A stretch of 64,000 bases of DNA. Source: Gammaproteobacteria bacterium. GTDB lineage: Bacteria; Pseudomonadota; Gammaproteobacteria; Steroidobacterales; GCA-2729495. The translations under genes and the position numbers were made by a program. The notes under the pieces were generated by a model. It made no database searches. It saw nothing but the letters and a program-made list of their open reading frames with translations, and had not been told where the DNA came from. Positions 1 through 64,000 of this stretch are shown here, in pieces (position 1 is the first letter of the stretch; every line of letters begins with the position of its first letter). The stretch is from contig JAUHYQ010000004.1 in the NCBI GenBank assembly GCA_030426355.1, forward strand, positions 372,001 through 436,000, in the 5' to 3' direction.

Positions 1-255
1 CCGGCCACGCCGCCTAAGATATATCAGGCCAACAGCAAGCTGCCGGGCCAGGGTTATGCCGGGCGCTGCGGCATCTATGAAATGGTAACGGTGGATGAAA
101 ACATGCGCCGCATGATCCACGACGGCGCTGGCGAACACGAGATGGAAGCCTATGCACGGACGCGCACCCCCAGCATTCGGCAGGTCGGCCTGGATAAAGT
201 AAAACAAGGCGTGACCACGCTCGAAGAAGTGCTGCGCGTCACTCGCGCTGATTAA
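1..255 (+). CDS. gspE: Type II secretion ATPase GspE, C-terminal end (partial)
   Basis: The frame is open from the window edge to a TAA and gives the last 84 residues. The tail GYAGRCGIYEMV...VGLDKVKQGVTTLEEVLRVT is the characteristic C-terminus of the GspE/PilB secretion ATPases. GspE is the cytoplasmic hexameric ATPase that drives pseudopilus assembly in type II secretion. The Walker motifs and zinc-binding region lie outside the window. The gene is followed after 21 bases by gspF, the usual E-F order. The family assignment is firm; the choice of GspE over PilB rests mainly on the downstream gspF. Confidence 0.88.
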   Translation, partial: PATPPKIYQANSKLPGQGYAGRCGIYEMVTVDENMRRMIHDGAGEHEMEAYARTRTPSIRQVGLDKVKQGVTTLEEVLRVTRAD

Positions 256-276
256 TAGCCGCGGACGGACAATGTC

Positions 277-1491
277 GTGGGAGCATTCGAATACACTGCA
301 GTTGATAACGCCGGTAAACAGCATAAAGGCGTTCTGGAAGGCGACACAGCCAAGCAAGTACGTCAATTACTGCGTGAAAAGCGTCTCCTGCCGCTCAGCG
401 TTAACGAGAGCGCGAAACAGGAATCGTCCCGGCAATCATCATTCAGCCTCGGCAGCGGACTGTCTTCAACGGATCTTTCCATACTGACACGTCAGCTGGC
501 GACTCTGGTGCAATCAGGCATGCCGCTTGAAGAATCGCTGGCTGCGATCGGTGAGCAAAGCGAAAATTCCCGCATGAAAAGCATTGTGCTGGGCGTGCGT
601 GCACGTGTACGCGAAGGCTTCAGTCTGGCAGACGGTCTGAATGACTTTCCACGGGCCTTTCCGGACATTTACCGCAGCACCGTGGATGCGGGCGAACAGT
701 CCGGACATCTGGATGCCGTACTGGAACGGCTGGCTGACTACACCGAAAGCCGACAAGAGCTGTCGCAGACGGTGCGTAACGCTATGATCTATCCCGCTGT
801 GCTGATGGGCTTTTGTCTGCTGATTATTACCCTGATGATGGCCTACGTCGTGCCCAAGGTCGTGGGGGTATTCACTAATACGGGTCAGGAATTGCCGGTA
901 CCAACTGCGATACTGATCGCAACCAGTGATTTCGTGCAGAACTGGGGCTGGTTACTAGCGATTATGCTGGTTGCGGCAGGATTCGGATTTATGCGACTGC
1001 TTAAAGTACCGGAGCTGCGCAAGCGTTTCGATCAGTTTGTACTGCGTTTGCCCGTGGTGGGCCGGATCGTCAGGGGCATCAACACGGCGCGATTCACGCG
1101 GACGTTCAGCATCATGACCGGCAGTGGCGTGCCCATACTCGAAGGCCTGCGGATTTCCGGCGCTGTGATTACCAGCGCACCGATGCGCGAAGCAGTGGAA
1201 GAAGCCGCATTGCGTATCCGGGAAGGCGCGCCGATCGGCGCTTCACTTGCCAAGAGCCGGCAGTTCCCACCCCTGTGTATTCATCTCATTTCCAGCGGTG
1301 AAGCCAGCGGTGAGCTGGAAAATATGCTCGGTAAAGCCGCAGGGCAGCAAGAACGGGAGATGAACGGGCTGATAAGCACTCTGCTTAATATTCTGGAGCC
1401 CGCAATGATTATCTTTATGGGCATTATTGTGCTCGGCATTGTGGTTGCCCTGCTGCTGCCTATTTTTGAAATGAACAAGCTCGTCCTGTAG
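277..1491 (+). CDS. gspF: Type II secretion inner-membrane platform protein GspF
   Basis: The 404-residue product has the normal GspF length. It begins with the typical MGAFEYTAVDNAGKQHKGVL segment and has two homologous T2SSF domains, roughly residues 70-195 and 275-395. Three membrane segments are visible near residues 170-195, 225-245 and 375-398. GspF is the inner-membrane platform that couples the GspE ATPase to pseudopilus assembly. The start is a GTG, and it puts the first residue exactly where the family begins. No gspG-N genes follow: the next gene is an unrelated acidic protein with its own promoter, so the rest of the secretion genes must lie elsewhere or upstream. Confidence 0.93.
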   Translation: MGAFEYTAVDNAGKQHKGVLEGDTAKQVRQLLREKRLLPLSVNESAKQESSRQSSFSLGSGLSSTDLSILTRQLATLVQSGMPLEESLAAIGEQSENSRMKSIVLGVRARVREGFSLADGLNDFPRAFPDIYRSTVDAGEQSGHLDAVLERLADYTESRQELSQTVRNAMIYPAVLMGFCLLIITLMMAYVVPKVVGVFTNTGQELPVPTAILIATSDFVQNWGWLLAIMLVAAGFGFMRLLKVPELRKRFDQFVLRLPVVGRIVRGINTARFTRTFSIMTGSGVPILEGLRISGAVITSAPMREAVEEAALRIREGAPIGASLAKSRQFPPLCIHLISSGEASGELENMLGKAAGQQEREMNGLISTLLNILEPAMIIFMGIIVLGIVVALLLPIFEMNKLVL

Positions 1492-1628
1492 CTTGCTCCG
1501 CCCTATTCACCCCTTCTTTACGCTCTAATTTCTCGCCGGATGGCCGCTGAATAGTGCCCTGCTTCGCAGAATTTGCGATTAGCGTGTGACCCCTGTCACG
1601 TTTCCGGAATTTATGGCGGTTTGCCATC

Positions 1629-1657
1629 TTGTCACCCTGAAATGCGCGTTCTATAAA
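1629..1657 (+). promoter_or_regulatory. Candidate sigma-70 promoter for the acidic protein gene
   Basis: TTGTCA (1629-1634) and TATAAA (1652-1657) are separated by exactly 17 bases, and each matches 5 of 6 consensus positions. Initiation is expected near 1664, about 40 bases before the ATG at 1705. The rest of the 213-base gap after gspF holds an imperfect GTGAC/GTCAC hairpin near 1583-1600, which could end the gspEF transcript but lacks a clear T-run. Confidence 0.6.
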
Positions 1658-1704
1658 CGTTTTAACGTGACATAACGACATGGCTTTCAAACAGGAGAGC
1701 TGCC

Positions 1705-2040
1705 ATGAACAGGCATTACCACGAAGACGAAGCAGTGCTTGAAATCCCGACGGACGAACGGGTTGATGATTTCGACGATAGTGATGATTTTTCAGAAACT
1801 GCTGTGCTCAACGACGACGATGATGCAAGCGATGATCCGTTCAGCGCAAAAGGCGCAGTTGATGACTTTGTCGGTGAAAACTCGGTAGTTTTCGACGTAG
1901 ATAATCTGGTTGCCGAATTCGAAGCGGAAGCCGGCGCGGGAGGCAACCCGTCATCCCGCCTGCGCAGACGCCTGGAAGCACTGGCCGAAAGGAAACGCCG
2001 TCACAATGACCTGATGGACTTTGACGACTACGAAATCTGA
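1705..2040 (+). CDS. Small, highly acidic protein of unknown function
   Basis: The 111-residue protein has two parts. Residues 1-85 are very rich in Asp and Glu (runs such as DDFDDSDDF and DDDDAS) and look disordered. A short basic stretch, SSRLRRRLEALAERKRRH, follows, and the end is again acidic (DLMDFDDYEI). There is no signal peptide or membrane segment. ACAGGAGAG before the ATG is a good ribosome binding site. The charged tail reminds me of the small Pseudomonas proteins named after PA3496, but I cannot confirm this without a search. Function is unknown. Confidence 0.7.
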   Translation: MNRHYHEDEAVLEIPTDERVDDFDDSDDFSETAVLNDDDDASDDPFSAKGAVDDFVGENSVVFDVDNLVAEFEAEAGAGGNPSSRLRRRLEALAERKRRHNDLMDFDDYEI

Positions 2041-2048
2041 TTGCCAAC

Positions 2049-5000
2049 TCAATGGAAATCACGGCTGCTGATCACCAGATCTTCGAGCAATGGGGCGCGG
2101 TCTATGAGATGACTGGCTATCACATGCAATACTCCGTCCTGTCGCTGCAGACGGCCGCGAACTTCCAGCAAATAAGAGTTAAGTAATACGCTACGTTGCC
2201 GCTCGGCGAGTTGCTTCCAAACCACCAGATTAATGAAACCCGTTTCGTCTTCCAGCGTGACAAAGGTAACGCTCTTTGCGCTGCCCGGGCGCTGCCGCGT
2301 AATGACCAACCCGGCCGTGACCACCTCCTGACCGTCAGACAATTGCCACAGCTGCTGTGCCTGCAGGCAATGATCCGCAAGCCGCCTTCGCACCAGACTC
2401 ATCGGATGTTCGCGCAGAGTCAGGCCGGTACTTGCGTAATCGTTGACGACTGAAAGCATCCTGCCAGGTGTCGACAGCAAAGGCTCGGCTTCATTAAAGG
2501 CAGGAATATTCAGGAGCGGCAGAGGCTTCTCAACCCCGGCCACCTGCCAGCGAGCACGATGCCGATTCCCCGTAATGCCCTGCAAGGCATCTGCCGCGGC
2601 CAGTGCGCCAAGTTCATGCGCATTCAACCCTGTGCGTTGCGCCAGATCGGTGGTGCCGATAAAGGGTTGTTGATCTCGCGCCGCCACTAATTGCCGGGCG
2701 GCATCTGCAGATAATCCCTTGACGCGGTTAAAACCCAGGCGCAAGGCCGGACGGGTAAAATCACCTTGCTCCAGAGAACATTCAACCAGGCTGCGGTTCA
2801 CATCCACCGGACGCACTTCCACGCCATGTCGCCAGGCCATCTGCACCAACTGCGAAGGCGCATAAAAACCCATTGGCTGACTGTTCAATAAAGCACAGGT
2901 AAACGCAGCCGGCTCGTGGCACTTCAGCCACGCTGAAACGTACACCAGTAACGCAAAACTCGCGGCGTGAGACTCCGGAAATCCGTATTCACCAAACCCC
3001 TGAATCTGATTAAACAACTGACGTGCAAAGCCCTCTGCATAACCGCGTGCACGCATGCCATCGATTAATCGAGCTTCAAAAGGGCCCAGACCGCCCCGCC
3101 GCTTCCAGGCCGCCATCGCCCGCCGCAACTGATCGGCTTCTCCGCCGGAAAAGCCCGCCGCGACAATGGCCAGTTGCATCACCTGCTCCTGAAAAATGGG
3201 TACGCCCAGGGTGCGTTTCAGTACCTCCCGCACAGCTTCACTTGGATAAGTGACAAGCTCCTGCCCGCTGCGCCGACGCAGGTAAGGGTGCACCATGTCA
3301 CCCTGTATAGGCCCTGGCCGTACAAGTGCGACCTCAATCACCAGATCATAAAAGCAACGCGGTTTCAGGCGTGGCAGCATGGCCATCTGAGCCCGTGACT
3401 CAATCTGAAAGACACCGACCGTATCGCCCCTGCTCACCATGTCGTAGACCTGCGGGTCTTCGGCAGGGACTGTTGCCATAGTCAGGTTGCGACCATTCCA
3501 GTTACGCAGCAAGTCAAAACTGCGCCGGATGACGGCCAGCATTCCCAGTGCCAGTACATCGATTTTTAGCAAACCCAGATCGTCGAGGTCGTTTTTGTCC
3601 CACTGGATCACCGTGCGCTCCTGCATCGCCGCATTTTCGATCGGTACCAGTTCGTGCAGGGGGCGTTCTGAAATCAGAAAGCCTCCAACGTGCTGAGAAA
3701 GGTGCCGGGGGCAACCTAACAACTGCGAAACCAGCACCAGCAAACGCCGCATCCGCGGGTCGGCAGGGTTCAGGCCGGCCTCAACCACCCGCTCGGCCTT
3801 TATTTCAGTACCATCCCACCACTGCATAGCCCGGGCCAGCCGGTGTGTCTGATCTTCGCTGAAACCTAACGCCTTGCCCACATCACGAATGGCACTGCGC
3901 GGCCGGTAAGTAATGACGGTGGCCGTTAGCGCGGCCCGGTCACGACCGTACTTGTTGTAGATGTACTGGATGACCTCCTCGCGTCGCTCATGCTCAAAAT
4001 CAACATCAATATCCGGTGGTTCATTGCGCTCTTTGGAAATAAAGCGCTCGAACAACATACTCATGCGCGCCGGATCCACCTCGGTAATCCCCAGGCAGAA
4101 GCAAACAGCGGAATTGGCTGCCGACCCGCGCCCCTGACAAAGAATGCCGCGCTCGCGGGCGAAACGCACAATGTCATGAACTGTCAGAAAATAGCCCTCG
4201 TAGCGCAACCCGGCGATTACCCTGAGCTCGTAATCCACCTGCTGTTGCACAACGTCCGGCGCACCGTCCGGCCAGCGCCAGTGCAAACCTTGCTCTGTCA
4301 GCCGCCGCAACCAGTCGGTTGGCGTCATACCGACGGGTACCAGTTCACAGGGGTATCGGTACTCAAGTTCATCCAGCGTGAACCGCAAATCAGCTGCAAA
4401 ATGCACACTTTCAGCCAGCCACGCCGAGGGGTAAAAGAGCGCCATTTGCTCAAGCGGACGCAGAAAGCGCTCACCGTTCGGATGCAGATGGCCGACCGCA
4501 TCAGCAACCGTAAGCCCCAGTCGGATGGCCGTTAACGTGTCTTGCAGCGCACGACGGCCGCGAACGTGCATATGCACGTCTCCTGCAGCCACTATTTCAC
4601 ATGATGTTTGATCTCTAAGAGATTCATATTGTTTTATTTTTTCTTCAATGCAGCCGTCGGGAAAGAGTTCAGCAGCCAGCCGCAGACGGTTGCAAAACAA
4701 CCCCTGCAAGTGACGAATATGCGCCGCGTCATCCGGCAGGCCCGGCAAATACAGCACCTTGCAGCCCGGCAGACCGCTGACCAGATCGGCAAACCCCAGC
4801 CGGTACTCGCCTTTGATTGCTGCCCGCCGTGCACGCGTAATCAGCCCGCATAATTCAGCATAGCCCTGCCTGCTGGCAGCTAATACCAGCAAGCGCGGCC
4901 CTTCCTGCAAGGTGAATTCACTGCCGATTATCAGACGCAGTGAATACTGGCGGGCGGCCATGTGGGCGCGCACCACGCCCGCGACTGAACACTCGTCGGT

Positions 5001-5135
5001 CAATGCCAGCGCGGTGTAACCTAACGCAGCAGCCTGCTCCACCAGTTCTTCCGGCGACGAAGCCCCCCGCAGAAAAGTGAAATGGCTGATGCAGTGGAGC
5101 TCGACGTAATCGGCGTTATTACCTGTCGACGTCAC
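2049..5135 (-). CDS. dnaE2: Error-prone DNA polymerase DnaE2 (ImuC)
   Basis: This C-family polymerase of 1028 residues is the catalytic subunit of the ImuA-ImuB-DnaE2 translesion machinery. The N-terminal PHP domain begins YVELHCISHFTFLRGASS. The catalytic core holds the PPDIDVDFEHERR motif, and the C-terminal part has an OB-fold-like segment (TAGLVITRQRPGSAKSVTFV). Length is normal for DnaE2 and shorter than replicative DnaE. I choose the GTG at 5135 because it overlaps the imuB stop as GTGA; a longer frame to 5189 would add 18 residues unlike the family. A short AT-rich patch lies near 4590-4660. It is the last gene of the lexA operon. Confidence 0.93.
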   Translation of the reverse strand: MTSTGNNADYVELHCISHFTFLRGASSPEELVEQAAALGYTALALTDECSVAGVVRAHMAARQYSLRLIIGSEFTLQEGPRLLVLAASRQGYAELCGLITRARRAAIKGEYRLGFADLVSGLPGCKVLYLPGLPDDAAHIRHLQGLFCNRLRLAAELFPDGCIEEKIKQYESLRDQTSCEIVAAGDVHMHVRGRRALQDTLTAIRLGLTVADAVGHLHPNGERFLRPLEQMALFYPSAWLAESVHFAADLRFTLDELEYRYPCELVPVGMTPTDWLRRLTEQGLHWRWPDGAPDVVQQQVDYELRVIAGLRYEGYFLTVHDIVRFARERGILCQGRGSAANSAVCFCLGITEVDPARMSMLFERFISKERNEPPDIDVDFEHERREEVIQYIYNKYGRDRAALTATVITYRPRSAIRDVGKALGFSEDQTHRLARAMQWWDGTEIKAERVVEAGLNPADPRMRRLLVLVSQLLGCPRHLSQHVGGFLISERPLHELVPIENAAMQERTVIQWDKNDLDDLGLLKIDVLALGMLAVIRRSFDLLRNWNGRNLTMATVPAEDPQVYDMVSRGDTVGVFQIESRAQMAMLPRLKPRCFYDLVIEVALVRPGPIQGDMVHPYLRRRSGQELVTYPSEAVREVLKRTLGVPIFQEQVMQLAIVAAGFSGGEADQLRRAMAAWKRRGGLGPFEARLIDGMRARGYAEGFARQLFNQIQGFGEYGFPESHAASFALLVYVSAWLKCHEPAAFTCALLNSQPMGFYAPSQLVQMAWRHGVEVRPVDVNRSLVECSLEQGDFTRPALRLGFNRVKGLSADAARQLVAARDQQPFIGTTDLAQRTGLNAHELGALAAADALQGITGNRHRARWQVAGVEKPLPLLNIPAFNEAEPLLSTPGRMLSVVNDYASTGLTLREHPMSLVRRRLADHCLQAQQLWQLSDGQEVVTAGLVITRQRPGSAKSVTFVTLEDETGFINLVVWKQLAERQRSVLLNSYLLEVRGRLQRQDGVLHVIASHLIDRAPLLEDLVISSRDFH

Positions 5136-6538
5136 CCGAACAGCCCGTGCAAATACCAGTGTGAATCCCGGCAATCCCGGTAAACCCACCAGCGACTGCC
5201 GGCAGGCCCGCTCACACTGTAGTAATCACGCCGAACATCGTGACCGTCCCACCAACCCGACTCAATACGCTCGGCACGCCTTAGCAGCGGTGCAAGCGCT
5301 GGTGCATTAATACGTTGCGGAGCCTGTAATAACCACAAAGGGCGTTGCGCGACCGGCTTGCCGTTGGATTGTGCTTGTTTAACAACACCCGTTGCTGCAT
5401 CGGCAACCTGCCAGGATTTCTCAGGACGGTGTTCAACCGACAATGCGAGTCCGTGCACAGAAGCATGCCCAAGACGTGCCTGCAATTTCGCCAGCAACTG
5501 CACCTGACGAGCCGGATCAACACCGGCCGCAGGCTCTATGCCAGGCAGAGCCATGCTGGCGTATACCGGCTCAGGAAAAGCACGTGCTTTTACCGCAACT
5601 GCCACGACCGGCGCGGACAAAGTAAATCGCTCTAACCTCAAGGCGACCAATGCGTGTAAATGCCCGGTTTGCGTACTCAGCTCGCCGCCACGAATCTGTA
5701 ACGCAGAAGGCATGCTCCCGTTATGCTCGAGCCATACACCCACAGTCTGGGTGCCCGCCTGATGCTGACGCAGAAAGCGCTCCAGCCGCTGTAACAAAGC
5801 AGCGGTCGCCGCCAGCAACACCGGCGCGCTGAAAGTCTCATCGTCCAGTTCGATACGGTCGTAAAAAAACAGCGGCGATTCATGATGCTGCAGAGGTTGT
5901 GGCCTGGCACCAAAAGCCTCGTCGATGGCCTGCAAATACGCACGGCCTATACGCCGCGCAAAACCATCGCGCGGCAAGCGGCGACAGTCGGCCAGCGTAT
6001 ACACCCCCATCTGCTGTAAACGCTGCTGTATCCGCGCCGGCCAGCCCAACACCGTCACAGGAACCTTGCCTGATAGCCGCGGCATCTCGTTCATGGTTAT
6101 ACAAGCAAACGGCAACCCGGCCCGCGCCAACCAGCCAGCAGCCCGTGCTGTCGGCGCGCACGCCAGCACCGCCTGCAAAGACCGTTCACGGAGCCCCGCC
6201 TCAATCTTCAGCCGCAGTGCCTGCAAGCCACCAAACAAACGCAGGCTGCCGCCGACCTCTAGCAACAGCGCTCCTTCAGGGTCAATGCTCACAACGGACG
6301 TGTAGGACAAAGCCCATTCCGCCAACTCAATTCGGAAGGATTTTGAGGCTATAAATCTTTTTAATTCAATATTTAATGGAATAAAGCTTATACATAACCA
6401 GAGGCTCTGGGTTGACGGCGAAAGCGCGGACGGCCATACAGGCGGCTGTTGTTGAGGCGCGCCTTGCCCCCCGTCTGGTGGCGTCGGTGGACTGGTCGGC
6501 AAACGACTGCGCGCAGCGCGCCGCCGACGCTTTAACAT
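5132..6538 (-). CDS. imuB: ImuB, Y-family-like mutasome protein with shortened N-terminal region
   Basis: ImuB is a catalytically dead Y-family polymerase homologue that links DnaE2 to the beta clamp and ImuA. Family marks are LWLCISF near residue 46, LLLEVGGSLRLFGGL near 90-105, and the C-terminal RIESGWWDGHDVRRDYY with final HGLFG. The first 45 residues are a basic, Pro/Gln-rich extension. Between LNIE and the LAEWALSYTSVVS segment, about 50-60 residues that normally form the first part of the polymerase fold are absent. The frame stays open across this point, which is very AT-rich (6338-6397). The usual clamp-binding motif is also not evident. The ATG overlaps the imuA stop (ATGTTAA). Confidence 0.88.
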   Translation of the reverse strand: MLKRRRRAARSRLPTSPPTPPDGGQGAPQQQPPVWPSALSPSTQSLWLCISFIPLNIELKRFIASKSFRIELAEWALSYTSVVSIDPEGALLLEVGGSLRLFGGLQALRLKIEAGLRERSLQAVLACAPTARAAGWLARAGLPFACITMNEMPRLSGKVPVTVLGWPARIQQRLQQMGVYTLADCRRLPRDGFARRIGRAYLQAIDEAFGARPQPLQHHESPLFFYDRIELDDETFSAPVLLAATAALLQRLERFLRQHQAGTQTVGVWLEHNGSMPSALQIRGGELSTQTGHLHALVALRLERFTLSAPVVAVAVKARAFPEPVYASMALPGIEPAAGVDPARQVQLLAKLQARLGHASVHGLALSVEHRPEKSWQVADAATGVVKQAQSNGKPVAQRPLWLLQAPQRINAPALAPLLRRAERIESGWWDGHDVRRDYYSVSGPAGSRWWVYRDCRDSHWYLHGLFG

Positions 6539-7140
6539 GACAGTCGCAGGCTACCAACCCTGCCGTAACGGTTGCGCAGTATGTCGAGTTGCAACCCGCC
6601 GGCGGTTGCCGATAAGCGGATGCGCAATGGCGCGGCTGAATCATGGCGGGCAAAGCGAGCGGGTCGAAAAACAAAGCCCGGGCAACCTGCCGACTCGGCA
6701 ACCACCTGCAAACGTCGTAAGGCCTGACGGTTGAGCTGACTGAACCAACCCAGTACTGCCACACAAGCCTGCGACCGTAACGCCTGATCCATAGCCCACA
6801 ACGCATCAACAGCAGATTCAGGGCGCACCAGCAACAGCCGGGATAAGTCCAGACCATAGTCCGCCAGTGCGGGGGCATAAGGGATATAGGGTGGATTGAT
6901 CCAACAGAGCTGCTGCTGCAGTGGCTGTAATGCCGGTAACAACAACCGCAATTCTCCGATGCCTTGCGCCGTTAACAGCAGCTCTGTAATTGCTGCACCT
7001 GGCCACCCACCCTCCAGCCAGTCATCCAGCGCGGCAAAGCCGCTTGACAGTGAATCCGGCCGGCTGCCGCGACCACTGCCGTACCTCCAGATATGCGGGT
7101 TGGTGAGTAATGCCTCCTCAATGTTTGAGCGGCATGCCAT
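6532..7140 (-). CDS. imuA: ImuA, RecA-like SOS mutagenesis protein
   Basis: The 202-residue protein matches ImuA, the small RecA-related partner of ImuB and DnaE2. The segment [23 protein letters not shown] is the family's N-terminal motif, and the C-terminal part [20 protein letters not shown] is also typical. As in other ImuA proteins, the RecA-like nucleotide site is degenerate. I choose the ATG at 7140, inside the end of lexA; a TTG five codons upstream (7155) is the alternative. The overlap with lexA (23 bases) and with imuB shows a tightly coupled operon under LexA control. Confidence 0.88.
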
Positions 7141-7738
7141 TGCGTAACAAGCCAACCACTACTCCCTCAATCACCATGTGTTGATGATTGAGGTCAACTT
7201 CAATGGGCGTAAATTCTTCGTTTTCTGGCAATAACCAGACTGTGCGGCCTTCTTGTCGGTAGCGTTTAACCGTTACTTCATCATCGAGGCGCGCGACAAT
7301 AATTTGTCGGTTACGCACTTCGGGAGTGCGATGCACCGCGACCAGATCGCCATCGAGTATGCCGGCATTTTTCATGCTCATGCCCTGCACCCTGAGCAAA
7401 TAATGCGGCTCCGGGTGAAACATGGCCGGATCAATACGCACGTGGTCTTCGATATTTTCCTCGGCAAGAATGGGGTTGCCTGCGGCAACCCGCCCGATCA
7501 GTGGCAACCCAAGCTGCTCTTTGAGCACATCTTTGAGCTGTATTCCCCGGGATGCACCGGGCAGTAAATCAATGGCACCTTTACGCTGTAACGCGCGTAA
7601 ATGTTCCTCTGCGGCGTTAGGCGACCGAAAGCCAAGCTCAGCAGCTATTTCAGCCCGGGTGGGTGGCATACCGGATTCGGCGATGCAGGCGCGGATGAAG
7701 TTCAGTATCTGCGACTGGCGGGGGGTCAGTTCCGACAT
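7118..7738 (-). CDS. lexA: LexA SOS repressor
   Basis: The 206-residue protein is a complete LexA. The N-terminal winged helix-turn-helix spans about residues 1-65 ([20 protein letters not shown]). The self-cleavage site is Ala86-Gly87 in GRVAAGNP, and the catalytic dyad is Ser121 (QGMSM) and Lys158 (VTVKR), matching Ala84-Gly85, Ser119 and Lys156 of E. coli LexA. RecA filaments would stimulate cleavage and derepress the operon. Two LexA boxes lie directly upstream, so the gene is autoregulated. It is the first gene of lexA-imuA-imuB-dnaE2, an arrangement known for lexA2 genes of some Pseudomonas. Whether another lexA exists cannot be seen here. Confidence 0.96.
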
Positions 7739-7747
7739 GGTATATAC

Positions 7748-7763
7748 CTGTATGAATAAACAG
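7748..7763. promoter_or_regulatory. LexA box 1 (proximal)
   Basis: ctgtatgaataaacag is a perfect CTGT-N8-ACAG LexA operator of the E. coli/gammaproteobacterial type. It ends 10 bases before the lexA ATG and would cover the predicted transcription start. Confidence 0.9.
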
Positions 7764-7765
7764 GT

Positions 7766-7781
7766 CTGGGATTATATACAG
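7766..7781. promoter_or_regulatory. LexA box 2 (distal), overlapping the -10
   Basis: CTGG-N8-ACAG (ctgggattatatacag) differs from the perfect operator by one base. It is offset 18 bases from box 1 and contains the lexA -10 element, so bound LexA would block polymerase. Confidence 0.82.
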
Positions 7782-7798
7782 TTATGCGCGGCATGCAA
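7771..7798 (-). promoter_or_regulatory. lexA operon promoter
   Basis: On the minus strand a perfect TATAAT lies at 7776-7771. A weak -35, TTGCAT (7798-7793), is 16 bases upstream. Initiation is expected near 7764, between and within the two LexA boxes, the same layout as a strongly repressed SOS promoter. Confidence 0.65.
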
Positions 7799-7867
7799 GC
7801 GACTTGCGAAAATCCCCTTAAAAACCAAAATTCCTTTTAACAGCAAGGTTTTCAGCCCCACCAGCTG

Positions 7868-7896
7868 TTGCCATTTAACATTATTTACCCCATTAT
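7868..7896 (+). promoter_or_regulatory. Candidate promoter of the lipoprotein gene
   Basis: TTGCCA (7868-7873) and CATTAT (7891-7896) are 17 bases apart and match 5 and 4 of 6 consensus positions. This gives a leader of about 60 bases before a GAGGA ribosome binding site and the ATG at 7963. Confidence 0.5.
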
Positions 7897-7962
7897 GCGC
7901 CCTAAGCGCCAAGGGGAAGCCTCCTCGGTGATAGCTGGTTATTAACTCATTGAGGAATAGCA

Positions 7963-8262
7963 ATGAACCACAAAGTTCAAACCGCCTTTAAGGCAACTGC
8001 CGTAGCCGTCGTACTGGCTGTGGTATCTGGTTGTGCAGCCAACGGTCGTATGGATGCTCTGGAAGAGAAAGTTGGTCTGCTGGAGCAGGAAGTTGCTGCA
8101 GCCAAGTCCAGCGCTGCCAGTGCCGCTGCTGCTCAACGCACATCTGAATCAGCACAAGCGACTGCGGATGCTGCACTGAAAGCAGCTAATGATGCACAGG
8201 CTTGCTGTGACGCGACCAACGAAAAAATTGATCGCATGTTCCAGCGCAGTCAAAGCAAGTAG
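7963..8262 (+). CDS. Small outer-membrane lipoprotein of the Lpp/OprI type
   Basis: The 99-residue precursor has a signal peptide ending in the lipobox VSGC, with lipidated Cys24. The mature part is an Ala-rich heptad coiled coil (roughly residues 30-92) like Lpp and OprI, and it ends in Arg/Ser/Lys with a C-terminal lysine that could be cross-linked to peptidoglycan. Such proteins tether the outer membrane to the cell wall as trimers. Unusually, two adjacent cysteines (AQACCDATNEK, near residue 72) sit in the coiled coil. A strong terminator follows. The convergent neighbour is an L,D-transpeptidase, the enzyme class that attaches Lpp to murein. Confidence 0.85.
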   Translation: MNHKVQTAFKATAVAVVLAVVSGCAANGRMDALEEKVGLLEQEVAAAKSSAASAAAAQRTSESAQATADAALKAANDAQACCDATNEKIDRMFQRSQSK

Positions 8263-8285
8263 TCTCTGCTACAACGAAACGGGCT

Positions 8286-9251
8286 TCAGCCCGAAAAAGC
8301 CGCGGCATCAGCCGCGGCTTTTTTTTGCCCGTCATCAACCACAGCCTGACCCACCTTGACCGGCAAACCCCGCCGCGACATAAACACGCTGGTGATTAAA
8401 TCCCAATCAACTTCAGCCGAGCGATCCTGGGTAGCGTGCACAAATTCCTCGGTCAGTACCGTCATATTTAATTCGGAATCGCCGTCCTCTAATTCCAGAG
8501 CAGGATGAACCTCAAGATAAAGCTCATCACCGACCCAGCCAAATTTCACCGGCTGATTAACGATTTGCACCGGCATGCCGACAGCAGTGCGGGGGAACAG
8601 CCACCTGATGTCTTCAGGAAACAATCGAATGCAACCGTGGGTCACTTGCATGCCAACGCCGGAAGGTCGATTAGTACCGTGAATCAGATAGCCCGGCAAG
8701 GCCAGTCGCAGCGCGTATTCACCCAAGGGGTTATCCGGACCAGGTGGCACTACCCGCGGTAACTCACGACCGTCGGCAGCATGTTCCTGACGAACTGACT
8801 CTGGCGGATACCAGCTTGGCCGTTCAGCACGGGCAACAATTTGCGTACGCCCCAAGGGCGTGGCCCAGTCCATGCGCCCAATACTGACCGGCAGGGCTGC
8901 AACAAAAGACTGCTCATCGACACGGTAGTAAAAGTACACCCGATACTCAGCAATATTAACCACTAAGCCCTGACGTTGCGCCCGCGGCAGAATAAATGCC
9001 GTGGGTAATATCAGTTCAGTGCCCTCGCCCGGCAGCCAGGGATCTACTGCCGGATTGGCGAGCCGGAGCTCTTCAAACCCAAGGTTATACGCGCGGCCAA
9101 TATCCACCATCGTATCTTCATACCGACTGACATAACTGGATAGAGCGCCCACCACATCGTTGGTATCAACCAGCTCATGCACGCTACCGGCATATACCGG
9201 CGCGGACAAAAATAAAATGTTTAACGCTGAAAAAAAATTCCTGAAACGCAT
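8286..9251 (-). CDS. L,D-transpeptidase (YkuD domain)
   Basis: The 321-residue protein starts with a signal peptide (MRFRNFFSALNILFLSAPVYAG), then a LysM-like segment (residues about 45-90, YEDTMVDIGRAYNLGFEELR) and a YkuD catalytic domain with LIHGTNRPSGVGMQVTHGCIRL, containing the active Cys and its His. Such enzymes make 3-3 cross-links in peptidoglycan or attach Lpp-type lipoproteins. The ATG at 9251 is preferred; a TTG at 9308 would extend into the next gene and place 19 residues before the signal peptide. The last ten residues (AAADAAAFSG) are encoded by the terminator hairpin. Confidence 0.88.
   Translation of the reverse strand: MRFRNFFSALNILFLSAPVYAGSVHELVDTNDVVGALSSYVSRYEDTMVDIGRAYNLGFEELRLANPAVDPWLPGEGTELILPTAFILPRAQRQGLVVNIAEYRVYFYYRVDEQSFVAALPVSIGRMDWATPLGRTQIVARAERPSWYPPESVRQEHAADGRELPRVVPPGPDNPLGEYALRLALPGYLIHGTNRPSGVGMQVTHGCIRLFPEDIRWLFPRTAVGMPVQIVNQPVKFGWVGDELYLEVHPALELEDGDSELNMTVLTEEFVHATQDRSAEVDWDLITSVFMSRRGLPVKVGQAVVDDGQKKAAADAAAFSG
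8294..8326. terminator. Bidirectional intrinsic terminator
   Basis: A perfect 8-bp stem (GCCGCGGC, 8299-8306, and its complement, 8311-8318) with an ATCA loop is followed by eight T and preceded by five A, so it can act in both directions. It ends the lipoprotein transcript. It lies inside the 3' end of the convergent L,D-transpeptidase frame. Confidence 0.92.
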
Positions 9252-9291
9252 GAATACCAACACCAGACAGTAGAAAAAGCCAACAAAACGA

Positions 9292-10800
9292 TCAGATGGA
9301 AATACCAAGCAAGGGGATCAGTATGGCATAGGCTGCCAGCGTGATCAGCGCGATTGCGCCTATATTGAGCCACAAGCCTGCCCTGCTCATATGCGCGACG
9401 CGCAAGTACCCCGTGCCGAAAACGATGGCATTGGGTGGCGTGGCCACGGGCAGCATAAAGGCACAGCTGGCCGCAAAGGTGGCCGGCAACACAATCAACA
9501 GCGGCGGCAAACCAAGGCCCACCGCGGCAGCGTATAACAAGGGTATCAACGTCGCCGTGGTGGCTGTGTTACTGGTCAATTCAGTGAGAAATACCACCAT
9601 AGTGGTGACGGTTAATATCACCAGCCACAGTGGCCAACCCGCGAAATGGCTCGCCTGCTCGCCCAGATACGCACTAAACCCGCTGTCGGAAAGTGCTGCC
9701 GCCAGCGACAAACCACCGCCAAACAATAGCAATAAACCCCAGGGCAGCCGCAAAGCTGTCGGCCAGTCCATCAAAAACTCGCCGCGGCGAAAATTCACTG
9801 GAATGACAAACAGCAACAACGCGGCAGCGATCGCAATGCCTGAATCGGTCAATCCGGATAACGGCTGCAATTCACCCCACCGCAATCCGTTCAATATCGG
9901 GCGACTAATCCATGCCAGTGCAGCCAGCAAGAAAACCGCTAATGTGAGCCACTCTGCCCGCGCCATGGCAGCCAATTTATTACGCTCGTCATCCAGCAAC
10001 GCCTCCACACCGGGAATTGTTTTCACACGCACAGGATAAATAATACGGGTGAGCAGAAGCCATGCAAAAGGCACAAACAGCAACACCAACGGCACCGCAA
10101 ACTTCATCCATTCCAGAAAGCCGATATCGATGCCCGTTTGCTCCTTGATAAAGGACACCGCAAATACATTCGGCGCTGTGCCGACAATGGTTCCCATTCC
10201 TCCAATGGAAGACGCATAGGCAATCCCCAACAGCAAACACAGCGCAAACGGAGAATCTGCTTTCCCGTCATCCAGATCTTTCATCGGCAACATACGAATC
10301 ACACTGACCGCAACGGGCAATAACATGATTGTTGTAGCAGTGTTGGTAACCCACATACTTAGCAATGCTGATACTGCCATGAAGGCCCCTACTATGCGGC
10401 GCGGTGAAGCGCCTACAGCCGTCAGTACATTCAAGGCCAGGCGTCGATGCAAATTCCAACGCTCGAGTGCGAGTGCCAGTACGAATCCACCCAGAAACAG
10501 ATAAATAATTTCGTGCCCGTATGACGCCGCGGCGGTGTGAATGTCCGTAACGCCAAACAGCGGGAACAACACCAGCGGGAGCAAGGCAGTCGCGTACACG
10601 GGAATGGCTTCCGTCATCCACCAACACGCCATCAACACACCGACCGCAGCAGCGGCCCGAGCGGATACAGGCAGGATCTGTGTAAGACCATCGTTCCCGA
10701 TATACGTTTCAGGAAGCAATACATAGGTCAGCACGGCGAGCACAGGGCCCGACAGCAAGCCGATGCGAGATAATATGCCTGAACGATTATCAACAGACAT
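9292..10800 (-). CDS. DASS/SLC13 family sodium-dependent anion transporter
   Basis: The 502-residue protein has about 11-12 hydrophobic segments and the family's paired SNT motifs: MWVTNTATTIMLLPVA near residue 150 and LTELTSNTATTATLIPLL near residue 410. The C-terminal MLPVATPPNAIVFGTGY is also diagnostic. DASS proteins import di- or tricarboxylates, sometimes sulfate, with sodium; the exact substrate cannot be read from sequence. The ATG at 10800 is chosen over a TTG at 10827. The gene stands downstream of fabH, where Pseudomonas-type clusters normally carry fabD, fabG and acpP. Confidence 0.88.
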   Translation of the reverse strand: MSVDNRSGILSRIGLLSGPVLAVLTYVLLPETYIGNDGLTQILPVSARAAAAVGVLMACWWMTEAIPVYATALLPLVLFPLFGVTDIHTAAASYGHEIIYLFLGGFVLALALERWNLHRRLALNVLTAVGASPRRIVGAFMAVSALLSMWVTNTATTIMLLPVAVSVIRMLPMKDLDDGKADSPFALCLLLGIAYASSIGGMGTIVGTAPNVFAVSFIKEQTGIDIGFLEWMKFAVPLVLLFVPFAWLLLTRIIYPVRVKTIPGVEALLDDERNKLAAMARAEWLTLAVFLLAALAWISRPILNGLRWGELQPLSGLTDSGIAIAAALLLFVIPVNFRRGEFLMDWPTALRLPWGLLLLFGGGLSLAAALSDSGFSAYLGEQASHFAGWPLWLVILTVTTMVVFLTELTSNTATTATLIPLLYAAAVGLGLPPLLIVLPATFAASCAFMLPVATPPNAIVFGTGYLRVAHMSRAGLWLNIGAIALITLAAYAILIPLLGISI

Positions 10801-10839
10801 GATCAAAATCCGTTCCACCGCGACCAATGGCCGCAGGCT

Positions 10840-11811
10840 TTAATAGCGCAGTAACGCCGAACCCCAGGTGAGACCGCCGCCGAATGTTGCAAACATCAGC
10901 AGCTGACCACGACGTATGCGCCCATCGCGAACCGCCACATCAAGCGCCATGGGTATGGATGCTGCCGATGTGTTGCCGAACTCCTGCAGAGTAAGCACGA
11001 CCTTATCCATCGACACGTCAACACGTTTGCTCAAGGCCTGAATAATGCGGATGTTAGCCTGATGAGGAACGATCCAGTCGATTTCCGACTTATCAATGTT
11101 GTTCGCGACCAGCGCTTCTTCAGCTATCGAGCCCATGCTTTTGACAGCAACTTTGAATATCTCTCCCCCGGCCATTCGCACGTTGTAACCATCACGCAAG
11201 GCATCGCCAGCAGGCTGCACCGATACCCCGCTTCTGGCGGTCAGCAATTCGTGGTACCGGCCATCGGCCCGCAGATGCGTGGACAATATACCGGCCTCGG
11301 TATCGGGCTTTAAAACGACAGCCCCGGCACCGTCACCAAACAACACGCACGTTGCGCGGTCGGTCCAATCAACGATGCGTGACAAGGTCTCCGCGCCGAC
11401 AACCAGCGCGCATTTAGCTTCGCCCGAGCGTATGAACTTGTCAGCGATGCTTAATCCGTAAATAAACCCGCTGCAGGCCGTTTCAACGCTGAATGCAGGG
11501 CAACCGTGTATACCCAGACGGTTTTGCAGGAGACAACCGACGTTCGGAAAAACCAGATCCGGGGTCGTGGTACCGACCACTATGAAATCAATGTCAGCAG
11601 GGCCCACGCCGGCCGACTCCATCGCGGCGCGACAGGCTTGCTCAGCCAAATCCGTGGTGGTCTGGTTGTCTTCGGCTATATGGCGCCGTTCTATCCCGCT
11701 GCGCGTGCGAATCCACTCATCGCTGGTATCGACGATTTTCTCGAGATCGGCATTCGTCAGTACCTTCTCCGGCGCATAGTGACCCGTCCCTGCGATACGT
11801 GAATAAATCAA
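10840..11811 (-). CDS. fabH: Beta-ketoacyl-ACP synthase III
   Basis: FabH condenses acetyl-CoA with malonyl-ACP to start fatty acid synthesis. The 323-residue protein shows the catalytic triad Cys113 (VETACSGF), His250 (IVPHQAN) and Asn280 (EFGNTSAAS), and the GDGAGAVVL and FGGGLTWGSALLRY motifs. The start is a TTG that overlaps the plsX stop as TTGA; the residues after it align with the family N-terminus. It is cotranscribed with plsX upstream. The usual downstream fabD-fabG-acpP genes are missing here. Confidence 0.95.
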   Translation of the reverse strand: MIYSRIAGTGHYAPEKVLTNADLEKIVDTSDEWIRTRSGIERRHIAEDNQTTTDLAEQACRAAMESAGVGPADIDFIVVGTTTPDLVFPNVGCLLQNRLGIHGCPAFSVETACSGFIYGLSIADKFIRSGEAKCALVVGAETLSRIVDWTDRATCVLFGDGAGAVVLKPDTEAGILSTHLRADGRYHELLTARSGVSVQPAGDALRDGYNVRMAGGEIFKVAVKSMGSIAEEALVANNIDKSEIDWIVPHQANIRIIQALSKRVDVSMDKVVLTLQEFGNTSAASIPMALDVAVRDGRIRRGQLLMFATFGGGLTWGSALLRY

Positions 11812-12803
11812 GCTTCCTGCTCCGCCAACATACGGTGAATGGTCTCTGGAACGTTCTTTTCAACCTCAAGCATTGCAACCCGAATCGCCTGTTGCAAGGC
11901 CAGTTCATCGGCGCCACCGTGACTCTTGATAACGATTCCGTTCAAACCGACCAGACTGGCGCCATTGTATTGACGCGGATCCAGTGATTTGCGCAGGCGC
12001 TTAAGCACCGGCAAAGCCACCAGGCCCGAAAACCGACCGTAAAGCCCGCTGCCAAAACCCTGGCGTATGAAGTGACTGACCAGACTGGCGGTGCCTTCCA
12101 TGACTTTAAGCGCAACGTTACCGGTAAATCCGTCGCACACTATAACGTCCGCCACATGCTTGCTTATACCGTCACCTTCCACAAAACCCGTGTAGTTGAG
12201 ATTGCTGGCTGACAGCAACGCGGCAGCTTGCCGAATGTTGTCGTTACCCTTCATCTCTTCCTCGCCAATATTCAGCAAGGCGACGCGCGGATGCTCAATG
12301 TTCTCGATAACTGACGCGACCACCGAACCCATCACGGCAAACTGGAACAGATGCTCGGAACTGCAATTAGAGTTCGCACCGAGATCCAGCATATACATAT
12401 GCCCTTTAACGGTCGGCAAAGCGGCCATGATGGCGGGCCGATCAATGCTGGGCAGTGTTTTCAACACGAATTTGGCGGTGGCCATCAGCGCGCCAGTGTT
12501 GCCCGCGCTCACGCAGGCGTCGGCTTTATCTAGTTTGACCAGATTAATGGCCACCCGCAGGGAAGAATCTTTTTTCTTGCGCAGCGCATCCGCGGGCTTT
12601 TCATCCATCTGGACGACTTCGCTGGCATGCACGACGGAAAGCCGGTCGCTGTTACCGTTTAACAGTGGCCGTATGCGACTCTCCTGCCCCACCAGAATAA
12701 TGCGCAGATCGGGATTGTCGGCCAGCATGCCCAGCGCGGCGGGCACGCAAACACTTGGCCCATGGTCTCCGCCCATGGCATCCAGAGCAATGGTAACTGG
12801 CAA
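11808..12803 (-). CDS. plsX: Phosphate acyltransferase PlsX
   Basis: PlsX makes acyl-phosphate from acyl-ACP for glycerol-3-phosphate acylation in phospholipid synthesis. The 331-residue protein starts with the diagnostic VTIALDAMGGDHGP and contains VSAGNTGALMATA and the VCDGFTGNVALK motif. Length is normal. It lies between rpmF and fabH, the conserved yceD-rpmF-plsX-fabH order that couples lipid and ribosome synthesis genes. Confidence 0.96.
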   Translation of the reverse strand: MPVTIALDAMGGDHGPSVCVPAALGMLADNPDLRIILVGQESRIRPLLNGNSDRLSVVHASEVVQMDEKPADALRKKKDSSLRVAINLVKLDKADACVSAGNTGALMATAKFVLKTLPSIDRPAIMAALPTVKGHMYMLDLGANSNCSSEHLFQFAVMGSVVASVIENIEHPRVALLNIGEEEMKGNDNIRQAAALLSASNLNYTGFVEGDGISKHVADVIVCDGFTGNVALKVMEGTASLVSHFIRQGFGSGLYGRFSGLVALPVLKRLRKSLDPRQYNGASLVGLNGIVIKSHGGADELALQQAIRVAMLEVEKNVPETIHRMLAEQEA

Positions 12804-12813
12804 GGTTCAGACC

Positions 12814-13002
12814 CTATTCCAGGTCTTCTGCGGGGGTATCGATAATCTTCTTGCCGCGGTAATAACCGTCCGCACCAACGTGATGACGCAGGTGAGATTC
12901 TCCGGTGGTTTTGTCAGTCGACAGGGCCGGACCCTTCAGTTTGTCGTGACTGCGACGCATCCCGCGTGTTGAAGGGGTGCGCTTACTTTTTTGTACGGCC
13001 AT
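12814..13002 (-). CDS. rpmF: 50S ribosomal protein L32
   Basis: The 62-residue basic protein begins [20 protein letters not shown], the standard L32 N-terminus. It contains the [17 protein letters not shown] segment and lacks the zinc cysteines, as usual for proteobacterial L32. It sits 10 bases before plsX and 18 bases after yceD in one operon. The acidic tail TPAEDLE is normal. Confidence 0.96.
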
Positions 13003-13020
13003 CGTGTGTACTCCGAAAAC

Positions 13021-13611
13021 TCAATTACTATCCATATCGTCCGTTCTCGAACCACGGCCAACCAATGTGGCGAGGTTCGAGAATGGCCTGTTAACCTGTT
13101 CTTTATGTGCTGCCCCGTCATCATCGGGGACAGCCTGTATATACTCTTCTACATCCGCGCATTGCGCCCGATCATTGTGTGTCGGCGCCAATGGCAAACT
13201 GCCCAGCAACTCGTCTGTTACAGCTTCGACCAAACTGAATCCGTGCTCATCGGCAACCACTGCATCGAAACGCTCAGTCACGTGATCAAGATCACTTTCA
13301 GTTGCCACTATCGCCAGCCTGAATTCCAGCGCTACGTCCCAGTCCAGCAGTGTCAGGCAACGCTGACAACTCAGCGGCAAAATCCCGCTGACCTGGCACA
13401 CCAGCTCCGGAAAGCCACGACCGTGATCCGCAAATTGCGCTTCCACTTGCAAACGGTAGTGACCGCTATTGGCCGACTTACCATCCACCCACTCTTGGTT
13501 GAATAAATCGGCTATTCTCTCAAGCTCGACGAGCTCAATGACAGTGACAACCCGCTCCGATCGACCGGCCATATCACGCAGCTGTGGAATCCCGATACGA
13601 TCAGCGAGCAT
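13021..13611 (-). CDS. yceD: YceD family protein (DUF177), 23S rRNA accumulation protein
   Basis: The 196-residue protein has the DUF177 pattern: CQVSGILPLSCQRCLTLL with paired cysteines in the middle, an acidic stretch (DEHGFSLVEAVTDELLGSLP), and the tail RPFSNLATLVGRG. YceD homologues are linked to 23S rRNA accumulation in bacteria and plants, and always precede rpmF. The gene is divergent from maf with only 30 bases between the two starts, so the promoters must overlap. Confidence 0.9.
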   Translation of the reverse strand: MLADRIGIPQLRDMAGRSERVVTVIELVELERIADLFNQEWVDGKSANSGHYRLQVEAQFADHGRGFPELVCQVSGILPLSCQRCLTLLDWDVALEFRLAIVATESDLDHVTERFDAVVADEHGFSLVEAVTDELLGSLPLAPTHNDRAQCADVEEYIQAVPDDDGAAHKEQVNRPFSNLATLVGRGSRTDDMDSN

Positions 13612-13641
13612 AACCGCGGCATCATACCAAAAATCAGTAAC

Positions 13642-14235
13642 ATGGCCACAATTGAACGCAGAATCATTCTCGCCTCGCAGTCACCGTACCGACGAGTGCT
13701 GCTGAGTCGCCTGACAGCGAAATTCAGCGTCATCGCGGCAAATATCGATGAAAGCCCGGTTGCCGGGGAATCGCCGGCCAACCTGGCGACCCGCCTGGCG
13801 ACAAGCAAAGCCACCGCCATTGCAACGCTCAACCCCGATGCCGTGGTGATAGGCTCGGATCAGGTGGCGGCACTGGGAGAGCGTGTTTTAGGCAAACCGG
13901 GCAACGCCGCTAATGCCGCGGCGCAGCTAACGGCCTGCTCGGGGCAAACCGTTAATTTTTATTCGGCCGTAACGGTGTTGTGCCGGGAGCTCGGTTTTAC
14001 GGAATCCCACACTGATATCACCTCGGTGCGTTTTCGTGACCTCACCCGCGCTGAAATCGATGCCTACCTGCAACTTGACGAACCTTGGGACTGTGCCGGC
14101 AGCTTCAAATCAGAAGCTCACGCCCCTCTGTTATTTGAATCGATCGAGAATAAGGATCCGTCGGGCCTGATTGGCCTGCCGATTATCTGGCTTGGCAACT
14201 GCCTGCGTCGAGCCGGTATTCAGCTACTAACGTAG
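13642..14235 (+). CDS. Maf/YceF-type nucleotide pyrophosphatase
   Basis: The 197-residue protein is a Maf family house-cleaning phosphatase. It has ILASQSPYRRVLLSRL at the N-terminus, IGSDQVAALGERVLGKP and the FKSEAHAPLLFESIENKDPS segment that distinguishes the YceF subgroup, which hydrolyses 7-methyl-GTP, from the dTTP-acting Maf group. That substrate is inferred from subgroup resemblance. It is transcribed alone, divergently from yceD. Confidence 0.92.
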   Translation: MATIERRIILASQSPYRRVLLSRLTAKFSVIAANIDESPVAGESPANLATRLATSKATAIATLNPDAVVIGSDQVAALGERVLGKPGNAANAAAQLTACSGQTVNFYSAVTVLCRELGFTESHTDITSVRFRDLTRAEIDAYLQLDEPWDCAGSFKSEAHAPLLFESIENKDPSGLIGLPIIWLGNCLRRAGIQLLT

Positions 14236-14241
14236 CTGACC

Positions 14242-14263
14242 AAACCGCCGGGAAGGCGGGTTT
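14242..14263. terminator. Possible convergent terminator between maf and rluC
   Basis: AAACCGCC (14242-14249) and GGCGGGTTT (14255-14263) can pair with one bulged base around a GGGAA loop. The T and A ends are only three long, so function is uncertain, but the position between two convergent genes fits. Confidence 0.4.
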
Positions 14264-14264
14264 G

Positions 14265-15221
14265 TCATGCTGACCGTAACCGCGCCAGCAAAGTGGTCAG
14301 GGCTTCTGGCAGTGGCGACTCAAAAAGCGCCGGCTGATCATTAGCCGGGTGCAGAACCTCGATCATCCGGGCATGCAGGAACAAACGGTCGGCTTTGATT
14401 TCGTTTTCCGCGCCAACAATCCCGTAGCGATTATCGCCCGCCACCGGATAACCTATGGCGGCGGCATGCACGCGAATCTGATGAGTCCGACCCGTCAGTA
14501 ATTCAACCCGGCAAAGCACGGCATTCGCAAAACGTTCTAGCGGAAAAAACCTTGTCAGCGCTACTTTGCCATCCGCACCAGTGCGCACATGCCGTTCGCC
14601 GTTCTGCCGGTGTTCAACCACCAGCGGAAAATCCACTTCCCGGGCATCCCCCTCCCATGCCCCGCTAAGCAGCGCGAGGTATTCCTTTCGCACTCGACCT
14701 TCGCGCAATTGCTCGTGCAAGCTTCGCAATGCGCTGCGCTTTTTTGCCACCAATAAACAGCCGCTGGTATCGCGATCCAGCCGATGCACCAGCTCAAGGT
14801 AATGGCAATCAGGACGTGCAGCCCGCAACAATTCAATAGCGCCAAGACTGATGCCGCTGCCGCCGTGTACCGCTAAGCCTGCCGGTTTGTCCAGCACCAG
14901 CAGATGTTCATCCTCATGCAAAATCAATGCGCGTATCCAGTCCACATTCCGCGGCGTCGCCACGGGAGCCGCGCCTCGCCCGACCTCAGGCGCGATATTG
15001 AGTACGGGCGGAATGCGCACGATATCGCCTTCTTCCAGACGCGCCGTAGGCTTGCTGCGGCCTTTATTAACCCGGACTTCGCCCTTGCGAATCAGGCGGT
15101 AAATGCGCGTGCGGGGCATGCCTTTGAGCTCGCTAAGCAGAAAATTGTCCAGCCGTCGGCCGGCGCTGTCAGCGTCAACCGTAACCAGTCGTGCGGCGGT
15201 TTTAGCGCCAGAAGTGGCCAT
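14265..15221 (-). CDS. rluC: 23S rRNA pseudouridine synthase RluC
   Basis: The 318-residue protein has an N-terminal S4 RNA-binding domain (RLDNFLLSELKGMPRTRIYR, residues about 22-80) and a RluA-type catalytic domain with LVHRLDRDTSGCLLVAKK, carrying the active Asp, and the later LLTGRTHQIRVHAAAIGYP. RluC modifies uridines 955, 2504 and 2580 of 23S rRNA in E. coli. The ATG at 15221 is preferred over a TTG two codons upstream. It is divergent from rne, its classic neighbour. Confidence 0.94.
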   Translation of the reverse strand: MATSGAKTAARLVTVDADSAGRRLDNFLLSELKGMPRTRIYRLIRKGEVRVNKGRSKPTARLEEGDIVRIPPVLNIAPEVGRGAAPVATPRNVDWIRALILHEDEHLLVLDKPAGLAVHGGSGISLGAIELLRAARPDCHYLELVHRLDRDTSGCLLVAKKRSALRSLHEQLREGRVRKEYLALLSGAWEGDAREVDFPLVVEHRQNGERHVRTGADGKVALTRFFPLERFANAVLCRVELLTGRTHQIRVHAAAIGYPVAGDNRYGIVGAENEIKADRLFLHARMIEVLHPANDQPALFESPLPEALTTLLARLRSA

Positions 15222-15251
15222 ACTCAAGGAAAACTCACCGGAATCAATACG

Positions 15252-15280
15252 TTGATGAAAAGACTTATGACTGATATATT
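15252..15280 (+). promoter_or_regulatory. Candidate rne promoter
   Basis: TTGATG (15252-15257) and TATATT (15275-15280) are 17 bases apart, matching 4 and 5 of 6 consensus positions. Initiation near 15287 would give a leader of about 330 bases, close in length to the E. coli rne leader. Confidence 0.5.
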
Positions 15281-15286
15281 ACTTAG

Positions 15287-15617
15287 CGACCGCAGCCGTG
15301 TGCTGCGGTAGGCCGCGAGGCACCATTATAGGTTTTTTATCCGGGCGCTGTGACGCCCGGGCAGTTTTACGTCCCCAGACAGGACTCAATTGGCCACTTG
15401 GCTGATAGATAACAACTCAACAGTTTCTTTGACTCGTTTTTGACTTAACGGGACTGCTCAATGCAGACAGTAGCTCACAATTCCCCACCCACCCCTCAGG
15501 AGGTTGCCGCATTGGCGTGCATCCCTGCTGCGTTGGCTTGGCGTGCGTGGACATTCAGGCTGTCAGCTCGGAGTTGCAACAAGCCAAGGGCCCTTAAAAG
15601 GATACAAGTAGGCTCTT
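15287..15617 (+). promoter_or_regulatory. Long structured leader of rne
   Basis: This 330-base stretch has no gene. It holds a perfect 7-bp hairpin (15290-15308), a second strong hairpin CCGGGCG/CGCCCGG (15341-15360), and a long-range pair TTGGCTTG (15533-15540) with CAAGCCAA (15580-15587). A small open frame from 15461 has an unlikely composition and is probably not coding. In enterics the rne leader folds so that RNase E cuts its own mRNA; the same role is inferred here from position and structure, not from sequence similarity. Confidence 0.5.
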
Positions 15618-17918
15618 ATGAAAAGAATGTTAATCAATGCAACTCAGGAAGAAGAGTTGCGTGTGGCCATAGTAGATGGTCAGAAGCTATATGACCTTGA
15701 TATCGAGGTAGATTCAAGCCGCCAGAAAAAAGCCAATATATACAAAGGCAAAATAACCCGCATTGAGCCAAGCCTGGATGCCGCCTTCGTTGATTACGGG
15801 GCTGAGAGGCACGGCTTTCTCCCGCTGAAAGACATTTCGCGCGAGTACTTCCTTAAAGAACCCTCCTCAGGTCAGCGCATCAATATCAAGGAAGTGCTGA
15901 AGGAAGGTCAGGAAATCGTCGTGCAAGTCGATAAAGACGAGCGCGGCAACAAGGGCGCGGCACTCACGACCTTTATCAGCCTGGCCGGTCGCTTCATCGT
16001 GCTGATGCCGAACAATCCCCGCGGTGGCGGCGTATCGAGGCGCATCGCCGGAGAAGACCGCGAGGATATACGTCGCGTTCAGAAGCAACTGGAAGTGCCC
16101 CCGAAGATGAGCTGCATCGTACGAACGGCCGGCATTGGCCGCTCAGTCGAAGAGCTAGAGTGGGATCTGCAATACCTTAAGAGCGTTTGGGACGCCATCC
16201 TTCAGGTGGTAGTGCAGCAACCCGCACCGTTCCTGATATATCAGGACAGCAGCCCTATTGTTCGCGCACTTCGCGACCACTTTAACGCCGACATCGGCGA
16301 AATCACGATCGACGACAAAACAGCTTTCGAGGAAGCCCGTGAATTTGTCGAACAGGTGATGCCACACAATATCCGTAAACTTAAGCTCTACGAAGACGAA
16401 GTACCCCTGTTCACGCGCTTTCAAATAGAGAGCCAGATTGAATCGGCATTTGCCCACAGCGTGAACTTGCCATCGGGCGGCAGTATCGTGATTGACCATA
16501 CCGAGGCGCTGGTATCTATAGACATTAACTCCGCTCGCGCCACCCGCGGCGGTGATATCGAAGCCACTGCACTGGCGACGAATCTTGAAGCCGCAGATGA
16601 AATTGCACGGCAGTGCCGTATCCGGGATCTTGGCGGGTTGCTGGTGATCGATTTTATTGACATGGGCCCGAATCGCAATCAGCGCGAGGTAGAAAACCGA
16701 TTACGCGATGCCGTGCGTACCGACAGAGCCCGGGTGCAAATTGGCCGCATATCTCGCTTTGGTCTGTTGGAAATGTCGCGGCAAAGGTTGCGCCGTTCGC
16801 TGGGTGAATCGGCCAATCAGATTTGCCCGCGCTGTAACGGCTCGGGAGTTGTGCGCAGCGTTGAATCGCTGGCTCTGGCAATATTGCGGCTCCTCGGCGA
16901 AGAAGCGCGCAAGGATCGCACAGCAAAAGTCATCGCGGAATTGCCCATTGATGTCGCAACCTTTTTGCTAAACGAAAAGCGCGAGTGGATACATCGTGTC
17001 GAGCAGCAAACCAACGTTGAATTGTTACTGGTCGCCAACGCAGCCCTCGAAACGCCCAATTACACATTGAGACGGGTTCGCGACGACCAGGTGCTGCTGC
17101 CGGAAAACACCGGCTCCAGCTATGATCTGGTGACGCCGGAAGCGGATGTGCTCGAAGAAGCACAGAAACTTTCCACCAAAACGATTACCGAGAAGCCAGC
17201 CGTTGCCGGCGTGAAACCTGAAACACCTGCGCCCACACCGATTGCCTCAAATGCGACCAAAGTGGAGTCCGGCGGAGGTCTGTTCGCTGCCATCAAAAAG
17301 CTGTTTGGCGGGGATACTGACAAGGAAGCCGATAAACCGGCGCGCGATAAGCCTTCCGATAGCGCCCGCAACAGTCGCGGTAAAAAATCCAATGCACGAC
17401 AATCCAGTCGCCGTGACACCCGAGGCCGCCGAAAGGCAGGCGGTGAAAGGCGTACCGAAGCAGCGGCTGACAATGCTGACAAGGCGAATAACGGGCAGCA
17501 GCAAGATAGCGGCCGCAGTCGACCTAACAAGGCGGCCCCAAAGAATGCTGATGACAGCAACGGCACAGCCCGTAAGCGTCGTCGCCGCAGACGCCCTTCC
17601 GGACGCAACCGGAACAGCGCAAATGACGATGGTGCAAGCAAGCAGAATACCGCTGGCGAAAATAACCAGCAGGCAGGCGCCCCAGCCCCAAGGCAACTGC
17701 AGGCTCAGGATTCTGGCGGTGCGCAAACGACGAGTTCTAATCAATCTGCTGCCGATGCCGCGGCGCCGCCTGAGCGGGTGATGCCGGTCAACGGGGGTAA
17801 GCGTGCCGAAACGACCGAAAAGAGCAGCGGCGACAAGGATAGATTGCTTCCCTGGGAATCATCTGCCGGCGAAACCAAACAAAGCTATAAAGTCTGGTCA
17901 TCCGACGAACAGCCGTAA
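15618..17918 (+). CDS. rne: Ribonuclease E
   Basis: This endonuclease starts mRNA decay and rRNA/tRNA processing. The 766-residue protein has the S1 domain (about 38-120), the DNase I-like catalytic domain with the metal ligands Asp302 (VSIDINSA) and Asp345 (LVIDFIDMG), and the Zn-link CPRC at 403-406. After about residue 520 it becomes a disordered, Arg/Asn/Gln-rich scaffold (RKRRRRRRPSGRN near 655). It is shorter than the 1061-residue E. coli enzyme. The end LLPWESSAGETKQSYKVWSS is distinct and may be a partner-binding element. Confidence 0.96.
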   Translation: MKRMLINATQEEELRVAIVDGQKLYDLDIEVDSSRQKKANIYKGKITRIEPSLDAAFVDYGAERHGFLPLKDISREYFLKEPSSGQRINIKEVLKEGQEIVVQVDKDERGNKGAALTTFISLAGRFIVLMPNNPRGGGVSRRIAGEDREDIRRVQKQLEVPPKMSCIVRTAGIGRSVEELEWDLQYLKSVWDAILQVVVQQPAPFLIYQDSSPIVRALRDHFNADIGEITIDDKTAFEEAREFVEQVMPHNIRKLKLYEDEVPLFTRFQIESQIESAFAHSVNLPSGGSIVIDHTEALVSIDINSARATRGGDIEATALATNLEAADEIARQCRIRDLGGLLVIDFIDMGPNRNQREVENRLRDAVRTDRARVQIGRISRFGLLEMSRQRLRRSLGESANQICPRCNGSGVVRSVESLALAILRLLGEEARKDRTAKVIAELPIDVATFLLNEKREWIHRVEQQTNVELLLVANAALETPNYTLRRVRDDQVLLPENTGSSYDLVTPEADVLEEAQKLSTKTITEKPAVAGVKPETPAPTPIASNATKVESGGGLFAAIKKLFGGDTDKEADKPARDKPSDSARNSRGKKSNARQSSRRDTRGRRKAGGERRTEAAADNADKANNGQQQDSGRSRPNKAAPKNADDSNGTARKRRRRRRPSGRNRNSANDDGASKQNTAGENNQQAGAPAPRQLQAQDSGGAQTTSSNQSAADAAAPPERVMPVNGGKRAETTEKSSGDKDRLLPWESSAGETKQSYKVWSSDEQP

Positions 17919-17936
17919 TGCCATCTTCAGCGAAGG

Positions 17937-18413
17937 TTAGCGGTCGAGACAAGCGGCCAATAATTCTTCGCTGACTTCTTCAAGCATATCGAGCACGCGC
18001 TCGAAGCCTACAGCACCGCCGTAATACGGATCGGGCACGGTGCCGTGCGGGTTTGTCTTGCTATAACGCAAAAGCAGGCTGACCTGTGCCGTCGCGTCCG
18101 CCGGCTTCAGGGCATTCAATGATTGCAGGTTGTCCTCGTCCATCGCCAGAACATGGTCAAAGCGATAGAAATCGTCCACATTTATCTGACGTGCCCGCAA
18201 ATGAGCAAGCTCAACACCCCGCAATCGAGCCGCGGCGACAGCTCTGGCATCAGGCGGTTGACCAACGTGATAAGCATGCGTGCCTGCCGAGTCCAGCTCG
18301 AATGCTGCCGTGAGGTTGCGTTCAAGCAGCAATTTGGTCATCACGCCCTCCGCTGTCGGCGAGCGGCAGATATTGCCCATACAGACGAACAGCATGCGCA
18401 CCGGACGACTCAC
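17937..18413 (-). CDS. Low-molecular-weight protein tyrosine phosphatase
   Basis: The 158-residue protein starts with the P-loop VCMGNICRSPTAEG (Cys-X5-Arg) and ends with the general-acid loop VPDPYYGG, the two catalytic parts of LMW-PTPs. In many bacteria these enzymes act on tyrosine kinases of polysaccharide export; here no kinase is nearby, so the substrate is unknown. The GTG start overlaps the kdsB stop as GTGA, and it ends the exbBD-msbA-lpxK-kdsB operon, as PA2978 does in Pseudomonas. Confidence 0.93.
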   Translation of the reverse strand: MSRPVRMLFVCMGNICRSPTAEGVMTKLLLERNLTAAFELDSAGTHAYHVGQPPDARAVAAARLRGVELAHLRARQINVDDFYRFDHVLAMDEDNLQSLNALKPADATAQVSLLLRYSKTNPHGTVPDPYYGGAVGFERVLDMLEEVSEELLAACLDR

Positions 18414-19189
18414 TTAACGGCACCCGGCACACCGCCGCGATTGCTCAACAACTCAACCACGCGTTCCAAATCGGCCAGTGTATCGACATCCGGACCGTGA
18501 GATTCTGTATCCACCTCGACACGAATCTCCATCCCCATCCACAAAGCCCGCAATTGCTCAAGACGCTCAAGCTGTTCCAGATCACAAGGCGGTGCGGCAC
18601 TAAGCTGCCGCAATGCATCCGGACGATAAGCATAAAGCCCCAAGTGCCGATATCCGTGTGCGGCAGCATCACTCACGGAACTGCCGTGACCCACGGCGGG
18701 GATCGGTGCGCGACTGAAGTACAACGCCCGCCCGCCCGCATCGCACACCACCTTCACAACATTGGGGTCAGAGTAATCTTCAGCCGATTTCAGCGGCGTA
18801 CAGAGGGTCGCAATCGAAGCCGATGAATATCTGTTCAGTAACTTCGCAACCCGCGCGATGCTTGCCGGCGGCATCAGCGGCGCATCTCCCTGCACGTTGA
18901 CGACCGGACAGTCATCATCCCAGCAACGCTGAAAACAGACTTCTGCAACACGATCGGTGCCGGAGCGGCAATCCGGGCTGGTTAAACACACGTCCGCACC
19001 AAATGCCTCTGCCACGTCGGCAACCTGAGCGCTGTCGGTGGCAATCACTATATCAGTGGCACCGCTCTCGCCCGCCCGCATCCATACATGCTGCAGCATG
19101 GGTTTTCCGGCAATGGCCATTAACACCTTTCCTTGCAACCGCGAGGATTCATAACGTGCCGGAATAACAATTCTGAATGGGTTGTTCAT
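18410..19189 (-). CDS. kdsB: CMP-KDO synthetase KdsB
   Basis: KdsB activates KDO with CTP for inner-core lipopolysaccharide. The 259-residue protein begins FRIVIPARYESSRLQGKVL and has NVQGDAPLMPP, YFSRAPIPAV and GYRHLGLYAYR motifs. The ATG at 19189 overlaps the lpxK stop as ATGA, which decides the start over a GTG two codons upstream. In Pseudomonas a Trm112-like gene lies between lpxK and kdsB; it is absent here. Confidence 0.95.
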   Translation of the reverse strand: MNNPFRIVIPARYESSRLQGKVLMAIAGKPMLQHVWMRAGESGATDIVIATDSAQVADVAEAFGADVCLTSPDCRSGTDRVAEVCFQRCWDDDCPVVNVQGDAPLMPPASIARVAKLLNRYSSASIATLCTPLKSAEDYSDPNVVKVVCDAGGRALYFSRAPIPAVGHGSSVSDAAAHGYRHLGLYAYRPDALRQLSAAPPCDLEQLERLEQLRALWMGMEIRVEVDTESHGPDVDTLADLERVVELLSNRGGVPGAVK

Positions 19190-20196
19190 GCGCACTCATT
19201 TTTAACGGGCAGTCGACTGATGACCATATCGAGCAGCCGGGTAGCGGTAGCCTCGGACATCTCCAGGACAGCCGGAACGTACCAGACATCGGCGCCTTCC
19301 GCCGTCGTGTATTTTACGGCGTCTTTTTGCGTCATAAGCACAGGCTTCGGGCTTTTGGCCTGCAATGCTGCTATGTCGATCACACCGTGATCAGCAACAG
19401 CCGTCTCATGAACCTGCAGGCCATGTGCGCGAAGGGCATCGTAAAAACGCCCTGGGTTGCCGATGGCAGCAACGCCCCACACAGACCGGCCGGCAAATGA
19501 ACTCAATGGCCGTGTCTCTTTGCCATCAAGGCGCACGGCATCAGTCAGATCCAATGAGAACCGATCCTCGTGCTCATCACCGCCATTAAACAGCACTGCA
19601 TCCACTTCCTCCAGCCTCTGGATCGATTCGCGCAAGGGTCCTGCCGGCAGCCTCCGCCCGTTGCCAAACTGCCGCTCGCCGTCCACTACCGCAATTTCGA
19701 CATCACGATGTAGCCGGTAATGCTGTAATCCGTCATCCGAGATGACCACGTCCACGCCCTGCTCCCAAACTTTCCGGACCGCCGCGACGCGATCCCTGCT
19801 TACGACGACCGGACAACCGGTCATGCGCGCGAGCAGCACGGGCTCATCGCCGCACTCCTCCGCCGAACTGGATGCGTTTACCAGCCTGACCGAATCAGAC
19901 ACGTTACTGCCGTAGCCACGACTAACGATGCCCGGTCGGTAGCCGCGGCTAACCAACTGCGCGGCCAGCCATGCCACGACCGGTGTCTTCCCTGCCCCGC
20001 CCGCAGTAATGTTGCCGACGACAATTACCGGCACACCCGTTTCCTCGGTTGTGAATAAATTGGCTGAATAAGCCAGACGTCGCAGCGCTGCAATCAAAAT
20101 GAATAACCAGGCAAACGGCAGCAGCAAAGCCGAAAGCGGCGAGCGCCCGTACCAGCAAGACTCGCTTAATTTATGGAGCCGCGTCGCCGTGTTCAT
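19186..20196 (-). CDS. lpxK: Tetraacyldisaccharide 4'-kinase LpxK
   Basis: LpxK phosphorylates the lipid A precursor at the inner membrane. The 336-residue protein has the N-terminal membrane anchor (SPLSALLLPFAWLFILIAAL), the P-loop VVGNITAGGAGKTPVV and the GYGS/ISDDGLQHYRL motifs. I choose the ATG at 20196 because residues from there (LHKLSESCWYGRSPLS) match the family start; the frame runs open to 20295 inside msbA but those residues do not fit. It overlaps msbA by 26 bases. Confidence 0.94.
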   Translation of the reverse strand: MNTATRLHKLSESCWYGRSPLSALLLPFAWLFILIAALRRLAYSANLFTTEETGVPVIVVGNITAGGAGKTPVVAWLAAQLVSRGYRPGIVSRGYGSNVSDSVRLVNASSSAEECGDEPVLLARMTGCPVVVSRDRVAAVRKVWEQGVDVVISDDGLQHYRLHRDVEIAVVDGERQFGNGRRLPAGPLRESIQRLEEVDAVLFNGGDEHEDRFSLDLTDAVRLDGKETRPLSSFAGRSVWGVAAIGNPGRFYDALRAHGLQVHETAVADHGVIDIAALQAKSPKPVLMTQKDAVKYTTAEGADVWYVPAVLEMSEATATRLLDMVISRLPVKNECA

Positions 20197-21964
20197 TGAA
20201 CTGCAAACGGTAGAGCGCGGCGTAAACGCCATTGGCGTTGATGAGATCTGCATGACGCCCTGTTTCCACCATACGACCGTCGTCCATGACGACAATCCGA
20301 TCCGCCTTTTCTATGGTGGACAGCCGATGCGCAATTACAAACGTCGTCCGGTTGGCCATCAGCCTGTCCAGCGCGCCTTGAATATGGCGCTCTGACTCGG
20401 TGTCGAGCGCCGAAGTCGCCTCATCCAGAATAAGAATGGGCGCGTTCTTCAGCAATGCGCGGGCAATGGATATGCGCTGCCGCTGGCCACCGGATAACAA
20501 CACGCCGCGATCGCCCACCACCGTATTCAGGCCTTCGCTAAGCGACGCGGTAAATTCTGTCACGTGAGCAGCGATGGCCGCTTGTTCAATATCATCAGCA
20601 GAAGTCTCGGCTAAACCGCCGTAGGCAATGTTCGCGGCAATCGTGTCATTGAACAAAGTAACTTCCTGGCTGACGAGGCTGATATGCCGACGCAATCCCT
20701 CCAGCGAGTATTCGTGCAACGGCACGTCGTCGATGCGTATCTCGCCACTGTCGCATTCGTAAAAACGCGGTAACAAACTCACCAGTGTGGACTTACCGCT
20801 GCCGGACCGACCAACCAGCGCAATGGTTTCGCCGGGAGCAACGTCCAGATTGATCCCGTGCAGCACCCGGCTTTCACCACTGCTGTACGTAAAATTAACG
20901 TCGCGAAATTCAACTCGCCCTGTGACCGTGTCCGGCGCAAAGCTCCCGGTATCTGTTTCCGCAGCTTCGTCCAATATGCGGAACAGGCTTTCGCCTGCCG
21001 CGATACCGCGCTGAATGGTCGCATTAACGGTTGTCAGTCGCTTTAGGGGTGCCATCAATAAAACCATGGCGGTGATAAAGCCCGCAACATCCGCCACGGC
21101 AATTTCGATCTGACCGATCAGGTAAATAACGCCGGCGACCCCAAAAGCGGTAACTAAAACGGTTACACCGTTACCGGCGGCAGAGGTTGCCAGCAAACGC
21201 ATTTGAATGCGCCTGTTGCCCTCGTTTGCCCGTTCAAAACGCCCTGATTCATAAGCCTGGCCGCCAAAAATTTTGACTTCACGGTTGGCCTGCAATGCCT
21301 CTGAACCTATCCGGGTGAGATCACCAACACTGGCCTGTATGCGCTGGTTGTAACGTCTGAAGCGTGTCCCCAGATAGCGAACCAGCAAAGCGATAAGCGG
21401 CGCAACCACAAATACGAATCCTGAAAGCTCAACACTCAGGATCAACATGTAGGCAACCAGAAAAATGATCGTCAATGAGTCTTTAAAGACAACAACGATG
21501 GAGTTGGATGCCGATTCCGCCACCTGCGCAACGTCATACGTCAACTTGGAAAGCAGTGTGCCGGCAGCATGCCCGTCAAAAAACCTAGTCGGCAATGTAA
21601 GGTAACGATCAAAAACCCGGCGGCGTATCTCCTTAACCACGCGATTAGAGATCCACCCCATGCCATATACGGAACCGAAGTTCGACAGCCCGCGCACAAC
21701 AAATAACAACAGCACCCCTACAGGTAACCACTGCCGTATGAACGCCTGTTCCGGTGTAAGGTTATTCCCCGCCGCTACCGTATCAGTAAGCTGCTTAATC
21801 AGATAAGCAAAGCCGGCGTCCGAAGCCGCAAATAATGCAGAGCTGACCGCGACCGCTATAAATACCGGCCAGTATTGCGAACTCATTGTCAGCAATCGTT
21901 TATAAATGGCAAGCGACGAATAATTGCCCGCAGAATTACGGTCCGTGGAAGTGGAATCAGCCAC
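20171..21964 (-). CDS. msbA: Lipid A export ABC transporter MsbA
   Basis: The 597-residue half-transporter has six N-terminal membrane segments and a C-terminal ATPase with Walker A GRSGSGKST, signature LSGGQRQRISIARALL, Walker B ILILDEATSALD and H-loop IAHRLST. MsbA flips lipid A-core across the inner membrane. Its location between exbD and lpxK, with kdsB following, supports the lipid A role over a general drug exporter. It starts two bases after exbD ends. Confidence 0.94.
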   Translation of the reverse strand: MADSTSTDRNSAGNYSSLAIYKRLLTMSSQYWPVFIAVAVSSALFAASDAGFAYLIKQLTDTVAAGNNLTPEQAFIRQWLPVGVLLLFVVRGLSNFGSVYGMGWISNRVVKEIRRRVFDRYLTLPTRFFDGHAAGTLLSKLTYDVAQVAESASNSIVVVFKDSLTIIFLVAYMLILSVELSGFVFVVAPLIALLVRYLGTRFRRYNQRIQASVGDLTRIGSEALQANREVKIFGGQAYESGRFERANEGNRRIQMRLLATSAAGNGVTVLVTAFGVAGVIYLIGQIEIAVADVAGFITAMVLLMAPLKRLTTVNATIQRGIAAGESLFRILDEAAETDTGSFAPDTVTGRVEFRDVNFTYSSGESRVLHGINLDVAPGETIALVGRSGSGKSTLVSLLPRFYECDSGEIRIDDVPLHEYSLEGLRRHISLVSQEVTLFNDTIAANIAYGGLAETSADDIEQAAIAAHVTEFTASLSEGLNTVVGDRGVLLSGGQRQRISIARALLKNAPILILDEATSALDTESERHIQGALDRLMANRTTFVIAHRLSTIEKADRIVVMDDGRMVETGRHADLINANGVYAALYRLQFNEHGDAAP

Positions 21965-21966
21965 CG

Positions 21967-22392
21967 CTAGTCAGCCTGTTCCTGCCGAACCGTCGCAATG
22001 TTAATCTCGGTGTAACCCACTCTGCCCGCCACATCCATTGCGGTAATAACCGATTGATGGGTGGCTTCGGCATCCGCACTGATAGTTACCTGCGCACCCG
22101 GGTCATCACCGGCCAGCTTACGTACCGCACTTTCCAGAGTCTCGGGACGAGCGTCAATGAGCAAACGCCCGTTGACCAGGTAAGTGCCTTGTGCCGTGAC
22201 TGCAATAACCATAGGCTCTTCCTGAACTGAGACAGTATCCGTAGATGAGGCCTCAGGTAACCGGATACCGATCTTCGATTCGCGCACAAAACTCGTGGTA
22301 ATCATAAAAAACACCAGCAACAGCAGCACCACATCAATCAACGATGTCAGGTTTATCTCGGGTTCTTCCCGCCTGCGACTACTGAGATTCAT
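21967..22392 (-). CDS. exbD: ExbD/TolR family energy-transducing protein
   Basis: The 141-residue protein has a short cytoplasmic start (MNLSSRRREEPEINLTSLID), one membrane helix (VVLLLLVFFMITTSF) with the functional Asp at its start, and a periplasmic domain. With ExbB it forms a proton channel that transmits energy to the outer membrane. The ATG at 22392 is preferred over a GTG at 22419 because it gives the exact family start. It overlaps exbB by 14 bases. Its partner in the outer membrane is not encoded nearby. Confidence 0.9.
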   Translation of the reverse strand: MNLSSRRREEPEINLTSLIDVVLLLLVFFMITTSFVRESKIGIRLPEASSTDTVSVQEEPMVIAVTAQGTYLVNGRLLIDARPETLESAVRKLAGDDPGAQVTISADAEATHQSVITAMDVAGRVGYTEINIATVRQEQAD

Positions 22393-23059
22393 CCTGCTGA
22401 CCGGCTCGGGTGGTGCCACCGTTCATGCTCTCGCCCTTGCCCAGAGCATCGAGATAACGTTTACGGTGTAACGCTTCAACAAGAGTGATGGCTTCTTTTT
22501 CCATACGTACAACCAGAGCTTCCACCCGGCCGCGCAAGTAGCGGTAGCCAATTAATGAAGGTATGGCGACAATTAGCCCGGCCGCGGTGGTAATTAGCGC
22601 CTCTGAAATACCACCCGCCAGCACAGACGGGTTGCCAACTCCCTGACTGGTGATTGCCTCGAACACGTTCACCATGCCGACAACGGTACCCAGCAAACCC
22701 AGCAGCGGTGAAATAGCGGCAATGGTTCCGAGGGTATTCAGATAGCGCTCCAGATCATGCACAACATGACGACCGGTGTCTTCAATGCGCTCTTTCATGA
22801 TTTCGCGGCTGCGATGCCGGTTGCTCAGGCCAACGCTGAGCACCTCGCCCAAAGGCGAACTGTCGTGAAGGTTCTTGAGGTGTTCGTGGTTCAGTTTATT
22901 GGTACTCACCCACTCCCACACCTCTTTGGTCAGGCGCCGCGGCAACACGCGCTTTTCCTGAAGGGTCCAAAGACGCTCAAGCATGATGCCGACCGCCATC
23001 ACGGAGCACACGATGATGGGAAACATGACCCACCCACCGGCTTTAATAATTTCCAGCAT
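22379..23059 (-). CDS. exbB: ExbB/TolQ/MotA-type proton channel protein
   Basis: The 226-residue protein has three membrane helices: near residues 8-28 (GGWVMFPIIVCSVMAVGI), 105-130 (LGTIAAISPLLGLLGTVVGM) and 150-172. Helices 2 and 3 line the proton path in this family. The ATG at 23059 follows AGGGACGGGA, a good ribosome binding site, and is better than the longer frame to 23095. It heads the exbB-exbD-msbA-lpxK-kdsB-phosphatase operon, suggesting shared expression with lipid A synthesis. Confidence 0.91.
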   Translation of the reverse strand: MLEIIKAGGWVMFPIIVCSVMAVGIMLERLWTLQEKRVLPRRLTKEVWEWVSTNKLNHEHLKNLHDSSPLGEVLSVGLSNRHRSREIMKERIEDTGRHVVHDLERYLNTLGTIAAISPLLGLLGTVVGMVNVFEAITSQGVGNPSVLAGGISEALITTAAGLIVAIPSLIGYRYLRGRVEALVVRMEKEAITLVEALHRKRYLDALGKGESMNGGTTRAGQQDESQ

Positions 23060-23117
23060 TCCCGTCCCTGAGGGGTACCAAATAAGGCGCTGCAACTATA
23101 CCCCGCTGACCGAACTT

Positions 23118-23145
23118 TTTATAGCTTGTTCAAGCCCCAAGGCAA
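23118..23145 (-). promoter_or_regulatory. Candidate promoter for the exbB-msbA-lpxK operon
   Basis: On the minus strand TTGCCT (23145-23140) and TATAAA (23123-23118) are 16 bases apart, matching 4 and 5 of 6 positions. The -35 lies in the 3' end of comEC. It would start transcription about 50 bases before the exbB ATG. Confidence 0.42.
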
Positions 23146-25430
23146 TCATCATCAGATAATGGGCGAATTGCCCATGGCCGCAGCCAGTGTCGCTTATGAG
23201 CGGCCTGCAGTGTCAAACCGGTATCTGGCAGCCATGCGAATGCCAGGGCACCAGTATGCGCTGTATCAAGCATACACGCTCCCACAGATTGCCACCGCTC
23301 AGTAACAGGCGCAGCGGGAAACTGCCAGCGATTCCAGAAAGCCGTTGTCGCAACGGCGTATCGCGGCCGGACTGCTCGCACAAAAGCATCAGTCGACGAT
23401 GTTTTACTGCCATGATGGGGCACGATCACCAGGTCACTCTGTAACGAATCAAGCCGCGCGACCATGACGCTTTCGGCCGCACTCTCGATGTCGCCGGGAA
23501 GCATGACTTGTGCCTCCCGGTAGCGCACCAGCAAAATGCACGAAGCCTCGTTTTCCGACCAGCCCGCCAGACCAGCCGGGTGTACGATCTGGAAGTCAAC
23601 CTGCTCCCACCGCCAGCTCATGCCCCTGTCGCAGCGGAAATGGGCAGAGCCTGATGGCGGGCTGGGCATGAATACACTTCCGACGCGAATACCGCTTATT
23701 ACGCTATTGAGCCCGCCAATATGATCAGCATCGGCATGCGAGACCAGCACAGCATCCAGCTGTTTCACGCCGATCGCGCGCAGAAAAGGCAGCACGGTGG
23801 TGATGCCTGCGTCGCCCCCGGGCCAGCGCGGACCCGTATCAACCAATAAGGCTTTGGCAGGTGTGCGAACAACGACCGCGGTGCCCTGCCCGACATCCAG
23901 CACGTCGATACGCAAGGGCGACGGCGGGTCGGTCATGGCAATGCCACCACCTGCAAGAACCAACAAAGCCAGCGCCGAGCGTATGGAGCGTAGCGGTGCT
24001 GGCAACAACAGCACGGCAGTGATAGCACCCACGACGGGCAGTGCAAATTTATTGCCTGCAAGCCAATCGGGTGGCAGCGGAGCGGCTCTTTCCGCGTATT
24101 CCAGTGCACTAACGAAGGCCGCGAGCACCGCAGTCGCAGCTGCCAACAACCACTCACCGAGAACCGGCACTATCAGCAAGCATCCCGCAGCCAGCAGACA
24201 CAGTGGCAATACCAGCAGAGAAAACACCGGTATGGCAAGCAGATTCACCACCGGACCCAGAATCACCATGGCATCGAACAACAGCATGTTGGGCAATGCC
24301 AGGCCGACACTCAGACGCACCTGAGCTCGTGCTGCAGCGATCAACATTTGCGCCGGCGCCACTAAACCCTGCATAGCCTGATGGTAACGAAGGGTTACCA
24401 GCAGCAACACGGCCAGATAAGACATCCAGAATCCCGACGAAAACACAACGAAGGGATCGGCAACCAGAGCGACAACAGCGACGGCCGATAGCACGGTGAT
24501 CGGCCGGGGTGCGCGGCGGAGACCGCTGATCCCCAACAGCAGCAAACACATCAACGCCGCACGCGAAGTCGGTGCCGACCAGCCGGCTAATACGGCATAC
24601 CCCAGTGCGCCGCCCCCGGCCGCCAGCGTGGCCGGCCACCGCGAGGCTGGCCGACCATTAAGCCGGCAGCCGGTCCTGACCATCCACCAGAGCCCGGCGG
24701 CAACCAGACCCACGTGCAATCCCGAAATCGCCATCAGGTGAATTGTCCCTGTAGCCCGAAACAACTGCCATTGCTGCGGACTTATGGCGCTGCGCACGCC
24801 CACTGTCAGGCCTTCCAGCAAAGCTGCCTCCGCAGCGCGCGTGGTCACGGCCGCGCGAATCCGCCGCAGAACGTATCGGCGCAAGCGCAAACCGGGCTTG
24901 TATTGCATCAGATCAGGGCGGGCCTGAGGCGGCGAACCAGGCCTCAGGTAACCCGTCGCATGCACGCGCTGCATCATCAACCACAGCTGCCGGTCGGACT
25001 GCCCAGGGTTGCTAAGTCCGTGGGGTGGTTTCAGGCGAACGACCAGGTCGTAGCAGTCACCGGCTTGCAGTTGCAACGTCTGATCGAAGGAACGCAAATA
25101 CAGCCGCGCCGGCCCTGTCGGGGAGCCAGCCAATTCAAAAAGGAAAGACGTGCTCTGTTCGGAAACTCTCGGAAAGTCGGCCACACAGCCGCTTACCCCG
25201 ATATCCTGATCACGTATTTCAATCCCGGGCAGCCGGCTCTGGTATGCAAAACCGTGCAAGGTTGCCCAGCAATACGCGCCTAATAAAGCGAACAGCACGC
25301 GCCCGCCGAAACGTGCTGCCAAAATAAGTGCGGGCACCGCCGCGCCCAGCAACACGAGCTCACCCACCGGTGGCTTTATCCACAAACCGGCGACTGTGCC
25401 AAATAATGATGCCAGCGCCACAAGTTCCAT
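23130..25430 (-). CDS. comEC: ComEC/Rec2 DNA uptake channel
   Basis: ComEC carries single-stranded DNA across the inner membrane in transformation. The protein (766 residues from this ATG) has an N-terminal OB-like periplasmic domain (about 50-200), the competence domain with many helices including the TGTIHLMAISGLHVGLVAAG motif, and a C-terminal metallo-beta-lactamase domain with VSHADADHIGG and VPHHGSKTSS. Complete length suggests a working gene, but other competence genes are not in the window. A TTG at 25478 or GTG at 25466 could add up to 16 residues; the start is uncertain. It is divergent from the DUF2062 gene. Confidence 0.92.
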   Translation of the reverse strand: MELVALASLFGTVAGLWIKPPVGELVLLGAAVPALILAARFGGRVLFALLGAYCWATLHGFAYQSRLPGIEIRDQDIGVSGCVADFPRVSEQSTSFLFELAGSPTGPARLYLRSFDQTLQLQAGDCYDLVVRLKPPHGLSNPGQSDRQLWLMMQRVHATGYLRPGSPPQARPDLMQYKPGLRLRRYVLRRIRAAVTTRAAEAALLEGLTVGVRSAISPQQWQLFRATGTIHLMAISGLHVGLVAAGLWWMVRTGCRLNGRPASRWPATLAAGGGALGYAVLAGWSAPTSRAALMCLLLLGISGLRRAPRPITVLSAVAVVALVADPFVVFSSGFWMSYLAVLLLVTLRYHQAMQGLVAPAQMLIAAARAQVRLSVGLALPNMLLFDAMVILGPVVNLLAIPVFSLLVLPLCLLAAGCLLIVPVLGEWLLAAATAVLAAFVSALEYAERAAPLPPDWLAGNKFALPVVGAITAVLLLPAPLRSIRSALALLVLAGGGIAMTDPPSPLRIDVLDVGQGTAVVVRTPAKALLVDTGPRWPGGDAGITTVLPFLRAIGVKQLDAVLVSHADADHIGGLNSVISGIRVGSVFMPSPPSGSAHFRCDRGMSWRWEQVDFQIVHPAGLAGWSENEASCILLVRYREAQVMLPGDIESAAESVMVARLDSLQSDLVIVPHHGSKTSSTDAFVRAVRPRYAVATTAFWNRWQFPAAPVTERWQSVGACMLDTAHTGALAFAWLPDTGLTLQAAHKRHWLRPWAIRPLSDDDCLGA

Positions 25431-25486
25431 AAACGTGCGAGAATACCGACCCGCAATGACAGCCACTAAACAATTCAAGCTATACG

Positions 25487-26002
25487 ATGCCGCGCCGTTT
25501 TTTTAGCCGCTTTAGCCGGCGGTTTGACCCGAAAAAGAAGCAGCTCTGGTACCTGAGACCGTTTGAGTTCCTGCTCACCCATCCGGTTTATTTTTCCGCC
25601 AACCGTCGTTCGGTAAGCGGAGGCGTTGCGCTGGGTTTGTTTTTCGGATTGCTGCCTATACCCGGGCAAACGGCCCTGGCCATAATAGGCGCACTCTTAT
25701 TAAGGGTGAATCTGCCGTTGGCGGCATTGTCAGTCTGGGTGTCAAACCCGCTGACTTTCTTACCCTTGTTTTATTTTGCGTATCGCATCGGGGCCATACT
25801 GGTGGGCATACCGGTTGAACCGGTTCCGCCCGAAGGTGCGCTCGCGTGGCTTACGCACGAAATCCGGCCTCTAATATACGGTTCGCTGCTAATGGCAACC
25901 TCGGCTGCATCGATCGCATACCTGACTATCAGCACGGTTTGGCATGTGCTGACGTTGCGACGTTATCGCAGCCGACACAAGAAATTATCTGCAGCAAACT
26001 AG
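25487..26002 (+). CDS. DUF2062 membrane protein
   Basis: The 171-residue protein has the DUF2062 pattern: a basic start (MPRRFFSRFSRRFDPKKKQ), the conserved SVSGGVALGLFFGLLPIPGQ, then WVSNPLTFLPLFYFAYRIG, and about three membrane segments with a basic tail. The biochemical role is unknown. A homologue stands between comEC and lolC in Pseudomonas, as here. It overlaps nothing but starts close to the comEC 5' end, so the two promoters share this region. Confidence 0.88.
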   Translation: MPRRFFSRFSRRFDPKKKQLWYLRPFEFLLTHPVYFSANRRSVSGGVALGLFFGLLPIPGQTALAIIGALLLRVNLPLAALSVWVSNPLTFLPLFYFAYRIGAILVGIPVEPVPPEGALAWLTHEIRPLIYGSLLMATSAASIAYLTISTVWHVLTLRRYRSRHKKLSAAN

Positions 26003-26006
26003 CGCG

Positions 26007-26684
26007 CTATAGCAGCACACCGTTTTCCAATCGCAAAATACGATCCATGCGGCTTGCCAGCCCTTCATCATGCGTGACCACCACCAGGCTGGAACCGAAC
26101 TCGCGGTTAAGCTCCAGCATAAGCGCAAACACTTTCTCGCCGTTGGCATGATCCAGGTTGCCGGTGGGCTCATCGGCCAGCACGACTGCCGGCCTGGTTA
26201 TCAGTGCACGGGCGACAGCTGCGCGTTGGCGCTCGCCGCCCGACAACTCACCCGGGCGATGATGCAACCGCTGGCCCAGGCCTACTCGTGTTAACAACTC
26301 AGTGGCTTGCTCACGCACACTGGAAAGAGCATCGCGTCGCATCAGCAATGGCATAGCAACGTTTTCCAAAGCCGAAAACTCTGGCAACAAATGGTGAAAC
26401 TGATAGATAAAACCCAACTCTCTGTTGCGCATTAAACCCCGTTCGGTGCCGTTTAACTGCGCAATGTCACGACCACCGACAATTACCTGGCCACTGGTGG
26501 GAAGATCCAAGCCTCCCAATACCTGCAACAGGGTTGTCTTGCCTGCGCCGGATTCACCGACAATAGCGACACGTTCTCCGGCCGCGATACTGGCGTTTAC
26601 ACCGCGCAGCACTTCCAGTGTTGCGCCTGCATCAGCAAAACTGCGTACCAGATTCCGGCATTCCAGAACTGCGTTGCTATTCAT
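26007..26684 (-). CDS. lolD: Lipoprotein-releasing ATPase LolD
   Basis: LolD powers release of lipoproteins from the inner membrane to LolA. The 225-residue ABC protein has Walker [10 protein letters not shown], signature [15 protein letters not shown], Walker [13 protein letters not shown], and the LolD-type [21 protein letters not shown]. It starts eight bases inside the end of the upstream permease gene, so translation is probably coupled. Here it is the last gene of the three, unlike the C-D-E order of E. coli. Confidence 0.94.
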
Positions 26685-27924
26685 GTCTCAATGCCCTTGC
26701 AGGGTGAGTGGCCGCAGCTCGAAGCGCAGGATAGATTGTTGCGCCCACGACCAGTAAAAAAGCAACTCCGCTTACCACGTACACATCGAACCATTCAAGC
26801 TGACTGGGTAACTGACTAATAAAATAGACGTCCGGCGCGACAAACTGGATGCGGGTTGCCCACTCCACCCAGCTCACCACCGTACCTATATTGACTGCCA
26901 GCAAGACGCCAGCGATCACACCGATCGCTGTGCCGAACAATCCGATCAGCACGCCCTCGGTTACAAAAATTTTAAGCACCGCCCATGCCGAAGCGCCCAT
27001 GGAACGAAGTATGGCAATCTCGCTACCTTTGTCCCGCACGACCATTACCAGCGTCGATACAATATTAAAAGCCGCCACGGCAACCACCATTAGCAAAATG
27101 AAAAATATGATTGACTTGGTCAGTTCAATAGAACGAAAAAAATTTGCGTGCTGCCTCGTCCAGTCACTGACATAGACTCCACCGCCATACTCAAGCGCAA
27201 TATCCCGAACAATACTGCTCGCCTGCAATGGCTCTGTCACCGCAAAACTCACGCCCGTTACGCCATCATCGAGCCGCATCAATCGCGCCATGTCATCGAG
27301 GTGCGCATAGGCCAGACCGCGATCGTATTCATACATTCCTGCATGAAATATTCCGCTCACCTCGAACCGCCGCATACGCGGCAAAAGGCCAGCGGGCGTT
27401 ACGCTTCCCTGGGGGATAAGCAACACAACCCTATCGCCGACGACTACACCCAATCGCCGGGCCAGCTCAGAACCGAGAATGAGTTTCCAAGAACCCGGTT
27501 GCAGCGTGTCCATATTGCCCTCAATAACCAGCTCTGCGGCGCCCGACACGGTTTCCTCCGCGGCGGGAACGACGCCTCGCAATTCGACCCCGGCCACGCC
27601 GGCACTGCCCACCAGCATGCCCTGCCCGCTGACAAAAGGCGCGCTGCCGGTAACACGCTTATCATTCGCGGCAATATCTGTGATTAGCTTCCAGTCATTA
27701 AGTACACCCTGCACACCCGTAACGCTGCCGTGAGACAACACGGACAATATGCGGTTTCTGACCTCATGTTCGAACCCGTTCATTACCGACAGCACAACTA
27801 TCAGCGTGGCCACAGAGACTGCGATGCCTATCACGGATATCAGCGAAATAAATGACACAAAACGATTACGGTTTCGTGACCGTAAATAACGTGTACCGAC
27901 AAATATTTCGAAGGGCCTGAACAT
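26677..27924 (-). CDS. LolC/LolE family lipoprotein-releasing permease (second copy)
   Basis: The 415-residue protein has the LolCE layout: one N-terminal helix ([20 protein letters not shown]) with [18 protein letters not shown], a large periplasmic domain (about 50-265), and three C-terminal helices in an FtsX domain ending [16 protein letters not shown]. It is a paralogue of the gene 16 bases upstream, and the two would form the membrane part of LolCDE. Which is LolC and which LolE, or whether one can act as a LolF homodimer, cannot be decided by eye. Confidence 0.9.
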
Positions 27925-27940
27925 TTAGCGCGCCAGCCAA

Positions 27941-29209
27941 TTATTCATAACGCAATACCTCGGCGGGCTGAACCTGCGCCGCACGAAGCGCTGGATAGAC
28001 CGTCGCCAATGCGGTAACCAGCAATACACCAATGGATGCGAGCCACACATCGCTGGCCTGAAGGTCCGACGGCAGCTCGGTGAGATAGTAAAGATCTGCA
28101 GGCATAAACTGGAAGCCAAACAACGTCTCCAGAAGCGGTGCAAGTGTATCGATATTGAGTGCCATCCAAACCCCCAGAACAATGCCCAGCGCCGCGCCCA
28201 ACCAGCCAATCACAGTGCCCTGAAGCAGGAAAATCATTACCACCTCGCGGCGCGAACAACCCAGTGTGCGAAGAATGGCGATGCCGCCGCGTTTTTCGGT
28301 AACAACCATCACCAGCATCGCGACAATATTGAATGCCGCCACGCCGATAATCAGGGACAGCAGTAAAGCCATCATGGTTTTTTCGAGCTTAATGGCACGA
28401 AAATAGCTGGCGTTCTCCTGCGTCCAGTCCCTCACCGACAATGCCGCACGCGTATTGATATTTGTGGCCTTCTGCGCATTGGCCAGAGCCCGGCGAACTG
28501 CGGCCGGCGCCGAAAAAATATCCTTCCCCTCTACCCGAACACCGCTGACAACCCCATCAAGCTGCAACAACTCGGCTGCATCATCCAGATGCACCAAGGC
28601 TCTGACGGAATCGTGATCCTGCACGCCGAGTTCAAATATTCCGGAAACTACATAGCTGGATAGGCGCGACGCCGTGGCGGGCGACCGGGACCCGGGCTGT
28701 GGCACCAGCAAAGTCACCTGGTCGAACGGTCCAACCCCGAGCTTGCTGGCCAGCGCCCGCCCAAGCACGATGCGCTGAGTGCCGGATTGCAAATCATCCA
28801 GTTCGCCGAACACCATGTTGTCGGCAATCTTCGATACCCTGCGCTCAATACCCGGTTCAACACCGGTCAACAGGCCAGCAGTCATCCCTCCCGGGCCCGA
28901 CAACATGGCCTCAAGCTCGATATAGGGTGCCGCTGCTACGATCGCATCGTCGGACTCCAGCGCCGCCACGAGGGATGACCAATCCCGGATGCCATCCTCG
29001 GCAATGACAGACGCGTGCGCCGTCATGCCGAGCAATCGCTCGCGCAGTTCATTCTCAAAGCCGTTCATTACGGACATAACGACGATCAAGGCCGCCACGC
29101 CGAGGCTCACGCCGATGACCGACGCGGCATTTACGAAGGACACGAAACCGCTGCCCTTACTCGCTCTCAGATACCTGAGCCCCACAAATACGGCTACGGG
29201 ACGACGCAT
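27941..29209 (-). CDS. LolC/LolE family lipoprotein-releasing permease (first copy)
   Basis: The 422-residue protein starts MRRPVAVFVGLRYLRASKGS, the family start, followed by VVMSVMNGFENELRERLLGM, a periplasmic domain and three C-terminal helices, ending ALRAAQVQPAEVLRYE. It receives lipoproteins from the inner membrane and passes them to LolA, using LolD. The open frame continues to 29350, but the extra 47 residues are unlike the family. It is the first gene of the permease-permease-lolD operon and is divergent from the gene at 29303. Confidence 0.9.
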   Translation of the reverse strand: MRRPVAVFVGLRYLRASKGSGFVSFVNAASVIGVSLGVAALIVVMSVMNGFENELRERLLGMTAHASVIAEDGIRDWSSLVAALESDDAIVAAAPYIELEAMLSGPGGMTAGLLTGVEPGIERRVSKIADNMVFGELDDLQSGTQRIVLGRALASKLGVGPFDQVTLLVPQPGSRSPATASRLSSYVVSGIFELGVQDHDSVRALVHLDDAAELLQLDGVVSGVRVEGKDIFSAPAAVRRALANAQKATNINTRAALSVRDWTQENASYFRAIKLEKTMMALLLSLIIGVAAFNIVAMLVMVVTEKRGGIAILRTLGCSRREVVMIFLLQGTVIGWLGAALGIVLGVWMALNIDTLAPLLETLFGFQFMPADLYYLTELPSDLQASDVWLASIGVLLVTALATVYPALRAAQVQPAEVLRYE

Positions 29210-29246
29210 AATACGGCTGTTTGTATGTGAACTGCTTTGTATTCCC

Positions 29247-29262
29247 GCATTTGCGTAAATGC
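29247..29262. repeat. Perfect inverted repeat in a divergent promoter region
   Basis: GCATTT and AAATGC (6-bp arms, GCGT loop) sit between the lol operon and the gene at 29303, immediately before a TATATT (29263-29268) that could be a -10 element. It may be an operator for one or both genes; no known regulator motif is recognised. Confidence 0.4.
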
Positions 29263-29302
29263 TATATTCGAGGCCATGTGCGCAATGGAGAGTACCAGTA
29301 CC

Positions 29303-29578
29303 ATGCTCCGAAAAGCTATGTTCGCTATTGTTCTGTCGGGTCTGCTGCAAGGCGCTGCCTGGTCGGATACGCTGATCGTTGAAGGCATCAATCCCACCGC
29401 TCAGAACGGTCAGCCGCAGCGCGGCTCAACCAAGGCCGATGTGCTTGCTCAGTTTGGCGAGCCGGCTGCCCGGCATGGCGCAGTGGGCGACCCGCCTATT
29501 TCCAGTTGGGAATACGCACCCTTCGTGGTTTATTTTGAGCGGGATTACGTCCTGCACGCAGTGGCCAAACGTCAGTAA
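29303..29578 (+). CDS. Small exported protein upstream of mfd, function unknown
   Basis: The 91-residue product from this ATG has a signal peptide (MLRKAMFAIVLSGLLQGAAW) and a mature domain of about 70 residues with TLIVEGI, GSTKADVLAQFGEPAARH and WEYAPFVVYFERDYVLHAV. The last part resembles the fold pattern of SmpA/BamE-like domains, and similar proteins stand near mfd in other gammaproteobacteria, where some are labelled phosphodiesterase without support that I know of. Earlier in-frame ATGs at 29276 and 29285 are possible. No cysteines or catalytic motif are visible. Confidence 0.7.
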   Translation: MLRKAMFAIVLSGLLQGAAWSDTLIVEGINPTAQNGQPQRGSTKADVLAQFGEPAARHGAVGDPPISSWEYAPFVVYFERDYVLHAVAKRQ

Positions 29579-29655
29579 CAGCTAGCAGGGGCCGGCTTAC
29601 ACAGCATACCGCGCGGCATGTGGGATAATGCCGGGTTTTTCAACCCGGGTTTCTG

Positions 29656-32600
29656 ATGTCGCAACACCTCACGCTACTTTCCCAGCACGGCTCCGATTTT
29701 GCAGCGGGACAGTATCGTCACGTCGGTAGCTGCTACGGCGCTGCCACCGCCTTATATGCCGTTGAACTTCACAAGCGCCTGGATCACCCGCTACTGGTGA
29801 TTGCGCCCAGCGTAACTGCTGCGGAAAGCCTGGAACGCGAAATTGCTTTTTTTGCCGGCGGCGATCAGGTTCGCCTGTATCCGGACGCTGAATTGCTGGC
29901 CTATGATGCCTTCAGCCCGCACCCGGACCTGGTATCGCGCCGCATGGCTTTACTTGCCGAATTACTGGAGGCCTGCCCGGCCATCGTGGTGATAGCGGCT
30001 TCAAGCTTGCTTTACCGGCTACCGCCTGCCGACTACATCCGACACCACAGCCTGAGCATAAGGCGTGGACAGCGCATTGGGATCGAACTCCTGAGCGCCC
30101 GGCTTTCTGACAATGGCTATGAACGTGTTGCTCAGGTCACCCAGCACGGCGAGATGGCGGTCCGTGGTTCCCTTATCGATATCTACCCCATGGGCAAACC
30201 CATGCCCATCAGGCTCGATTTTTTTGATGACGAACTTGAGTCGGTGCGCGAATTCGATCCCGACACGCAACGATCCGGAGCAAGGCTGGAAGGTTTTGCC
30301 TCGCTTCCTGCGCGGGATTTTCCGACCGATCCTGAAGCCATTAAAAGCTTCAGACGGCGTTACCGCGAGCGCTTCGAGGGCAATCCGGGTGAGACCGCAA
30401 TCTACCCGGAGGTATCGGAAGGACGCTTCCCCGGCGGGATAGAAAACTACCTGCCGCTCTTCTTCGAGCAAACAGCTTCGTTTTGGGACTACGTGCCAGA
30501 CAAGTGCAGCGTCTTGCTAACCGCTGAAACGCAGACACTGATAGACGCAGCCTGGCATGAAATCGGCGAGCGTTACGAACAATATCGACATGATATCCAA
30601 CGACCGGCACTCGCACCGAACGAACTGTTTGTGCATCCTAACGTGCACGCTGAGGCACTGCGCCGCCGCGCAGTCACTCAGACGAACAACCGCAAACTGC
30701 CCGAAGAATCCGCCAACCTGCCTGTCGGCAAGGCACCTGCTGTGATGATCAATACGCATGCCGATCAGCCGGTTGCAGAACTGCTGAATTTCCTGCGCCG
30801 GCAAGAAGGCCGTGTCCTGCTGGCGGCTGAATCGCCAGGTCGTCGCGAAATGCTGCTGGACCTGCTACGAAATCACCGGGTATCGGCAGGCACCGTCGCC
30901 GACTGGCCTGAATTTCTGGCCGCCCCCGAACCACTTTGCATCGTTGTGGCACCGTTGGCCGAGGGCATGACGCTGCATCAGGACCGCATCACAGTGATAG
31001 CGGAACACGAGCTGTTTGGCTCCCGACCCAAGCGACGTCCACGGCGTAAAGCCCGAGATCCTGAGTCAATACTTCAGGATCTTAGTGATTTACGTGCTGA
31101 CTCTCCTGTAGTACATGAAGAATACGGGGTGGGCCGTTACCGCGGCTTGTCGCATCTGGAGATCGATGGAATACCTGCTGATTTTCTAACGCTGGAATAC
31201 GCGGGCGGCGACCTGCTGCACGTGCCGGTCGCCTCCCTGCACCTTATCTCGCGCTATACAGGCGCGAGCCCTGATCATGCCCCGCTGCATCGACTGGGAA
31301 CCGATCAGTGGGCAAAAGCCCGGCAGAAAGCTGCCGCGCAAATTCGCGATGTAGCGGCCGAGATGCTTGATCTGTACGCGACCCGCGCCGCTCGGTCGGG
31401 CCGCAGCATGCGCGTTGATCCGGGGGATTACGAACGTTTTGCAAGCGGCTTCCCATTTGAACTGACGGACGATCAGGCATCCGCAATCGAGGCTACTTTG
31501 CTTGATTTGCGCTCGCCGCAATCCATGGATCGGCTGGTTTGCGGCGACGTCGGCTTTGGCAAAACAGAAGTGGCCCTGCGAGCAGCTTTCGTGGCCGCGA
31601 TGAGTGGCGCGCAAGTAGCCATAGTGGCGCCCACTACACTGCTCGCTCAACAGCATTTCCAGACATTTCAGGATCGCTTCGCTGACTGGCCGGTTACGAT
31701 CGACGTACTGTCGCGCTTCCGCACAGCCAAAGAAGCCCGAGAAGTCATCGACAAGATCAAAGCAGGCCGCGTTGATATCGTTATCGGCACTCACCGATTG
31801 CTGCAGTCGGACGTAAGCTTTAACGATCTGGGCCTGGTGATTATCGATGAGGAACATCGCTTCGGCGTAAAACACAAGGAAGCACTTAAAAACCTGCGCG
31901 CGGAGATAGACGTCCTGACATTAACCGCAACGCCCATCCCGCGCACACTGAACATGGCGCTGGGCGAACTGCGTGAGCTTTCGTTAATCACTACGCCACC
32001 TGAAACGCGACTGAGCATCAAGACATTCGTAACACAGTGGCAAGCACCGCTGATTCGCGAGGCAGTGCAACGTGAAATGAAACGTGGCGGCCAGATCTAC
32101 TTCGTACACAATCGTGTGCAGGACATCGAAAAGCAGGCCGCCCGCCTGCAGGATATTGTCCCGGAAGCGAAGCTGCAGGTCGCACACGGTCAGATGCGGG
32201 AAACCGAACTCGAGCAAATCATGCTGGATTTCTACCATCGCCGTTTTCACGTACTGGTGTGCACCTCGATCATCGAGAGCGGCATCGACATTCCCAGCGC
32301 CAACACCATTATTATTAACCGCGCCGATCGCTTCGGTCTGGCGCAACTGCACCAGCTCCGCGGCAGGGTTGGACGCTCGCACCACAAAGCCTTCGCTTAT
32401 CTGCTTACACCTCCTGACAACCTTATTACACCTGACGCGGCCAAACGACTGGACGCCATTGAAGCCATGGAAGATCTCGGTGCAGGTTTTGTCCTCGCCA
32501 CCCACGATCTTGAAATTCGGGGCGCGGGCGAACTGCTTGGCGAACAGCAAACCGGGCAGCTGCAGCAAATAGGTTTCAGCCTTTACACTGAGCTGCTTGG

Positions 32601-33129
32601 TCGCGCGGTCGCCGCCATACGCAGCGGTAAAACCCCCGATCTGGACACCACCCGAAAGACGGGCTGCGAGGTCAATCTACACTTGCCGGCGCTACTCCCG
32701 GAAGATTACATGCCCGACATCCAGATGCGGCTGATGCACTACAAGCGCATTGCCAGCGCAGCCGACGAGGACCAGCTGCGTGAGCTGCAAATAGAGCTGA
32801 TAGACCGCTTTGGCATGCTGCCGGCAGCCACCAAAAACCTGTTTCGGCAGACACGCATCCGGCTTGCGTCGAGTCGACTGGGAATAGCAAGAATAGAGGC
32901 CACCAGCGGTGGCATTACGGTGAAATTCGCACCGGACCCGCAAATAGACACCGGGCAACTGGTTGCCCTCATCGCCCGCGAACCCGCGCGTTATGGCTTT
33001 GACCGCCAACAACGGTTCGTCGTCCGCGACGAACTGGACGATGAAGAAACCCGGTTTAGTGCGCTTGAAAAATTGATTGGCACCTGGCAGGACGGTCGCG
33101 GCGATGACGGACAGCGTGTCAGCGGGTAA
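29656..33129 (+). CDS. mfd: Transcription-repair coupling factor Mfd
   Basis: Mfd removes RNA polymerase stalled at DNA damage and recruits UvrA. The 1157-residue protein has the UvrB-like N-terminal part, the RNA polymerase-interacting domain around VVHEEYGVGRYRGLSHLEID, and helicase motors with Walker A GDVGFGKTEVALRAAF and IIDEEHRFGV, followed by RGRVGRSHHKAFAY and the TRCF C-terminal domain. Length equals the usual 1150. A CCGGGTT/AACCCGG hairpin (29631-29648) directly before the ATG could mask the ribosome binding site. Confidence 0.97.
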   Translation: MSQHLTLLSQHGSDFAAGQYRHVGSCYGAATALYAVELHKRLDHPLLVIAPSVTAAESLEREIAFFAGGDQVRLYPDAELLAYDAFSPHPDLVSRRMALLAELLEACPAIVVIAASSLLYRLPPADYIRHHSLSIRRGQRIGIELLSARLSDNGYERVAQVTQHGEMAVRGSLIDIYPMGKPMPIRLDFFDDELESVREFDPDTQRSGARLEGFASLPARDFPTDPEAIKSFRRRYRERFEGNPGETAIYPEVSEGRFPGGIENYLPLFFEQTASFWDYVPDKCSVLLTAETQTLIDAAWHEIGERYEQYRHDIQRPALAPNELFVHPNVHAEALRRRAVTQTNNRKLPEESANLPVGKAPAVMINTHADQPVAELLNFLRRQEGRVLLAAESPGRREMLLDLLRNHRVSAGTVADWPEFLAAPEPLCIVVAPLAEGMTLHQDRITVIAEHELFGSRPKRRPRRKARDPESILQDLSDLRADSPVVHEEYGVGRYRGLSHLEIDGIPADFLTLEYAGGDLLHVPVASLHLISRYTGASPDHAPLHRLGTDQWAKARQKAAAQIRDVAAEMLDLYATRAARSGRSMRVDPGDYERFASGFPFELTDDQASAIEATLLDLRSPQSMDRLVCGDVGFGKTEVALRAAFVAAMSGAQVAIVAPTTLLAQQHFQTFQDRFADWPVTIDVLSRFRTAKEAREVIDKIKAGRVDIVIGTHRLLQSDVSFNDLGLVIIDEEHRFGVKHKEALKNLRAEIDVLTLTATPIPRTLNMALGELRELSLITTPPETRLSIKTFVTQWQAPLIREAVQREMKRGGQIYFVHNRVQDIEKQAARLQDIVPEAKLQVAHGQMRETELEQIMLDFYHRRFHVLVCTSIIESGIDIPSANTIIINRADRFGLAQLHQLRGRVGRSHHKAFAYLLTPPDNLITPDAAKRLDAIEAMEDLGAGFVLATHDLEIRGAGELLGEQQTGQLQQIGFSLYTELLGRAVAAIRSGKTPDLDTTRKTGCEVNLHLPALLPEDYMPDIQMRLMHYKRIASAADEDQLRELQIELIDRFGMLPAATKNLFRQTRIRLASSRLGIARIEATSGGITVKFAPDPQIDTGQLVALIAREPARYGFDRQQRFVVRDELDDEETRFSALEKLIGTWQDGRGDDGQRVSG

Positions 33130-33138
33130 GATGGCGGC

Positions 33139-33879
33139 ATGACAAACTCTTTTCCACTGTTGTGGCTTGCAGCATTTTTAATCAGCGTTCCGGCTGCCGG
33201 GCAGGTAGCCGATGACGATAGCGAAGCAGAGGCCGGCCCGGTATATCAGGTCGAGGTGCTGGTGTTTCGCAACATGGATCAATCCCGCACCACTGCCGAA
33301 ATATCCCGTCTGGTAGAACCCGAATTGGAAGACGTGCTGGATCAGCAACTGGCGCGACTGACCGTAGTGGATCCCGCGCTAGCTCCGTCTGGTGACGAGA
33401 CAGAGGAGCTGGCTTTCTGGGAGCCTGCGGCGCGCGACAAATTGATCATGCAGGCCGATGCGGAACGGCTGCGGGAATTGCCCGCTTATCAGCTAATAGG
33501 GCATTTCGCATGGGTACAAGCCGCCGATGACGTCGCCGTCGCGCGCGAAATTGCCACAACTGATTTGGACCAGATGGCCGATTTAAGCGGCTCGTTTAAG
33601 CTTTATCGCAAGCGCTATCTGCATCTCGCCGTAGATCTTACACTGGGGTCCGCAAACGATGGAGCGCAAGACAGATCCCGAGGCAGTTTTGCGCAGTTTC
33701 TGCCGGTACAGCAGGCCAATCCCGCTATTGTTGATTCGCGACGCATGAGGCTGGGGCGCACGGTCTATTTTGACCAACCCGAGTTCGGGGTGTTGGCAAC
33801 AATCAGGCAGCTGGACTTCGATGAAAGTGAATGGGCGCGGAGCGCCACGCTGCGCTCTGCTGAACTACCCGGCGGATAA
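33139..33879 (+). CDS. CsiV family periplasmic protein
   Basis: The 246-residue protein has a signal peptide (MTNSFPLLWLAAFLISVPAAG) and the CsiV pattern: YQVEVLVFRNMDQ near the start, LAFWEP, GSFKLYRKRYLHLAVDLTL, and RRMRLGRTVYFDQPEFGVLA near the end. CsiV was described in Acinetobacter-like and Shewanella-type bacteria as an envelope protein linked to the cell wall; the exact role is not settled. It lies nine bases after mfd, as in Pseudomonas (PA3002-PA3003). Its 3' end overlaps the convergent PAS-GGDEF gene by 15 bases. Confidence 0.85.
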   Translation: MTNSFPLLWLAAFLISVPAAGQVADDDSEAEAGPVYQVEVLVFRNMDQSRTTAEISRLVEPELEDVLDQQLARLTVVDPALAPSGDETEELAFWEPAARDKLIMQADAERLRELPAYQLIGHFAWVQAADDVAVAREIATTDLDQMADLSGSFKLYRKRYLHLAVDLTLGSANDGAQDRSRGSFAQFLPVQQANPAIVDSRRMRLGRTVYFDQPEFGVLATIRQLDFDESEWARSATLRSAELPGG

Positions 33880-34785
33880 TCGCGGAACCGAAGGCGACAG
33901 TCCGCCGCGGCTTTGCTCCGCCTGGGCGATAAGATCCGGCTGAGTGGATGACTTGTCGGGGATCACCGATACAACCCCATAGGAAAGCCCCACAAATCGG
34001 TCATATGCAGATCGCGGATGATGAATAGCCAGACCGCGCACCTTGGCAGCGATCCGGTTAGCCAGCTCGGTTGCTTGCGCTTCATCGGCCTCCCCCATCA
34101 GCACGGCAAAACTGTCCTCCGCGTAGCGCGCGGTCAGGTCGCCTGCGCGGCGCAGCGAGCCGCTTATCGCGTGGGCCACTTTGCGCAAACACGCATCGGC
34201 GGCATGCCGGCCGAACACTTCTTCGTAGGTGCCAAAAGACTCGATCCTGAAAACCATGACGGCAATAGAGCGCTGTTCTCGGCGCGCCAGCACCCAATCG
34301 CGTTGCATAAGATCGTCGAAGGCGCGTCGGTTCAACACGCCGGTGACAGCATCGCGTCCGTCCAGCCGGCGCAAATGGGTTCGCGCATCACGCAACACTG
34401 ACAACAAGGCCTCACGTTCGGAATCACCCTGCTCGGCTGCACCACTCTCCTGACTTTCAGTGCCCAACCAGTACCGTGGTGTGCCGGGACCATCATAAAG
34501 GGGCACAAGATCAAGCTTGAGGTAATCCGCAGCGCCGAGACGCGGGTGACATCGCAACGCCACGTCATTCATTGCCGGTGTATTTTCGCTGGACAGCGCC
34601 GGGGTGTCGCACAAGCGAGACCAGGGCCGCCCGATAAGTTCGCCGGCATCGTAGCCGCTAAGCGCCTCGAATGACTGATTGACGTATTGAACTGCCGGTG
34701 GGTCGGCCTTCAAGTCAACAATAAGGGTTGCAACGGGCGATAAATCGAGCGCCTGCCTGATGATGTTTTTACTGAGGCTAAACAT
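33865..34785 (-). CDS. PAS protein with degenerate GGDEF domain and intact RxxD site
   Basis: The 306-residue protein has a PAS domain (about 10-100, ATLIVDLKADPPAVQYVNQS) and a GGDEF domain (about 140-290, DAVTGVLNRRAFDDLM at its start). The catalytic signature is AEDSF instead of GGDEF, and the first metal ligand region reads MVFRIESF without the usual Asp, so cyclase activity is unlikely. The inhibitory-site motif RAGD stands exactly five residues before it and is preserved, so c-di-GMP binding is plausible. No signal peptide or membrane segment is seen. A GTG at 34815 could add 10 residues. It overlaps csiV tail to tail. Confidence 0.85.
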   Translation of the reverse strand: MFSLSKNIIRQALDLSPVATLIVDLKADPPAVQYVNQSFEALSGYDAGELIGRPWSRLCDTPALSSENTPAMNDVALRCHPRLGAADYLKLDLVPLYDGPGTPRYWLGTESQESGAAEQGDSEREALLSVLRDARTHLRRLDGRDAVTGVLNRRAFDDLMQRDWVLARREQRSIAVMVFRIESFGTYEEVFGRHAADACLRKVAHAISGSLRRAGDLTARYAEDSFAVLMGEADEAQATELANRIAAKVRGLAIHHPRSAYDRFVGLSYGVVSVIPDKSSTQPDLIAQAEQSRGGLSPSVPRLSAG

Positions 34786-34870
34786 GAATTTATGGCGTTG
34801 CCGTATGTCGAGCACTAAACACGTGCGTTTAACGTATTACCGGATATTACTGGGCGCGCGCGATACAGAC

Positions 34871-34886
34871 TGTGACGGCCGTCACT
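34871..34886. promoter_or_regulatory. CRP/Vfr-like operator upstream of the PAS-GGDEF gene
   Basis: TGTGA-CGGCCG-TCACT matches the CRP/Vfr consensus TGTGA-N6-TCACA at 9 of 10 positions and contains a perfect 14-bp palindrome (34872-34885). On the minus strand a TAATAT (34849-34844) lies where a -10 would be if the operator were centred at -41.5, the class II activator position. The regulator is inferred, not shown. Confidence 0.5.
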
Positions 34887-34917
34887 GTGAGGCATGCGGA
34901 AACAGCTGGATGGGTAT

Positions 34918-35673
34918 TTATAGATCGCTCAGGTAGGCATCAATCACGCGGGCCGCATCCGCCATGGTCGCCCGGGCGTAGCGGACAATGTCGCTATGTA
35001 TCGCTCCGCCGTCCGCGGCTACACCGTCATCCCCGCCGCGGCCGGCCGCAGCATTCACGATCAGGGCGAGCGCTGCATAGGGTATGCCCAGCTCACGGGC
35101 GAGTGCCGTTTCCGGCATGGCGGTCATACCCACCACATCACAACCGTCGCGCTCCAGACGATCTATTTCGGCAGCGGTTTCCAGCCGTGGCCCTTGGGTC
35201 ACCCCATAGGTGCCTCGCGACGTGCAAGAGACCCCTGCGCGCTCACAGGCATGAATAAGTTTTTGCCTCACATTACTGTTATAAGGGCTTGTAAATTCTA
35301 TAAATTCCGTAGGCCCTTCTGCGGCATCGTAAAAGGTGTGCGCCCGACCCCAGGTGTAATCGATCAGTTGATCCGGGATTACCAGCTCGCCGGCGGGCAC
35401 ACTGATACCTCCCACGGCATTCAAAGCGATGATCTGCTCAGCGCCCGCGTCTTTGAGTGCCTGCAGGTTGGCTCGGTAATTAACGCGGTGCGGCGGTATG
35501 CGGCCGCTAAGACCGTGACGGGCCAGAAACATCACGGTGTGGCCGTGCGCGCACCACTGCTCTATCGGTGCCGAGGGTTGACCCCAGGCATTATCGCCCG
35601 CAAGCAGTTGGGCATCGTTGCGGCCTGGAAAATAATCCGCGCCGGTACCGCCGATAACGGCAACCACGGTCAA
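34918..35673 (-). CDS. S-methyl-5'-thioinosine phosphorylase (MTIP)
   Basis: The 251-residue protein belongs to the MTA phosphorylase family: VVAVIGGTGADYFPG, ARHGLSGRIPPHRVNYRANL, NAVGGISVPAGELVIPDQLIDYTWGR split by short loops, and TQGPRLETAAEI. Near the C-terminus it reads ALIVNAAAGRG where adenosine-specific enzymes have a TDYD-type segment, so 6-oxopurine substrates are expected, as shown for PA3004. The TTG start overlaps the hpt stop (TTGA) and follows AGGAG. Product hypoxanthine could be used by the adjacent phosphoribosyltransferase. Confidence 0.85.
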   Translation of the reverse strand: MTVVAVIGGTGADYFPGRNDAQLLAGDNAWGQPSAPIEQWCAHGHTVMFLARHGLSGRIPPHRVNYRANLQALKDAGAEQIIALNAVGGISVPAGELVIPDQLIDYTWGRAHTFYDAAEGPTEFIEFTSPYNSNVRQKLIHACERAGVSCTSRGTYGVTQGPRLETAAEIDRLERDGCDVVGMTAMPETALARELGIPYAALALIVNAAAGRGGDDGVAADGGAIHSDIVRYARATMADAARVIDAYLSDL

Positions 35674-36236
35674 CGCGTGATCTCCTGACGCAGCGCATAA
35701 ATGGCTGGCAAATGGCGCCAACGACCGTCCATATCCATCCCGCAACCGATCACGTACACATCGGGCACGGTGATACCGGTACTGTAGTCAGGATAATCGT
35801 TGCCGGTGCGTCGGGGGTTCTCCTTGATCACTTCCACCACCGTCAGCACTTTTGCGGCACCGCGCGCACAGCAGGCTGCTGCTGCCGCCATCAAAGTGCG
35901 CCCCTCGTCATAGATATCGTCTATCAGCAGCACGGTACGCCCTTGCACAGCATCGGGCGGCTCACGCAACCAGCGCAGCGCACCACCGGTAGTACTCTCA
36001 CCGTAGCGGCTGGCATGACAGTAATCCACCCGGTAATCGCCGCACAAACGCTGCATGAGTTGCATCAGCGGATATAAACCGCCATTCAGAATCCCGAGCA
36101 AGACACAATCCTCGGCACTGACAACCGGCTGCAGCTTAGCAGCCAGAGCATCGAAGCCCCGCCTTATTTCTGCCTCGCTTACGAGTTCAGTTGCCTCTGA
36201 GGGGATGGTTTGCGAACTGCACTCAGGATTCACCAT
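35670..36236 (-). CDS. Hypoxanthine-guanine phosphoribosyltransferase
   Basis: The 188-residue protein has the type I PRTase signature VLLIDDIYDEGRTLMAAA (PRPP loop) and the early ILNGGLYPLMQLM motif typical of the HPRT subgroup. It converts hypoxanthine or guanine with PRPP to IMP or GMP in the cytoplasm. The ATG at 36236 follows GGAG and lies inside the last codons of nagZ, with mtnP-like MTIP following by a TTGA overlap. The position between nagZ and MTIP suggests a small salvage operon. Confidence 0.88.
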   Translation of the reverse strand: MVNPECSSQTIPSEATELVSEAEIRRGFDALAAKLQPVVSAEDCVLLGILNGGLYPLMQLMQRLCGDYRVDYCHASRYGESTTGGALRWLREPPDAVQGRTVLLIDDIYDEGRTLMAAAAACCARGAAKVLTVVEVIKENPRRTGNDYPDYSTGITVPDVYVIGCGMDMDGRWRHLPAIYALRQEITR

Positions 36237-37272
36237 CAAGCTCCAGCGGCGGTGTTGCAGTGGCCGCATCTATGGCTTCCCGCATACGTTGCCACTCAAG
36301 CGAGCCGTACGCTGCAGTCTGATAGCGCGCCATCACCGGCCGCATGGCTGCGAGGCGGGCATGGGCTGCGACGCTGTCGGCGACTTTCAGATTACCAATG
36401 ACCTGTTCAACCGCCGCACGATCGTTGCAGACCAAAATCATGTCGGCGCCTGCTTCCAACGCAATCGAGGAGCGATCTACCGGGGCACCGGCGCTTTCCG
36501 CTCCGGCCATGCTCAGGTCATCTGAAAATACGGCCCCCTTAAATCCCAATTCGCCACGCAGCACTTGCCTGATCCAGTAAGAAGACAGGCTGGCAATATC
36601 GGGACACACGGCCGAATAACGAATGTGCGCCATCATAATGCCCTTCAGACCGTCGTCGATCAGGCTTCGGTAAGGCCGGATGTCATCGAGCAGCTCGGCG
36701 AATGCACGCCGGTCTTCCGGCAGGACTTTATGCGAATCTCCGACCACGCCGCCGTGGCCCGGAAAATGCTTGCCAACGGCGGCCATGCCAGCCTGGCGCA
36801 TGCCCTGCATGTATGCCAGCGACAGCGCGGCGACACTCTCAGGGTCGGGATGCGGTGAACGATCACCGATGACCTCACACAGCCCGCGGTCAATATCCAG
36901 CACCGGCGCAAAACTGAAATCAACCCCCACATCCAGCAGTTCCGTCGCCATCAGTCGCGCATGCAAGCGCGCCAGTTCGCGCGCACCATTGGGGTCAGAG
37001 TCAAAATGGCGCCCCACCCACCGCAACGGGGGTAACTGGCAAAAACCCTCGCGAAATCTCTGCACCCGACCACCTTCATGATCCACCGCGATCAGCACCG
37101 CCGGCGAACGGGCAGCATGAATCTCGTGATTCAGCGCCCGCAGCTGATTCCGATCGACGTAGTTCCTGCTAAACAGTATGACGCCCCCCACCAGGGGGTG
37201 CTGCAACAACTCCCGGTCACTTGCTGTCAGGGCAGTACCGGCGATATCAATCATCAGTGGCCCGAGGGTCAT
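36223..37272 (-). CDS. nagZ: Beta-N-acetylhexosaminidase NagZ
   Basis: NagZ removes GlcNAc from anhydromuropeptides in the cytoplasm during cell-wall recycling. The 349-residue glycoside hydrolase family 3 protein has AVDHEGGRVQRFREGF, the catalytic loop AVGKHFPGHGGVVGDSHK with the acid/base His-Asp pair, and FSDDLSMAGA with the nucleophile Asp. No signal peptide, as expected. It starts directly after the rlmD stop. Confidence 0.95.
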   Translation of the reverse strand: MTLGPLMIDIAGTALTASDRELLQHPLVGGVILFSRNYVDRNQLRALNHEIHAARSPAVLIAVDHEGGRVQRFREGFCQLPPLRWVGRHFDSDPNGARELARLHARLMATELLDVGVDFSFAPVLDIDRGLCEVIGDRSPHPDPESVAALSLAYMQGMRQAGMAAVGKHFPGHGGVVGDSHKVLPEDRRAFAELLDDIRPYRSLIDDGLKGIMMAHIRYSAVCPDIASLSSYWIRQVLRGELGFKGAVFSDDLSMAGAESAGAPVDRSSIALEAGADMILVCNDRAAVEQVIGNLKVADSVAAHARLAAMRPVMARYQTAAYGSLEWQRMREAIDAATATPPLELDGES

Positions 37273-38604
37273 TCAGATATCCTTTTCAAACAGCGCCATC
37301 GCCTCAACGTGACCGGTCTGCGGAAACATATCCATGGCGCCGGCGCTGCACAATCGATAACCGTGTTCTTTTACCAGCACACCGGCATCGCGTGCCAGTG
37401 ACCCGGCATGACAAGATATATACAAAATACGCCGCGCTCCGGTTCGGGCCACCAGCGGCAAAACTTCAAGTGCGCCGGCTCGAGGCGGATCGAGCAGCAC
37501 AGCAGCATAGTCACCCTGCCACCACGACTGCTCCTCTTCCGGACGGCTCAAATCGGCAACATAAAAGTCTGCGTTTTCGATGTTGTTAAGAGCCGCGTTG
37601 GTGCGCGCTTTTTTGACCATGGCCTGATCAAGCTCCACCCCCGTCACGCGTGCGCCACTGCGCGCCAGGGGTAAGCTGAAATTGCCTATGCCGCAAAACA
37701 GATCAAGAATGCGTTCGCCTTCCTGCGGCTTAAGCAACTCCATGGCCTGCTTCAACATCAAGCGGTTCATGTTCTGGTTAACCTGCACAAAGTCGAGCGG
37801 ACCGTACTCCAGACACAGCTTATACTCCGGCAGCAGATAGTGCAGTGACGGCGCATGAGTAGTATTGTCGATCAACTTCAGCGTCAGGGGGCCGCCTGTT
37901 TGCAGCCATAGCTGCAGCTGGTGACGGGCCGCGAAGTACTGCAGTTTTTCGCGATCGGCTGAGGTGGGTTCGGCCAGCACGCGAAACACCAGAGCACTGA
38001 AGTTGTCGCCGTAACTCAGCTCGATTTGCGGCAGTTCACGACGAATATCCAGAGCCTGTATAAGCTCTGACAACGGTGAAATAAGCTTGGCCAGCGGTTC
38101 GACCAGCGTTTCACAATACGTCATGTCCGCTATATACGGCTTGTACTTTTCCCGAAAACCCACCAATACGCGGCCCTTCTTTTCCACCAGCCGCACGCCC
38201 AGCCGCGCTCTGCGGCGGTACCCAAAGGCTTCACCAGCCAGCGCCGGCAACACACTTTGCGGTTGAACAGTGCCGATACGCTGCAAGGCATCGAGCATAG
38301 CTTTCTGCTTCAGCGCAAGTTGCGCGGCCGCATCCAGATGCTGCAACGAGCAGCCTCCGCAGATGCCGAATACAGCGCAGCGCGGACTGACACGTTCTGC
38401 CGCAGCGCTAAGTACCTCAACGAGATCCGCTTCGTCCACATTCTTGCGACTGCGGCGACGGCGAAAACGCACCCGCTCTCCACTCAGAGCACCGTCAATA
38501 AAAACAGTCTTGCCGGGGATGTCAGCAACGCCGCGCCCGTCAATCATCAAATCGCGAATACCAGCCTCTTCCACCGAATGTTGCTGTTGCCTGCCTCTCG
38601 CCAT
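37273..38604 (-). CDS. rlmD: 23S rRNA (uracil-5-)-methyltransferase RlmD
   Basis: The 443-residue protein has an N-terminal TRAM-like domain, an iron-sulfur cluster motif CAVFGICGGCSLQHL, and a SAM-methyltransferase domain with LDLFCGIGNFSLPLA and LLDPPRAGA. RlmD methylates U1939 of 23S rRNA. The catalytic cysteine segment reads ISCHAGSLARD, where the family norm is SCNPxTLARD, so two usually conserved residues differ. A TTG at 38616 (overlapping the previous stop as TTGA) is an alternative start, adding four residues. Confidence 0.93.
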   Translation of the reverse strand: MARGRQQQHSVEEAGIRDLMIDGRGVADIPGKTVFIDGALSGERVRFRRRRSRKNVDEADLVEVLSAAAERVSPRCAVFGICGGCSLQHLDAAAQLALKQKAMLDALQRIGTVQPQSVLPALAGEAFGYRRRARLGVRLVEKKGRVLVGFREKYKPYIADMTYCETLVEPLAKLISPLSELIQALDIRRELPQIELSYGDNFSALVFRVLAEPTSADREKLQYFAARHQLQLWLQTGGPLTLKLIDNTTHAPSLHYLLPEYKLCLEYGPLDFVQVNQNMNRLMLKQAMELLKPQEGERILDLFCGIGNFSLPLARSGARVTGVELDQAMVKKARTNAALNNIENADFYVADLSRPEEEQSWWQGDYAAVLLDPPRAGALEVLPLVARTGARRILYISCHAGSLARDAGVLVKEHGYRLCSAGAMDMFPQTGHVEAMALFEKDI

Positions 38605-38612
38605 ATGCCCGC

Positions 38613-39401
38613 TCAACCTTCGTCAGCGGTCCAGGCAGCAAGGAACTCCTGCAAATGCGCGGCGTCCGATGCTGCCAGAGTGCTGCGCACTCGATCGAAC
38701 TCGCCTTCCAGCAACTTGTCGCTCAGCAACCCCCGCATATGCTGAAATCGCAAGTAGACCAGATAGGTATTGAGCACGTCAGTTTCACAATAGTTGCGTA
38801 TGGTCGCCAGTCCACCGGCGCAGTAACTGTCCCAAACCTTGTCACCAGACATCCCCATTTTCCCCGGAAAGCCCAGCATGGTCGCGACCGCATCCAGCTT
38901 TGCACGGGCCCGCGGCTGAAAACCGGACAACACATCCATGACATCAATGTGCCGCCAGTGATATCGCGACAGATAATTGTTGAAACGATAGTCGCGGTCA
39001 TGATCGCCTGTTTCCCAGTAGGCTGGCGCCTGAATGCCGTGTTTCAGAGCCCGATAATGCAGTACCGGAAGGTCGAAACCTGAGCCGTTCCAGGATACAA
39101 GCGTCGGTCGGTAACGTTCTATACCGTCATAGAATCGCCTGACCTGCTCGGCTTCATCACTGCTTTCATCACCCAGGGTCCATACCGAAAAATCGCCGGC
39201 CCCGCTACGCAAGGCGACCGATATTGCCACCACGCGATGCTGAAACAGCGGCAGGAACTCACTTCCGGATTCCTGCAAACGACTGAAGAACATTGCTTTG
39301 GCAATTTCTTCGTCGCCAATATCGTGCATACCCAGCAACTGTGCACCCAGCTCCGTATCCGGAACAGTTTCAATATCAAAAACCAGGCACTCCATACTCA
39401 T
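38613..39401 (-). CDS. 3'-5' exonuclease, PolB-like proofreading family
   Basis: The 262-residue protein has the three exonuclease motifs of the DNA polymerase B-type DEDD fold: LVFDIETVPD at the start, WNGSGFDLPVLHYRAL in the middle, and YCETDVLNTYLVYLRFQ near residue 205. There is no polymerase domain. These predicted exonucleases are common between rlmD and acpS-type genes in Pseudomonadales, and their substrate is not established. The ATG overlaps the acpS stop as ATGA. Confidence 0.88.
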   Translation of the reverse strand: MSMECLVFDIETVPDTELGAQLLGMHDIGDEEIAKAMFFSRLQESGSEFLPLFQHRVVAISVALRSGAGDFSVWTLGDESSDEAEQVRRFYDGIERYRPTLVSWNGSGFDLPVLHYRALKHGIQAPAYWETGDHDRDYRFNNYLSRYHWRHIDVMDVLSGFQPRARAKLDAVATMLGFPGKMGMSGDKVWDSYCAGGLATIRNYCETDVLNTYLVYLRFQHMRGLLSDKLLEGEFDRVRSTLAASDAAHLQEFLAAWTADEG

Positions 39402-39784
39402 GTGTCCTTTCGCTCAAGCACGGCAAAGGCGACGACCAATCCGGCCTCGTCCGTAAGCGTCACGTGACCACCTGCGATGCCAAGCTCATCGCACTTGGCG
39501 CGTCCGCGCGGTGAGAAAATGATTTCGGGTTTACCGAGCCGGTCAGGTGTCGTTCCGCAGTCACGTATCCACATGCCGTTAGCAAAGCCAGTACCCATCG
39601 CTTTAACTATCGCTTCTTTAGCGGCGAATCGCATGGTCAGAAATCGCACCGGGTTTTTGCTGTAAGCAAAATACTTAAGCTCCTCGGGCAACAACAAGCG
39701 CTGGACAAATCTCTCACCGTAACGATCGAATACCCGGGCAACGCGGTCGAGTCGCAAAATATCGGTGCCGACCCCGTATATCAT
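39398..39784 (-). CDS. acpS: Holo-ACP synthase AcpS
   Basis: AcpS attaches phosphopantetheine from CoA to acyl carrier protein. The 128-residue protein has the two magnesium-binding motifs: [12 protein letters not shown] (Asp8) at the start and [13 protein letters not shown] (Glu near 57). Length is standard. It overlaps pdxJ by ATGA, the conserved pdxJ-acpS pair of gammaproteobacteria. Confidence 0.95.
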
Positions 39785-40506
39785 GCTTCGCGCGCCGCCA
39801 ACATACGGCGTTTCATTTCGGCTACCACTGCGGGAAGACCATCGAACACCGCTTGTGAAATCAGCGCATGCCCGATATTCAATTCACCTATTTCACGAAT
39901 GGCCGCAATATCGGCCACGTTGTCCATATGCAAGCCGTGACCCGCATTGACAATCAACCCCAGTCCGTTCGCATAAATCGCAGCAGCCTGTATGCGATGC
40001 AACTCGGCCTGCCGCGAGTCCGGCGTGGCAGCATCAGCGTAGTTGCCGGTGTGCAATTCGATGGCGGGCGCTCCACAATTGCGAGCAGCATCTATCTGCG
40101 ACGTCTCCGGGTTTATAAACAATGATACGCGTATACCGGCAGCGGCTAATTCCTCGCAGGCGGCAGCGACAGCGTTGTACTGACCAACCACGTTAAGCCC
40201 GCCCTCGGTGGTGAGTTCAGCCCGTTTTTCCGGCACCAGGCAAACATCGGCCGGCCGCAAGCGACACGCGATACCGATCATTTCACGGCTTACCGCCATC
40301 TCCAGATTCACGCGAGACGCGCTCTGTTGTGTCAGACGCTCGACATCGTGATCCTGAATATGGCGACGGTCTTCGCGCAAATGCACAGTAATACTGTCCG
40401 CCCCGTGTTGCTCTGCCAGCAGTGCAGCTTTGACCGGATCAGGGTAGTCAGTGCCGCGAGCCTGACGCAAGGTCGCCACATGGTCGACATTAATGCCCAA
40501 CAACAT
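39781..40506 (-). CDS. pdxJ: Pyridoxine 5'-phosphate synthase PdxJ
   Basis: PdxJ joins 3-amino-2-oxopropyl phosphate and deoxyxylulose phosphate to make pyridoxine phosphate. The 241-residue TIM-barrel protein starts [20 protein letters not shown], with [29 protein letters not shown] and the [15 protein letters not shown] loop. Length and order (recO-pdxJ-acpS) are typical. Confidence 0.96.
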
Positions 40507-40538
40507 TTATCACTCTCCTTCGCGTCGAAACCGCGCGC

Positions 40539-41267
40539 CTAACGCTTCATCGCAGCAGCAACCTTGCGCGTACGCAAACCCCGCTCACCGAGATGGGTAT
40601 TAATGACATGACGAAGAAGCCGCCGTGCTGCGCGACGAACACCGCTGTCCGAAAAATCATCGCGGCCGATAGCCAGCAATTCTGCCCCACTAAACAATAG
40701 CGCATCAAGCGGAGCATCGGGCTGTGCCATAGAAACCTCAACCGCTCCCTGCTCCGGATGAAATTCATAAAAGCTCTCCGGTACGAGGGGTCGATTGCGG
40801 ATTGCTTCTTTTGAAAAGTTCAAGGCATAGCCCGCCTCCGCCAGCAGGCTGATTTCAAAGCGTCGCAACACCGGCTCCACATCTGCGGCAGAATCGAGAT
40901 CATCAAGAGTATGCGCGTACAAAATAAACAAATCGGGATGCGGATCGTTGCGGTGCATAAATCGTATGAGCAGTTCATTCAGGTAAAAACCGGCAAGCAC
41001 TGCGTCACCGCGCAGAGGCACTGCCATTCCTGCCATTTCAGCATCACGCAGTGTAAGCAACTCACCGCGGCCGGACCAGGACAGCCGCAAGGGCTGGAAG
41101 GGATTCAACAGGCCGCGATAGGCAGATTTGGGCCGACGCGCACCGCGGGCAACCAACCCCGTGCGGCCGTGGCGATGGGTAAATGCCTCGATGATCTGAC
41201 TGGTCTCGCGATAGCCGCGCGAATGCAACACGTATGCGGGCTCCAGATTAACGAGCGCGCCGGTCAT
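40539..41267 (-). CDS. recO: DNA repair protein RecO
   Basis: RecO loads RecA on SSB-coated DNA together with RecR. The 242-residue protein has the N-terminal OB fold (EPAYVLHSRGYRETSQIIEA), then the helical domain with FYLNELLIRFMHRNDPHPDLF. The usual C-terminal zinc cysteines are absent, as in many gammaproteobacterial RecO proteins. The ATG shares one base with the era stop (TGATG); a GTG one codon upstream is the alternative. The C-terminus is basic (LGERGLRTRKVAAAMKR). Confidence 0.93.
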   Translation of the reverse strand: MTGALVNLEPAYVLHSRGYRETSQIIEAFTHRHGRTGLVARGARRPKSAYRGLLNPFQPLRLSWSGRGELLTLRDAEMAGMAVPLRGDAVLAGFYLNELLIRFMHRNDPHPDLFILYAHTLDDLDSAADVEPVLRRFEISLLAEAGYALNFSKEAIRNRPLVPESFYEFHPEQGAVEVSMAQPDAPLDALLFSGAELLAIGRDDFSDSGVRRAARRLLRHVINTHLGERGLRTRKVAAAMKR

Positions 41268-42178
41268 CACAATTCCCCGTCATAACCCAGTTGACGTATC
41301 GATTGCGCGTTATCCGACCAGTTGCGCTTGACCTTCACATGCGACTGCAGATGCACCCGCCGATCCAGCAGCCTCTGCAACTCCTGGCGCGCAGCGGTGC
41401 CCGCTTCCTTGAGCAACTGCCCTTGTTTACCGATAACAATGCCTTTGTGAGATTCCCGATCAACCCAAATGGTTGCGTCGATAATCAGGCGGCCGTCGTG
41501 CTCTTCTTTAAGAGAACTGATTTCGACGCCCAAACCATAAGGAACCTCATCGCGCAGAGCATGCATCAACTTCTCACGCAGAGTTTCCGCAGCACGAAAG
41601 CTCAAATCACGGTTCGTGATGGTATCGGCATCGTAGAATGCCTCCTGCTCCGGCAACAGAGACACCAGCTGATTCCTGAGTGATGTCAAATTGTCTGACT
41701 TCAAGGCCGACACCGGAACAATGGCCGCAAAATCATACCGCCCGGCGTGTTCGGCCAGCACTGGCAATAGTTTGTCTTTGGGACGTACCCGATCGATCTT
41801 ATTGACGACCAGCACAGCCGGCAGCGCCGCCTGCGTAATTTGATCGAGAGCCTGCTGATCTTTGTCTTTCCAGACACCGGCCTCAACCACGAACACCACG
41901 AGGTCAGCGCTGCTTAGCGCAGCGGTAGCTGCCTTGTTCATCGCGCGATTCATCATTCGGCCTGTGCCGCCGTCCATGCCCGGGGTATCTATAAAGACCA
42001 TTTGCGATTCGGGCTCTGTCAACACGCCCAGGATGGCGTGCCGCGTGGTATGCGGTTTGGAAGTCACAATACTGATCTTGTGCCCGACCAGCGCGTTAAC
42101 GAGCGTGGATTTACCGACGTTGGGGCGTCCGACAACCGCAATGAACCCGCTACGATGCACGTTTATCTTCCGCTTCAA
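41267..42178 (-). CDS. era: Ribosome assembly GTPase Era
   Basis: Era binds the 3' end of 16S rRNA and assists small-subunit assembly. The 303-residue protein has G1 GRPNVGKSTLVNAL, G3 DTPGMDGG, G4 NKID and a C-terminal KH domain (GIVIGKQGQLLKEAGTAARQ). G3 is usually DTPG followed by a hydrophobic stretch; here it is short but complete. It overlaps rnc by 29 bases, the conserved rnc-era-recO order. Confidence 0.96.
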   Translation of the reverse strand: MKRKINVHRSGFIAVVGRPNVGKSTLVNALVGHKISIVTSKPHTTRHAILGVLTEPESQMVFIDTPGMDGGTGRMMNRAMNKAATAALSSADLVVFVVEAGVWKDKDQQALDQITQAALPAVLVVNKIDRVRPKDKLLPVLAEHAGRYDFAAIVPVSALKSDNLTSLRNQLVSLLPEQEAFYDADTITNRDLSFRAAETLREKLMHALRDEVPYGLGVEISSLKEEHDGRLIIDATIWVDRESHKGIVIGKQGQLLKEAGTAARQELQRLLDRRVHLQSHVKVKRNWSDNAQSIRQLGYDGEL

Positions 42179-42827
42179 TTATCTGCAACGCCAGCTCTGC
42201 CGCTTCCTGCTCGGCAATGCGGATTCCTCCGCCCGCCCCCTCGGTAACAATACTCAGCGCCTGCACAACACAGCGCACAGCAAAGGTCGGGGCATGCACC
42301 GGGCCGCTCTCGTCGACCAACTCGTATACCGGCAACGCAAGTCCGCGCGACTGCAAAACTTCCTGCAGCATCGTTTTAGCATCTTTAAGCAACTGTGTTG
42401 ATGGGACATCCAATAACCGCTCGGCATAATGTCGCTGAATGACGTCAACTGCCTGCCTATACCCGCCGTCCAGATAAACAGCGCCATAGAGCGCCTCCAG
42501 AGCATCAGCCAATATCGACGGACGCCGATGTTCCCCGGTGCCCAGAGCGATAAAATCACCCACGCCCAGCTCGGTAGCAATGACCGACAGGGTGTCGCCG
42601 CGCACAAGTTGCGAGCGCCACCGGGTCAAGAAGTGTTCATCAGCCTTTGGCTGCGCCTTAAATACAGCGTCAGCAATAACCAGTCCGAGCACCGCATCAC
42701 CCAGAAACTCGAGCCGTTCGTTATTGCGCGCGGACTTGCTCTTGTGGGTTAGCGCCTGTTCCAGCAAGCGGGGATTATTGAAGCTGTAACCCAGCGCAGT
42801 TTGCGCCCACTTGCTGGCAACGCTCAC
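42150..42827 (-). CDS. rnc: Ribonuclease III
   Basis: RNase III cuts double-stranded RNA in rRNA processing and regulation. The 225-residue protein has the signature NERLEFLGDAVLGLVIAD, the second metal site ALEALYGAVYLDGG, and a C-terminal double-stranded RNA-binding domain (about 155-223). The GTG start overlaps the DUF4845 stop as GTGA. The end (EAEDKRAS) runs into era. Confidence 0.95.
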   Translation of the reverse strand: MSVASKWAQTALGYSFNNPRLLEQALTHKSKSARNNERLEFLGDAVLGLVIADAVFKAQPKADEHFLTRWRSQLVRGDTLSVIATELGVGDFIALGTGEHRRPSILADALEALYGAVYLDGGYRQAVDVIQRHYAERLLDVPSTQLLKDAKTMLQEVLQSRGLALPVYELVDESGPVHAPTFAVRCVVQALSIVTEGAGGGIRIAEQEAAELALQIIEAEDKRAS

Positions 42828-43192
42828 CGGATAATCTCAACCTCGTGCCTGAACTTGGCAACCAGATAGACGTTGGCCACAAACTGCTTCTCACGTTGAT
42901 ACTCAGTTGAAACTACGTAACCGGTTTCCGTTCGGCTAACGGTGAAATCCTTGTTGGCATCAACGTCATAGAGACTCTCAACGTTGAGCCCCTTGCCCAA
43001 AGCCGTGCGTATTTCCAGAACTGAAGCCTTCTGTCTATCAAGATTGGTTTTAGCCTGATTCATCACCTGCTGAATACGCATATTCTCGAGGTAAACAGGA
43101 ACCATCTGAAGTATTCCGAAGCCAAACATTCCGATAAAAGCCACCAGAATGATCAGGCCAATCGTTGTCATGCCCTGTTGTTGCTTGCGCAT
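42824..43192 (-). CDS. DUF4845 membrane protein
   Basis: The 122-residue protein starts with a basic stretch and one membrane helix (IGLIILVAFIGMFGFGILQMV), followed by an extracytoplasmic domain. It is the DUF4845 protein that regularly lies between lepB and rnc in Pseudomonadales; function is unknown, and the N-terminus looks like a pilin-type leader (RKQQQGMTTIGLIILV). The ATG at 43192 follows GGGAGA. A longer frame to 43213 would overlap only non-homologous sequence. Confidence 0.85.
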   Translation of the reverse strand: MRKQQQGMTTIGLIILVAFIGMFGFGILQMVPVYLENMRIQQVMNQAKTNLDRQKASVLEIRTALGKGLNVESLYDVDANKDFTVSRTETGYVVSTEYQREKQFVANVYLVAKFRHEVEIIR

Positions 43193-43213
43193 CGCGTGTT
43201 CTCCCGTCACCAC

Positions 43214-43978
43214 CTATTTAACAGCGTTACCGATTCTCGCCCATTGCGGCGCATTAGTGAAATCCCAGCTCATCCATATCCGCACTGCCTTGCCGACAAT
43301 GTTTTCCTGCGGCACGAAACCTACCAGTGGAAAACGGCTGTCCTGACTGTTGTCGCGGTTATCGCCCATCATAAAATAGTGACCCGCGGGCACAACATAT
43401 CGACCCTCGCGACTCGGACGCTGCAGATCGACCCTTACCGGGTGCCGCACTTTGCCAAGCTGCTCCATGGCGACTTGCCCGAACCGCAAATACTGTCGCT
43501 CATCCGCGGCCAGTGGTTCTACCGGCATGGGCTCGCCGTTAATAAACAAGTGCCGGTTGCGGTACACCACGGTGTCGCCAGGCAACCCCACCACCCGCTT
43601 GATGTAATTGACTCCGGGATCCGACGGCAGGCGGAACACCATGACATCGCCCCGTTCCGGATCGTTGAAATCCAAAACTTTGGTGTGCACCACCGGTAAA
43701 CGAATGCCGTAGGTATATTTATTAACAAAGATGAAATCGCCCACTAATAAAGTCGGAATCATAGACCCTGATGGAATACGAAAAGGCTCGAACAAAAAAG
43801 AACGCACGACTACCACTAGCAGCAGTACAGGAAAAAATGAGCGCGAGTACTCCACCAGAATATTGCCCGACGGAGTAGCATTTGCATCAGCCTGCCTGAC
43901 TCGCCGGTACAGCATTTCTAAGCCCGCAATCAGGCCACTGACCAGAGTAAGGCTTACCAGTATCAGTTCAAAATTCAT
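43214..43978 (-). CDS. lepB: Signal peptidase I
   Basis: LepB cleaves signal peptides at the outer face of the inner membrane. The 254-residue protein has two N-terminal membrane helices, the catalytic Ser in IPSGSMIPTLLVGD and the Lys in YIKRVVGLPGD, then GHYFMMGDNRDNSQDSR. The ATG at 43978, after a weak GTAGAG, gives the correct first helix. It lies four bases from lepA, the standard pair. Confidence 0.95.
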   Translation of the reverse strand: MNFELILVSLTLVSGLIAGLEMLYRRVRQADANATPSGNILVEYSRSFFPVLLLVVVVRSFLFEPFRIPSGSMIPTLLVGDFIFVNKYTYGIRLPVVHTKVLDFNDPERGDVMVFRLPSDPGVNYIKRVVGLPGDTVVYRNRHLFINGEPMPVEPLAADERQYLRFGQVAMEQLGKVRHPVRVDLQRPSREGRYVVPAGHYFMMGDNRDNSQDSRFPLVGFVPQENIVGKAVRIWMSWDFTNAPQWARIGNAVK

Positions 43979-43982
43979 AACT

Positions 43983-45788
43983 CTACTTTTGTCCGTTACC
44001 GCTACCAACCTGCAATACAGCCAGAAACGCTTCTTGCGGGATCTCTACTGTTCCGAATTGTTTCATTCTCTTTTTACCCGCCTTCTGCTTCTCGAGCAAT
44101 TTTCGCTTTCGGGTAATATCGCCACCGTAACATTTGGCCGTCACATTTTTGCGCAATGCCTTAACCGATGAACGCGCAATGATGTGACCACCAATCGCCG
44201 CCTGAATAGCAACCTCAAACATCTGCCGCGGAATCAACTCCCGCAGTTTATCCACCAGCTCGCGCCCGCGTGTATACGCAGTATCGCGGTGGACAATGGT
44301 GGATAACGAGTCGACCGTGTCTTTGTTGATCAGCACATCCAGACGCACCAGATCACCTGGTTTGAAATCGGTCAACTGATAATCAAGGGAGGCGAAACCG
44401 CGGCTGATGGATTTCAGACGATCAAAGAAATCCATGACAATTTCCGCCAAGGGCATTTCGTAGTCGAGCTGGACATGATAACCGAGATGCTGCATGCGCT
44501 TTTGCACGCCGCGGCGCTCGATACACAGCTGCATGACCTTCCCTACAAATTCCACCGGCGTAAGAATCGACGCCATCACGTAGGGCTCACGAATCTCTCT
44601 GATACTGCCACTGGGCGGAAGTCCGGCCGGGTTTTCCAGCCGTTTTACCTGGCCATCGGTCTGCAGCACCTCGTAAACTACAGTGGGTGCGGTACCTATA
44701 AGCTCAAGCCCGTATTCCCGCTCGAGTCGCTCCTGGACAATTTCCATGTGGAGTGTGCCCAGAAAGCCACAGCGAAAGCCGAACCCCAACGCCTGTGATG
44801 ATTCAGGTTCAAACTGCAGAGCGGCATCGTTCAGGTTCAATTTACTCAGGGCATCGCGAAAATCTTCGAAATCATCGGAGCTGATAGGAAACAAGCCGGC
44901 AAAGACCCTTGGCTGCACCTGCCGAAATCCTGGCAAGCGCTTGTCACAAGGACGTGCTGCATGCGTCAGGGTATCGCCCACCGGCGCTCCGTAAATCTCC
45001 TTGATACCGGCAACCAGGTAACCGACCTCGCCCGATTTAAGTGTGCCGCGTGGGGACTTTTTAGGCGTATAGACGCCCAGCTCGGTGACCTGATGGTCAT
45101 CCCCGGTAGACATGACGCGAATTTTGTCACCTTTTTTAATGGTGCCTTTGACAATTCGCACCAGCGAGACCACGCCCACGTAATTATCAAACCAGGAGTC
45201 AACGATTAGCGCTTGCAGCGGCTCATCCTCCTGCACATCAGGCGGCGGAATACGCTCAACCAGGGCCGCCAGCAATGCGTCTATGCCCTCGCCGGTTTTG
45301 GCACTGACGAGCAATGCATTCGATGCGTCCACCCCGATGACATCTTCAATCTGCTTCTTCACTCCTTCCGGATCCGCTGAAGACAGATCAACCTTATTAA
45401 TAACAGGGATAACCTCAAGACCCTGATCAATAGCGGTGTAGCAATTGGCGACACTTTGTGCCTCAACTCCCTGCGTGGCATCGACCACCAGCAACGCACC
45501 CTCGCATGCAGCAAGCGAGCGCGAGACTTCATAGGAGAAATCCACGTGTCCCGGTGTGTCGATAAAATTAAGGTGATATACCTCGCCGCTCGGGTGACGA
45601 TAATCCAGTGAAACGCTTTGAGCCTTGATGGTAATGCCGCGTTCGCGTTCCAGATCCATGGAATCAAGAACCTGCTCGGACATTTCCCGCGCGTCGAGAC
45701 CACCGCAAACCTGTATAAAGCGATCAGCGAGCGTCGATTTGCCGTGATCGATATGCGCGATGATGGAGAAATTACGTATGTTGCTCAT
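43983..45788 (-). CDS. lepA: Elongation factor 4 (LepA)
   Basis: LepA is a translational GTPase that acts on stalled or initiating ribosomes. The 601-residue protein has G1 [11 protein letters not shown]3 DTPGHVDF, G4 NKVDL and the LepA-specific C-terminal domain ending in a basic stretch ([20 protein letters not shown]). The ATG at 45788 follows AGGA; the open frame extends 7 codons further upstream. It is cotranscribed with lepB. Confidence 0.97.
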
Positions 45789-45801
45789 GCCAGTTCCTGT
45801 G

Positions 45802-46062
45802 TCAACCACCGTCTCGCGGAGTTGCCACTGGGTTATTCAGCGCTTCGCGGAAAGCGCGTTCGTCGAAAAAGTGTCGACACACTTCCCGGTTATCCAGAAA
45901 CAAGACCGGAATATCCAGCCCGAACGCTGTTAACCAGTCGTCACGCGTATAGACATCGCGCACAACAATGTCCGCTATGCCACGACACAGCGGCGCAACC
46001 TGTTCAATCATGGCTTCGCACAAATGACAGCCATCACGGCTGTAAACTATGACTTCCCGCAC
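45802..46062 (-). CDS. Glutaredoxin-like protein (DUF836)
   Basis: The 86-residue thioredoxin-fold protein has the redox motif CHLC at residues 12-15 ([14 protein letters not shown]) and the cis-Pro segment [12 protein letters not shown]. It belongs to the small glutaredoxin-like DUF836 group; the substrate is unknown. In Pseudomonas the protease gene mucD occupies the place between mucC and lepA, so this is a different neighbour order. Confidence 0.87.
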
Positions 46063-46081
46063 CGGAACATTCCTGATGAAG

Positions 46082-46537
46082 TCAGGAATCGCTTTTTAAT
46101 ACACGCCCTGACGGCACAACAAGCAACCGATGCTCCGAGGCCCGACTGCCAAAGCGTGAATCATACAGCCTAAGCATCAACACGCCCACTATCAGACCAG
46201 TCGCCGCGCCGACCAGCGCGGCCGGTTCGCCCCAGGGGGCAAACCATCGCTCGAAAAGCGATGCCCCGGCCACCAGCGACATGGACAGCCCCGGAAAAAC
46301 CGTGGTGCATAGACGCAATAACGTGCCGGCAGGCAGACTTACCGTGAACTCCGCGCCGTGTTCGGGTTGATCGCATGCCGCACTGGCAAGCTTCAACTCT
46401 GTCCGGGAATTCTGCAATTTTGCCAGTAATGCGCTACCGCAAGCGGCCGATTGCCGGCAGGAACTGCACGCGCTTTCCGGGCGCCTCCCGGTGAGGGCTC
46501 CCCGGTTCGCGCAATAGTGCATGCGCTGCGTTAGCAC
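46082..46537 (-). CDS. rseC: RseC/MucC-type regulator of RpoE signalling
   Basis: The 151-residue protein has the RseC features: a cysteine cluster near the start (SACSSCRQSAACGSALLAK), then two membrane helices (TVFPGLSMSLVAGASLF and AALVGAATGLIVGVLMLRLY). The cysteine cluster suggests iron-sulfur or redox sensing. The start is a GTG at 46537. The first 23 residues resemble the family poorly, so an atypical start codon or an altered N-terminus is possible. It follows rseB in the rpoE-rseABC operon. Confidence 0.82.
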   Translation of the reverse strand: MLTQRMHYCANRGALTGRRPESACSSCRQSAACGSALLAKLQNSRTELKLASAACDQPEHGAEFTVSLPAGTLLRLCTTVFPGLSMSLVAGASLFERWFAPWGEPAALVGAATGLIVGVLMLRLYDSRFGSRASEHRLLVVPSGRVLKSDS

Positions 46538-46546
46538 GACTTCGAT

Positions 46547-47560
46547 TTATTCCCCGACCACGTCGGTAGAAAAAGCAATTTTCTCCACCGTTCGTGGCGG
46601 CACTTCGCCCATCGCGGTAACCAGCCGCCCTTCCTTTACAAGCGAATAGGCATTGGCAGCACCCATCATGGACAGACCCTCAGCCTGCTCAGAGGCTGCA
46701 ACCGCAACGTCCACAAACACTGAGACGGTTGCGAGTCCGTCGGAATACACCAGATGCGTACGCGGATCGGTGCTGAAATTGGTGTACTCAAATTTTTCTT
46801 TCAACAGTTCGAAACCAACGGGCAAATCGCGCGATCGCCAGACCTCGCGGGCAGTATCAGGCGTGGTTGCAGGGCCATCGTCCATATGGCGATTCCACTC
46901 GAAGCCAGAAGTATCCAACTGAGTCTGTACCGCCGCTGAGGCCACCAGGCGGGGCAGCCGTATCTGTGTAAAGCGAATTTCCTCTAACGGCATCGGTTGA
47001 TCCGGACCAATCATTTGCGACTTGAGCGGCATCGCCGTCATCTTGTCTAACCAGAGGCGATAACCGAAGCGATAGTTATCGCGTGGGGATATGGCGATCA
47101 CTGCAACTTCCCTGTCCAGCGCGCGATCCGTACCGACAAAACGGATGTCGTAGAGTTGACCCAAAGTATCGGTATAACGCGGCAAACTTGAGAGCAGCGG
47201 ATTACCTTTCGCACTTTTATCCCGGCGCGACTCAACCACGACCAGCTTCTGCTTCGGGAAAATGCAGATCAACTCGTCAGCATCGCGAATAATTTCTGCG
47301 CCGGCACCGTCCAGCGCGATAACGCGTTCGGCAATTTCGGTTTCATTGCCGCGCTGTTCTACTCGGTGAAACACCTTGAAGGTCTCGACCTTGCCAGGCG
47401 TCATGTAGATAAAAGTACCCTCATAGTTGAGGTGCTCAACGGCATCCGCCATGCGCATAAGCCATTCTTCGGCCTGCTGAGCCCCCGCCGCGACGGGGAG
47501 CACTGCGCTGGCCGCAATCAGCAGCAGCCCGGGCAACGAGAAAGACTTGTTTAGCGGCAT
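46547..47560 (-). CDS. rseB: Periplasmic anti-sigma modulator RseB/MucB
   Basis: RseB binds the anti-sigma factor RseA in the periplasm and protects it from proteolysis until misplaced lipopolysaccharide is sensed. The 337-residue protein has a signal peptide (MPLNKSFSLPGLLLIAASAV to about residue 27) and the family segments LNYEGTFIYMTPGKVETFKV and FGYRLWLDKMTAMPLKSQM. The C-terminal domain has the expected VYSDGLATVSVFVD. It lies between rseA and rseC. Confidence 0.92.
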   Translation of the reverse strand: MPLNKSFSLPGLLLIAASAVLPVAAGAQQAEEWLMRMADAVEHLNYEGTFIYMTPGKVETFKVFHRVEQRGNETEIAERVIALDGAGAEIIRDADELICIFPKQKLVVVESRRDKSAKGNPLLSSLPRYTDTLGQLYDIRFVGTDRALDREVAVIAISPRDNYRFGYRLWLDKMTAMPLKSQMIGPDQPMPLEEIRFTQIRLPRLVASAAVQTQLDTSGFEWNRHMDDGPATTPDTAREVWRSRDLPVGFELLKEKFEYTNFSTDPRTHLVYSDGLATVSVFVDVAVAASEQAEGLSMMGAANAYSLVKEGRLVTAMGEVPPRTVEKIAFSTDVVGE

Positions 47561-47571
47561 ATTAGCAAGCG

Positions 47572-48177
47572 TTATTCCGAAAAACTGGCCTGCTGAACAT
47601 ACATGCTTGAGTCGGCCAGTGCACCCTGCATAGGACGAGAATACTCACCATGCGAAATCAGGTAGCTGCGCATCCGCTCCTGATTGAGCTTGATACGCCG
47701 CAGCTCTTGCTGATGCCGGGCCCGCAGCGGATTATCCTCAACGCTGCTGGCGACGACTGGCTGCAACGCGCTACTAGACACCGCCGACATGGCGGGCGCA
47801 GTCGACGGGGCAAGCTCGCCATTCAAATCTCTATTGAACCCACCGGCGAAAAACACGGCCATCATACCGACTACCAGCGAGGCAGCCAGCAGGTAACGCA
47901 CCTGACCCTGAGCTGCAGCAGCAGGTGGAGATTCGCGCGTTACTTCAGCATTGTCATCCAGAGCCTGAAGAATACTGCGTCGCAGACTCGTGACGTCACC
48001 TACCACCGGGTCATTGCGCATGGCACCACCAATCAGTGCGTACCTATCCAGCGTTGCACGGTAGCCCTCGTCACGCTCCAGACGCCTCACCAGCAGGGCC
48101 AACTCCTCTTCTGGTAATTCTCCGTCAAGAAATGCAGACAACTGCTCTTCAATATGCCTGGTTACATCCTTTTCCAT
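47572..48177 (-). CDS. rseA: Anti-sigma-E factor RseA/MucA
   Basis: RseA holds RpoE at the inner membrane until regulated proteolysis. The 201-residue protein has a cytoplasmic sigma-binding domain (about 1-90, EEQLSAFLDGELPEEELALL), one membrane helix near residues 93-112 (YLLAASLVVGMMAVFFAGGF) and a periplasmic domain with LNQERMRSYLISHGEYSR, the usual MucA-type segment. It follows rpoE after 48 bases. Confidence 0.92.
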   Translation of the reverse strand: MEKDVTRHIEEQLSAFLDGELPEEELALLVRRLERDEGYRATLDRYALIGGAMRNDPVVGDVTSLRRSILQALDDNAEVTRESPPAAAAQGQVRYLLAASLVVGMMAVFFAGGFNRDLNGELAPSTAPAMSAVSSSALQPVVASSVEDNPLRARHQQELRRIKLNQERMRSYLISHGEYSRPMQGALADSSMYVQQASFSE

Positions 48178-48225
48178 ATCCGCCTCTTTCTCAACTTCAG
48201 ACTTAAGTCAGCCGTGTTGCACTTA

Positions 48226-48804
48226 CTAGTCGTCAACCACCGGCTTAATGCATTTATCAATCGCTTCACGCGCCCTGAATATTCGTGATCTCACGGTGCC
48301 TACCGGGCACTCCATGACTTGCGCTATTTCCTCGTAACTCAGCCCGTCGATTTCCCTGAGTACAATCGCTGTCCGCAAATCGTCGGCCAGGTCGGCAATA
48401 GCCTTTTCGACCGTTTGGCGAAGCTCCTCGCCTATAGCCTGACGCTCTGGTGTATCGTGATCCTGCATACGCACGTGCCAGTCAAATTCCTCGGGTTCGG
48501 AGATATCCGACGCATGATCCAGTGGACGACGCCGGGCCGCAACTAAATGGTTCTTGGCAGTATTAATAGCTATTCGGTACATCCATGTATAAAACGCGCT
48601 GTCACCTCTAAACGTTGGAATTGCACGGTAAGCCTTTAGAAAGGCTTCCTGTGCCACATCCAGCGCCTCGGCATGATCTTTTACATAACGCATGATCAGA
48701 TTAACGATACGCTGCTGGTACTTAAGCACCAGTAAATCGAAAGCGTGCTTATCGCCGGCACGAACCCGATCTACCAGAAACTGATCGCTGGCTTCGTCAC
48801 TCAT
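48226..48804 (-). CDS. rpoE: Extracytoplasmic stress sigma factor RpoE/AlgU
   Basis: The 192-residue ECF sigma factor matches AlgU/RpoE: region 2 with DLLVLKYQQRIVNLI and FRGDSAFYTWMYRIAINTAK, and region 4 with CPVGTVRSRIFRAREAIDK. It directs transcription of envelope-stress genes. Three start codons are possible (GTG 48816, ATG 48813, ATG 48804); I choose 48804 because it gives the family length. A GAACTT-type promoter stands upstream, indicating positive autoregulation. rseA, rseB and rseC follow. Confidence 0.95.
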   Translation of the reverse strand: MSDEASDQFLVDRVRAGDKHAFDLLVLKYQQRIVNLIMRYVKDHAEALDVAQEAFLKAYRAIPTFRGDSAFYTWMYRIAINTAKNHLVAARRRPLDHASDISEPEEFDWHVRMQDHDTPERQAIGEELRQTVEKAIADLADDLRTAIVLREIDGLSYEEIAQVMECPVGTVRSRIFRAREAIDKCIKPVVDD

Positions 48805-48849
48805 ACCGGACATCACCGCTATCGGACTCGCTCATCAGCGACGAATAGG

Positions 48850-48875
48850 TAGACCAGCGAGGCACCCGAAAGTTC
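48850..48875 (-). promoter_or_regulatory. RpoE-dependent promoter of rpoE
   Basis: On the minus strand GAACTT (48875-48870) and TCTA (48853-48850) are 16 bases apart, the sigma-E/AlgU consensus GAACTT-N16-TCtga. Initiation is expected near 48842, about 40 bases before the start codon. This supports autoregulation of the rpoE-rseABC operon. Confidence 0.72.
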
Positions 48876-48902
48876 TGCCACGCAAGGATAAAAAACGCCA
48901 AT

Positions 48903-49179
48903 TCACGGGAATCGAAAATGCACGCGCATCCTGCGCCAATTGACGGCATCAGAGCCGTCGGCGCGGCGGCGAATGAACCATAATATCCGACATTTGTTGT
49001 CGCCTGTCTGTAACGTAATACCCGCAAAGCCTGACCACCAAAAGCTTTTGTGCCGCAACAATACCACGGCGGCACGTCCTTCTGACGATTCTAAATACCA
49101 TGACCGGTCAGCCGTCAGCACCAGGCATGGTTGAAATCGCTCAATACGCCCCCTGCTGATACGCAGCGCCGGGAGACTT
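48903..49179 (-). pseudogene. ygfX remnant (C-terminal part only)
   Basis: An open frame runs from the sdhE stop to TGA at 48903 and encodes LVLTADRSWYLESSEGRAAV...RRMRVHFRFP. This looks like the C-terminal cytoplasmic domain of YgfX, the membrane partner usually encoded right after sdhE. The two N-terminal membrane helices and a normal start are missing; a GTG at 49121 could still give 72 residues. I call it a truncated gene; a short working form cannot be excluded. The rest of the stretch from 48817 to 49179 holds only the rpoE promoter. Confidence 0.45.
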
Positions 49180-49428
49180 TTAAGGCGCGTTTTGCTTAAG
49201 AAGCCGTTGGATGACATGAGCCAAATGCTCATCATCCGTGACTGACCGGCCGGTCAGCAAGGACAGAATCTCGGGATCAGGCGTGGTTAACAGGCGGCGA
49301 AACGCGGCCTGCTCCTGATCTGCTGCATTTGCATAGACTGAGTCCACGTACCCCAGCAGCAGCATGTCCAGCTCACGCATACCGCGCCGGCATCGCCAAC
49401 GCAGACGCGCCATCTCTGAATCAGCCAA
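49180..49428 (-). CDS. sdhE: Succinate dehydrogenase flavinylation factor SdhE
   Basis: SdhE (the bacterial counterpart of SDHAF2) helps attach FAD covalently to SdhA. The 82-residue protein has the RGxxE motif in CRRGMRELDMLLLGYVD and the end LLTGRSVTDDEHLAHVIQRL. It follows sdhB by 18 bases, so it is probably part of the sdh operon. The usual ygfX partner is only a remnant here. Confidence 0.93.
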   Translation of the reverse strand: MADSEMARLRWRCRRGMRELDMLLLGYVDSVYANAADQEQAAFRRLLTTPDPEILSLLTGRSVTDDEHLAHVIQRLLKQNAP

Positions 49429-49446
49429 ACCCTGACTCCGCGCCGC

Positions 49447-50229
49447 TCAGTGACTGCGAGCCGCGAGCATCTTTTTGGTCTCGGCAATGGCCTTCGCCGG
49501 ATTCAGATCCTTCGGACACGCGTTGGTGCAATTCATGATCGTATGACAACGGTAGATACGAAACGGATCTTCCAACTCATCAAGCCGCTCGCCGGTGGCC
49601 TCGTCACGGCTGTCCACCAGCCAGCGATATGCCGCCAGCAAAGCCGCAGGCCCCAGATAACGATCACTGTTCCACCAGTAACTCGGACAACTGGTCGAAC
49701 AACAGGCACAAAGAATGCAAGCTGACGGGGTGTTGATCTTTTCCTGATCTTCTTTGGACTGCAGGCGTTCCTGATCAGGCGGCGCAGGGGTGCGGGTCTG
49801 CAGCCACGGCTTGATCGAAGCATATTGCGCATAGAAGTTGGTGAGGTCGGGAACCAGGTCTTTCACCACCGGCATGTGCGGCAACGGATAAATTTTCACC
49901 TCGCCCTTGAGGTCGGCTGAAGCCTGCGTGCAGGCCAGCGTATTGCCGCCCGCTATGTTCATTGCACAGGAACCGCAGATGCCTTCGCGACAGGAGCGCC
50001 GGAACGTTAGCGTGGGATCGATTTCATTTTTGATCTTTATAAGAACATCAAGGACCATCGGCCCGCAGCTATCCATATCCACTTCATAAGTGTCCAGACG
50101 CGGATTTTCGCCGCTGTCCGGGTCATAACGGTATATGGAAAAACGGCGTACATTTTTTGCGCCTTGCGGCGCCTTAAATGTTTTCCCGGGTTTTACCCGC
50201 GAATTGGGTGGTAGCTGGAACTCAGCCAT
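49447..50229 (-). CDS. sdhB: Succinate dehydrogenase iron-sulfur subunit
   Basis: The 260-residue protein carries the electron path of complex II: the 2Fe-2S site [13 protein letters not shown] with its later Cys, the 4Fe-4S site [12 protein letters not shown] and the 3Fe-4S site [13 protein letters not shown]. All ligands are present. It has a slightly extended N-terminus ([20 protein letters not shown]). It is the last structural gene of sdhCDAB. Confidence 0.97.
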
Positions 50230-50243
50230 TGTGGATCCTCATC

Positions 50244-52019
50244 TCAATAGACGCGGGCCTTGGGCGGCACCGTATCAACTTCGTCGGTCAAGGTTTCAAG
50301 ATTGACCGCGCGATAATCCAGGCTCACCTGACCGGCGGAATCCACCCAGGCAAGCGTGTGCTTCATCCAGTTGGCATCATCGCGATCGGGAAAATCTTCC
50401 CGTGCCTGCGCGCCACGACTCTCTTTTCGTTCCACAGCGCCCCGGATTGTCGCAGTGGCCTGCATCAACAAGTTCTGCAGCTCCAGCGTTTCGATCAGAT
50501 CGGTGTTCCAGACCAATGAACGGTCGGTCACGCTGACATCAGCAAAACTGGCGTAAGTTGCGCCAAGCTTTTCGATGCCCTGCTGCAACGATTCACCGGT
50601 GCGGAACACGGCGGCATGTTGCTGCATGATCTTTTGCATTTCGAGCCGAATCTCTGCAGTCGTTCTCGTGCCCGAGGCGTTCCGCAACTTATCCAGTCGC
50701 GCGACCGCCGCCTCACCTGCGTCTGCCGCCAATGGCAACTGCCGCTGATTGGCCTTAACAGTTTCTGCACACCGCTGCGCAGCAGAACGCCCGAATACGA
50801 CAAGATCCAACAGGGAATTGGAACCGAGCCGATTCGCACCGTGCACGGAAACACAGGCCGCTTCACCCACCGCCATCAGGCCCTCAACAATGCCACCGCG
50901 ACCGTCAAGCACCTCGCCGTGATAGTTCGTCGGAATACCGCCCATGTTGTAGTGAACAGTCGGAATTACAGGAATTGGTTCTTTAGTAACGTCCACCCCG
51001 GCAAAGATGCGCGCCGTTTCGGCGATACCCGGCAAGCGTTCCTGAATAACGTCAGGCCCAAGATGTTCCAGATGCAAATGAATATGGTCTTGCTCCGCAC
51101 CCACTCCCCGGCCGGCATTGATTTCCATGGTCATGGATCGGCTAACGACGTCGCGTGATGCCAGATCCTTAGCATTAGGCGCATAACGTTCCATAAACCG
51201 TTCGCCTTCGGAATTCGTCAGGTAACCCCCCTCGCCGCGCGAACCCTCGGTGATCAAACAACCTGAACCGTAAATACCGGTTGGATGAAATTGCACGAAT
51301 TCCATGTCCTGCAATGGCAGACCCGCGCGCAAGACCATGGCATTACCATCGCCGGTGCAGGTGTGAGCCGAGGTGCACGAGAAAAATGCCCGGCCGTAAC
51401 CGCCCGTAGCGAGAATCACGCGGTGAGCGCGAAACCGGTGCAATCTTCCGGTGGCCATATCGATGGCGATGACACCACGACAGCAGCCATTCTCCATAAC
51501 CAGGTCAATCGCAAAATACTCGATGTAAAAGGTCGCATCATGTTTGAGCGACTGCTGATACAAGGTATGCAGCATGGCATGCCCGGTCCGGTCGGCGGCC
51601 GCGCACGTACGTTGCGCCGTGCCTTCGCCGAAACGGGTAGTCATGCCACCGAAGGGTCGTTGATAAATCTTGCCCTCGGCGGTGCGCGAGAACGGCACGC
51701 CGTAATGCTCCAGCTCGATAATTGCCGCCGGCGCCTCTTTGCACATGTATTCGATAGCGTCCTGATCGCCCAGCCAGTCCGAACCCTTTACGGTGTCGTA
51801 CATGTGCCAGCGCCAGTCATCCTCGCCCATGTTGCCCAGCGCAGCGCTAATCCCGCCCTGTGCCGCCACGGTATGACTGCGCGTGGGGAATACCTTGGTG
51901 ATGCACGCCGCACTCAGACCGGCTTCCGCCAGCCCGAAGGTAGCTCGCAACCCGGCGCCACCTGCGCCCACGACCACAACGTCATAGGTGTGATCAATAA
52001 ATTCGTAATCGCTGCTCAT
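50244..52019 (-). CDS. sdhA: Succinate dehydrogenase flavoprotein subunit
   Basis: SdhA oxidises succinate to fumarate with covalent FAD. The 591-residue protein has the nucleotide fold [13 protein letters not shown], the FAD-linking His in [11 protein letters not shown], the active-site segment [20 protein letters not shown] and the C-terminal [18 protein letters not shown]. Length is standard. SdhE and the SDHAF4-like protein encoded at the two ends of this operon would act on it. Confidence 0.97.
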
Positions 52020-52034
52020 GTGTCCGGAAATTGG

Positions 52035-52427
52035 TTAGACGGTCATGCCGCCGGAAATGGAAATCAGAATAATGGAATACAGACCGGCAACACCAAACGC
52101 CACATGCGCCAATTGCAACCCGACGAGCATGCTCACCTTGAGCCAACCCGTGTGCACGTAATCTTCCACCACAACCTGCAAGCCCAATTGAGAGTGGTAC
52201 AACACCGCTATCAGCAGCAGGGCCAGCAAAATAGAATTGACGGGGCTTCCCATCCAGCCCACGACGCTGGCGTGAGTGAAATCGTTCATGCCCAGCAAGG
52301 CAAAGACAAACCATAAGGTCAGCGGTAACAACGCCACAGACGTTACCCGCTGGGCCCACCAATGCTCGGTACCATGACGCGCAGAACCGTGCCCCAGAAA
52401 TTTACCCAGCGGCGATTCCAGACTCAC
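52035..52427 (-). CDS. sdhD: Succinate dehydrogenase membrane subunit SdhD
   Basis: The 130-residue protein has three membrane helices and the heme-ligand segment LYHSQLGLQVVVEDYVH. SdhD with SdhC anchors the complex and forms the quinone site. The GTG at 52427 overlaps the sdhC stop as GTGA; a frame open further upstream to 52499 reads through sdhC in a different frame and is not coding. Confidence 0.92.
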   Translation of the reverse strand: MSLESPLGKFLGHGSARHGTEHWWAQRVTSVALLPLTLWFVFALLGMNDFTHASVVGWMGSPVNSILLALLLIAVLYHSQLGLQVVVEDYVHTGWLKVSMLVGLQLAHVAFGVAGLYSIILISISGGMTV

Positions 52428-52816
52428 CCCGCACCTCCGCTGACCACCAGCACCCAAAACAAAGCAGTAACAGCGGCAGCGGCCACAACCGTGAACCAAC
52501 CGCTAAGGCGCGCGAATTCCCTGTCGAAACCGTAGCCGGCATCCCAAAACAAGTGGCGGATGCCATTTGCAAGGTGATAGAAAAAGCTGGCCGAAAAACC
52601 CAGCAAAATAAACATGCCTAACGGGCCTGCCAGAACAGACCTTACGGATTCGTATGCCTGTGGCCCGAGCGCGGCGCCAACCACCCACGCCAATAAAGCC
52701 AGCGCACCAATCGACAGTGCAACGCCGGTAAGGCGATGCAAAATAGACAACGTATTGCTGATCTGCCACTTGTACACCCCGAGATGTGGCGACAGCGGTC
52801 GATTTACCTGAGACAT
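52424..52816 (-). CDS. sdhC: Succinate dehydrogenase cytochrome b556 subunit SdhC
   Basis: The 130-residue protein starts MSQVNRPLSPHLGVYKWQIS, has the quinone-site Ser and Arg in SILHRLTGVALS, three membrane helices and the heme-ligand His in FYHLANGIRHLFWD. The ATG at 52816 gives the family start; a GTG at 52825 is the alternative. It is the first structural gene of sdhCDAB. Confidence 0.94.
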   Translation of the reverse strand: MSQVNRPLSPHLGVYKWQISNTLSILHRLTGVALSIGALALLAWVVGAALGPQAYESVRSVLAGPLGMFILLGFSASFFYHLANGIRHLFWDAGYGFDREFARLSGWFTVVAAAAVTALFWVLVVSGGAG

Positions 52817-52869
52817 TTGTATCACTCACCCGGTCCAAGGGAACAAATCACGGACCAAAAATCGCTACC

Positions 52870-53067
52870 CTAAAAATCGATACAGCGGCCTTTGCGCTCC
52901 CAATCCCCAAAGCGGGTGGGTTCAGGACCCTCCGGACCCCCTAGTTCCAGCTGTTCCGACGGTGCCTCCTGCAAAGTCGCCGGAATGTATTCCTCCGGCA
53001 CCGCAGGCGCGCCTTGCTGACCCGCATCTGCAGCTCTCGCTGTGCGCGTAATAGTCGGAACCGTCAT
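52870..53067 (-). CDS. SDHAF4-like succinate dehydrogenase assembly factor (DUF1674)
   Basis: The 65-residue product from the ATG at 53067 ends GGPEGPEPTRFGDWERKGR followed by CIDF, the signature of DUF1674/SDHAF4, which in mitochondria binds the flavinylated SdhA and helps its assembly. The first 45 residues are disordered and Ala/Pro/Glu-rich. The frame is open to 53202 with a possible signal-like start, but the family is short, so 53067 is preferred. It lies 53 bases before sdhC, transcribed with it. Confidence 0.72.
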   Translation of the reverse strand: MTVPTITRTARAADAGQQGAPAVPEEYIPATLQEAPSEQLELGGPEGPEPTRFGDWERKGRCIDF

Positions 53068-53215
53068 GGCGCGAAGTGTGCCAGAATAGCTTTCGCTTTG
53101 CACCAACGGCAGGGCCTGCAGCTGCGCGGTGAGCGTCACGCACAACAGGGCTGAACATAATCGTCGGCCAGTTTGCCGAATCCACTGAGCAGCGAGAGAC
53201 AAACATCAGGACAAT

Positions 53216-54112
53216 ATGAATCTGGAACATCTCAAGCTGGATCCCCTCGGGTCGTGGTCAGCCATCCGCGTCAGCGGCGATGATCGGGTTTCTTTCTTAC
53301 AGGGACAACTCACGCGGGACATCCGCAAAGTGACTCCGCAGGCACCGGCCCTGACTGGCTGGGCCAACAATAAGGGGCGCCTGCTCTGTACCGGCTGGGT
53401 TATCAACTGGGCAAACGCCCTGTGGTTGCTGCTGCCGGCTGAACGATGCGCCGCCGTGGCGCAGCGGCTGAGGATGTTCATCCTGCGCTCAGCCGTTGAG
53501 ATCAGCACGCCGGACACACCGGTCTGGCTAGCAGAAAACACTCAGGTAAATACTAATGATAGTTCTGTTTCGCTTTGTTTTTATGATGATTATTCATATG
53601 TTTTTTTTCCGCTGGGCTCAGACGCACCGGGCCTATTGCTTGGCCAGCGACCGGAATCGGGACAGCCTGATACGACCGGTGATGCTTCCGGGACCGAATG
53701 TCGCTGGCGGGCGACTCTGATCAGGGCGGGCGTACCCACTATTTATGACGCCACGACGGAATATTATGTCCCGCAAATGGTTAACCTGGACCTGCTTAAC
53801 GGCATCAGCTTCGATAAGGGCTGCTACGTGGGTCAGGAAATTGTGGCCCGCACGCATAACCTCGGCAGAATTAAACGACGAATGTTTGCGTTTAGCTGCC
53901 GCACCGGTTCGGCCGCTCATGCCGGCAGCGAGATCTATGCCGGGGAAGACCTGGCCGGGACGGTGGTTGACGGACTTGCGCAGGGTGACTCAGAGTATCT
54001 TCTGGCAGTCGTAAAGCTAGACAAACTTGCCGATGAACTGCACCTGCACTCGCCCACTGGCCCCGCTTTGACCGTTGGAGAGTTGCCCTACCTGATTCCG
54101 GAACAACTCTGA
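53216..54112 (+). CDS. ygfZ: Folate-binding iron-sulfur protein YgfZ
   Basis: YgfZ is a GcvT-like folate-binding protein that supports iron-sulfur cluster enzymes. The 298-residue protein has the diagnostic GISFDKGCYVGQEIVARTHN near residue 200, with Cys and the GQE triplet. AGGA before the ATG is a good ribosome binding site. A stretch near residue 115-130 (SLCFYDDYSYVFFPLG) is encoded by markedly AT-rich DNA. The gene is divergent from the SDHAF4-like gene; complex II contains several iron-sulfur clusters, so the placement makes sense. Confidence 0.92.
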   Translation: MNLEHLKLDPLGSWSAIRVSGDDRVSFLQGQLTRDIRKVTPQAPALTGWANNKGRLLCTGWVINWANALWLLLPAERCAAVAQRLRMFILRSAVEISTPDTPVWLAENTQVNTNDSSVSLCFYDDYSYVFFPLGSDAPGLLLGQRPESGQPDTTGDASGTECRWRATLIRAGVPTIYDATTEYYVPQMVNLDLLNGISFDKGCYVGQEIVARTHNLGRIKRRMFAFSCRTGSAAHAGSEIYAGEDLAGTVVDGLAQGDSEYLLAVVKLDKLADELHLHSPTGPALTVGELPYLIPEQL

Positions 54113-54134
54113 CCCCATTGATTCAGGAGGCAGG

Positions 54135-54998
54135 CTATTGCGCCTCGGCGTTGGCAATATCCGAGGGATGAATATCCGTGAGCTCAATATCACCGGGGCC
54201 GAACGACTGGCCTAAAAAGGCGGAGCCGGTGCGCGCAAAGCGCGCTGCGCCGTCGGTTGCCACCAGCCTTAGTCGGCCCGGCATCTGTGCTGAATTTCGC
54301 ATATTGAGTTCGTCCAGCCGGGTTACCACGGCGGCAGCCGTGGTGCTCGCGGAGTCCACGATCACGATTTCGGGGCCCAATGCTTCCGCGATGACCCCGC
54401 GCAGCAGCGGGAAGTGGGTGCACCCGAGGATCGCCGTATCGGGTCGATCGGCCGAAACTCTTGACCGGATAGTGCCCAGATATTTATCCGCGGCTGCCTT
54501 CGCTACTGCGTCATCACCCCAGCCTTCCTCCGCCAATGCAACGAACAACGAACACGGAAGTTCTTCAACGACAGCTTCGGGACGCAGCGCGCGTATGGCC
54601 CGCGTATAGGCCCGCTGGGTGGTAGTTGCTTCAGTTGCCAACACCAGGTGATGCTGACGAACACTTTGTGATACCGCTGCCGCTGCGCCGGGATCAACCA
54701 CGCCGATTACCGGAACGGGGGCTACCCATTCGCGCAAACTTTCCAGTGCAAGCGCCGAGGCCGTATTACATGCCACCACCAGCAGCTTTATTTCCTGCCG
54801 CATCAACCAACCGGCCGCATGCGCTGCATAGCGCTGCACCGTTTCCGGACTCTTGGTGCCATAGGGCAGGCGCGCCGTGTCACCAAGATAAATAATGTGT
54901 TCGCGGGGTAACAAATCCCGCAACGCATGCAGCACGGTCAGCCCGCCGACCCCGGAGTCGAATATGCCGATAGCACCGTCTGCAGAGGCGACAGACAC
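54135..54998 (-). CDS. murI: Glutamate racemase
   Basis: MurI supplies D-glutamate for peptidoglycan. The 287-residue protein has IGIFDSGVGGLTVLHALRDL, LGDTARLPYGTKS, and the two catalytic cysteines in VVACNTASALAL and ILGCTHFPLLRG. The start is a GTG. It follows lysS by six bases. Confidence 0.95.
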   Translation of the reverse strand: MSVASADGAIGIFDSGVGGLTVLHALRDLLPREHIIYLGDTARLPYGTKSPETVQRYAAHAAGWLMRQEIKLLVVACNTASALALESLREWVAPVPVIGVVDPGAAAAVSQSVRQHHLVLATEATTTQRAYTRAIRALRPEAVVEELPCSLFVALAEEGWGDDAVAKAAADKYLGTIRSRVSADRPDTAILGCTHFPLLRGVIAEALGPEIVIVDSASTTAAAVVTRLDELNMRNSAQMPGRLRLVATDGAARFARTGSAFLGQSFGPGDIELTDIHPSDIANAEAQ

Positions 54999-55004
54999 GG
55001 CGTG

Positions 55005-56516
55005 CTAGCTCTGGTCGCTGTCGCGCATGTGCGGAAACAACAGCACATCGCGGATCGACGGCGAGTCCGTCAACAACATGACCAGCCGGTCTATGCCCAC
55101 GCCCAGCCCGGCAGTGGGAGGCATGCCGTATTCCAGCGCGGTGATGTAATCATGGTCAAAAAACATGGCCTCTTCATCACCGGCAGACTTTTGGCGGACC
55201 TGAGCTTCGAAACGCTCGGCCTGGTCTTCAGCATCATTGAGTTCGGAGAATCCATTCGCCAGCTCCCGGCCGCCCACAAAAAATTCAAAGCGATCCGTAA
55301 GCCATGGATCCTGATCGTTACGCCGGGCCAGTGGCGACACTTCAGCCGGATAGCCCGTTATAAACGTGGGCTGATCCAGACAATGCTCAACGGTCTTCTC
55401 AAAAATCTCGATTAGGAGCTTTCCTGACCCGGCGCTCTCCATCACAGGAATTTCCAGGCGCGCGCAAACCTCGGCGAGATAGCTCCGCTCTCGCAACTTT
55501 TCAGCATTCATATCCGGATTGAAATGCAGCACGGATTCCTCAACCGTCATGCGTGCATAATCGCTGCCCAGATCGTATTCCTTGCCCTGGTAGGTCACGA
55601 CACCGGTGCCGTGAATACATTCCGCCAGACTCTTAAGCATGTTCTCAAGCAGCTCAATCAGGACGTTGTGATCGGCATACGCCATGTACATTTCAAGCAT
55701 AGTGAACTCGGGGTTATGCCGGGTCGACAATCCCTCGTTGCGGAAACTGCGATTAATCTCATACACACGCTCGAAACCACCCACCACCAGCCGCTTGAGA
55801 TAGAGCTCAGGCGCGATCCGCAAATACATTTGCCGGTCAAGCGCGTTGTGATGAGTTACAAAGGGTCGCGCTATCGCACCCCCGGGAATCGGCTGCATCA
55901 TCGGTGTCTCGACCTCCAGAAAATCCATAGCGTCGAGATAAGACCGAATAAACTGCACAGTAGCCGCACGCTGCCGAAATACTTCACGCGATGACTCGGT
56001 AACGATCAGATCGACGTAACGCTGTCGATAGCGCGTCTCCTGGTCAGTCAGGCCGTGAAACTTCTCGGGCAGGGGACGCAGCGACTTGGTCAGTAATACC
56101 AGCTCGCTCACACGCACCGATAACTCACCGGTCTTGGTTCTGAATAAGGTGCCGCGCGCCCAGACAATGTCGCCTAAATCCCATGCCTTGAATGCCTGAT
56201 AGACGCCTTCCGCCAATGCATCGCGCTGCATGAAAAGCTGAATCTGGCCAGTGCGATCCTGCAAGGTCGCAAAACTCGCTTTGCCCATTACGCGCCTGGT
56301 CATCATCCGGCCGCCAACCTGCACCTCAATTTCTGCGTTTTCCAGCGTTTCGTTGCTGTAATCGTCGTAGATTTCGTGCAGCTGGCCAGCCAATGCCGTG
56401 CGTCGATACGTGTTTGGAAAACCGAACCCGGTGGCCCGCAATTCGGCCAGCTTGCGGCGTCGCTCTGCCACCAGCTTGTTATCGACTTCACCGCCCGTCT
56501 TGTTGCTTTCCGACAT
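55005..56516 (-). CDS. lysS: Lysyl-tRNA synthetase, class II
   Basis: The 503-residue protein has an N-terminal OB-fold anticodon-binding domain (about 60-150), and class II motifs: motif 1 near [13 protein letters not shown], motif 2 [20 protein letters not shown] and motif 3 [15 protein letters not shown]. The ATG at 56516 follows GGAAGG; an ATG four codons upstream lacks a binding site. It follows prfB, the conserved prfB-lysS pair. Confidence 0.97.
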
Positions 56517-56565
56517 GTGCCTTCCCATTTAAGCCTGCGCTAAGCCTGCGCCATTTCAGGCCTGC

Positions 56566-57661
56566 CTATACACCTTGCTTCAGGCTCGCTTCAATAAACT
56601 TGTTCAAATCACCGTTCAAAACAGAGTCCGGATCGCCCGACTCCACGCCGGTACGCAAATCCTTCACGCGTGACTGATCCAGAACATAGGATCGTATCTG
56701 ACTGCCCCAACCCACGTCCGATTTGCCTTCTTCCTGCAATTGCGCCTCATCACGACGCTTCTGCTCTTCCAGCTCGTACAATTTCGCCTTGAGCTGCTTC
56801 AGGGCTGTTGCACGGTTTTTGTGTTGCGAGCGGTCATTCTGGCACTGCACGACAATCCCGGTGGGATTATGCGTAATCCGCACTGCAGATTCAGTCTTAT
56901 TAACGTGTTGCCCGCCCGCCCCGCTGGCGCGGTAAACATCAACGCGCAAATCGGAGGGATCAATCTCGATCTCAATGTCGTCATCAATCTCCGGCGAAAC
57001 GAAGACCGAGGCAAAAGACGTATGCCGACGATTGCCCGAGTCAAAGGGTGATTTACGCACCAATCGGTGCACCCCTGTCTCGGTACGCAGCCAACCGTAG
57101 GCGTGCTCACCCTTCACGTAAACCGTGGCACTCTTAATACCAGCTACCTCACCCGCAGATGCTTCGATCAACTCCGCCTCGAACCCGTTTGCCTCACACC
57201 ACCGCAGGTACATCCGGAGCAGCATTTCGGACCAGTCCTGAGCCTCGGTGCCGCCCGCGCCAGACTGAATGTCCAAAAAGGCATTGGCCGCATCGGCCTT
57301 GCCGCTGAACATGCGCTGGAATTCCAGTAACTCTATTTTCTCGAGCATGCCCTCAAGGTCTTTGGCAATCTCAGCCTGCGTCTCGCTGTCGCCTTCTTCC
57401 CTGGCCATGGCATACAGGTCGCCGGCATCGCGCAATCCCCTGGTCACCGCATCCAGCGGCAGCAGCACACTTTCCAACCTTGCGCGCTCCTTGCCCAGGC
57501 CTTCCGCCCGTTTCTGATCAGACCAGACGTCAGGATCTTCCAACTCCTGGCGAACCTGGTTCAGACGATCAAGCTGATTATCGAAGTCAAAGATACCTCC
57601 TAAGCGCATCAGAGCGCTCACGCAGGTCTTCAATATGGTCGGCGAGGTGGGTCAGTTCCAT
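56566..57661 (-). CDS. prfB: Peptide chain release factor 2, with programmed +1 frameshift
   Basis: RF2 reads UAA and UGA stop codons. A short frame starts at ATG 57661 ([20 protein letters not shown] then RRYL) and stops at UGA (57589-57587) after 24 residues. A +1 shift at CTT-TGA-C joins it to the main frame (DFDNQLDRL...), giving 364 residues, close to the E. coli 365. The main part has the SPF stop-recognition motif (KSPFDSGN) and the catalytic GGQ ([13 protein letters not shown]). The frameshift makes synthesis depend on RF2 level. It is followed by lysS. Confidence 0.95.
57586..57601 (-). other. prfB programmed frameshift signal
   Basis: On the minus strand AGGAGG (57601-57596) stands three bases before CTT TGA C. 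This is the RF2 shift site: the internal Shine-Dalgarno element, slippery CTT and an in-frame UGA followed by C. The base sequence AGGAGGTATCTTTGAC differs from the E. coli AGGGGGTATCTTTGAC by one base. Confidence 0.95.
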
Positions 57662-57703
57662 GGTTGCAATCTTTAGACGGCGAGTTAATCAGCGGGCGTA
57701 ATG

Positions 57704-59440
57704 CTAGACGCATTCAATATGTTCCACAACCAACTGGTGACGCCGACGACCCCGATATTCATTCACATCCAGTTTGTAAGCAACAATGCACTCGGACCCT
57801 GCCGGTGCGGGCAACAAATCGGGATGGAAAAACGCAATACCGTCCAACTCATCACCGCCATCGCAGTGACGCAGATTGAGCTTCAAGTGCTGTTCGCCCA
57901 CTATCCGTTGCGACACAAGCTCAAAGCGCCCATCAAACAGTGGCTCCGGAAAACCCTGCCCCCAGGGGCCTGCAAAGCGGACTTGCTCGGCGAGTGGCAA
58001 ACCAAGCTCCGCCTGCGATAACTCACCGTCCGACCACAACCGCTGTTCGTCATCAATATGCATGAGTTGCTTGCCCACCTCGTGTGCATAAGCTTCGCGA
58101 AAATCCTCCAGCCGATTCAGTTCAAGCGACAGCCCGGCGGCCATGGCATGCCCGCCAAACCGCAAAATCATCCCGGGATTACGCGCGTCAATATTCGCAA
58201 GCAGATCGCGCAGATGCACACCGCGCACGGATCGCCCAGATCCTTTCAACAGCCCTTCTTCTTCGCCGCGTGCAAACGCAACTACAGGCCGGTTGAGACG
58301 ATCCTTGATTTTAGTTGCCACCAATCCGACTACACCCTGATGCCAGGAGGGATCAAACAAACATGCAGCACGCAGGTCATCTTTGCTATCCGCGATAGCG
58401 TCGAGGCTGTTGTCTATGTGTAAATCGGCATCGGCCTGCATGCTGGCCTGTAACTCTTTACGTTGGTCATTCAGCCGCGACAATACCGCTGCTTTGTCGC
58501 CCGCATCACGGCGATTGGTGGCCAACAGACATTCAATGCCTAAAGAAATATCTTCCAGCCGACCCGCCGCGTTTAAGCGTGGCGCAACCGCAAACCCCAG
58601 GTCTGCGGCGCTGGCCCGGGCCGGATTTCGGCCGGCTGACGCAAAAATAGCCTGTATCCCCGGGCGCGTCTGGCCGGAGCGAATACGGTGCATACCCTGC
58701 GCGACCAGAATACGATTGTTGTAGTCGAGCGGCACGAGGTCCGCCACCGTGCCGACGGCGACCAGATCCAGACAAGCTGCGCACACCGCCCGCGCATCGG
58801 CAGCCTCGACCAAGCCATCTGCCGCCAGCCGTTGCCCCAGGGCAGCCATCACATAAAAAGCTACACCGACGCCCGCCAGCGCCTTGCTACCGAATTGACT
58901 GTCACCGAGATTCGGATTAACGATAACTGCGGCATCTGGCAGCGTGTCACCGGGCAAATGATGATCAGTGATCAGCACATCGATACCGGCTTCGCGCGCA
59001 GCTTGCACCCCGGCATGACTGCTAATGCCGTTGTCCACGGTCACAATCAGGTCAGGTTGCAACTCCCGGGCGGCAGCAACCAAAGCGGCTGACAACCCGT
59101 AACCAAAGCGAAACCGGTCCGGCACCAGGTAGCCAGGGGCGTTAAACCCGTAGGCACGCAGACAAGTCATCATCAACGCCGTGGCGGTGGCCCCGTCAGC
59201 ATCAAAATCGCCGACGATCAGTACTCTCTCGCCGCTATGCCGCGCAATTGCAAAACGCTCCGCCGCTTCAGCCGTACCTTCCAGGCTGCTGACGGGCAGC
59301 ATTGCTGACAGGGGTGTATCGAGCTGCTCCGCAGTCACGCCGCGAGCTGCATAAACACGCCGCAGCGGCGCGCTGAGCGTATCCGGAAGCAATTGGAGTT
59401 GCTCGCCGGTGACAGTCCGACGCACAATCGCGGGATCCAT
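57704..59440 (-). CDS. recJ: Single-strand 5'-3' exonuclease RecJ
   Basis: RecJ degrades 5' single-stranded ends in RecF-pathway recombination and mismatch repair. The 578-residue protein has the DHH-family motifs IVGDFDADGATATAL, VTVDNGIS, and LITDHHLPGD, plus the DHHA1-type FGGHAMAAGLSLE. The ATG at 59440 is preferred over a GTG at 59452. It lies upstream of prfB, the usual recJ-prfB-lysS order, and is divergent from the Mth938-like gene with 22 bases between the starts. Confidence 0.94.
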   Translation of the reverse strand: MDPAIVRRTVTGEQLQLLPDTLSAPLRRVYAARGVTAEQLDTPLSAMLPVSSLEGTAEAAERFAIARHSGERVLIVGDFDADGATATALMMTCLRAYGFNAPGYLVPDRFRFGYGLSAALVAAARELQPDLIVTVDNGISSHAGVQAAREAGIDVLITDHHLPGDTLPDAAVIVNPNLGDSQFGSKALAGVGVAFYVMAALGQRLAADGLVEAADARAVCAACLDLVAVGTVADLVPLDYNNRILVAQGMHRIRSGQTRPGIQAIFASAGRNPARASAADLGFAVAPRLNAAGRLEDISLGIECLLATNRRDAGDKAAVLSRLNDQRKELQASMQADADLHIDNSLDAIADSKDDLRAACLFDPSWHQGVVGLVATKIKDRLNRPVVAFARGEEEGLLKGSGRSVRGVHLRDLLANIDARNPGMILRFGGHAMAAGLSLELNRLEDFREAYAHEVGKQLMHIDDEQRLWSDGELSQAELGLPLAEQVRFAGPWGQGFPEPLFDGRFELVSQRIVGEQHLKLNLRHCDGGDELDGIAFFHPDLLPAPAGSECIVAYKLDVNEYRGRRRHQLVVEHIECV

Positions 59441-59462
59441 CACTGCAAACACCCCGGTTCAA

Positions 59463-59831
59463 ATGCGTTTTTCATCAGATCCCACTCAAAACAATCAAAT
59501 TCGTGCCTGCGAGCCCGGCGCCATTCATTTGCAGGGCCAAACTGTAACAACGAACGTCATTATTTCGGCCAACGACATTATCGTTGACTGGCGCCCCCCT
59601 GCTATTGAGCGCATGAGCATAAACGATTTCAGTCAGGCGCTGGCGCTAAAACCGGAGGTGATCCTGTTCGGCACCGGCAACCGCCAGACCTTTCCGGACA
59701 TCGCATTACTCACCGACATCATGCAGTCCGGCGTGGCGATCGAGGTGATGGACACAGTCGCGGCATGCAGAACGTTCAACGTGCTGATAGGCGAACAACG
59801 CGCGGTCGTCGCGGCTCTCTTGGTTTATTGA
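59463..59831 (+). CDS. Mth938-like domain protein (DUF498)
   Basis: The 122-residue protein has the Mth938/DUF498 pattern: IRACEPGAIHLQGQTVTTNV, IIVDWRPPAI, PEVILFGTGNRQTFPD and GVAIEVMDTVAACRTFNVLI. The human relative NDUFAF3 helps complex I assembly; bacterial function is not known. No membrane segment. It is transcribed away from recJ and towards nlpD, whose 3' end it faces. Confidence 0.86.
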   Translation: MRFSSDPTQNNQIRACEPGAIHLQGQTVTTNVIISANDIIVDWRPPAIERMSINDFSQALALKPEVILFGTGNRQTFPDIALLTDIMQSGVAIEVMDTVAACRTFNVLIGEQRAVVAALLVY

Positions 59832-59863
59832 AGCGGACGGGTTGATAAAAGCGAGCTGACCGC

Positions 59864-60547
59864 TTAACGAGGCGGCAAGTAGCGCTGCGGATTGACCGGT
59901 TGTCCGTTACGCCGTATTTCAAAATGCAGGCGAGTAAGACCGGCTCGGGTCTGGCCCATGTCGGCGATATGCTGACCGGACTTCACCAAGGCACCCTCGG
60001 CAACCCGCAATCGCGAATTGAAACCGTAAGCGCTCAACCATGTGTCGTTGTGTTTGATAATTAACAACTGGCCATACGTCGGCAGCCCGGCACCGGCATA
60101 AACCACCTCCCCGTCCGCCGCTGCAACGATGGGTTGCGCGGGGCTTCCTGCAATGCGGATTCCGGATTCGGTTTTTGGCGATGCGCCGAATCCGACAGCA
60201 ACGTTGCCAACTGTCGGCCAGCGCCATTCCGGTGCAGGCCATTCTTTGGCAGCAGCGACTGGTTTCGCGGTGGATGGCCGGGCAGCTTGGCCCTGAACAG
60301 GGCCTTTCAAGCTGAGCTTCTGCCCGTTGCGGATGTAAGTACCGTCGCCAAGGTTGTTCCACGCAGCCAGCTGGCGATGGTCGAGGTCGTAGCGCATGGC
60401 TATGGAATACAACGTCTCGCCCGCACGCACCGTGTGATAGTCGGGGACCCAACGCAGGGCGTTGCTGCAACCCGCCACTGCGAGAGCGAACAACATAATC
60501 GTCAATCCCCGGCGCGACAATCGATTAGCCGACAGCTGCTGTCTCAT
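59864..60547 (-). CDS. nlpD: NlpD-type lipoprotein, LysM plus degenerate M23 domain
   Basis: NlpD activates cell-wall amidases during division. The 227-residue precursor has a lipoprotein signal (lipobox VAGC, Cys27), a LysM domain (YHTVRAGETLYSIAMRY, about 37-82) and a C-terminal LytM domain. Zinc-site residues are lost: SGIRIAG where active enzymes have HxGxD, and TRLHFEI where they have HxH, as expected of an activator, not an enzyme. The gene follows yqaA as in Pseudomonas, but rpoS, which normally comes next, is missing. Confidence 0.92.
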   Translation of the reverse strand: MRQQLSANRLSRRGLTIMLFALAVAGCSNALRWVPDYHTVRAGETLYSIAMRYDLDHRQLAAWNNLGDGTYIRNGQKLSLKGPVQGQAARPSTAKPVAAAKEWPAPEWRWPTVGNVAVGFGASPKTESGIRIAGSPAQPIVAAADGEVVYAGAGLPTYGQLLIIKHNDTWLSAYGFNSRLRVAEGALVKSGQHIADMGQTRAGLTRLHFEIRRNGQPVNPQRYLPPR

Positions 60548-60553
60548 GGCTTG

Positions 60554-61129
60554 TCATCGCAACAAAAAATACGCCAGCACCAACAGCGCGACTACCGCCC
60601 AGCCCAACAGTTCGACGTATTTGCGCAGCGCTGCTTCGAGTTGCGCACCGCCCCAATAGAGCAATCCGGCAACCAGAAAAAAACGCGCGCCTCGACCAAC
60701 CAGTGACGCCAGCGCAAACGGCGCCAGCGGCATCGCCATGGCACCCGCGGTAATGGTAAATATCTTGTACGGAATCGGCGAAAAGCCCGCTGCCAGAACC
60801 GCCCAAAAACCCCAGGTTCTGAACCAGTCTGTGGCAGTAACGTAAGCGTCCATGTACCCGTAATCCTCAATCAACGGCAGCACGGCATCTATTGCCCAGA
60901 CGCCAATCAGGAAACCTGCGATACCCCCGAGCAATGATGCAACGGTGGTAATCAACGCCAGCTGCCAGGCACTTCGCGGCCGCGCAACCACCATCGGCGC
61001 CAGCATGACGTCCGGCGGAATGGGAAAAAAGGATGATTCTGCGAAACTTAGCCCCGCGAGATACCACGGCGCATGCGGATGGCGTGACCACAGCAATACT
61101 TTATCCAGCAAGGGTTCAAAAAGTTTCAT
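60554..61129 (-). CDS. YqaA family DedA-like membrane protein
   Basis: The 191-residue protein has about five membrane segments and the DedA/SNARE-associated pattern: ESSFFPIPPDVMLAPMV near residue 32, GFSPIPYKIFTITAG near residue 120. DedA proteins are thought to be lipid or proton-coupled transporters. The ATG overlaps the pcm stop as ATGA, and it lies just upstream of nlpD, the gammaproteobacterial order surE-pcm-yqaA-nlpD. Confidence 0.9.
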   Translation of the reverse strand: MKLFEPLLDKVLLWSRHPHAPWYLAGLSFAESSFFPIPPDVMLAPMVVARPRSAWQLALITTVASLLGGIAGFLIGVWAIDAVLPLIEDYGYMDAYVTATDWFRTWGFWAVLAAGFSPIPYKIFTITAGAMAMPLAPFALASLVGRGARFFLVAGLLYWGGAQLEAALRKYVELLGWAVVALLVLAYFLLR

Positions 61130-61788
61130 CGGACACCCTTTTCTTTACCTTCCAGCATCGGCACAAACGCGACCGCTCCGAGATCTTCGCGGGTGTATCC
61201 GTCGTCGGTGCGGGTGATACGCAACAACCGTTGCTCACCCCCATTCGGACCCACCGGAACCACCAGTCGACCGCCCGGCGCCAGCTGAGTCAGCAACGTG
61301 TCCGGCTCGCGCTGCGGAGCTGCCGTCACAATAATACCGTCGAAGGGCGCTTGTCCGGGCCAGCCATTAAAACCGTCATCGTTTCGAAAACGCACGTTAT
61401 CAACTTTAAGTTCACGCAAGCGATCACGCGTTTGACTCAGCAGTGGCGCGATGCGCTCGATTGAAAACAGACGCCGGACAAAGGGCGAAAGCACTGCGGT
61501 CTGATAACCACAACCCGTGCCGATTTCCAGCGCTTTAGGCAGCATCCGCAAGCCGCCCGCACCGTCTTCGAGCAAGGCCTGAGTCATTAATGCCACGATG
61601 TAGGGCTGCGAAATTGTCTGCCCCTGCCCGATCGGCAATGCACTATCTTCATATGCCCGGCTCGACAACGCTTCGTCAACAAATAAATGGCGTGGCACGT
61701 TGCGGATGCGCTCGAGAATTTGTTCCTGATAAATGCCGTTCTGGCGCAACCGCTCAACCAGCCGATCGCGGGTGCGCGCCGAAGTCAT
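61126..61788 (-). CDS. pcm: Protein-L-isoaspartate O-methyltransferase
   Basis: Pcm repairs isoaspartyl damage by SAM-dependent methylation. The 220-residue protein starts MTSARTRDRLVERLRQNGI, with RHLFVDEALSSRAYEDSALP, GQTISQPYIVALMTQALL and the SAM-binding ALEIGTGCGYQTAVL. The ATG at 61788 matches the family; a GTG at 61821 overlapping the surE stop (GTGA) would add 11 residues. The frame further upstream to 61986 lies inside surE and is not coding. Confidence 0.94.
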   Translation of the reverse strand: MTSARTRDRLVERLRQNGIYQEQILERIRNVPRHLFVDEALSSRAYEDSALPIGQGQTISQPYIVALMTQALLEDGAGGLRMLPKALEIGTGCGYQTAVLSPFVRRLFSIERIAPLLSQTRDRLRELKVDNVRFRNDDGFNGWPGQAPFDGIIVTAAPQREPDTLLTQLAPGGRLVVPVGPNGGEQRLLRITRTDDGYTREDLGAVAFVPMLEGKEKGVR

Positions 61789-61817
61789 GCCTATACCCTG
61801 CAGGTTTGACGAACTGC

Positions 61818-62579
61818 TCACGACTCGCTCAGCCCGCTGCGGCTGAGCCACTCGGCCAGAGTGTGCACCGAGGCATGATTTGTTAAATCGACTTGCAGCG
61901 GCGTCACCGAAACATAGCCGTTGGCCACGGCATGAAAATCCGTGCCCGGCCCCGCGTCCTGGCCGACACCCGCCGGGCCAACCCAATAGACCGTACGCCC
62001 CTTCGGGTCGGTGTGCGGCACGATGGGTTCTGCGCGATGCCTGAACCCTAATCGTGTTGACCGAAAACCTGCCAATTGATCAAAGGGCCGGCTCGGCACA
62101 TTAACATTGAGGATCGTATCGGCAGGCAGGGACTCCGTCTGGAGCTTTTGCACCAGCTGTGCCGCAGCCTGAGCAGCAGTATCCAGATATTCGAGATCGT
62201 CGGCCACCAGCGATACCGCTATGGCAGGCAGGCCCAGAAAGCGACCTTCGACGGCGGCTGCGACGGTACCTGAATACAACACGTCGTCGCCAAGATTCGC
62301 TCCGTGATTAACACCGGAGACAACCATGTCGGGCTCTTCCGCTAATAAGCCGGTAATGGCAACGTGGACGCAATCCGTGGGCGTACCGTTCACAAAATAG
62401 ACACCTTGATCAGTCCGACCTACCCGCAACGGGTTATCGAGTGTGAGAGAATGGCTCGACCCGCTCTGATTTCTGTCCGGCGCCACGATCACTGTATCGG
62501 CCAAAGCGCCTAACCGGTGAGCCAGGGCAGCCAAACCCGCGGCATGATAGCCGTCGTCATTACTGAGCAGAATTTTCAT
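61818..62579 (-). CDS. surE: 5'/3'-nucleotidase SurE
   Basis: SurE hydrolyses nucleoside monophosphates and short polyphosphates, and helps stationary-phase survival. The 253-residue protein starts MKILLSNDDGYHAAGLAALA with the metal-binding Asp pair, then VIVAPDRNQSGSSHSLTL and VSGVNHGANLGDDVLYSGTV. The ATG at 62579 is chosen; five more residues are possible. It is divergent from smr with only nine bases between the starts. Confidence 0.95.
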   Translation of the reverse strand: MKILLSNDDGYHAAGLAALAHRLGALADTVIVAPDRNQSGSSHSLTLDNPLRVGRTDQGVYFVNGTPTDCVHVAITGLLAEEPDMVVSGVNHGANLGDDVLYSGTVAAAVEGRFLGLPAIAVSLVADDLEYLDTAAQAAAQLVQKLQTESLPADTILNVNVPSRPFDQLAGFRSTRLGFRHRAEPIVPHTDPKGRTVYWVGPAGVGQDAGPGTDFHAVANGYVSVTPLQVDLTNHASVHTLAEWLSRSGLSES

Positions 62580-62588
62580 AGCACGAAG

Positions 62589-63152
62589 ATGCAATCAAAG
62601 GATGGCAAACATAGCAACTCGGACGATGCAGCGCTATTCAAGGATGCACTCGGCGACGTCCGCCCGTTGCACACCAAAAAGAACTCCAAGAAACGGCATC
62701 ACCCCAAGCCGTCCCGCCCGACCGCGAAAGCCCTGCAAAGACGCCGGGATGAGCGCAATGCTCTCGAGGAAACCCTGGACAATGTGCCGGACGGCGCTGA
62801 CGTTGAAACCGGTGAGGAACTGCTCTTCAAGCGCGATGGGGTTGACCCCAGAATTTTTAAAAAAATGCGTAACGGCAAAATTGCCGTGCGCGAAGAAATT
62901 GATTTGCACACCCTCAGGCGCAACGAAGCCAGAGCTTACTTGCAGGAGTTCATTCGGCTTAGTCATGCGAAGGGGTTGCGATGTGTACGGGTTGTGCATG
63001 GCAAAGGCCTCGGCTCCGGACCAGGGGGGCCCGTGATTAAACACGGCGTGAACAACTGGTTACGCAAATGGGACGAGGTGCTGGCATTTTGCAGCGCGCC
63101 GCCTCATGACGGCGGCACCGGCGCGGTTTATGTTTTGCTGAAAGCACGCTGA
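62589..63152 (+). CDS. Smr-domain protein
   Basis: The 187-residue protein has a basic, disordered N-terminal part (KKNSKKRHHPKPSRPTAKAL near 35-55) and a C-terminal Smr domain (about 100-187) with IDLHTLRRNEARAYLQEFI and CVRVVHGKGLGS then VNNWL. It resembles YdaL/SmrA-type proteins, which act as DNA or RNA endonucleases in some species. The ATG at 62589 sits in the short gap facing surE; earlier residues in this frame overlap surE. It lies seven bases from the convergent isomerase gene. Confidence 0.88.
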   Translation: MQSKDGKHSNSDDAALFKDALGDVRPLHTKKNSKKRHHPKPSRPTAKALQRRRDERNALEETLDNVPDGADVETGEELLFKRDGVDPRIFKKMRNGKIAVREEIDLHTLRRNEARAYLQEFIRLSHAKGLRCVRVVHGKGLGSGPGGPVIKHGVNNWLRKWDEVLAFCSAPPHDGGTGAVYVLLKAR

Positions 63153-63159
63153 GCCTGCC

Positions 63160-63924
63160 CTACTTGCCCAGACTGGCGGCCAGCGCTTGCAGCGCCGCCT
63201 GGGTTTCGTCAAGAAACCAGTAGTCTGCCATCGCCCGAATATCATCGGGATCGATGCCCGACCCGTGCCCGCCATGTCCCGTTGGCAGCAGCGGGATACG
63301 GCTGTTCAGCCGCGTCTGGTTCATCGCCCGTGGCGGCAAACGCGTGAGGCTTGCCGCATACTCCACTGCGCGCTCGATAACCTTGTCCGGCTCTACCAGT
63401 TCATCAACCAAACCCAGACTCAGCGCCTGATCCATGCTCAGCAATTCGCCGGTCATCGCCAGCCGCGCTGCCGTTCGGCGCCCGACGACGGACTCCAGCA
63501 CACGCAACACGGTGGGCGGCACCGCCAGCCCCACCTGCACTTCGTTTAAGCCCATGCGAAAATCACCGCGCGCTGCTACCCGGTAGTCGCAGTGAATGGC
63601 GAGCACCGCGCCGCCAGCCGGCGCATGCCCCGTAATGGCTGCTATAACCGGCACCGGGCTGCGCAGCAGCGTCATATTCATCAGGAAAAAACGATCCCAG
63701 AATACCGTCATGGCGTTGCGCGACTGTTGCAATAGCTCAGGCACATCAAGCCCGGCGCTAAACAAGCCTTCTTTTCCCGAAATAACAATGGCTTGTGACT
63801 GATTCTTAACAGCTTTTTTATGGGCAGCAATCACTGCCTCGAGGAATGCCATGTTCATTGCATTCACCGGCGGCCGTTGCAGCCGCAGCTCGGCTATCGA
63901 ACCGTGCTCAAGAATCTCTATCAT
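63160..63924 (-). CDS. Enoyl-CoA hydratase/isomerase family protein, ECI1-like
   Basis: The 254-residue crotonase-fold protein has oxyanion-hole segments LFSAGLDV and GHAPAGGAVLAIHCDYRVA, and GLNEVQVGLAVPPTVLRVLE with one Glu where mitochondrial Delta3,Delta2-enoyl-CoA isomerase (ECI1) has its catalytic Glu. It matches ECI1 better than hydratases, which need a second Glu nearby. I infer an isomerase acting on unsaturated fatty acyl-CoA. Two ATGs in tandem are possible (63927 and 63924); GGAGG fits the second. It overlaps the end of truD and separates truD from surE. Confidence 0.78.
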   Translation of the reverse strand: MIEILEHGSIAELRLQRPPVNAMNMAFLEAVIAAHKKAVKNQSQAIVISGKEGLFSAGLDVPELLQQSRNAMTVFWDRFFLMNMTLLRSPVPVIAAITGHAPAGGAVLAIHCDYRVAARGDFRMGLNEVQVGLAVPPTVLRVLESVVGRRTAARLAMTGELLSMDQALSLGLVDELVEPDKVIERAVEYAASLTRLPPRAMNQTRLNSRIPLLPTGHGGHGSGIDPDDIRAMADYWFLDETQAALQALAASLGK

Positions 63925-64000
63925 CATTACCCTCCATCAATGCCAGCGCCTGATCTTCGGCATCCATGATCTCGCGCAGAACCGCGGTGGCAAAGGCACC
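63908..64000 (-). CDS. truD: tRNA pseudouridine synthase TruD, C-terminal end (partial)
   Basis: The frame is open from the window edge to TGA at 63910-63908 and gives 30 residues: GAFATAVLREIMDAEDQALA and a short acidic tail. The start of this piece resembles the TruD C-terminus (GSFATSVVRELI type). TruD makes pseudouridine 13 in tRNA and usually lies just before surE. It overlaps the start of the isomerase gene by 17 bases. Identification rests on a short piece and on gene order. Confidence 0.6.
   Translation of the reverse strand, partial: GAFATAVLREIMDAEDQALALMEGNDDRDS

Follow-up and report, generated by a model that had tools for sequence, protein, structure and literature searches.

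The imuB gene at this locus raises the question of whether a protein that lacks part of its polymerase fold can still be a working member of the mutasome. The window, that is, the whole stretch of 64,000 nucleotides analysed here, carries lexA, imuA, imuB and dnaE2 in this order. By the bounds of mechanically called open reading frames, the four minus-strand genes abut or overlap one another, the start of imuB overlapping the end of imuA (Table 1). According to the parts of four papers used here, ImuB is a hub without catalytic activity, which binds the clamp, ImuA, and DnaE2, contacting ImuA via its RecA-NT segment and, in models, DnaE2 via the thumb and ImuB-C (PMC6511836, PMC12926913, PMC11791113, PMC10421592). 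A sequence-only reading of the locus had proposed that some 50-60 residues of the N-terminal polymerase-fold region are missing at a very AT-rich seam, either through an in-frame deletion or in a divergent short lineage. We conclude that the gene very probably encodes a genuine and maintained ImuB, in which the fingers are replaced by a short AT-rich linker and which most likely remains a working scaffold.

Table 1. Features of the imuB locus, with positions in the window
Feature	Position	Strand	Basis
imuB, 468 aa, ImuB predicted to be fingerless	5132..6538	minus	open frame, ATG at 6538
ImuB N-terminal extension, Pro-rich, basic (MLKRRRR...), without M-x(6-11)-[LMI]F	6404..6538	minus	
LWLCISF, first palm strand, retained	6383..6403	minus	model strand E3-9
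AT-rich seam, 19 residues IPLNIELKRFIASKSFRIE, in the predicted place of the fingers	6326..6382	minus	
Fingerless Y-family core of palm, thumb and little finger	5567..6406	minus	structure matches
Internal clamp-motif position, SMALP not xxxLF	5543..5557	minus	alignment column
RecA-NT-like segment QLLAKLQARLGHASVHGLALSVEHRPEKSW	5411..5500	minus	conserved columns common to long and short alignments
ImuB-C beta domain, RPLWLL ... ERIESGWWDGHDVRRDYY ... WYLHGLFG	5135..5344	minus	conserved alignment block
imuA	6532..7155	minus	NF033429 ImuA, 194 bits (cut-off 150)
dnaE2	2049..5189	minus	NF004225 error-prone DNA polymerase, 1441 bits (cut-off 939)
lexA	7118..7738	minus	TIGR00498, 247.6 bits (cut-off 110.95)
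AT-rich island inside dnaE2, 25% GC	4590..4649	minus	in all four genus members read

The basic description given by that reading holds. The frame is open as claimed, LWLCISFIPLNIE leads directly into LAEWALSYTSVVSIDPEG, and the protein has 423 residues from LW to its end (425 if the preceding QS is included). Full-length members are longer, with 469-496 residues in the 18 long forms of alignment A1 (about 470 had been claimed), and positions 6338-6397 have 21.7% GC in a gene of 58.7%, in line with the earlier count of about 22%. The size of the gap was also estimated correctly, as about 55 residues are absent between LWLCISF and the palm helix that follows it. Counting from LW to the LLLE(V/I)xGSLxLFGG strand gives 45 residues in the window ImuB versus 96-112 in the long forms with both anchors found, the pattern having failed or mis-anchored in several (such as L026 and L041). 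Counted only as far as the palm helix, the median is 20 residues in short forms (range 12-47, 65 rows) and 80 in long forms (60-123, 100 rows), with ranges that are partly set by the search windows used.

The AlphaFold model of the window ImuB begins with E3-9, H14-21, H23-33, E40-42, and E48-52. That of a full-length ImuB from the same genus (G001) starts with E2-6 and H10-14 and continues with H70-84, E91-94, and E98-102, after an extra unit of E23-27, E34-38, H40-44, H53-59, and E64-67. The structure prediction advised by the sequence-only reading thus yields a window model without the strand-strand-helix-helix-strand unit of its full-length relative. The window model is built on a 10-sequence alignment (mean pLDDT 72.5, pTM 0.49) and has long runs of pLDDT under 50 in its C-terminal third; the G001 model comes from a different, deeper alignment (18 sequences, pLDDT 83.5). 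The beta-beta-alpha-alpha-beta unit is what we take, by name and bounds, to be the Y-family fingers, the module that faces the dNTP and the template base in these polymerases, and the long-form profile places the missing block on residues ~20-80 of solved DinB-type polymerases. As judged from the predicted structures, the block absent from the window ImuB corresponds to the Y-family fingers. The suggestion that the deletion changes the contact with DNA or the clamp survives only in part: the lost block would be the fingers and not the clamp-binding part, and the weak clamp motif, which is real, is a separate fact.

Structure comparison indicates that the Y-family fold is otherwise present in the window model. 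Foldseek against the PDB ranks Y-family polymerases first (best E 2.6e-11), and VIA-align gives Z 14.9 over 265 residues with an rmsd of 15.8 to a Y-family polymerase. Among the matches listed, those to Y-family polymerases have Z 13.1-14.9 over 263-296 residues, and in most of the 50 the match extends from model residue 1 or 2 to ~281. We attribute the large rmsd and the TM-scores of ~0.3 to domain placement and middling model confidence. Profile searches behave differently with the two forms: Pfam IMS (PF00817) matches 18 of 18 long forms versus 0 of 10 short forms, and the window ImuB has no IMS match, no match to the fingers profile, and no match at E 0.1 to the Pfam and NCBIfam models. 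The DinB Asp-Glu pair (LSLDEAYLDV) falls on unconserved positions of the long-form ImuB profile, where the window protein has, by eye, Gly-Ala; the alignment excludes the first catalytic Asp.

The C-terminal part has conserved blocks as well. A conserved segment at the expected position before ImuB-C is called RecA-NT-like here from that position and from resemblance only to the motif described in the portions of PMC6511836 and PMC11791113 that we drew on. The ImuB-C block, which includes ERIESGWWDGHDVRRDYY and ends in WYLHGLFG, aligns with the long forms and shares their invariant columns; its name is taken from papers and assigned by the alignment block, not by a profile. Overall, the window ImuB is 60% identical to that of G002 over 479 residues, 46% to that of G004, and 44% to the full-length protein of G001 over 434 residues.

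The short form is inherited within the genus. G002 and G004 share it, together with the AT-rich seam, with the window species, and G001 keeps the block, all of which supports an in-frame deletion; most simply, the fingers would have been lost in a single event in the ancestor of the three. The lowest 60-nt GC contents in the three short-form genes are 21.7, 30.0, and 30.0%, in genes of 59-66%, and G001 has no AT-rich seam at the corresponding place. An assembly or binning artefact draws some support from the composition of the seam, which is among the top two 60-mers of the window in AT content (0.014% of the 60-nt stretches across the 64 kb have so little GC), but the frame is intact, the assembly (G000) is 99.69% complete in 11 contigs, and related seams occur in the assemblies of two other species. 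Since three related AT-rich seams in three species make an assembly error hardly likely, we give this explanation, which the sequence-only reading had kept in view, almost no weight.

The imuB reading frame has outlasted the near-saturation of its synonymous sites. Compared with G002, imuB has a dN of 0.32 and a dS of 1.74, with corresponding values of 0.15 and 1.62 for imuA and 0.14 and 1.54 for dnaE2; compared with G004, the imuB values are 0.51 and 2.53. Outside the fingers, 67 columns are conserved across 90% or more of the 18 long forms; of these, the window protein retains 58, the trio of window species, G002, and G004 retains 58-60, and eight other short forms retain 59-64. The 7-34 residues that short forms have within the fingers columns were taken as linker or extension placed there by the aligner and were not used.

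These figures bear on a decay scenario, in which fingers and clamp motif have been lost, the gene is turning into a pseudogene, and the mutasome no longer works in this subgroup of the genus. Its appeal lies in the coincidence, within the trio, of the fingers loss with a change from LF to LP at the clamp column, in an imuB dN about twice that of imuA and dnaE2, and in a further genome of the genus, G003 (99% complete), for which no ImuB match was found. Decay is nonetheless unlikely, given that none of the three species has a broken frame although dS is close to saturation (1.7-2.5 for imuB), dN stays well below dS, the imuA and dnaE2 genes of the window are intact by family models, and the family-conserved columns are largely retained in the trio.

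The seam could also have been kept for a role in DNA or RNA, as an internal promoter or initiation region or as a rare-codon pause, with the protein change being secondary. Its AT-richness in G002 and G004, despite genes of 64-66% GC, is in keeping with this, but constraint at the DNA level finds no support in codon identity (8 of 13 same-residue codons identical in the seam vs. 42.5% of 259 elsewhere, p 0.25). No promoter-like match was found at the seam, and a terminator-like match at 6410-6398 is within chance (five found and 5.4 expected in a 4-kb region). We consider such a role highly improbable; the seam is better seen as a linker that is presumably under light constraint and whose AT-richness either dates from its origin or arose by drift.

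A search of the genome for a second copy of the seam gave nothing beyond a 17-nt match (E 1.3). Six AT-rich islands, counting the seam and that of dnaE2, occur in 61 greedy ORFs of the window. The dnaE2 island spans about residues 180-199, is rich in Lys, Glu, and Ile, and has 17-33% GC in the four genus members versus 48-82% in the other relatives read. The remaining 60-nt islands lie in a hydrophobic segment of an FtsX/MacB-type permease (27085-27144), an ORF without a Pfam match (35251-35310), a protein with a weak GCV_T match (53549-53608), and an enoyl-CoA hydratase (63760-63819).

Beyond the genus, 224 loci from relatives and public contigs yielded 215 ImuBs and 181 distinct cores, after nine loci had been dropped (seven for weak matches, the other two, L136 and L138, as pieces of one split gene). 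The distinct cores comprise 108 long forms, 72 short forms, and one that a contig edge leaves unclassifiable; since candidates were in part chosen for their apparent shortness, the share of 72 in 181 should not be read as a frequency. By family code, the short rows number seven in f1, two in f2, seven in f6, and 56 in f11. In the window's own family, seven of 30 classified genomes have the short form (G027, truncated by a contig end, and G187 are outside this count), and in f6 it is seven of 13, with the split gene of G125 excluded. In that genome, the short imuB is matched at 18859-19707 (L136) and 18476-18823 (L138) of contig C408 in two frames that differ, which may reflect a frameshift or an error of sequencing. 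The earlier idea of a divergent lineage form holds insofar as the form is shared in the genus, but it is no one-off, since ImuBs from four family codes of the order lack the block; the same length and pattern in many families, named beforehand as the opposing outcome, is largely what the short distinct ImuBs represent.

The fingers seem, from these sequences, to have been lost many times in related bacteria. A FastTree core tree with the fingers excluded requires 17 changes between the forms, at least 14 of them forced by starred branches, though its output warns of long branches, including short L202 joined with long L204. A 57-row IQ-TREE quick tree, with one row per genus and state and four for the window's genus, gives 15 changes, at least 11 of them forced. 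Nine rows that have long branches or are unclassifiable are absent from it, and of the loci without a genus code only five are included; the short forms L034, L035, L047, and L051 are among the omitted rows. A single short-form clade is rejected on this tree (p-AU 2.8e-5), while its shuffle control (308 and 352 of 500 as low) says nothing because of the sampling of the tree. If the fingers cannot be regained (Dollo), the 57-row tree implies 15 losses and the 181-row tree 18. The linkers listed vary between groups in length and sequence, as expected of separate loss events, and such recurrence suggests that the fingers are dispensable to ImuB. Among loci L001-L144, imuA adjoins all 27 distinct short and all 73 long imuB genes, and dnaE2 adjoins 24 and 64 of them, respectively; absences of a neighbor are weak evidence, as the flanks cover only ~1.5-3 kb. 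The plasmid-borne ImuBs of Rhodanobacter and Paraburkholderia, used as outside controls, retain the block by eye.

The clamp motif had been described as not obvious, and rightly so: SGSLFG of the full-length G001 protein is SMALPG in the window. No canonical QxxLF-like pentapeptide occurs before the RecA-NT-like segment of the window ImuB, and the internal clamp column reads ALP in the window, DLP in G002, TLP in G004, and SLF in G001. Across the sample, 39 of the 108 long forms and 12 of the 72 short ones have LF at this column, with LW in seven and 27 and LP in 11 and five, respectively; LF, LW, or LL combined account for 64 long and 43 short forms. With counts so mixed, ImuB cannot be defined in this sample by a canonical motif. 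Loss of the motif as a result of fingers loss is likewise not a general rule, as LP is found in both forms and fingerless proteins with LF or LW are common (39 of 72). No convincing replacement QxxLF-type motif common to the trio was found in ImuA, ImuB, or DnaE2; QMALF in the window DnaE2 (residue 248) is unshared, and QMAML in DnaE2 is also present in G001.

A second candidate motif lies in the N-terminal extension. The pattern M-x(6-11)-[LMI]F, framed after viewing the sequences and with a Met that is not a proven start, occurs in 39 of 170 distinct ImuBs versus a mean of 1.85 and a maximum of six in 300 shuffles; the rows are related, and the count covers readable extensions only (11 of 181 left out). 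It is spread over 23 of 73 genus codes or unnamed loci, with L004, L018, L021, L034, L100, L150, L153, and L210 among its carriers. Read with what we take to be the clamp pentapeptide consensus, it is mostly [TSQ]-x-x-L-F, the residue three before L being T in 24, S in seven, and Q in six; D precedes LF in 20. By sequence, it looks like a beta-clamp pentapeptide (cf. QxxLF in the part of PMC12926913 consulted). The G001 extension carries QLQLF, and those of the trio have no [LMI]F or [LMI]W. A move of the motif to the N-terminus is not supported, as there is no clear exchange with the internal column (present in six of 16 proteins with xP, 26 of 109 with xF or xW, five of 27 with xL, and two of 18 others).

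A search of the window's genome (G000) with PF00817 gave no match, and the same search gave a match in 11 of 14 known genomes used as a control. By this test, the genome lacks both DinB and UmuC, and apart from the fingerless ImuB no Y-family homologue was found in it. A link between fingers loss and loss of DinB or UmuC is not supported: in the window's own family, a strong IMS match is found in one of seven fingerless versus 10 of 23 long-form genomes (11 if the G005 fragment is included; p about 0.2), and in f11 an IMS match occurs in 53 of 56 fingerless genomes. Y-family content also differs within the genus: in G003, where no ImuB match was found, a single open frame, of 428 residues, matches IMS (E 1.2e-37).

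The closest point of reference is Pseudomonas ImuB (L052, ImuB1 group, Proteobacteria), with which the window protein shares a Y-family core without the catalytic Asp-Glu, a RecA-NT-like segment, and ImuB-C. It differs in lacking the fingers, in having LP rather than LF at the clamp column, and in its missing Pfam IMS match. The window's gene order is also like that of Pseudomonas, where we presume it to be the same. Mycobacterium ImuB (ImuB2) is likewise a non-catalytic mutasome hub, but it has a functional QLPLW clamp motif, as given in the parts of PMC11791113 and PMC10421592 used here, for which the window ImuB has no match.

Reduced ImuBs as a general kind are already in print. In the portions available to us, Timinskas et al. 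2026 (PMC12926913) describe deletions that affect different structural elements in many ImuBs of either group, with the little finger, thumb, and ImuB-C kept even in the most reduced ImuB, a description that the window protein fits. What the present analysis adds to those portions is which unit is lost, that the loss is shared in the genus, how often it recurs in one order, and what was found on the clamp motif, including its change in the genus. In the literature consulted, we found no published statement of fingers loss in ImuB or of an N-terminal clamp-like motif, supplementary Fig. S22 of that paper aside.

In the favored reading, the fingers of a dead Y-family fold were deleted and a short AT-rich linker took their place, with the palm stub, thumb, little finger, RecA-NT-like segment, and ImuB-C probably all retained. 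Since ImuB has no catalysis, dNTP binding by the fingers is not needed, and they would be the part expected to be expendable. The fingers would then be functionally irrelevant and not replaced by something else. Because the regions reported to bind DnaE2 and ImuA are retained, the scaffold function is most likely intact: the window ImuB would still scaffold an ImuA-ImuB-DnaE2 translesion complex that is presumably assembled, under SOS control, and active in this organism. In mycobacteria, according to the parts of PMC10421592 and PMC11791113 used here, replacement of the clamp motif phenocopies imuB loss and the motif is essential; with the motif degraded in the trio, intact scaffold function is therefore not assured. 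We put forward with considerable doubt that the ImuB of this sub-lineage, without the fingers and both clamp-like peptides, might be a stripped scaffold that reaches DNA without an ImuB-clamp contact, and that many ImuBs of the order might carry a second, N-terminal clamp motif.

Natural deletions bear on the question of why an inactive polymerase retains its fold. The 15-18 losses in one order amount to natural deletion experiments, which suggest that the fingers can be spared and that the rest is under selection. Fingerless ImuBs escape the IMS model (none of the 10 searched is matched) and can be missed in annotation. The clamp-motif status of the genus makes dependence on the ImuB-clamp contact directly testable and, if the tentative reading is true, a stripped mutasome would dispense with the contact found essential in mycobacteria.
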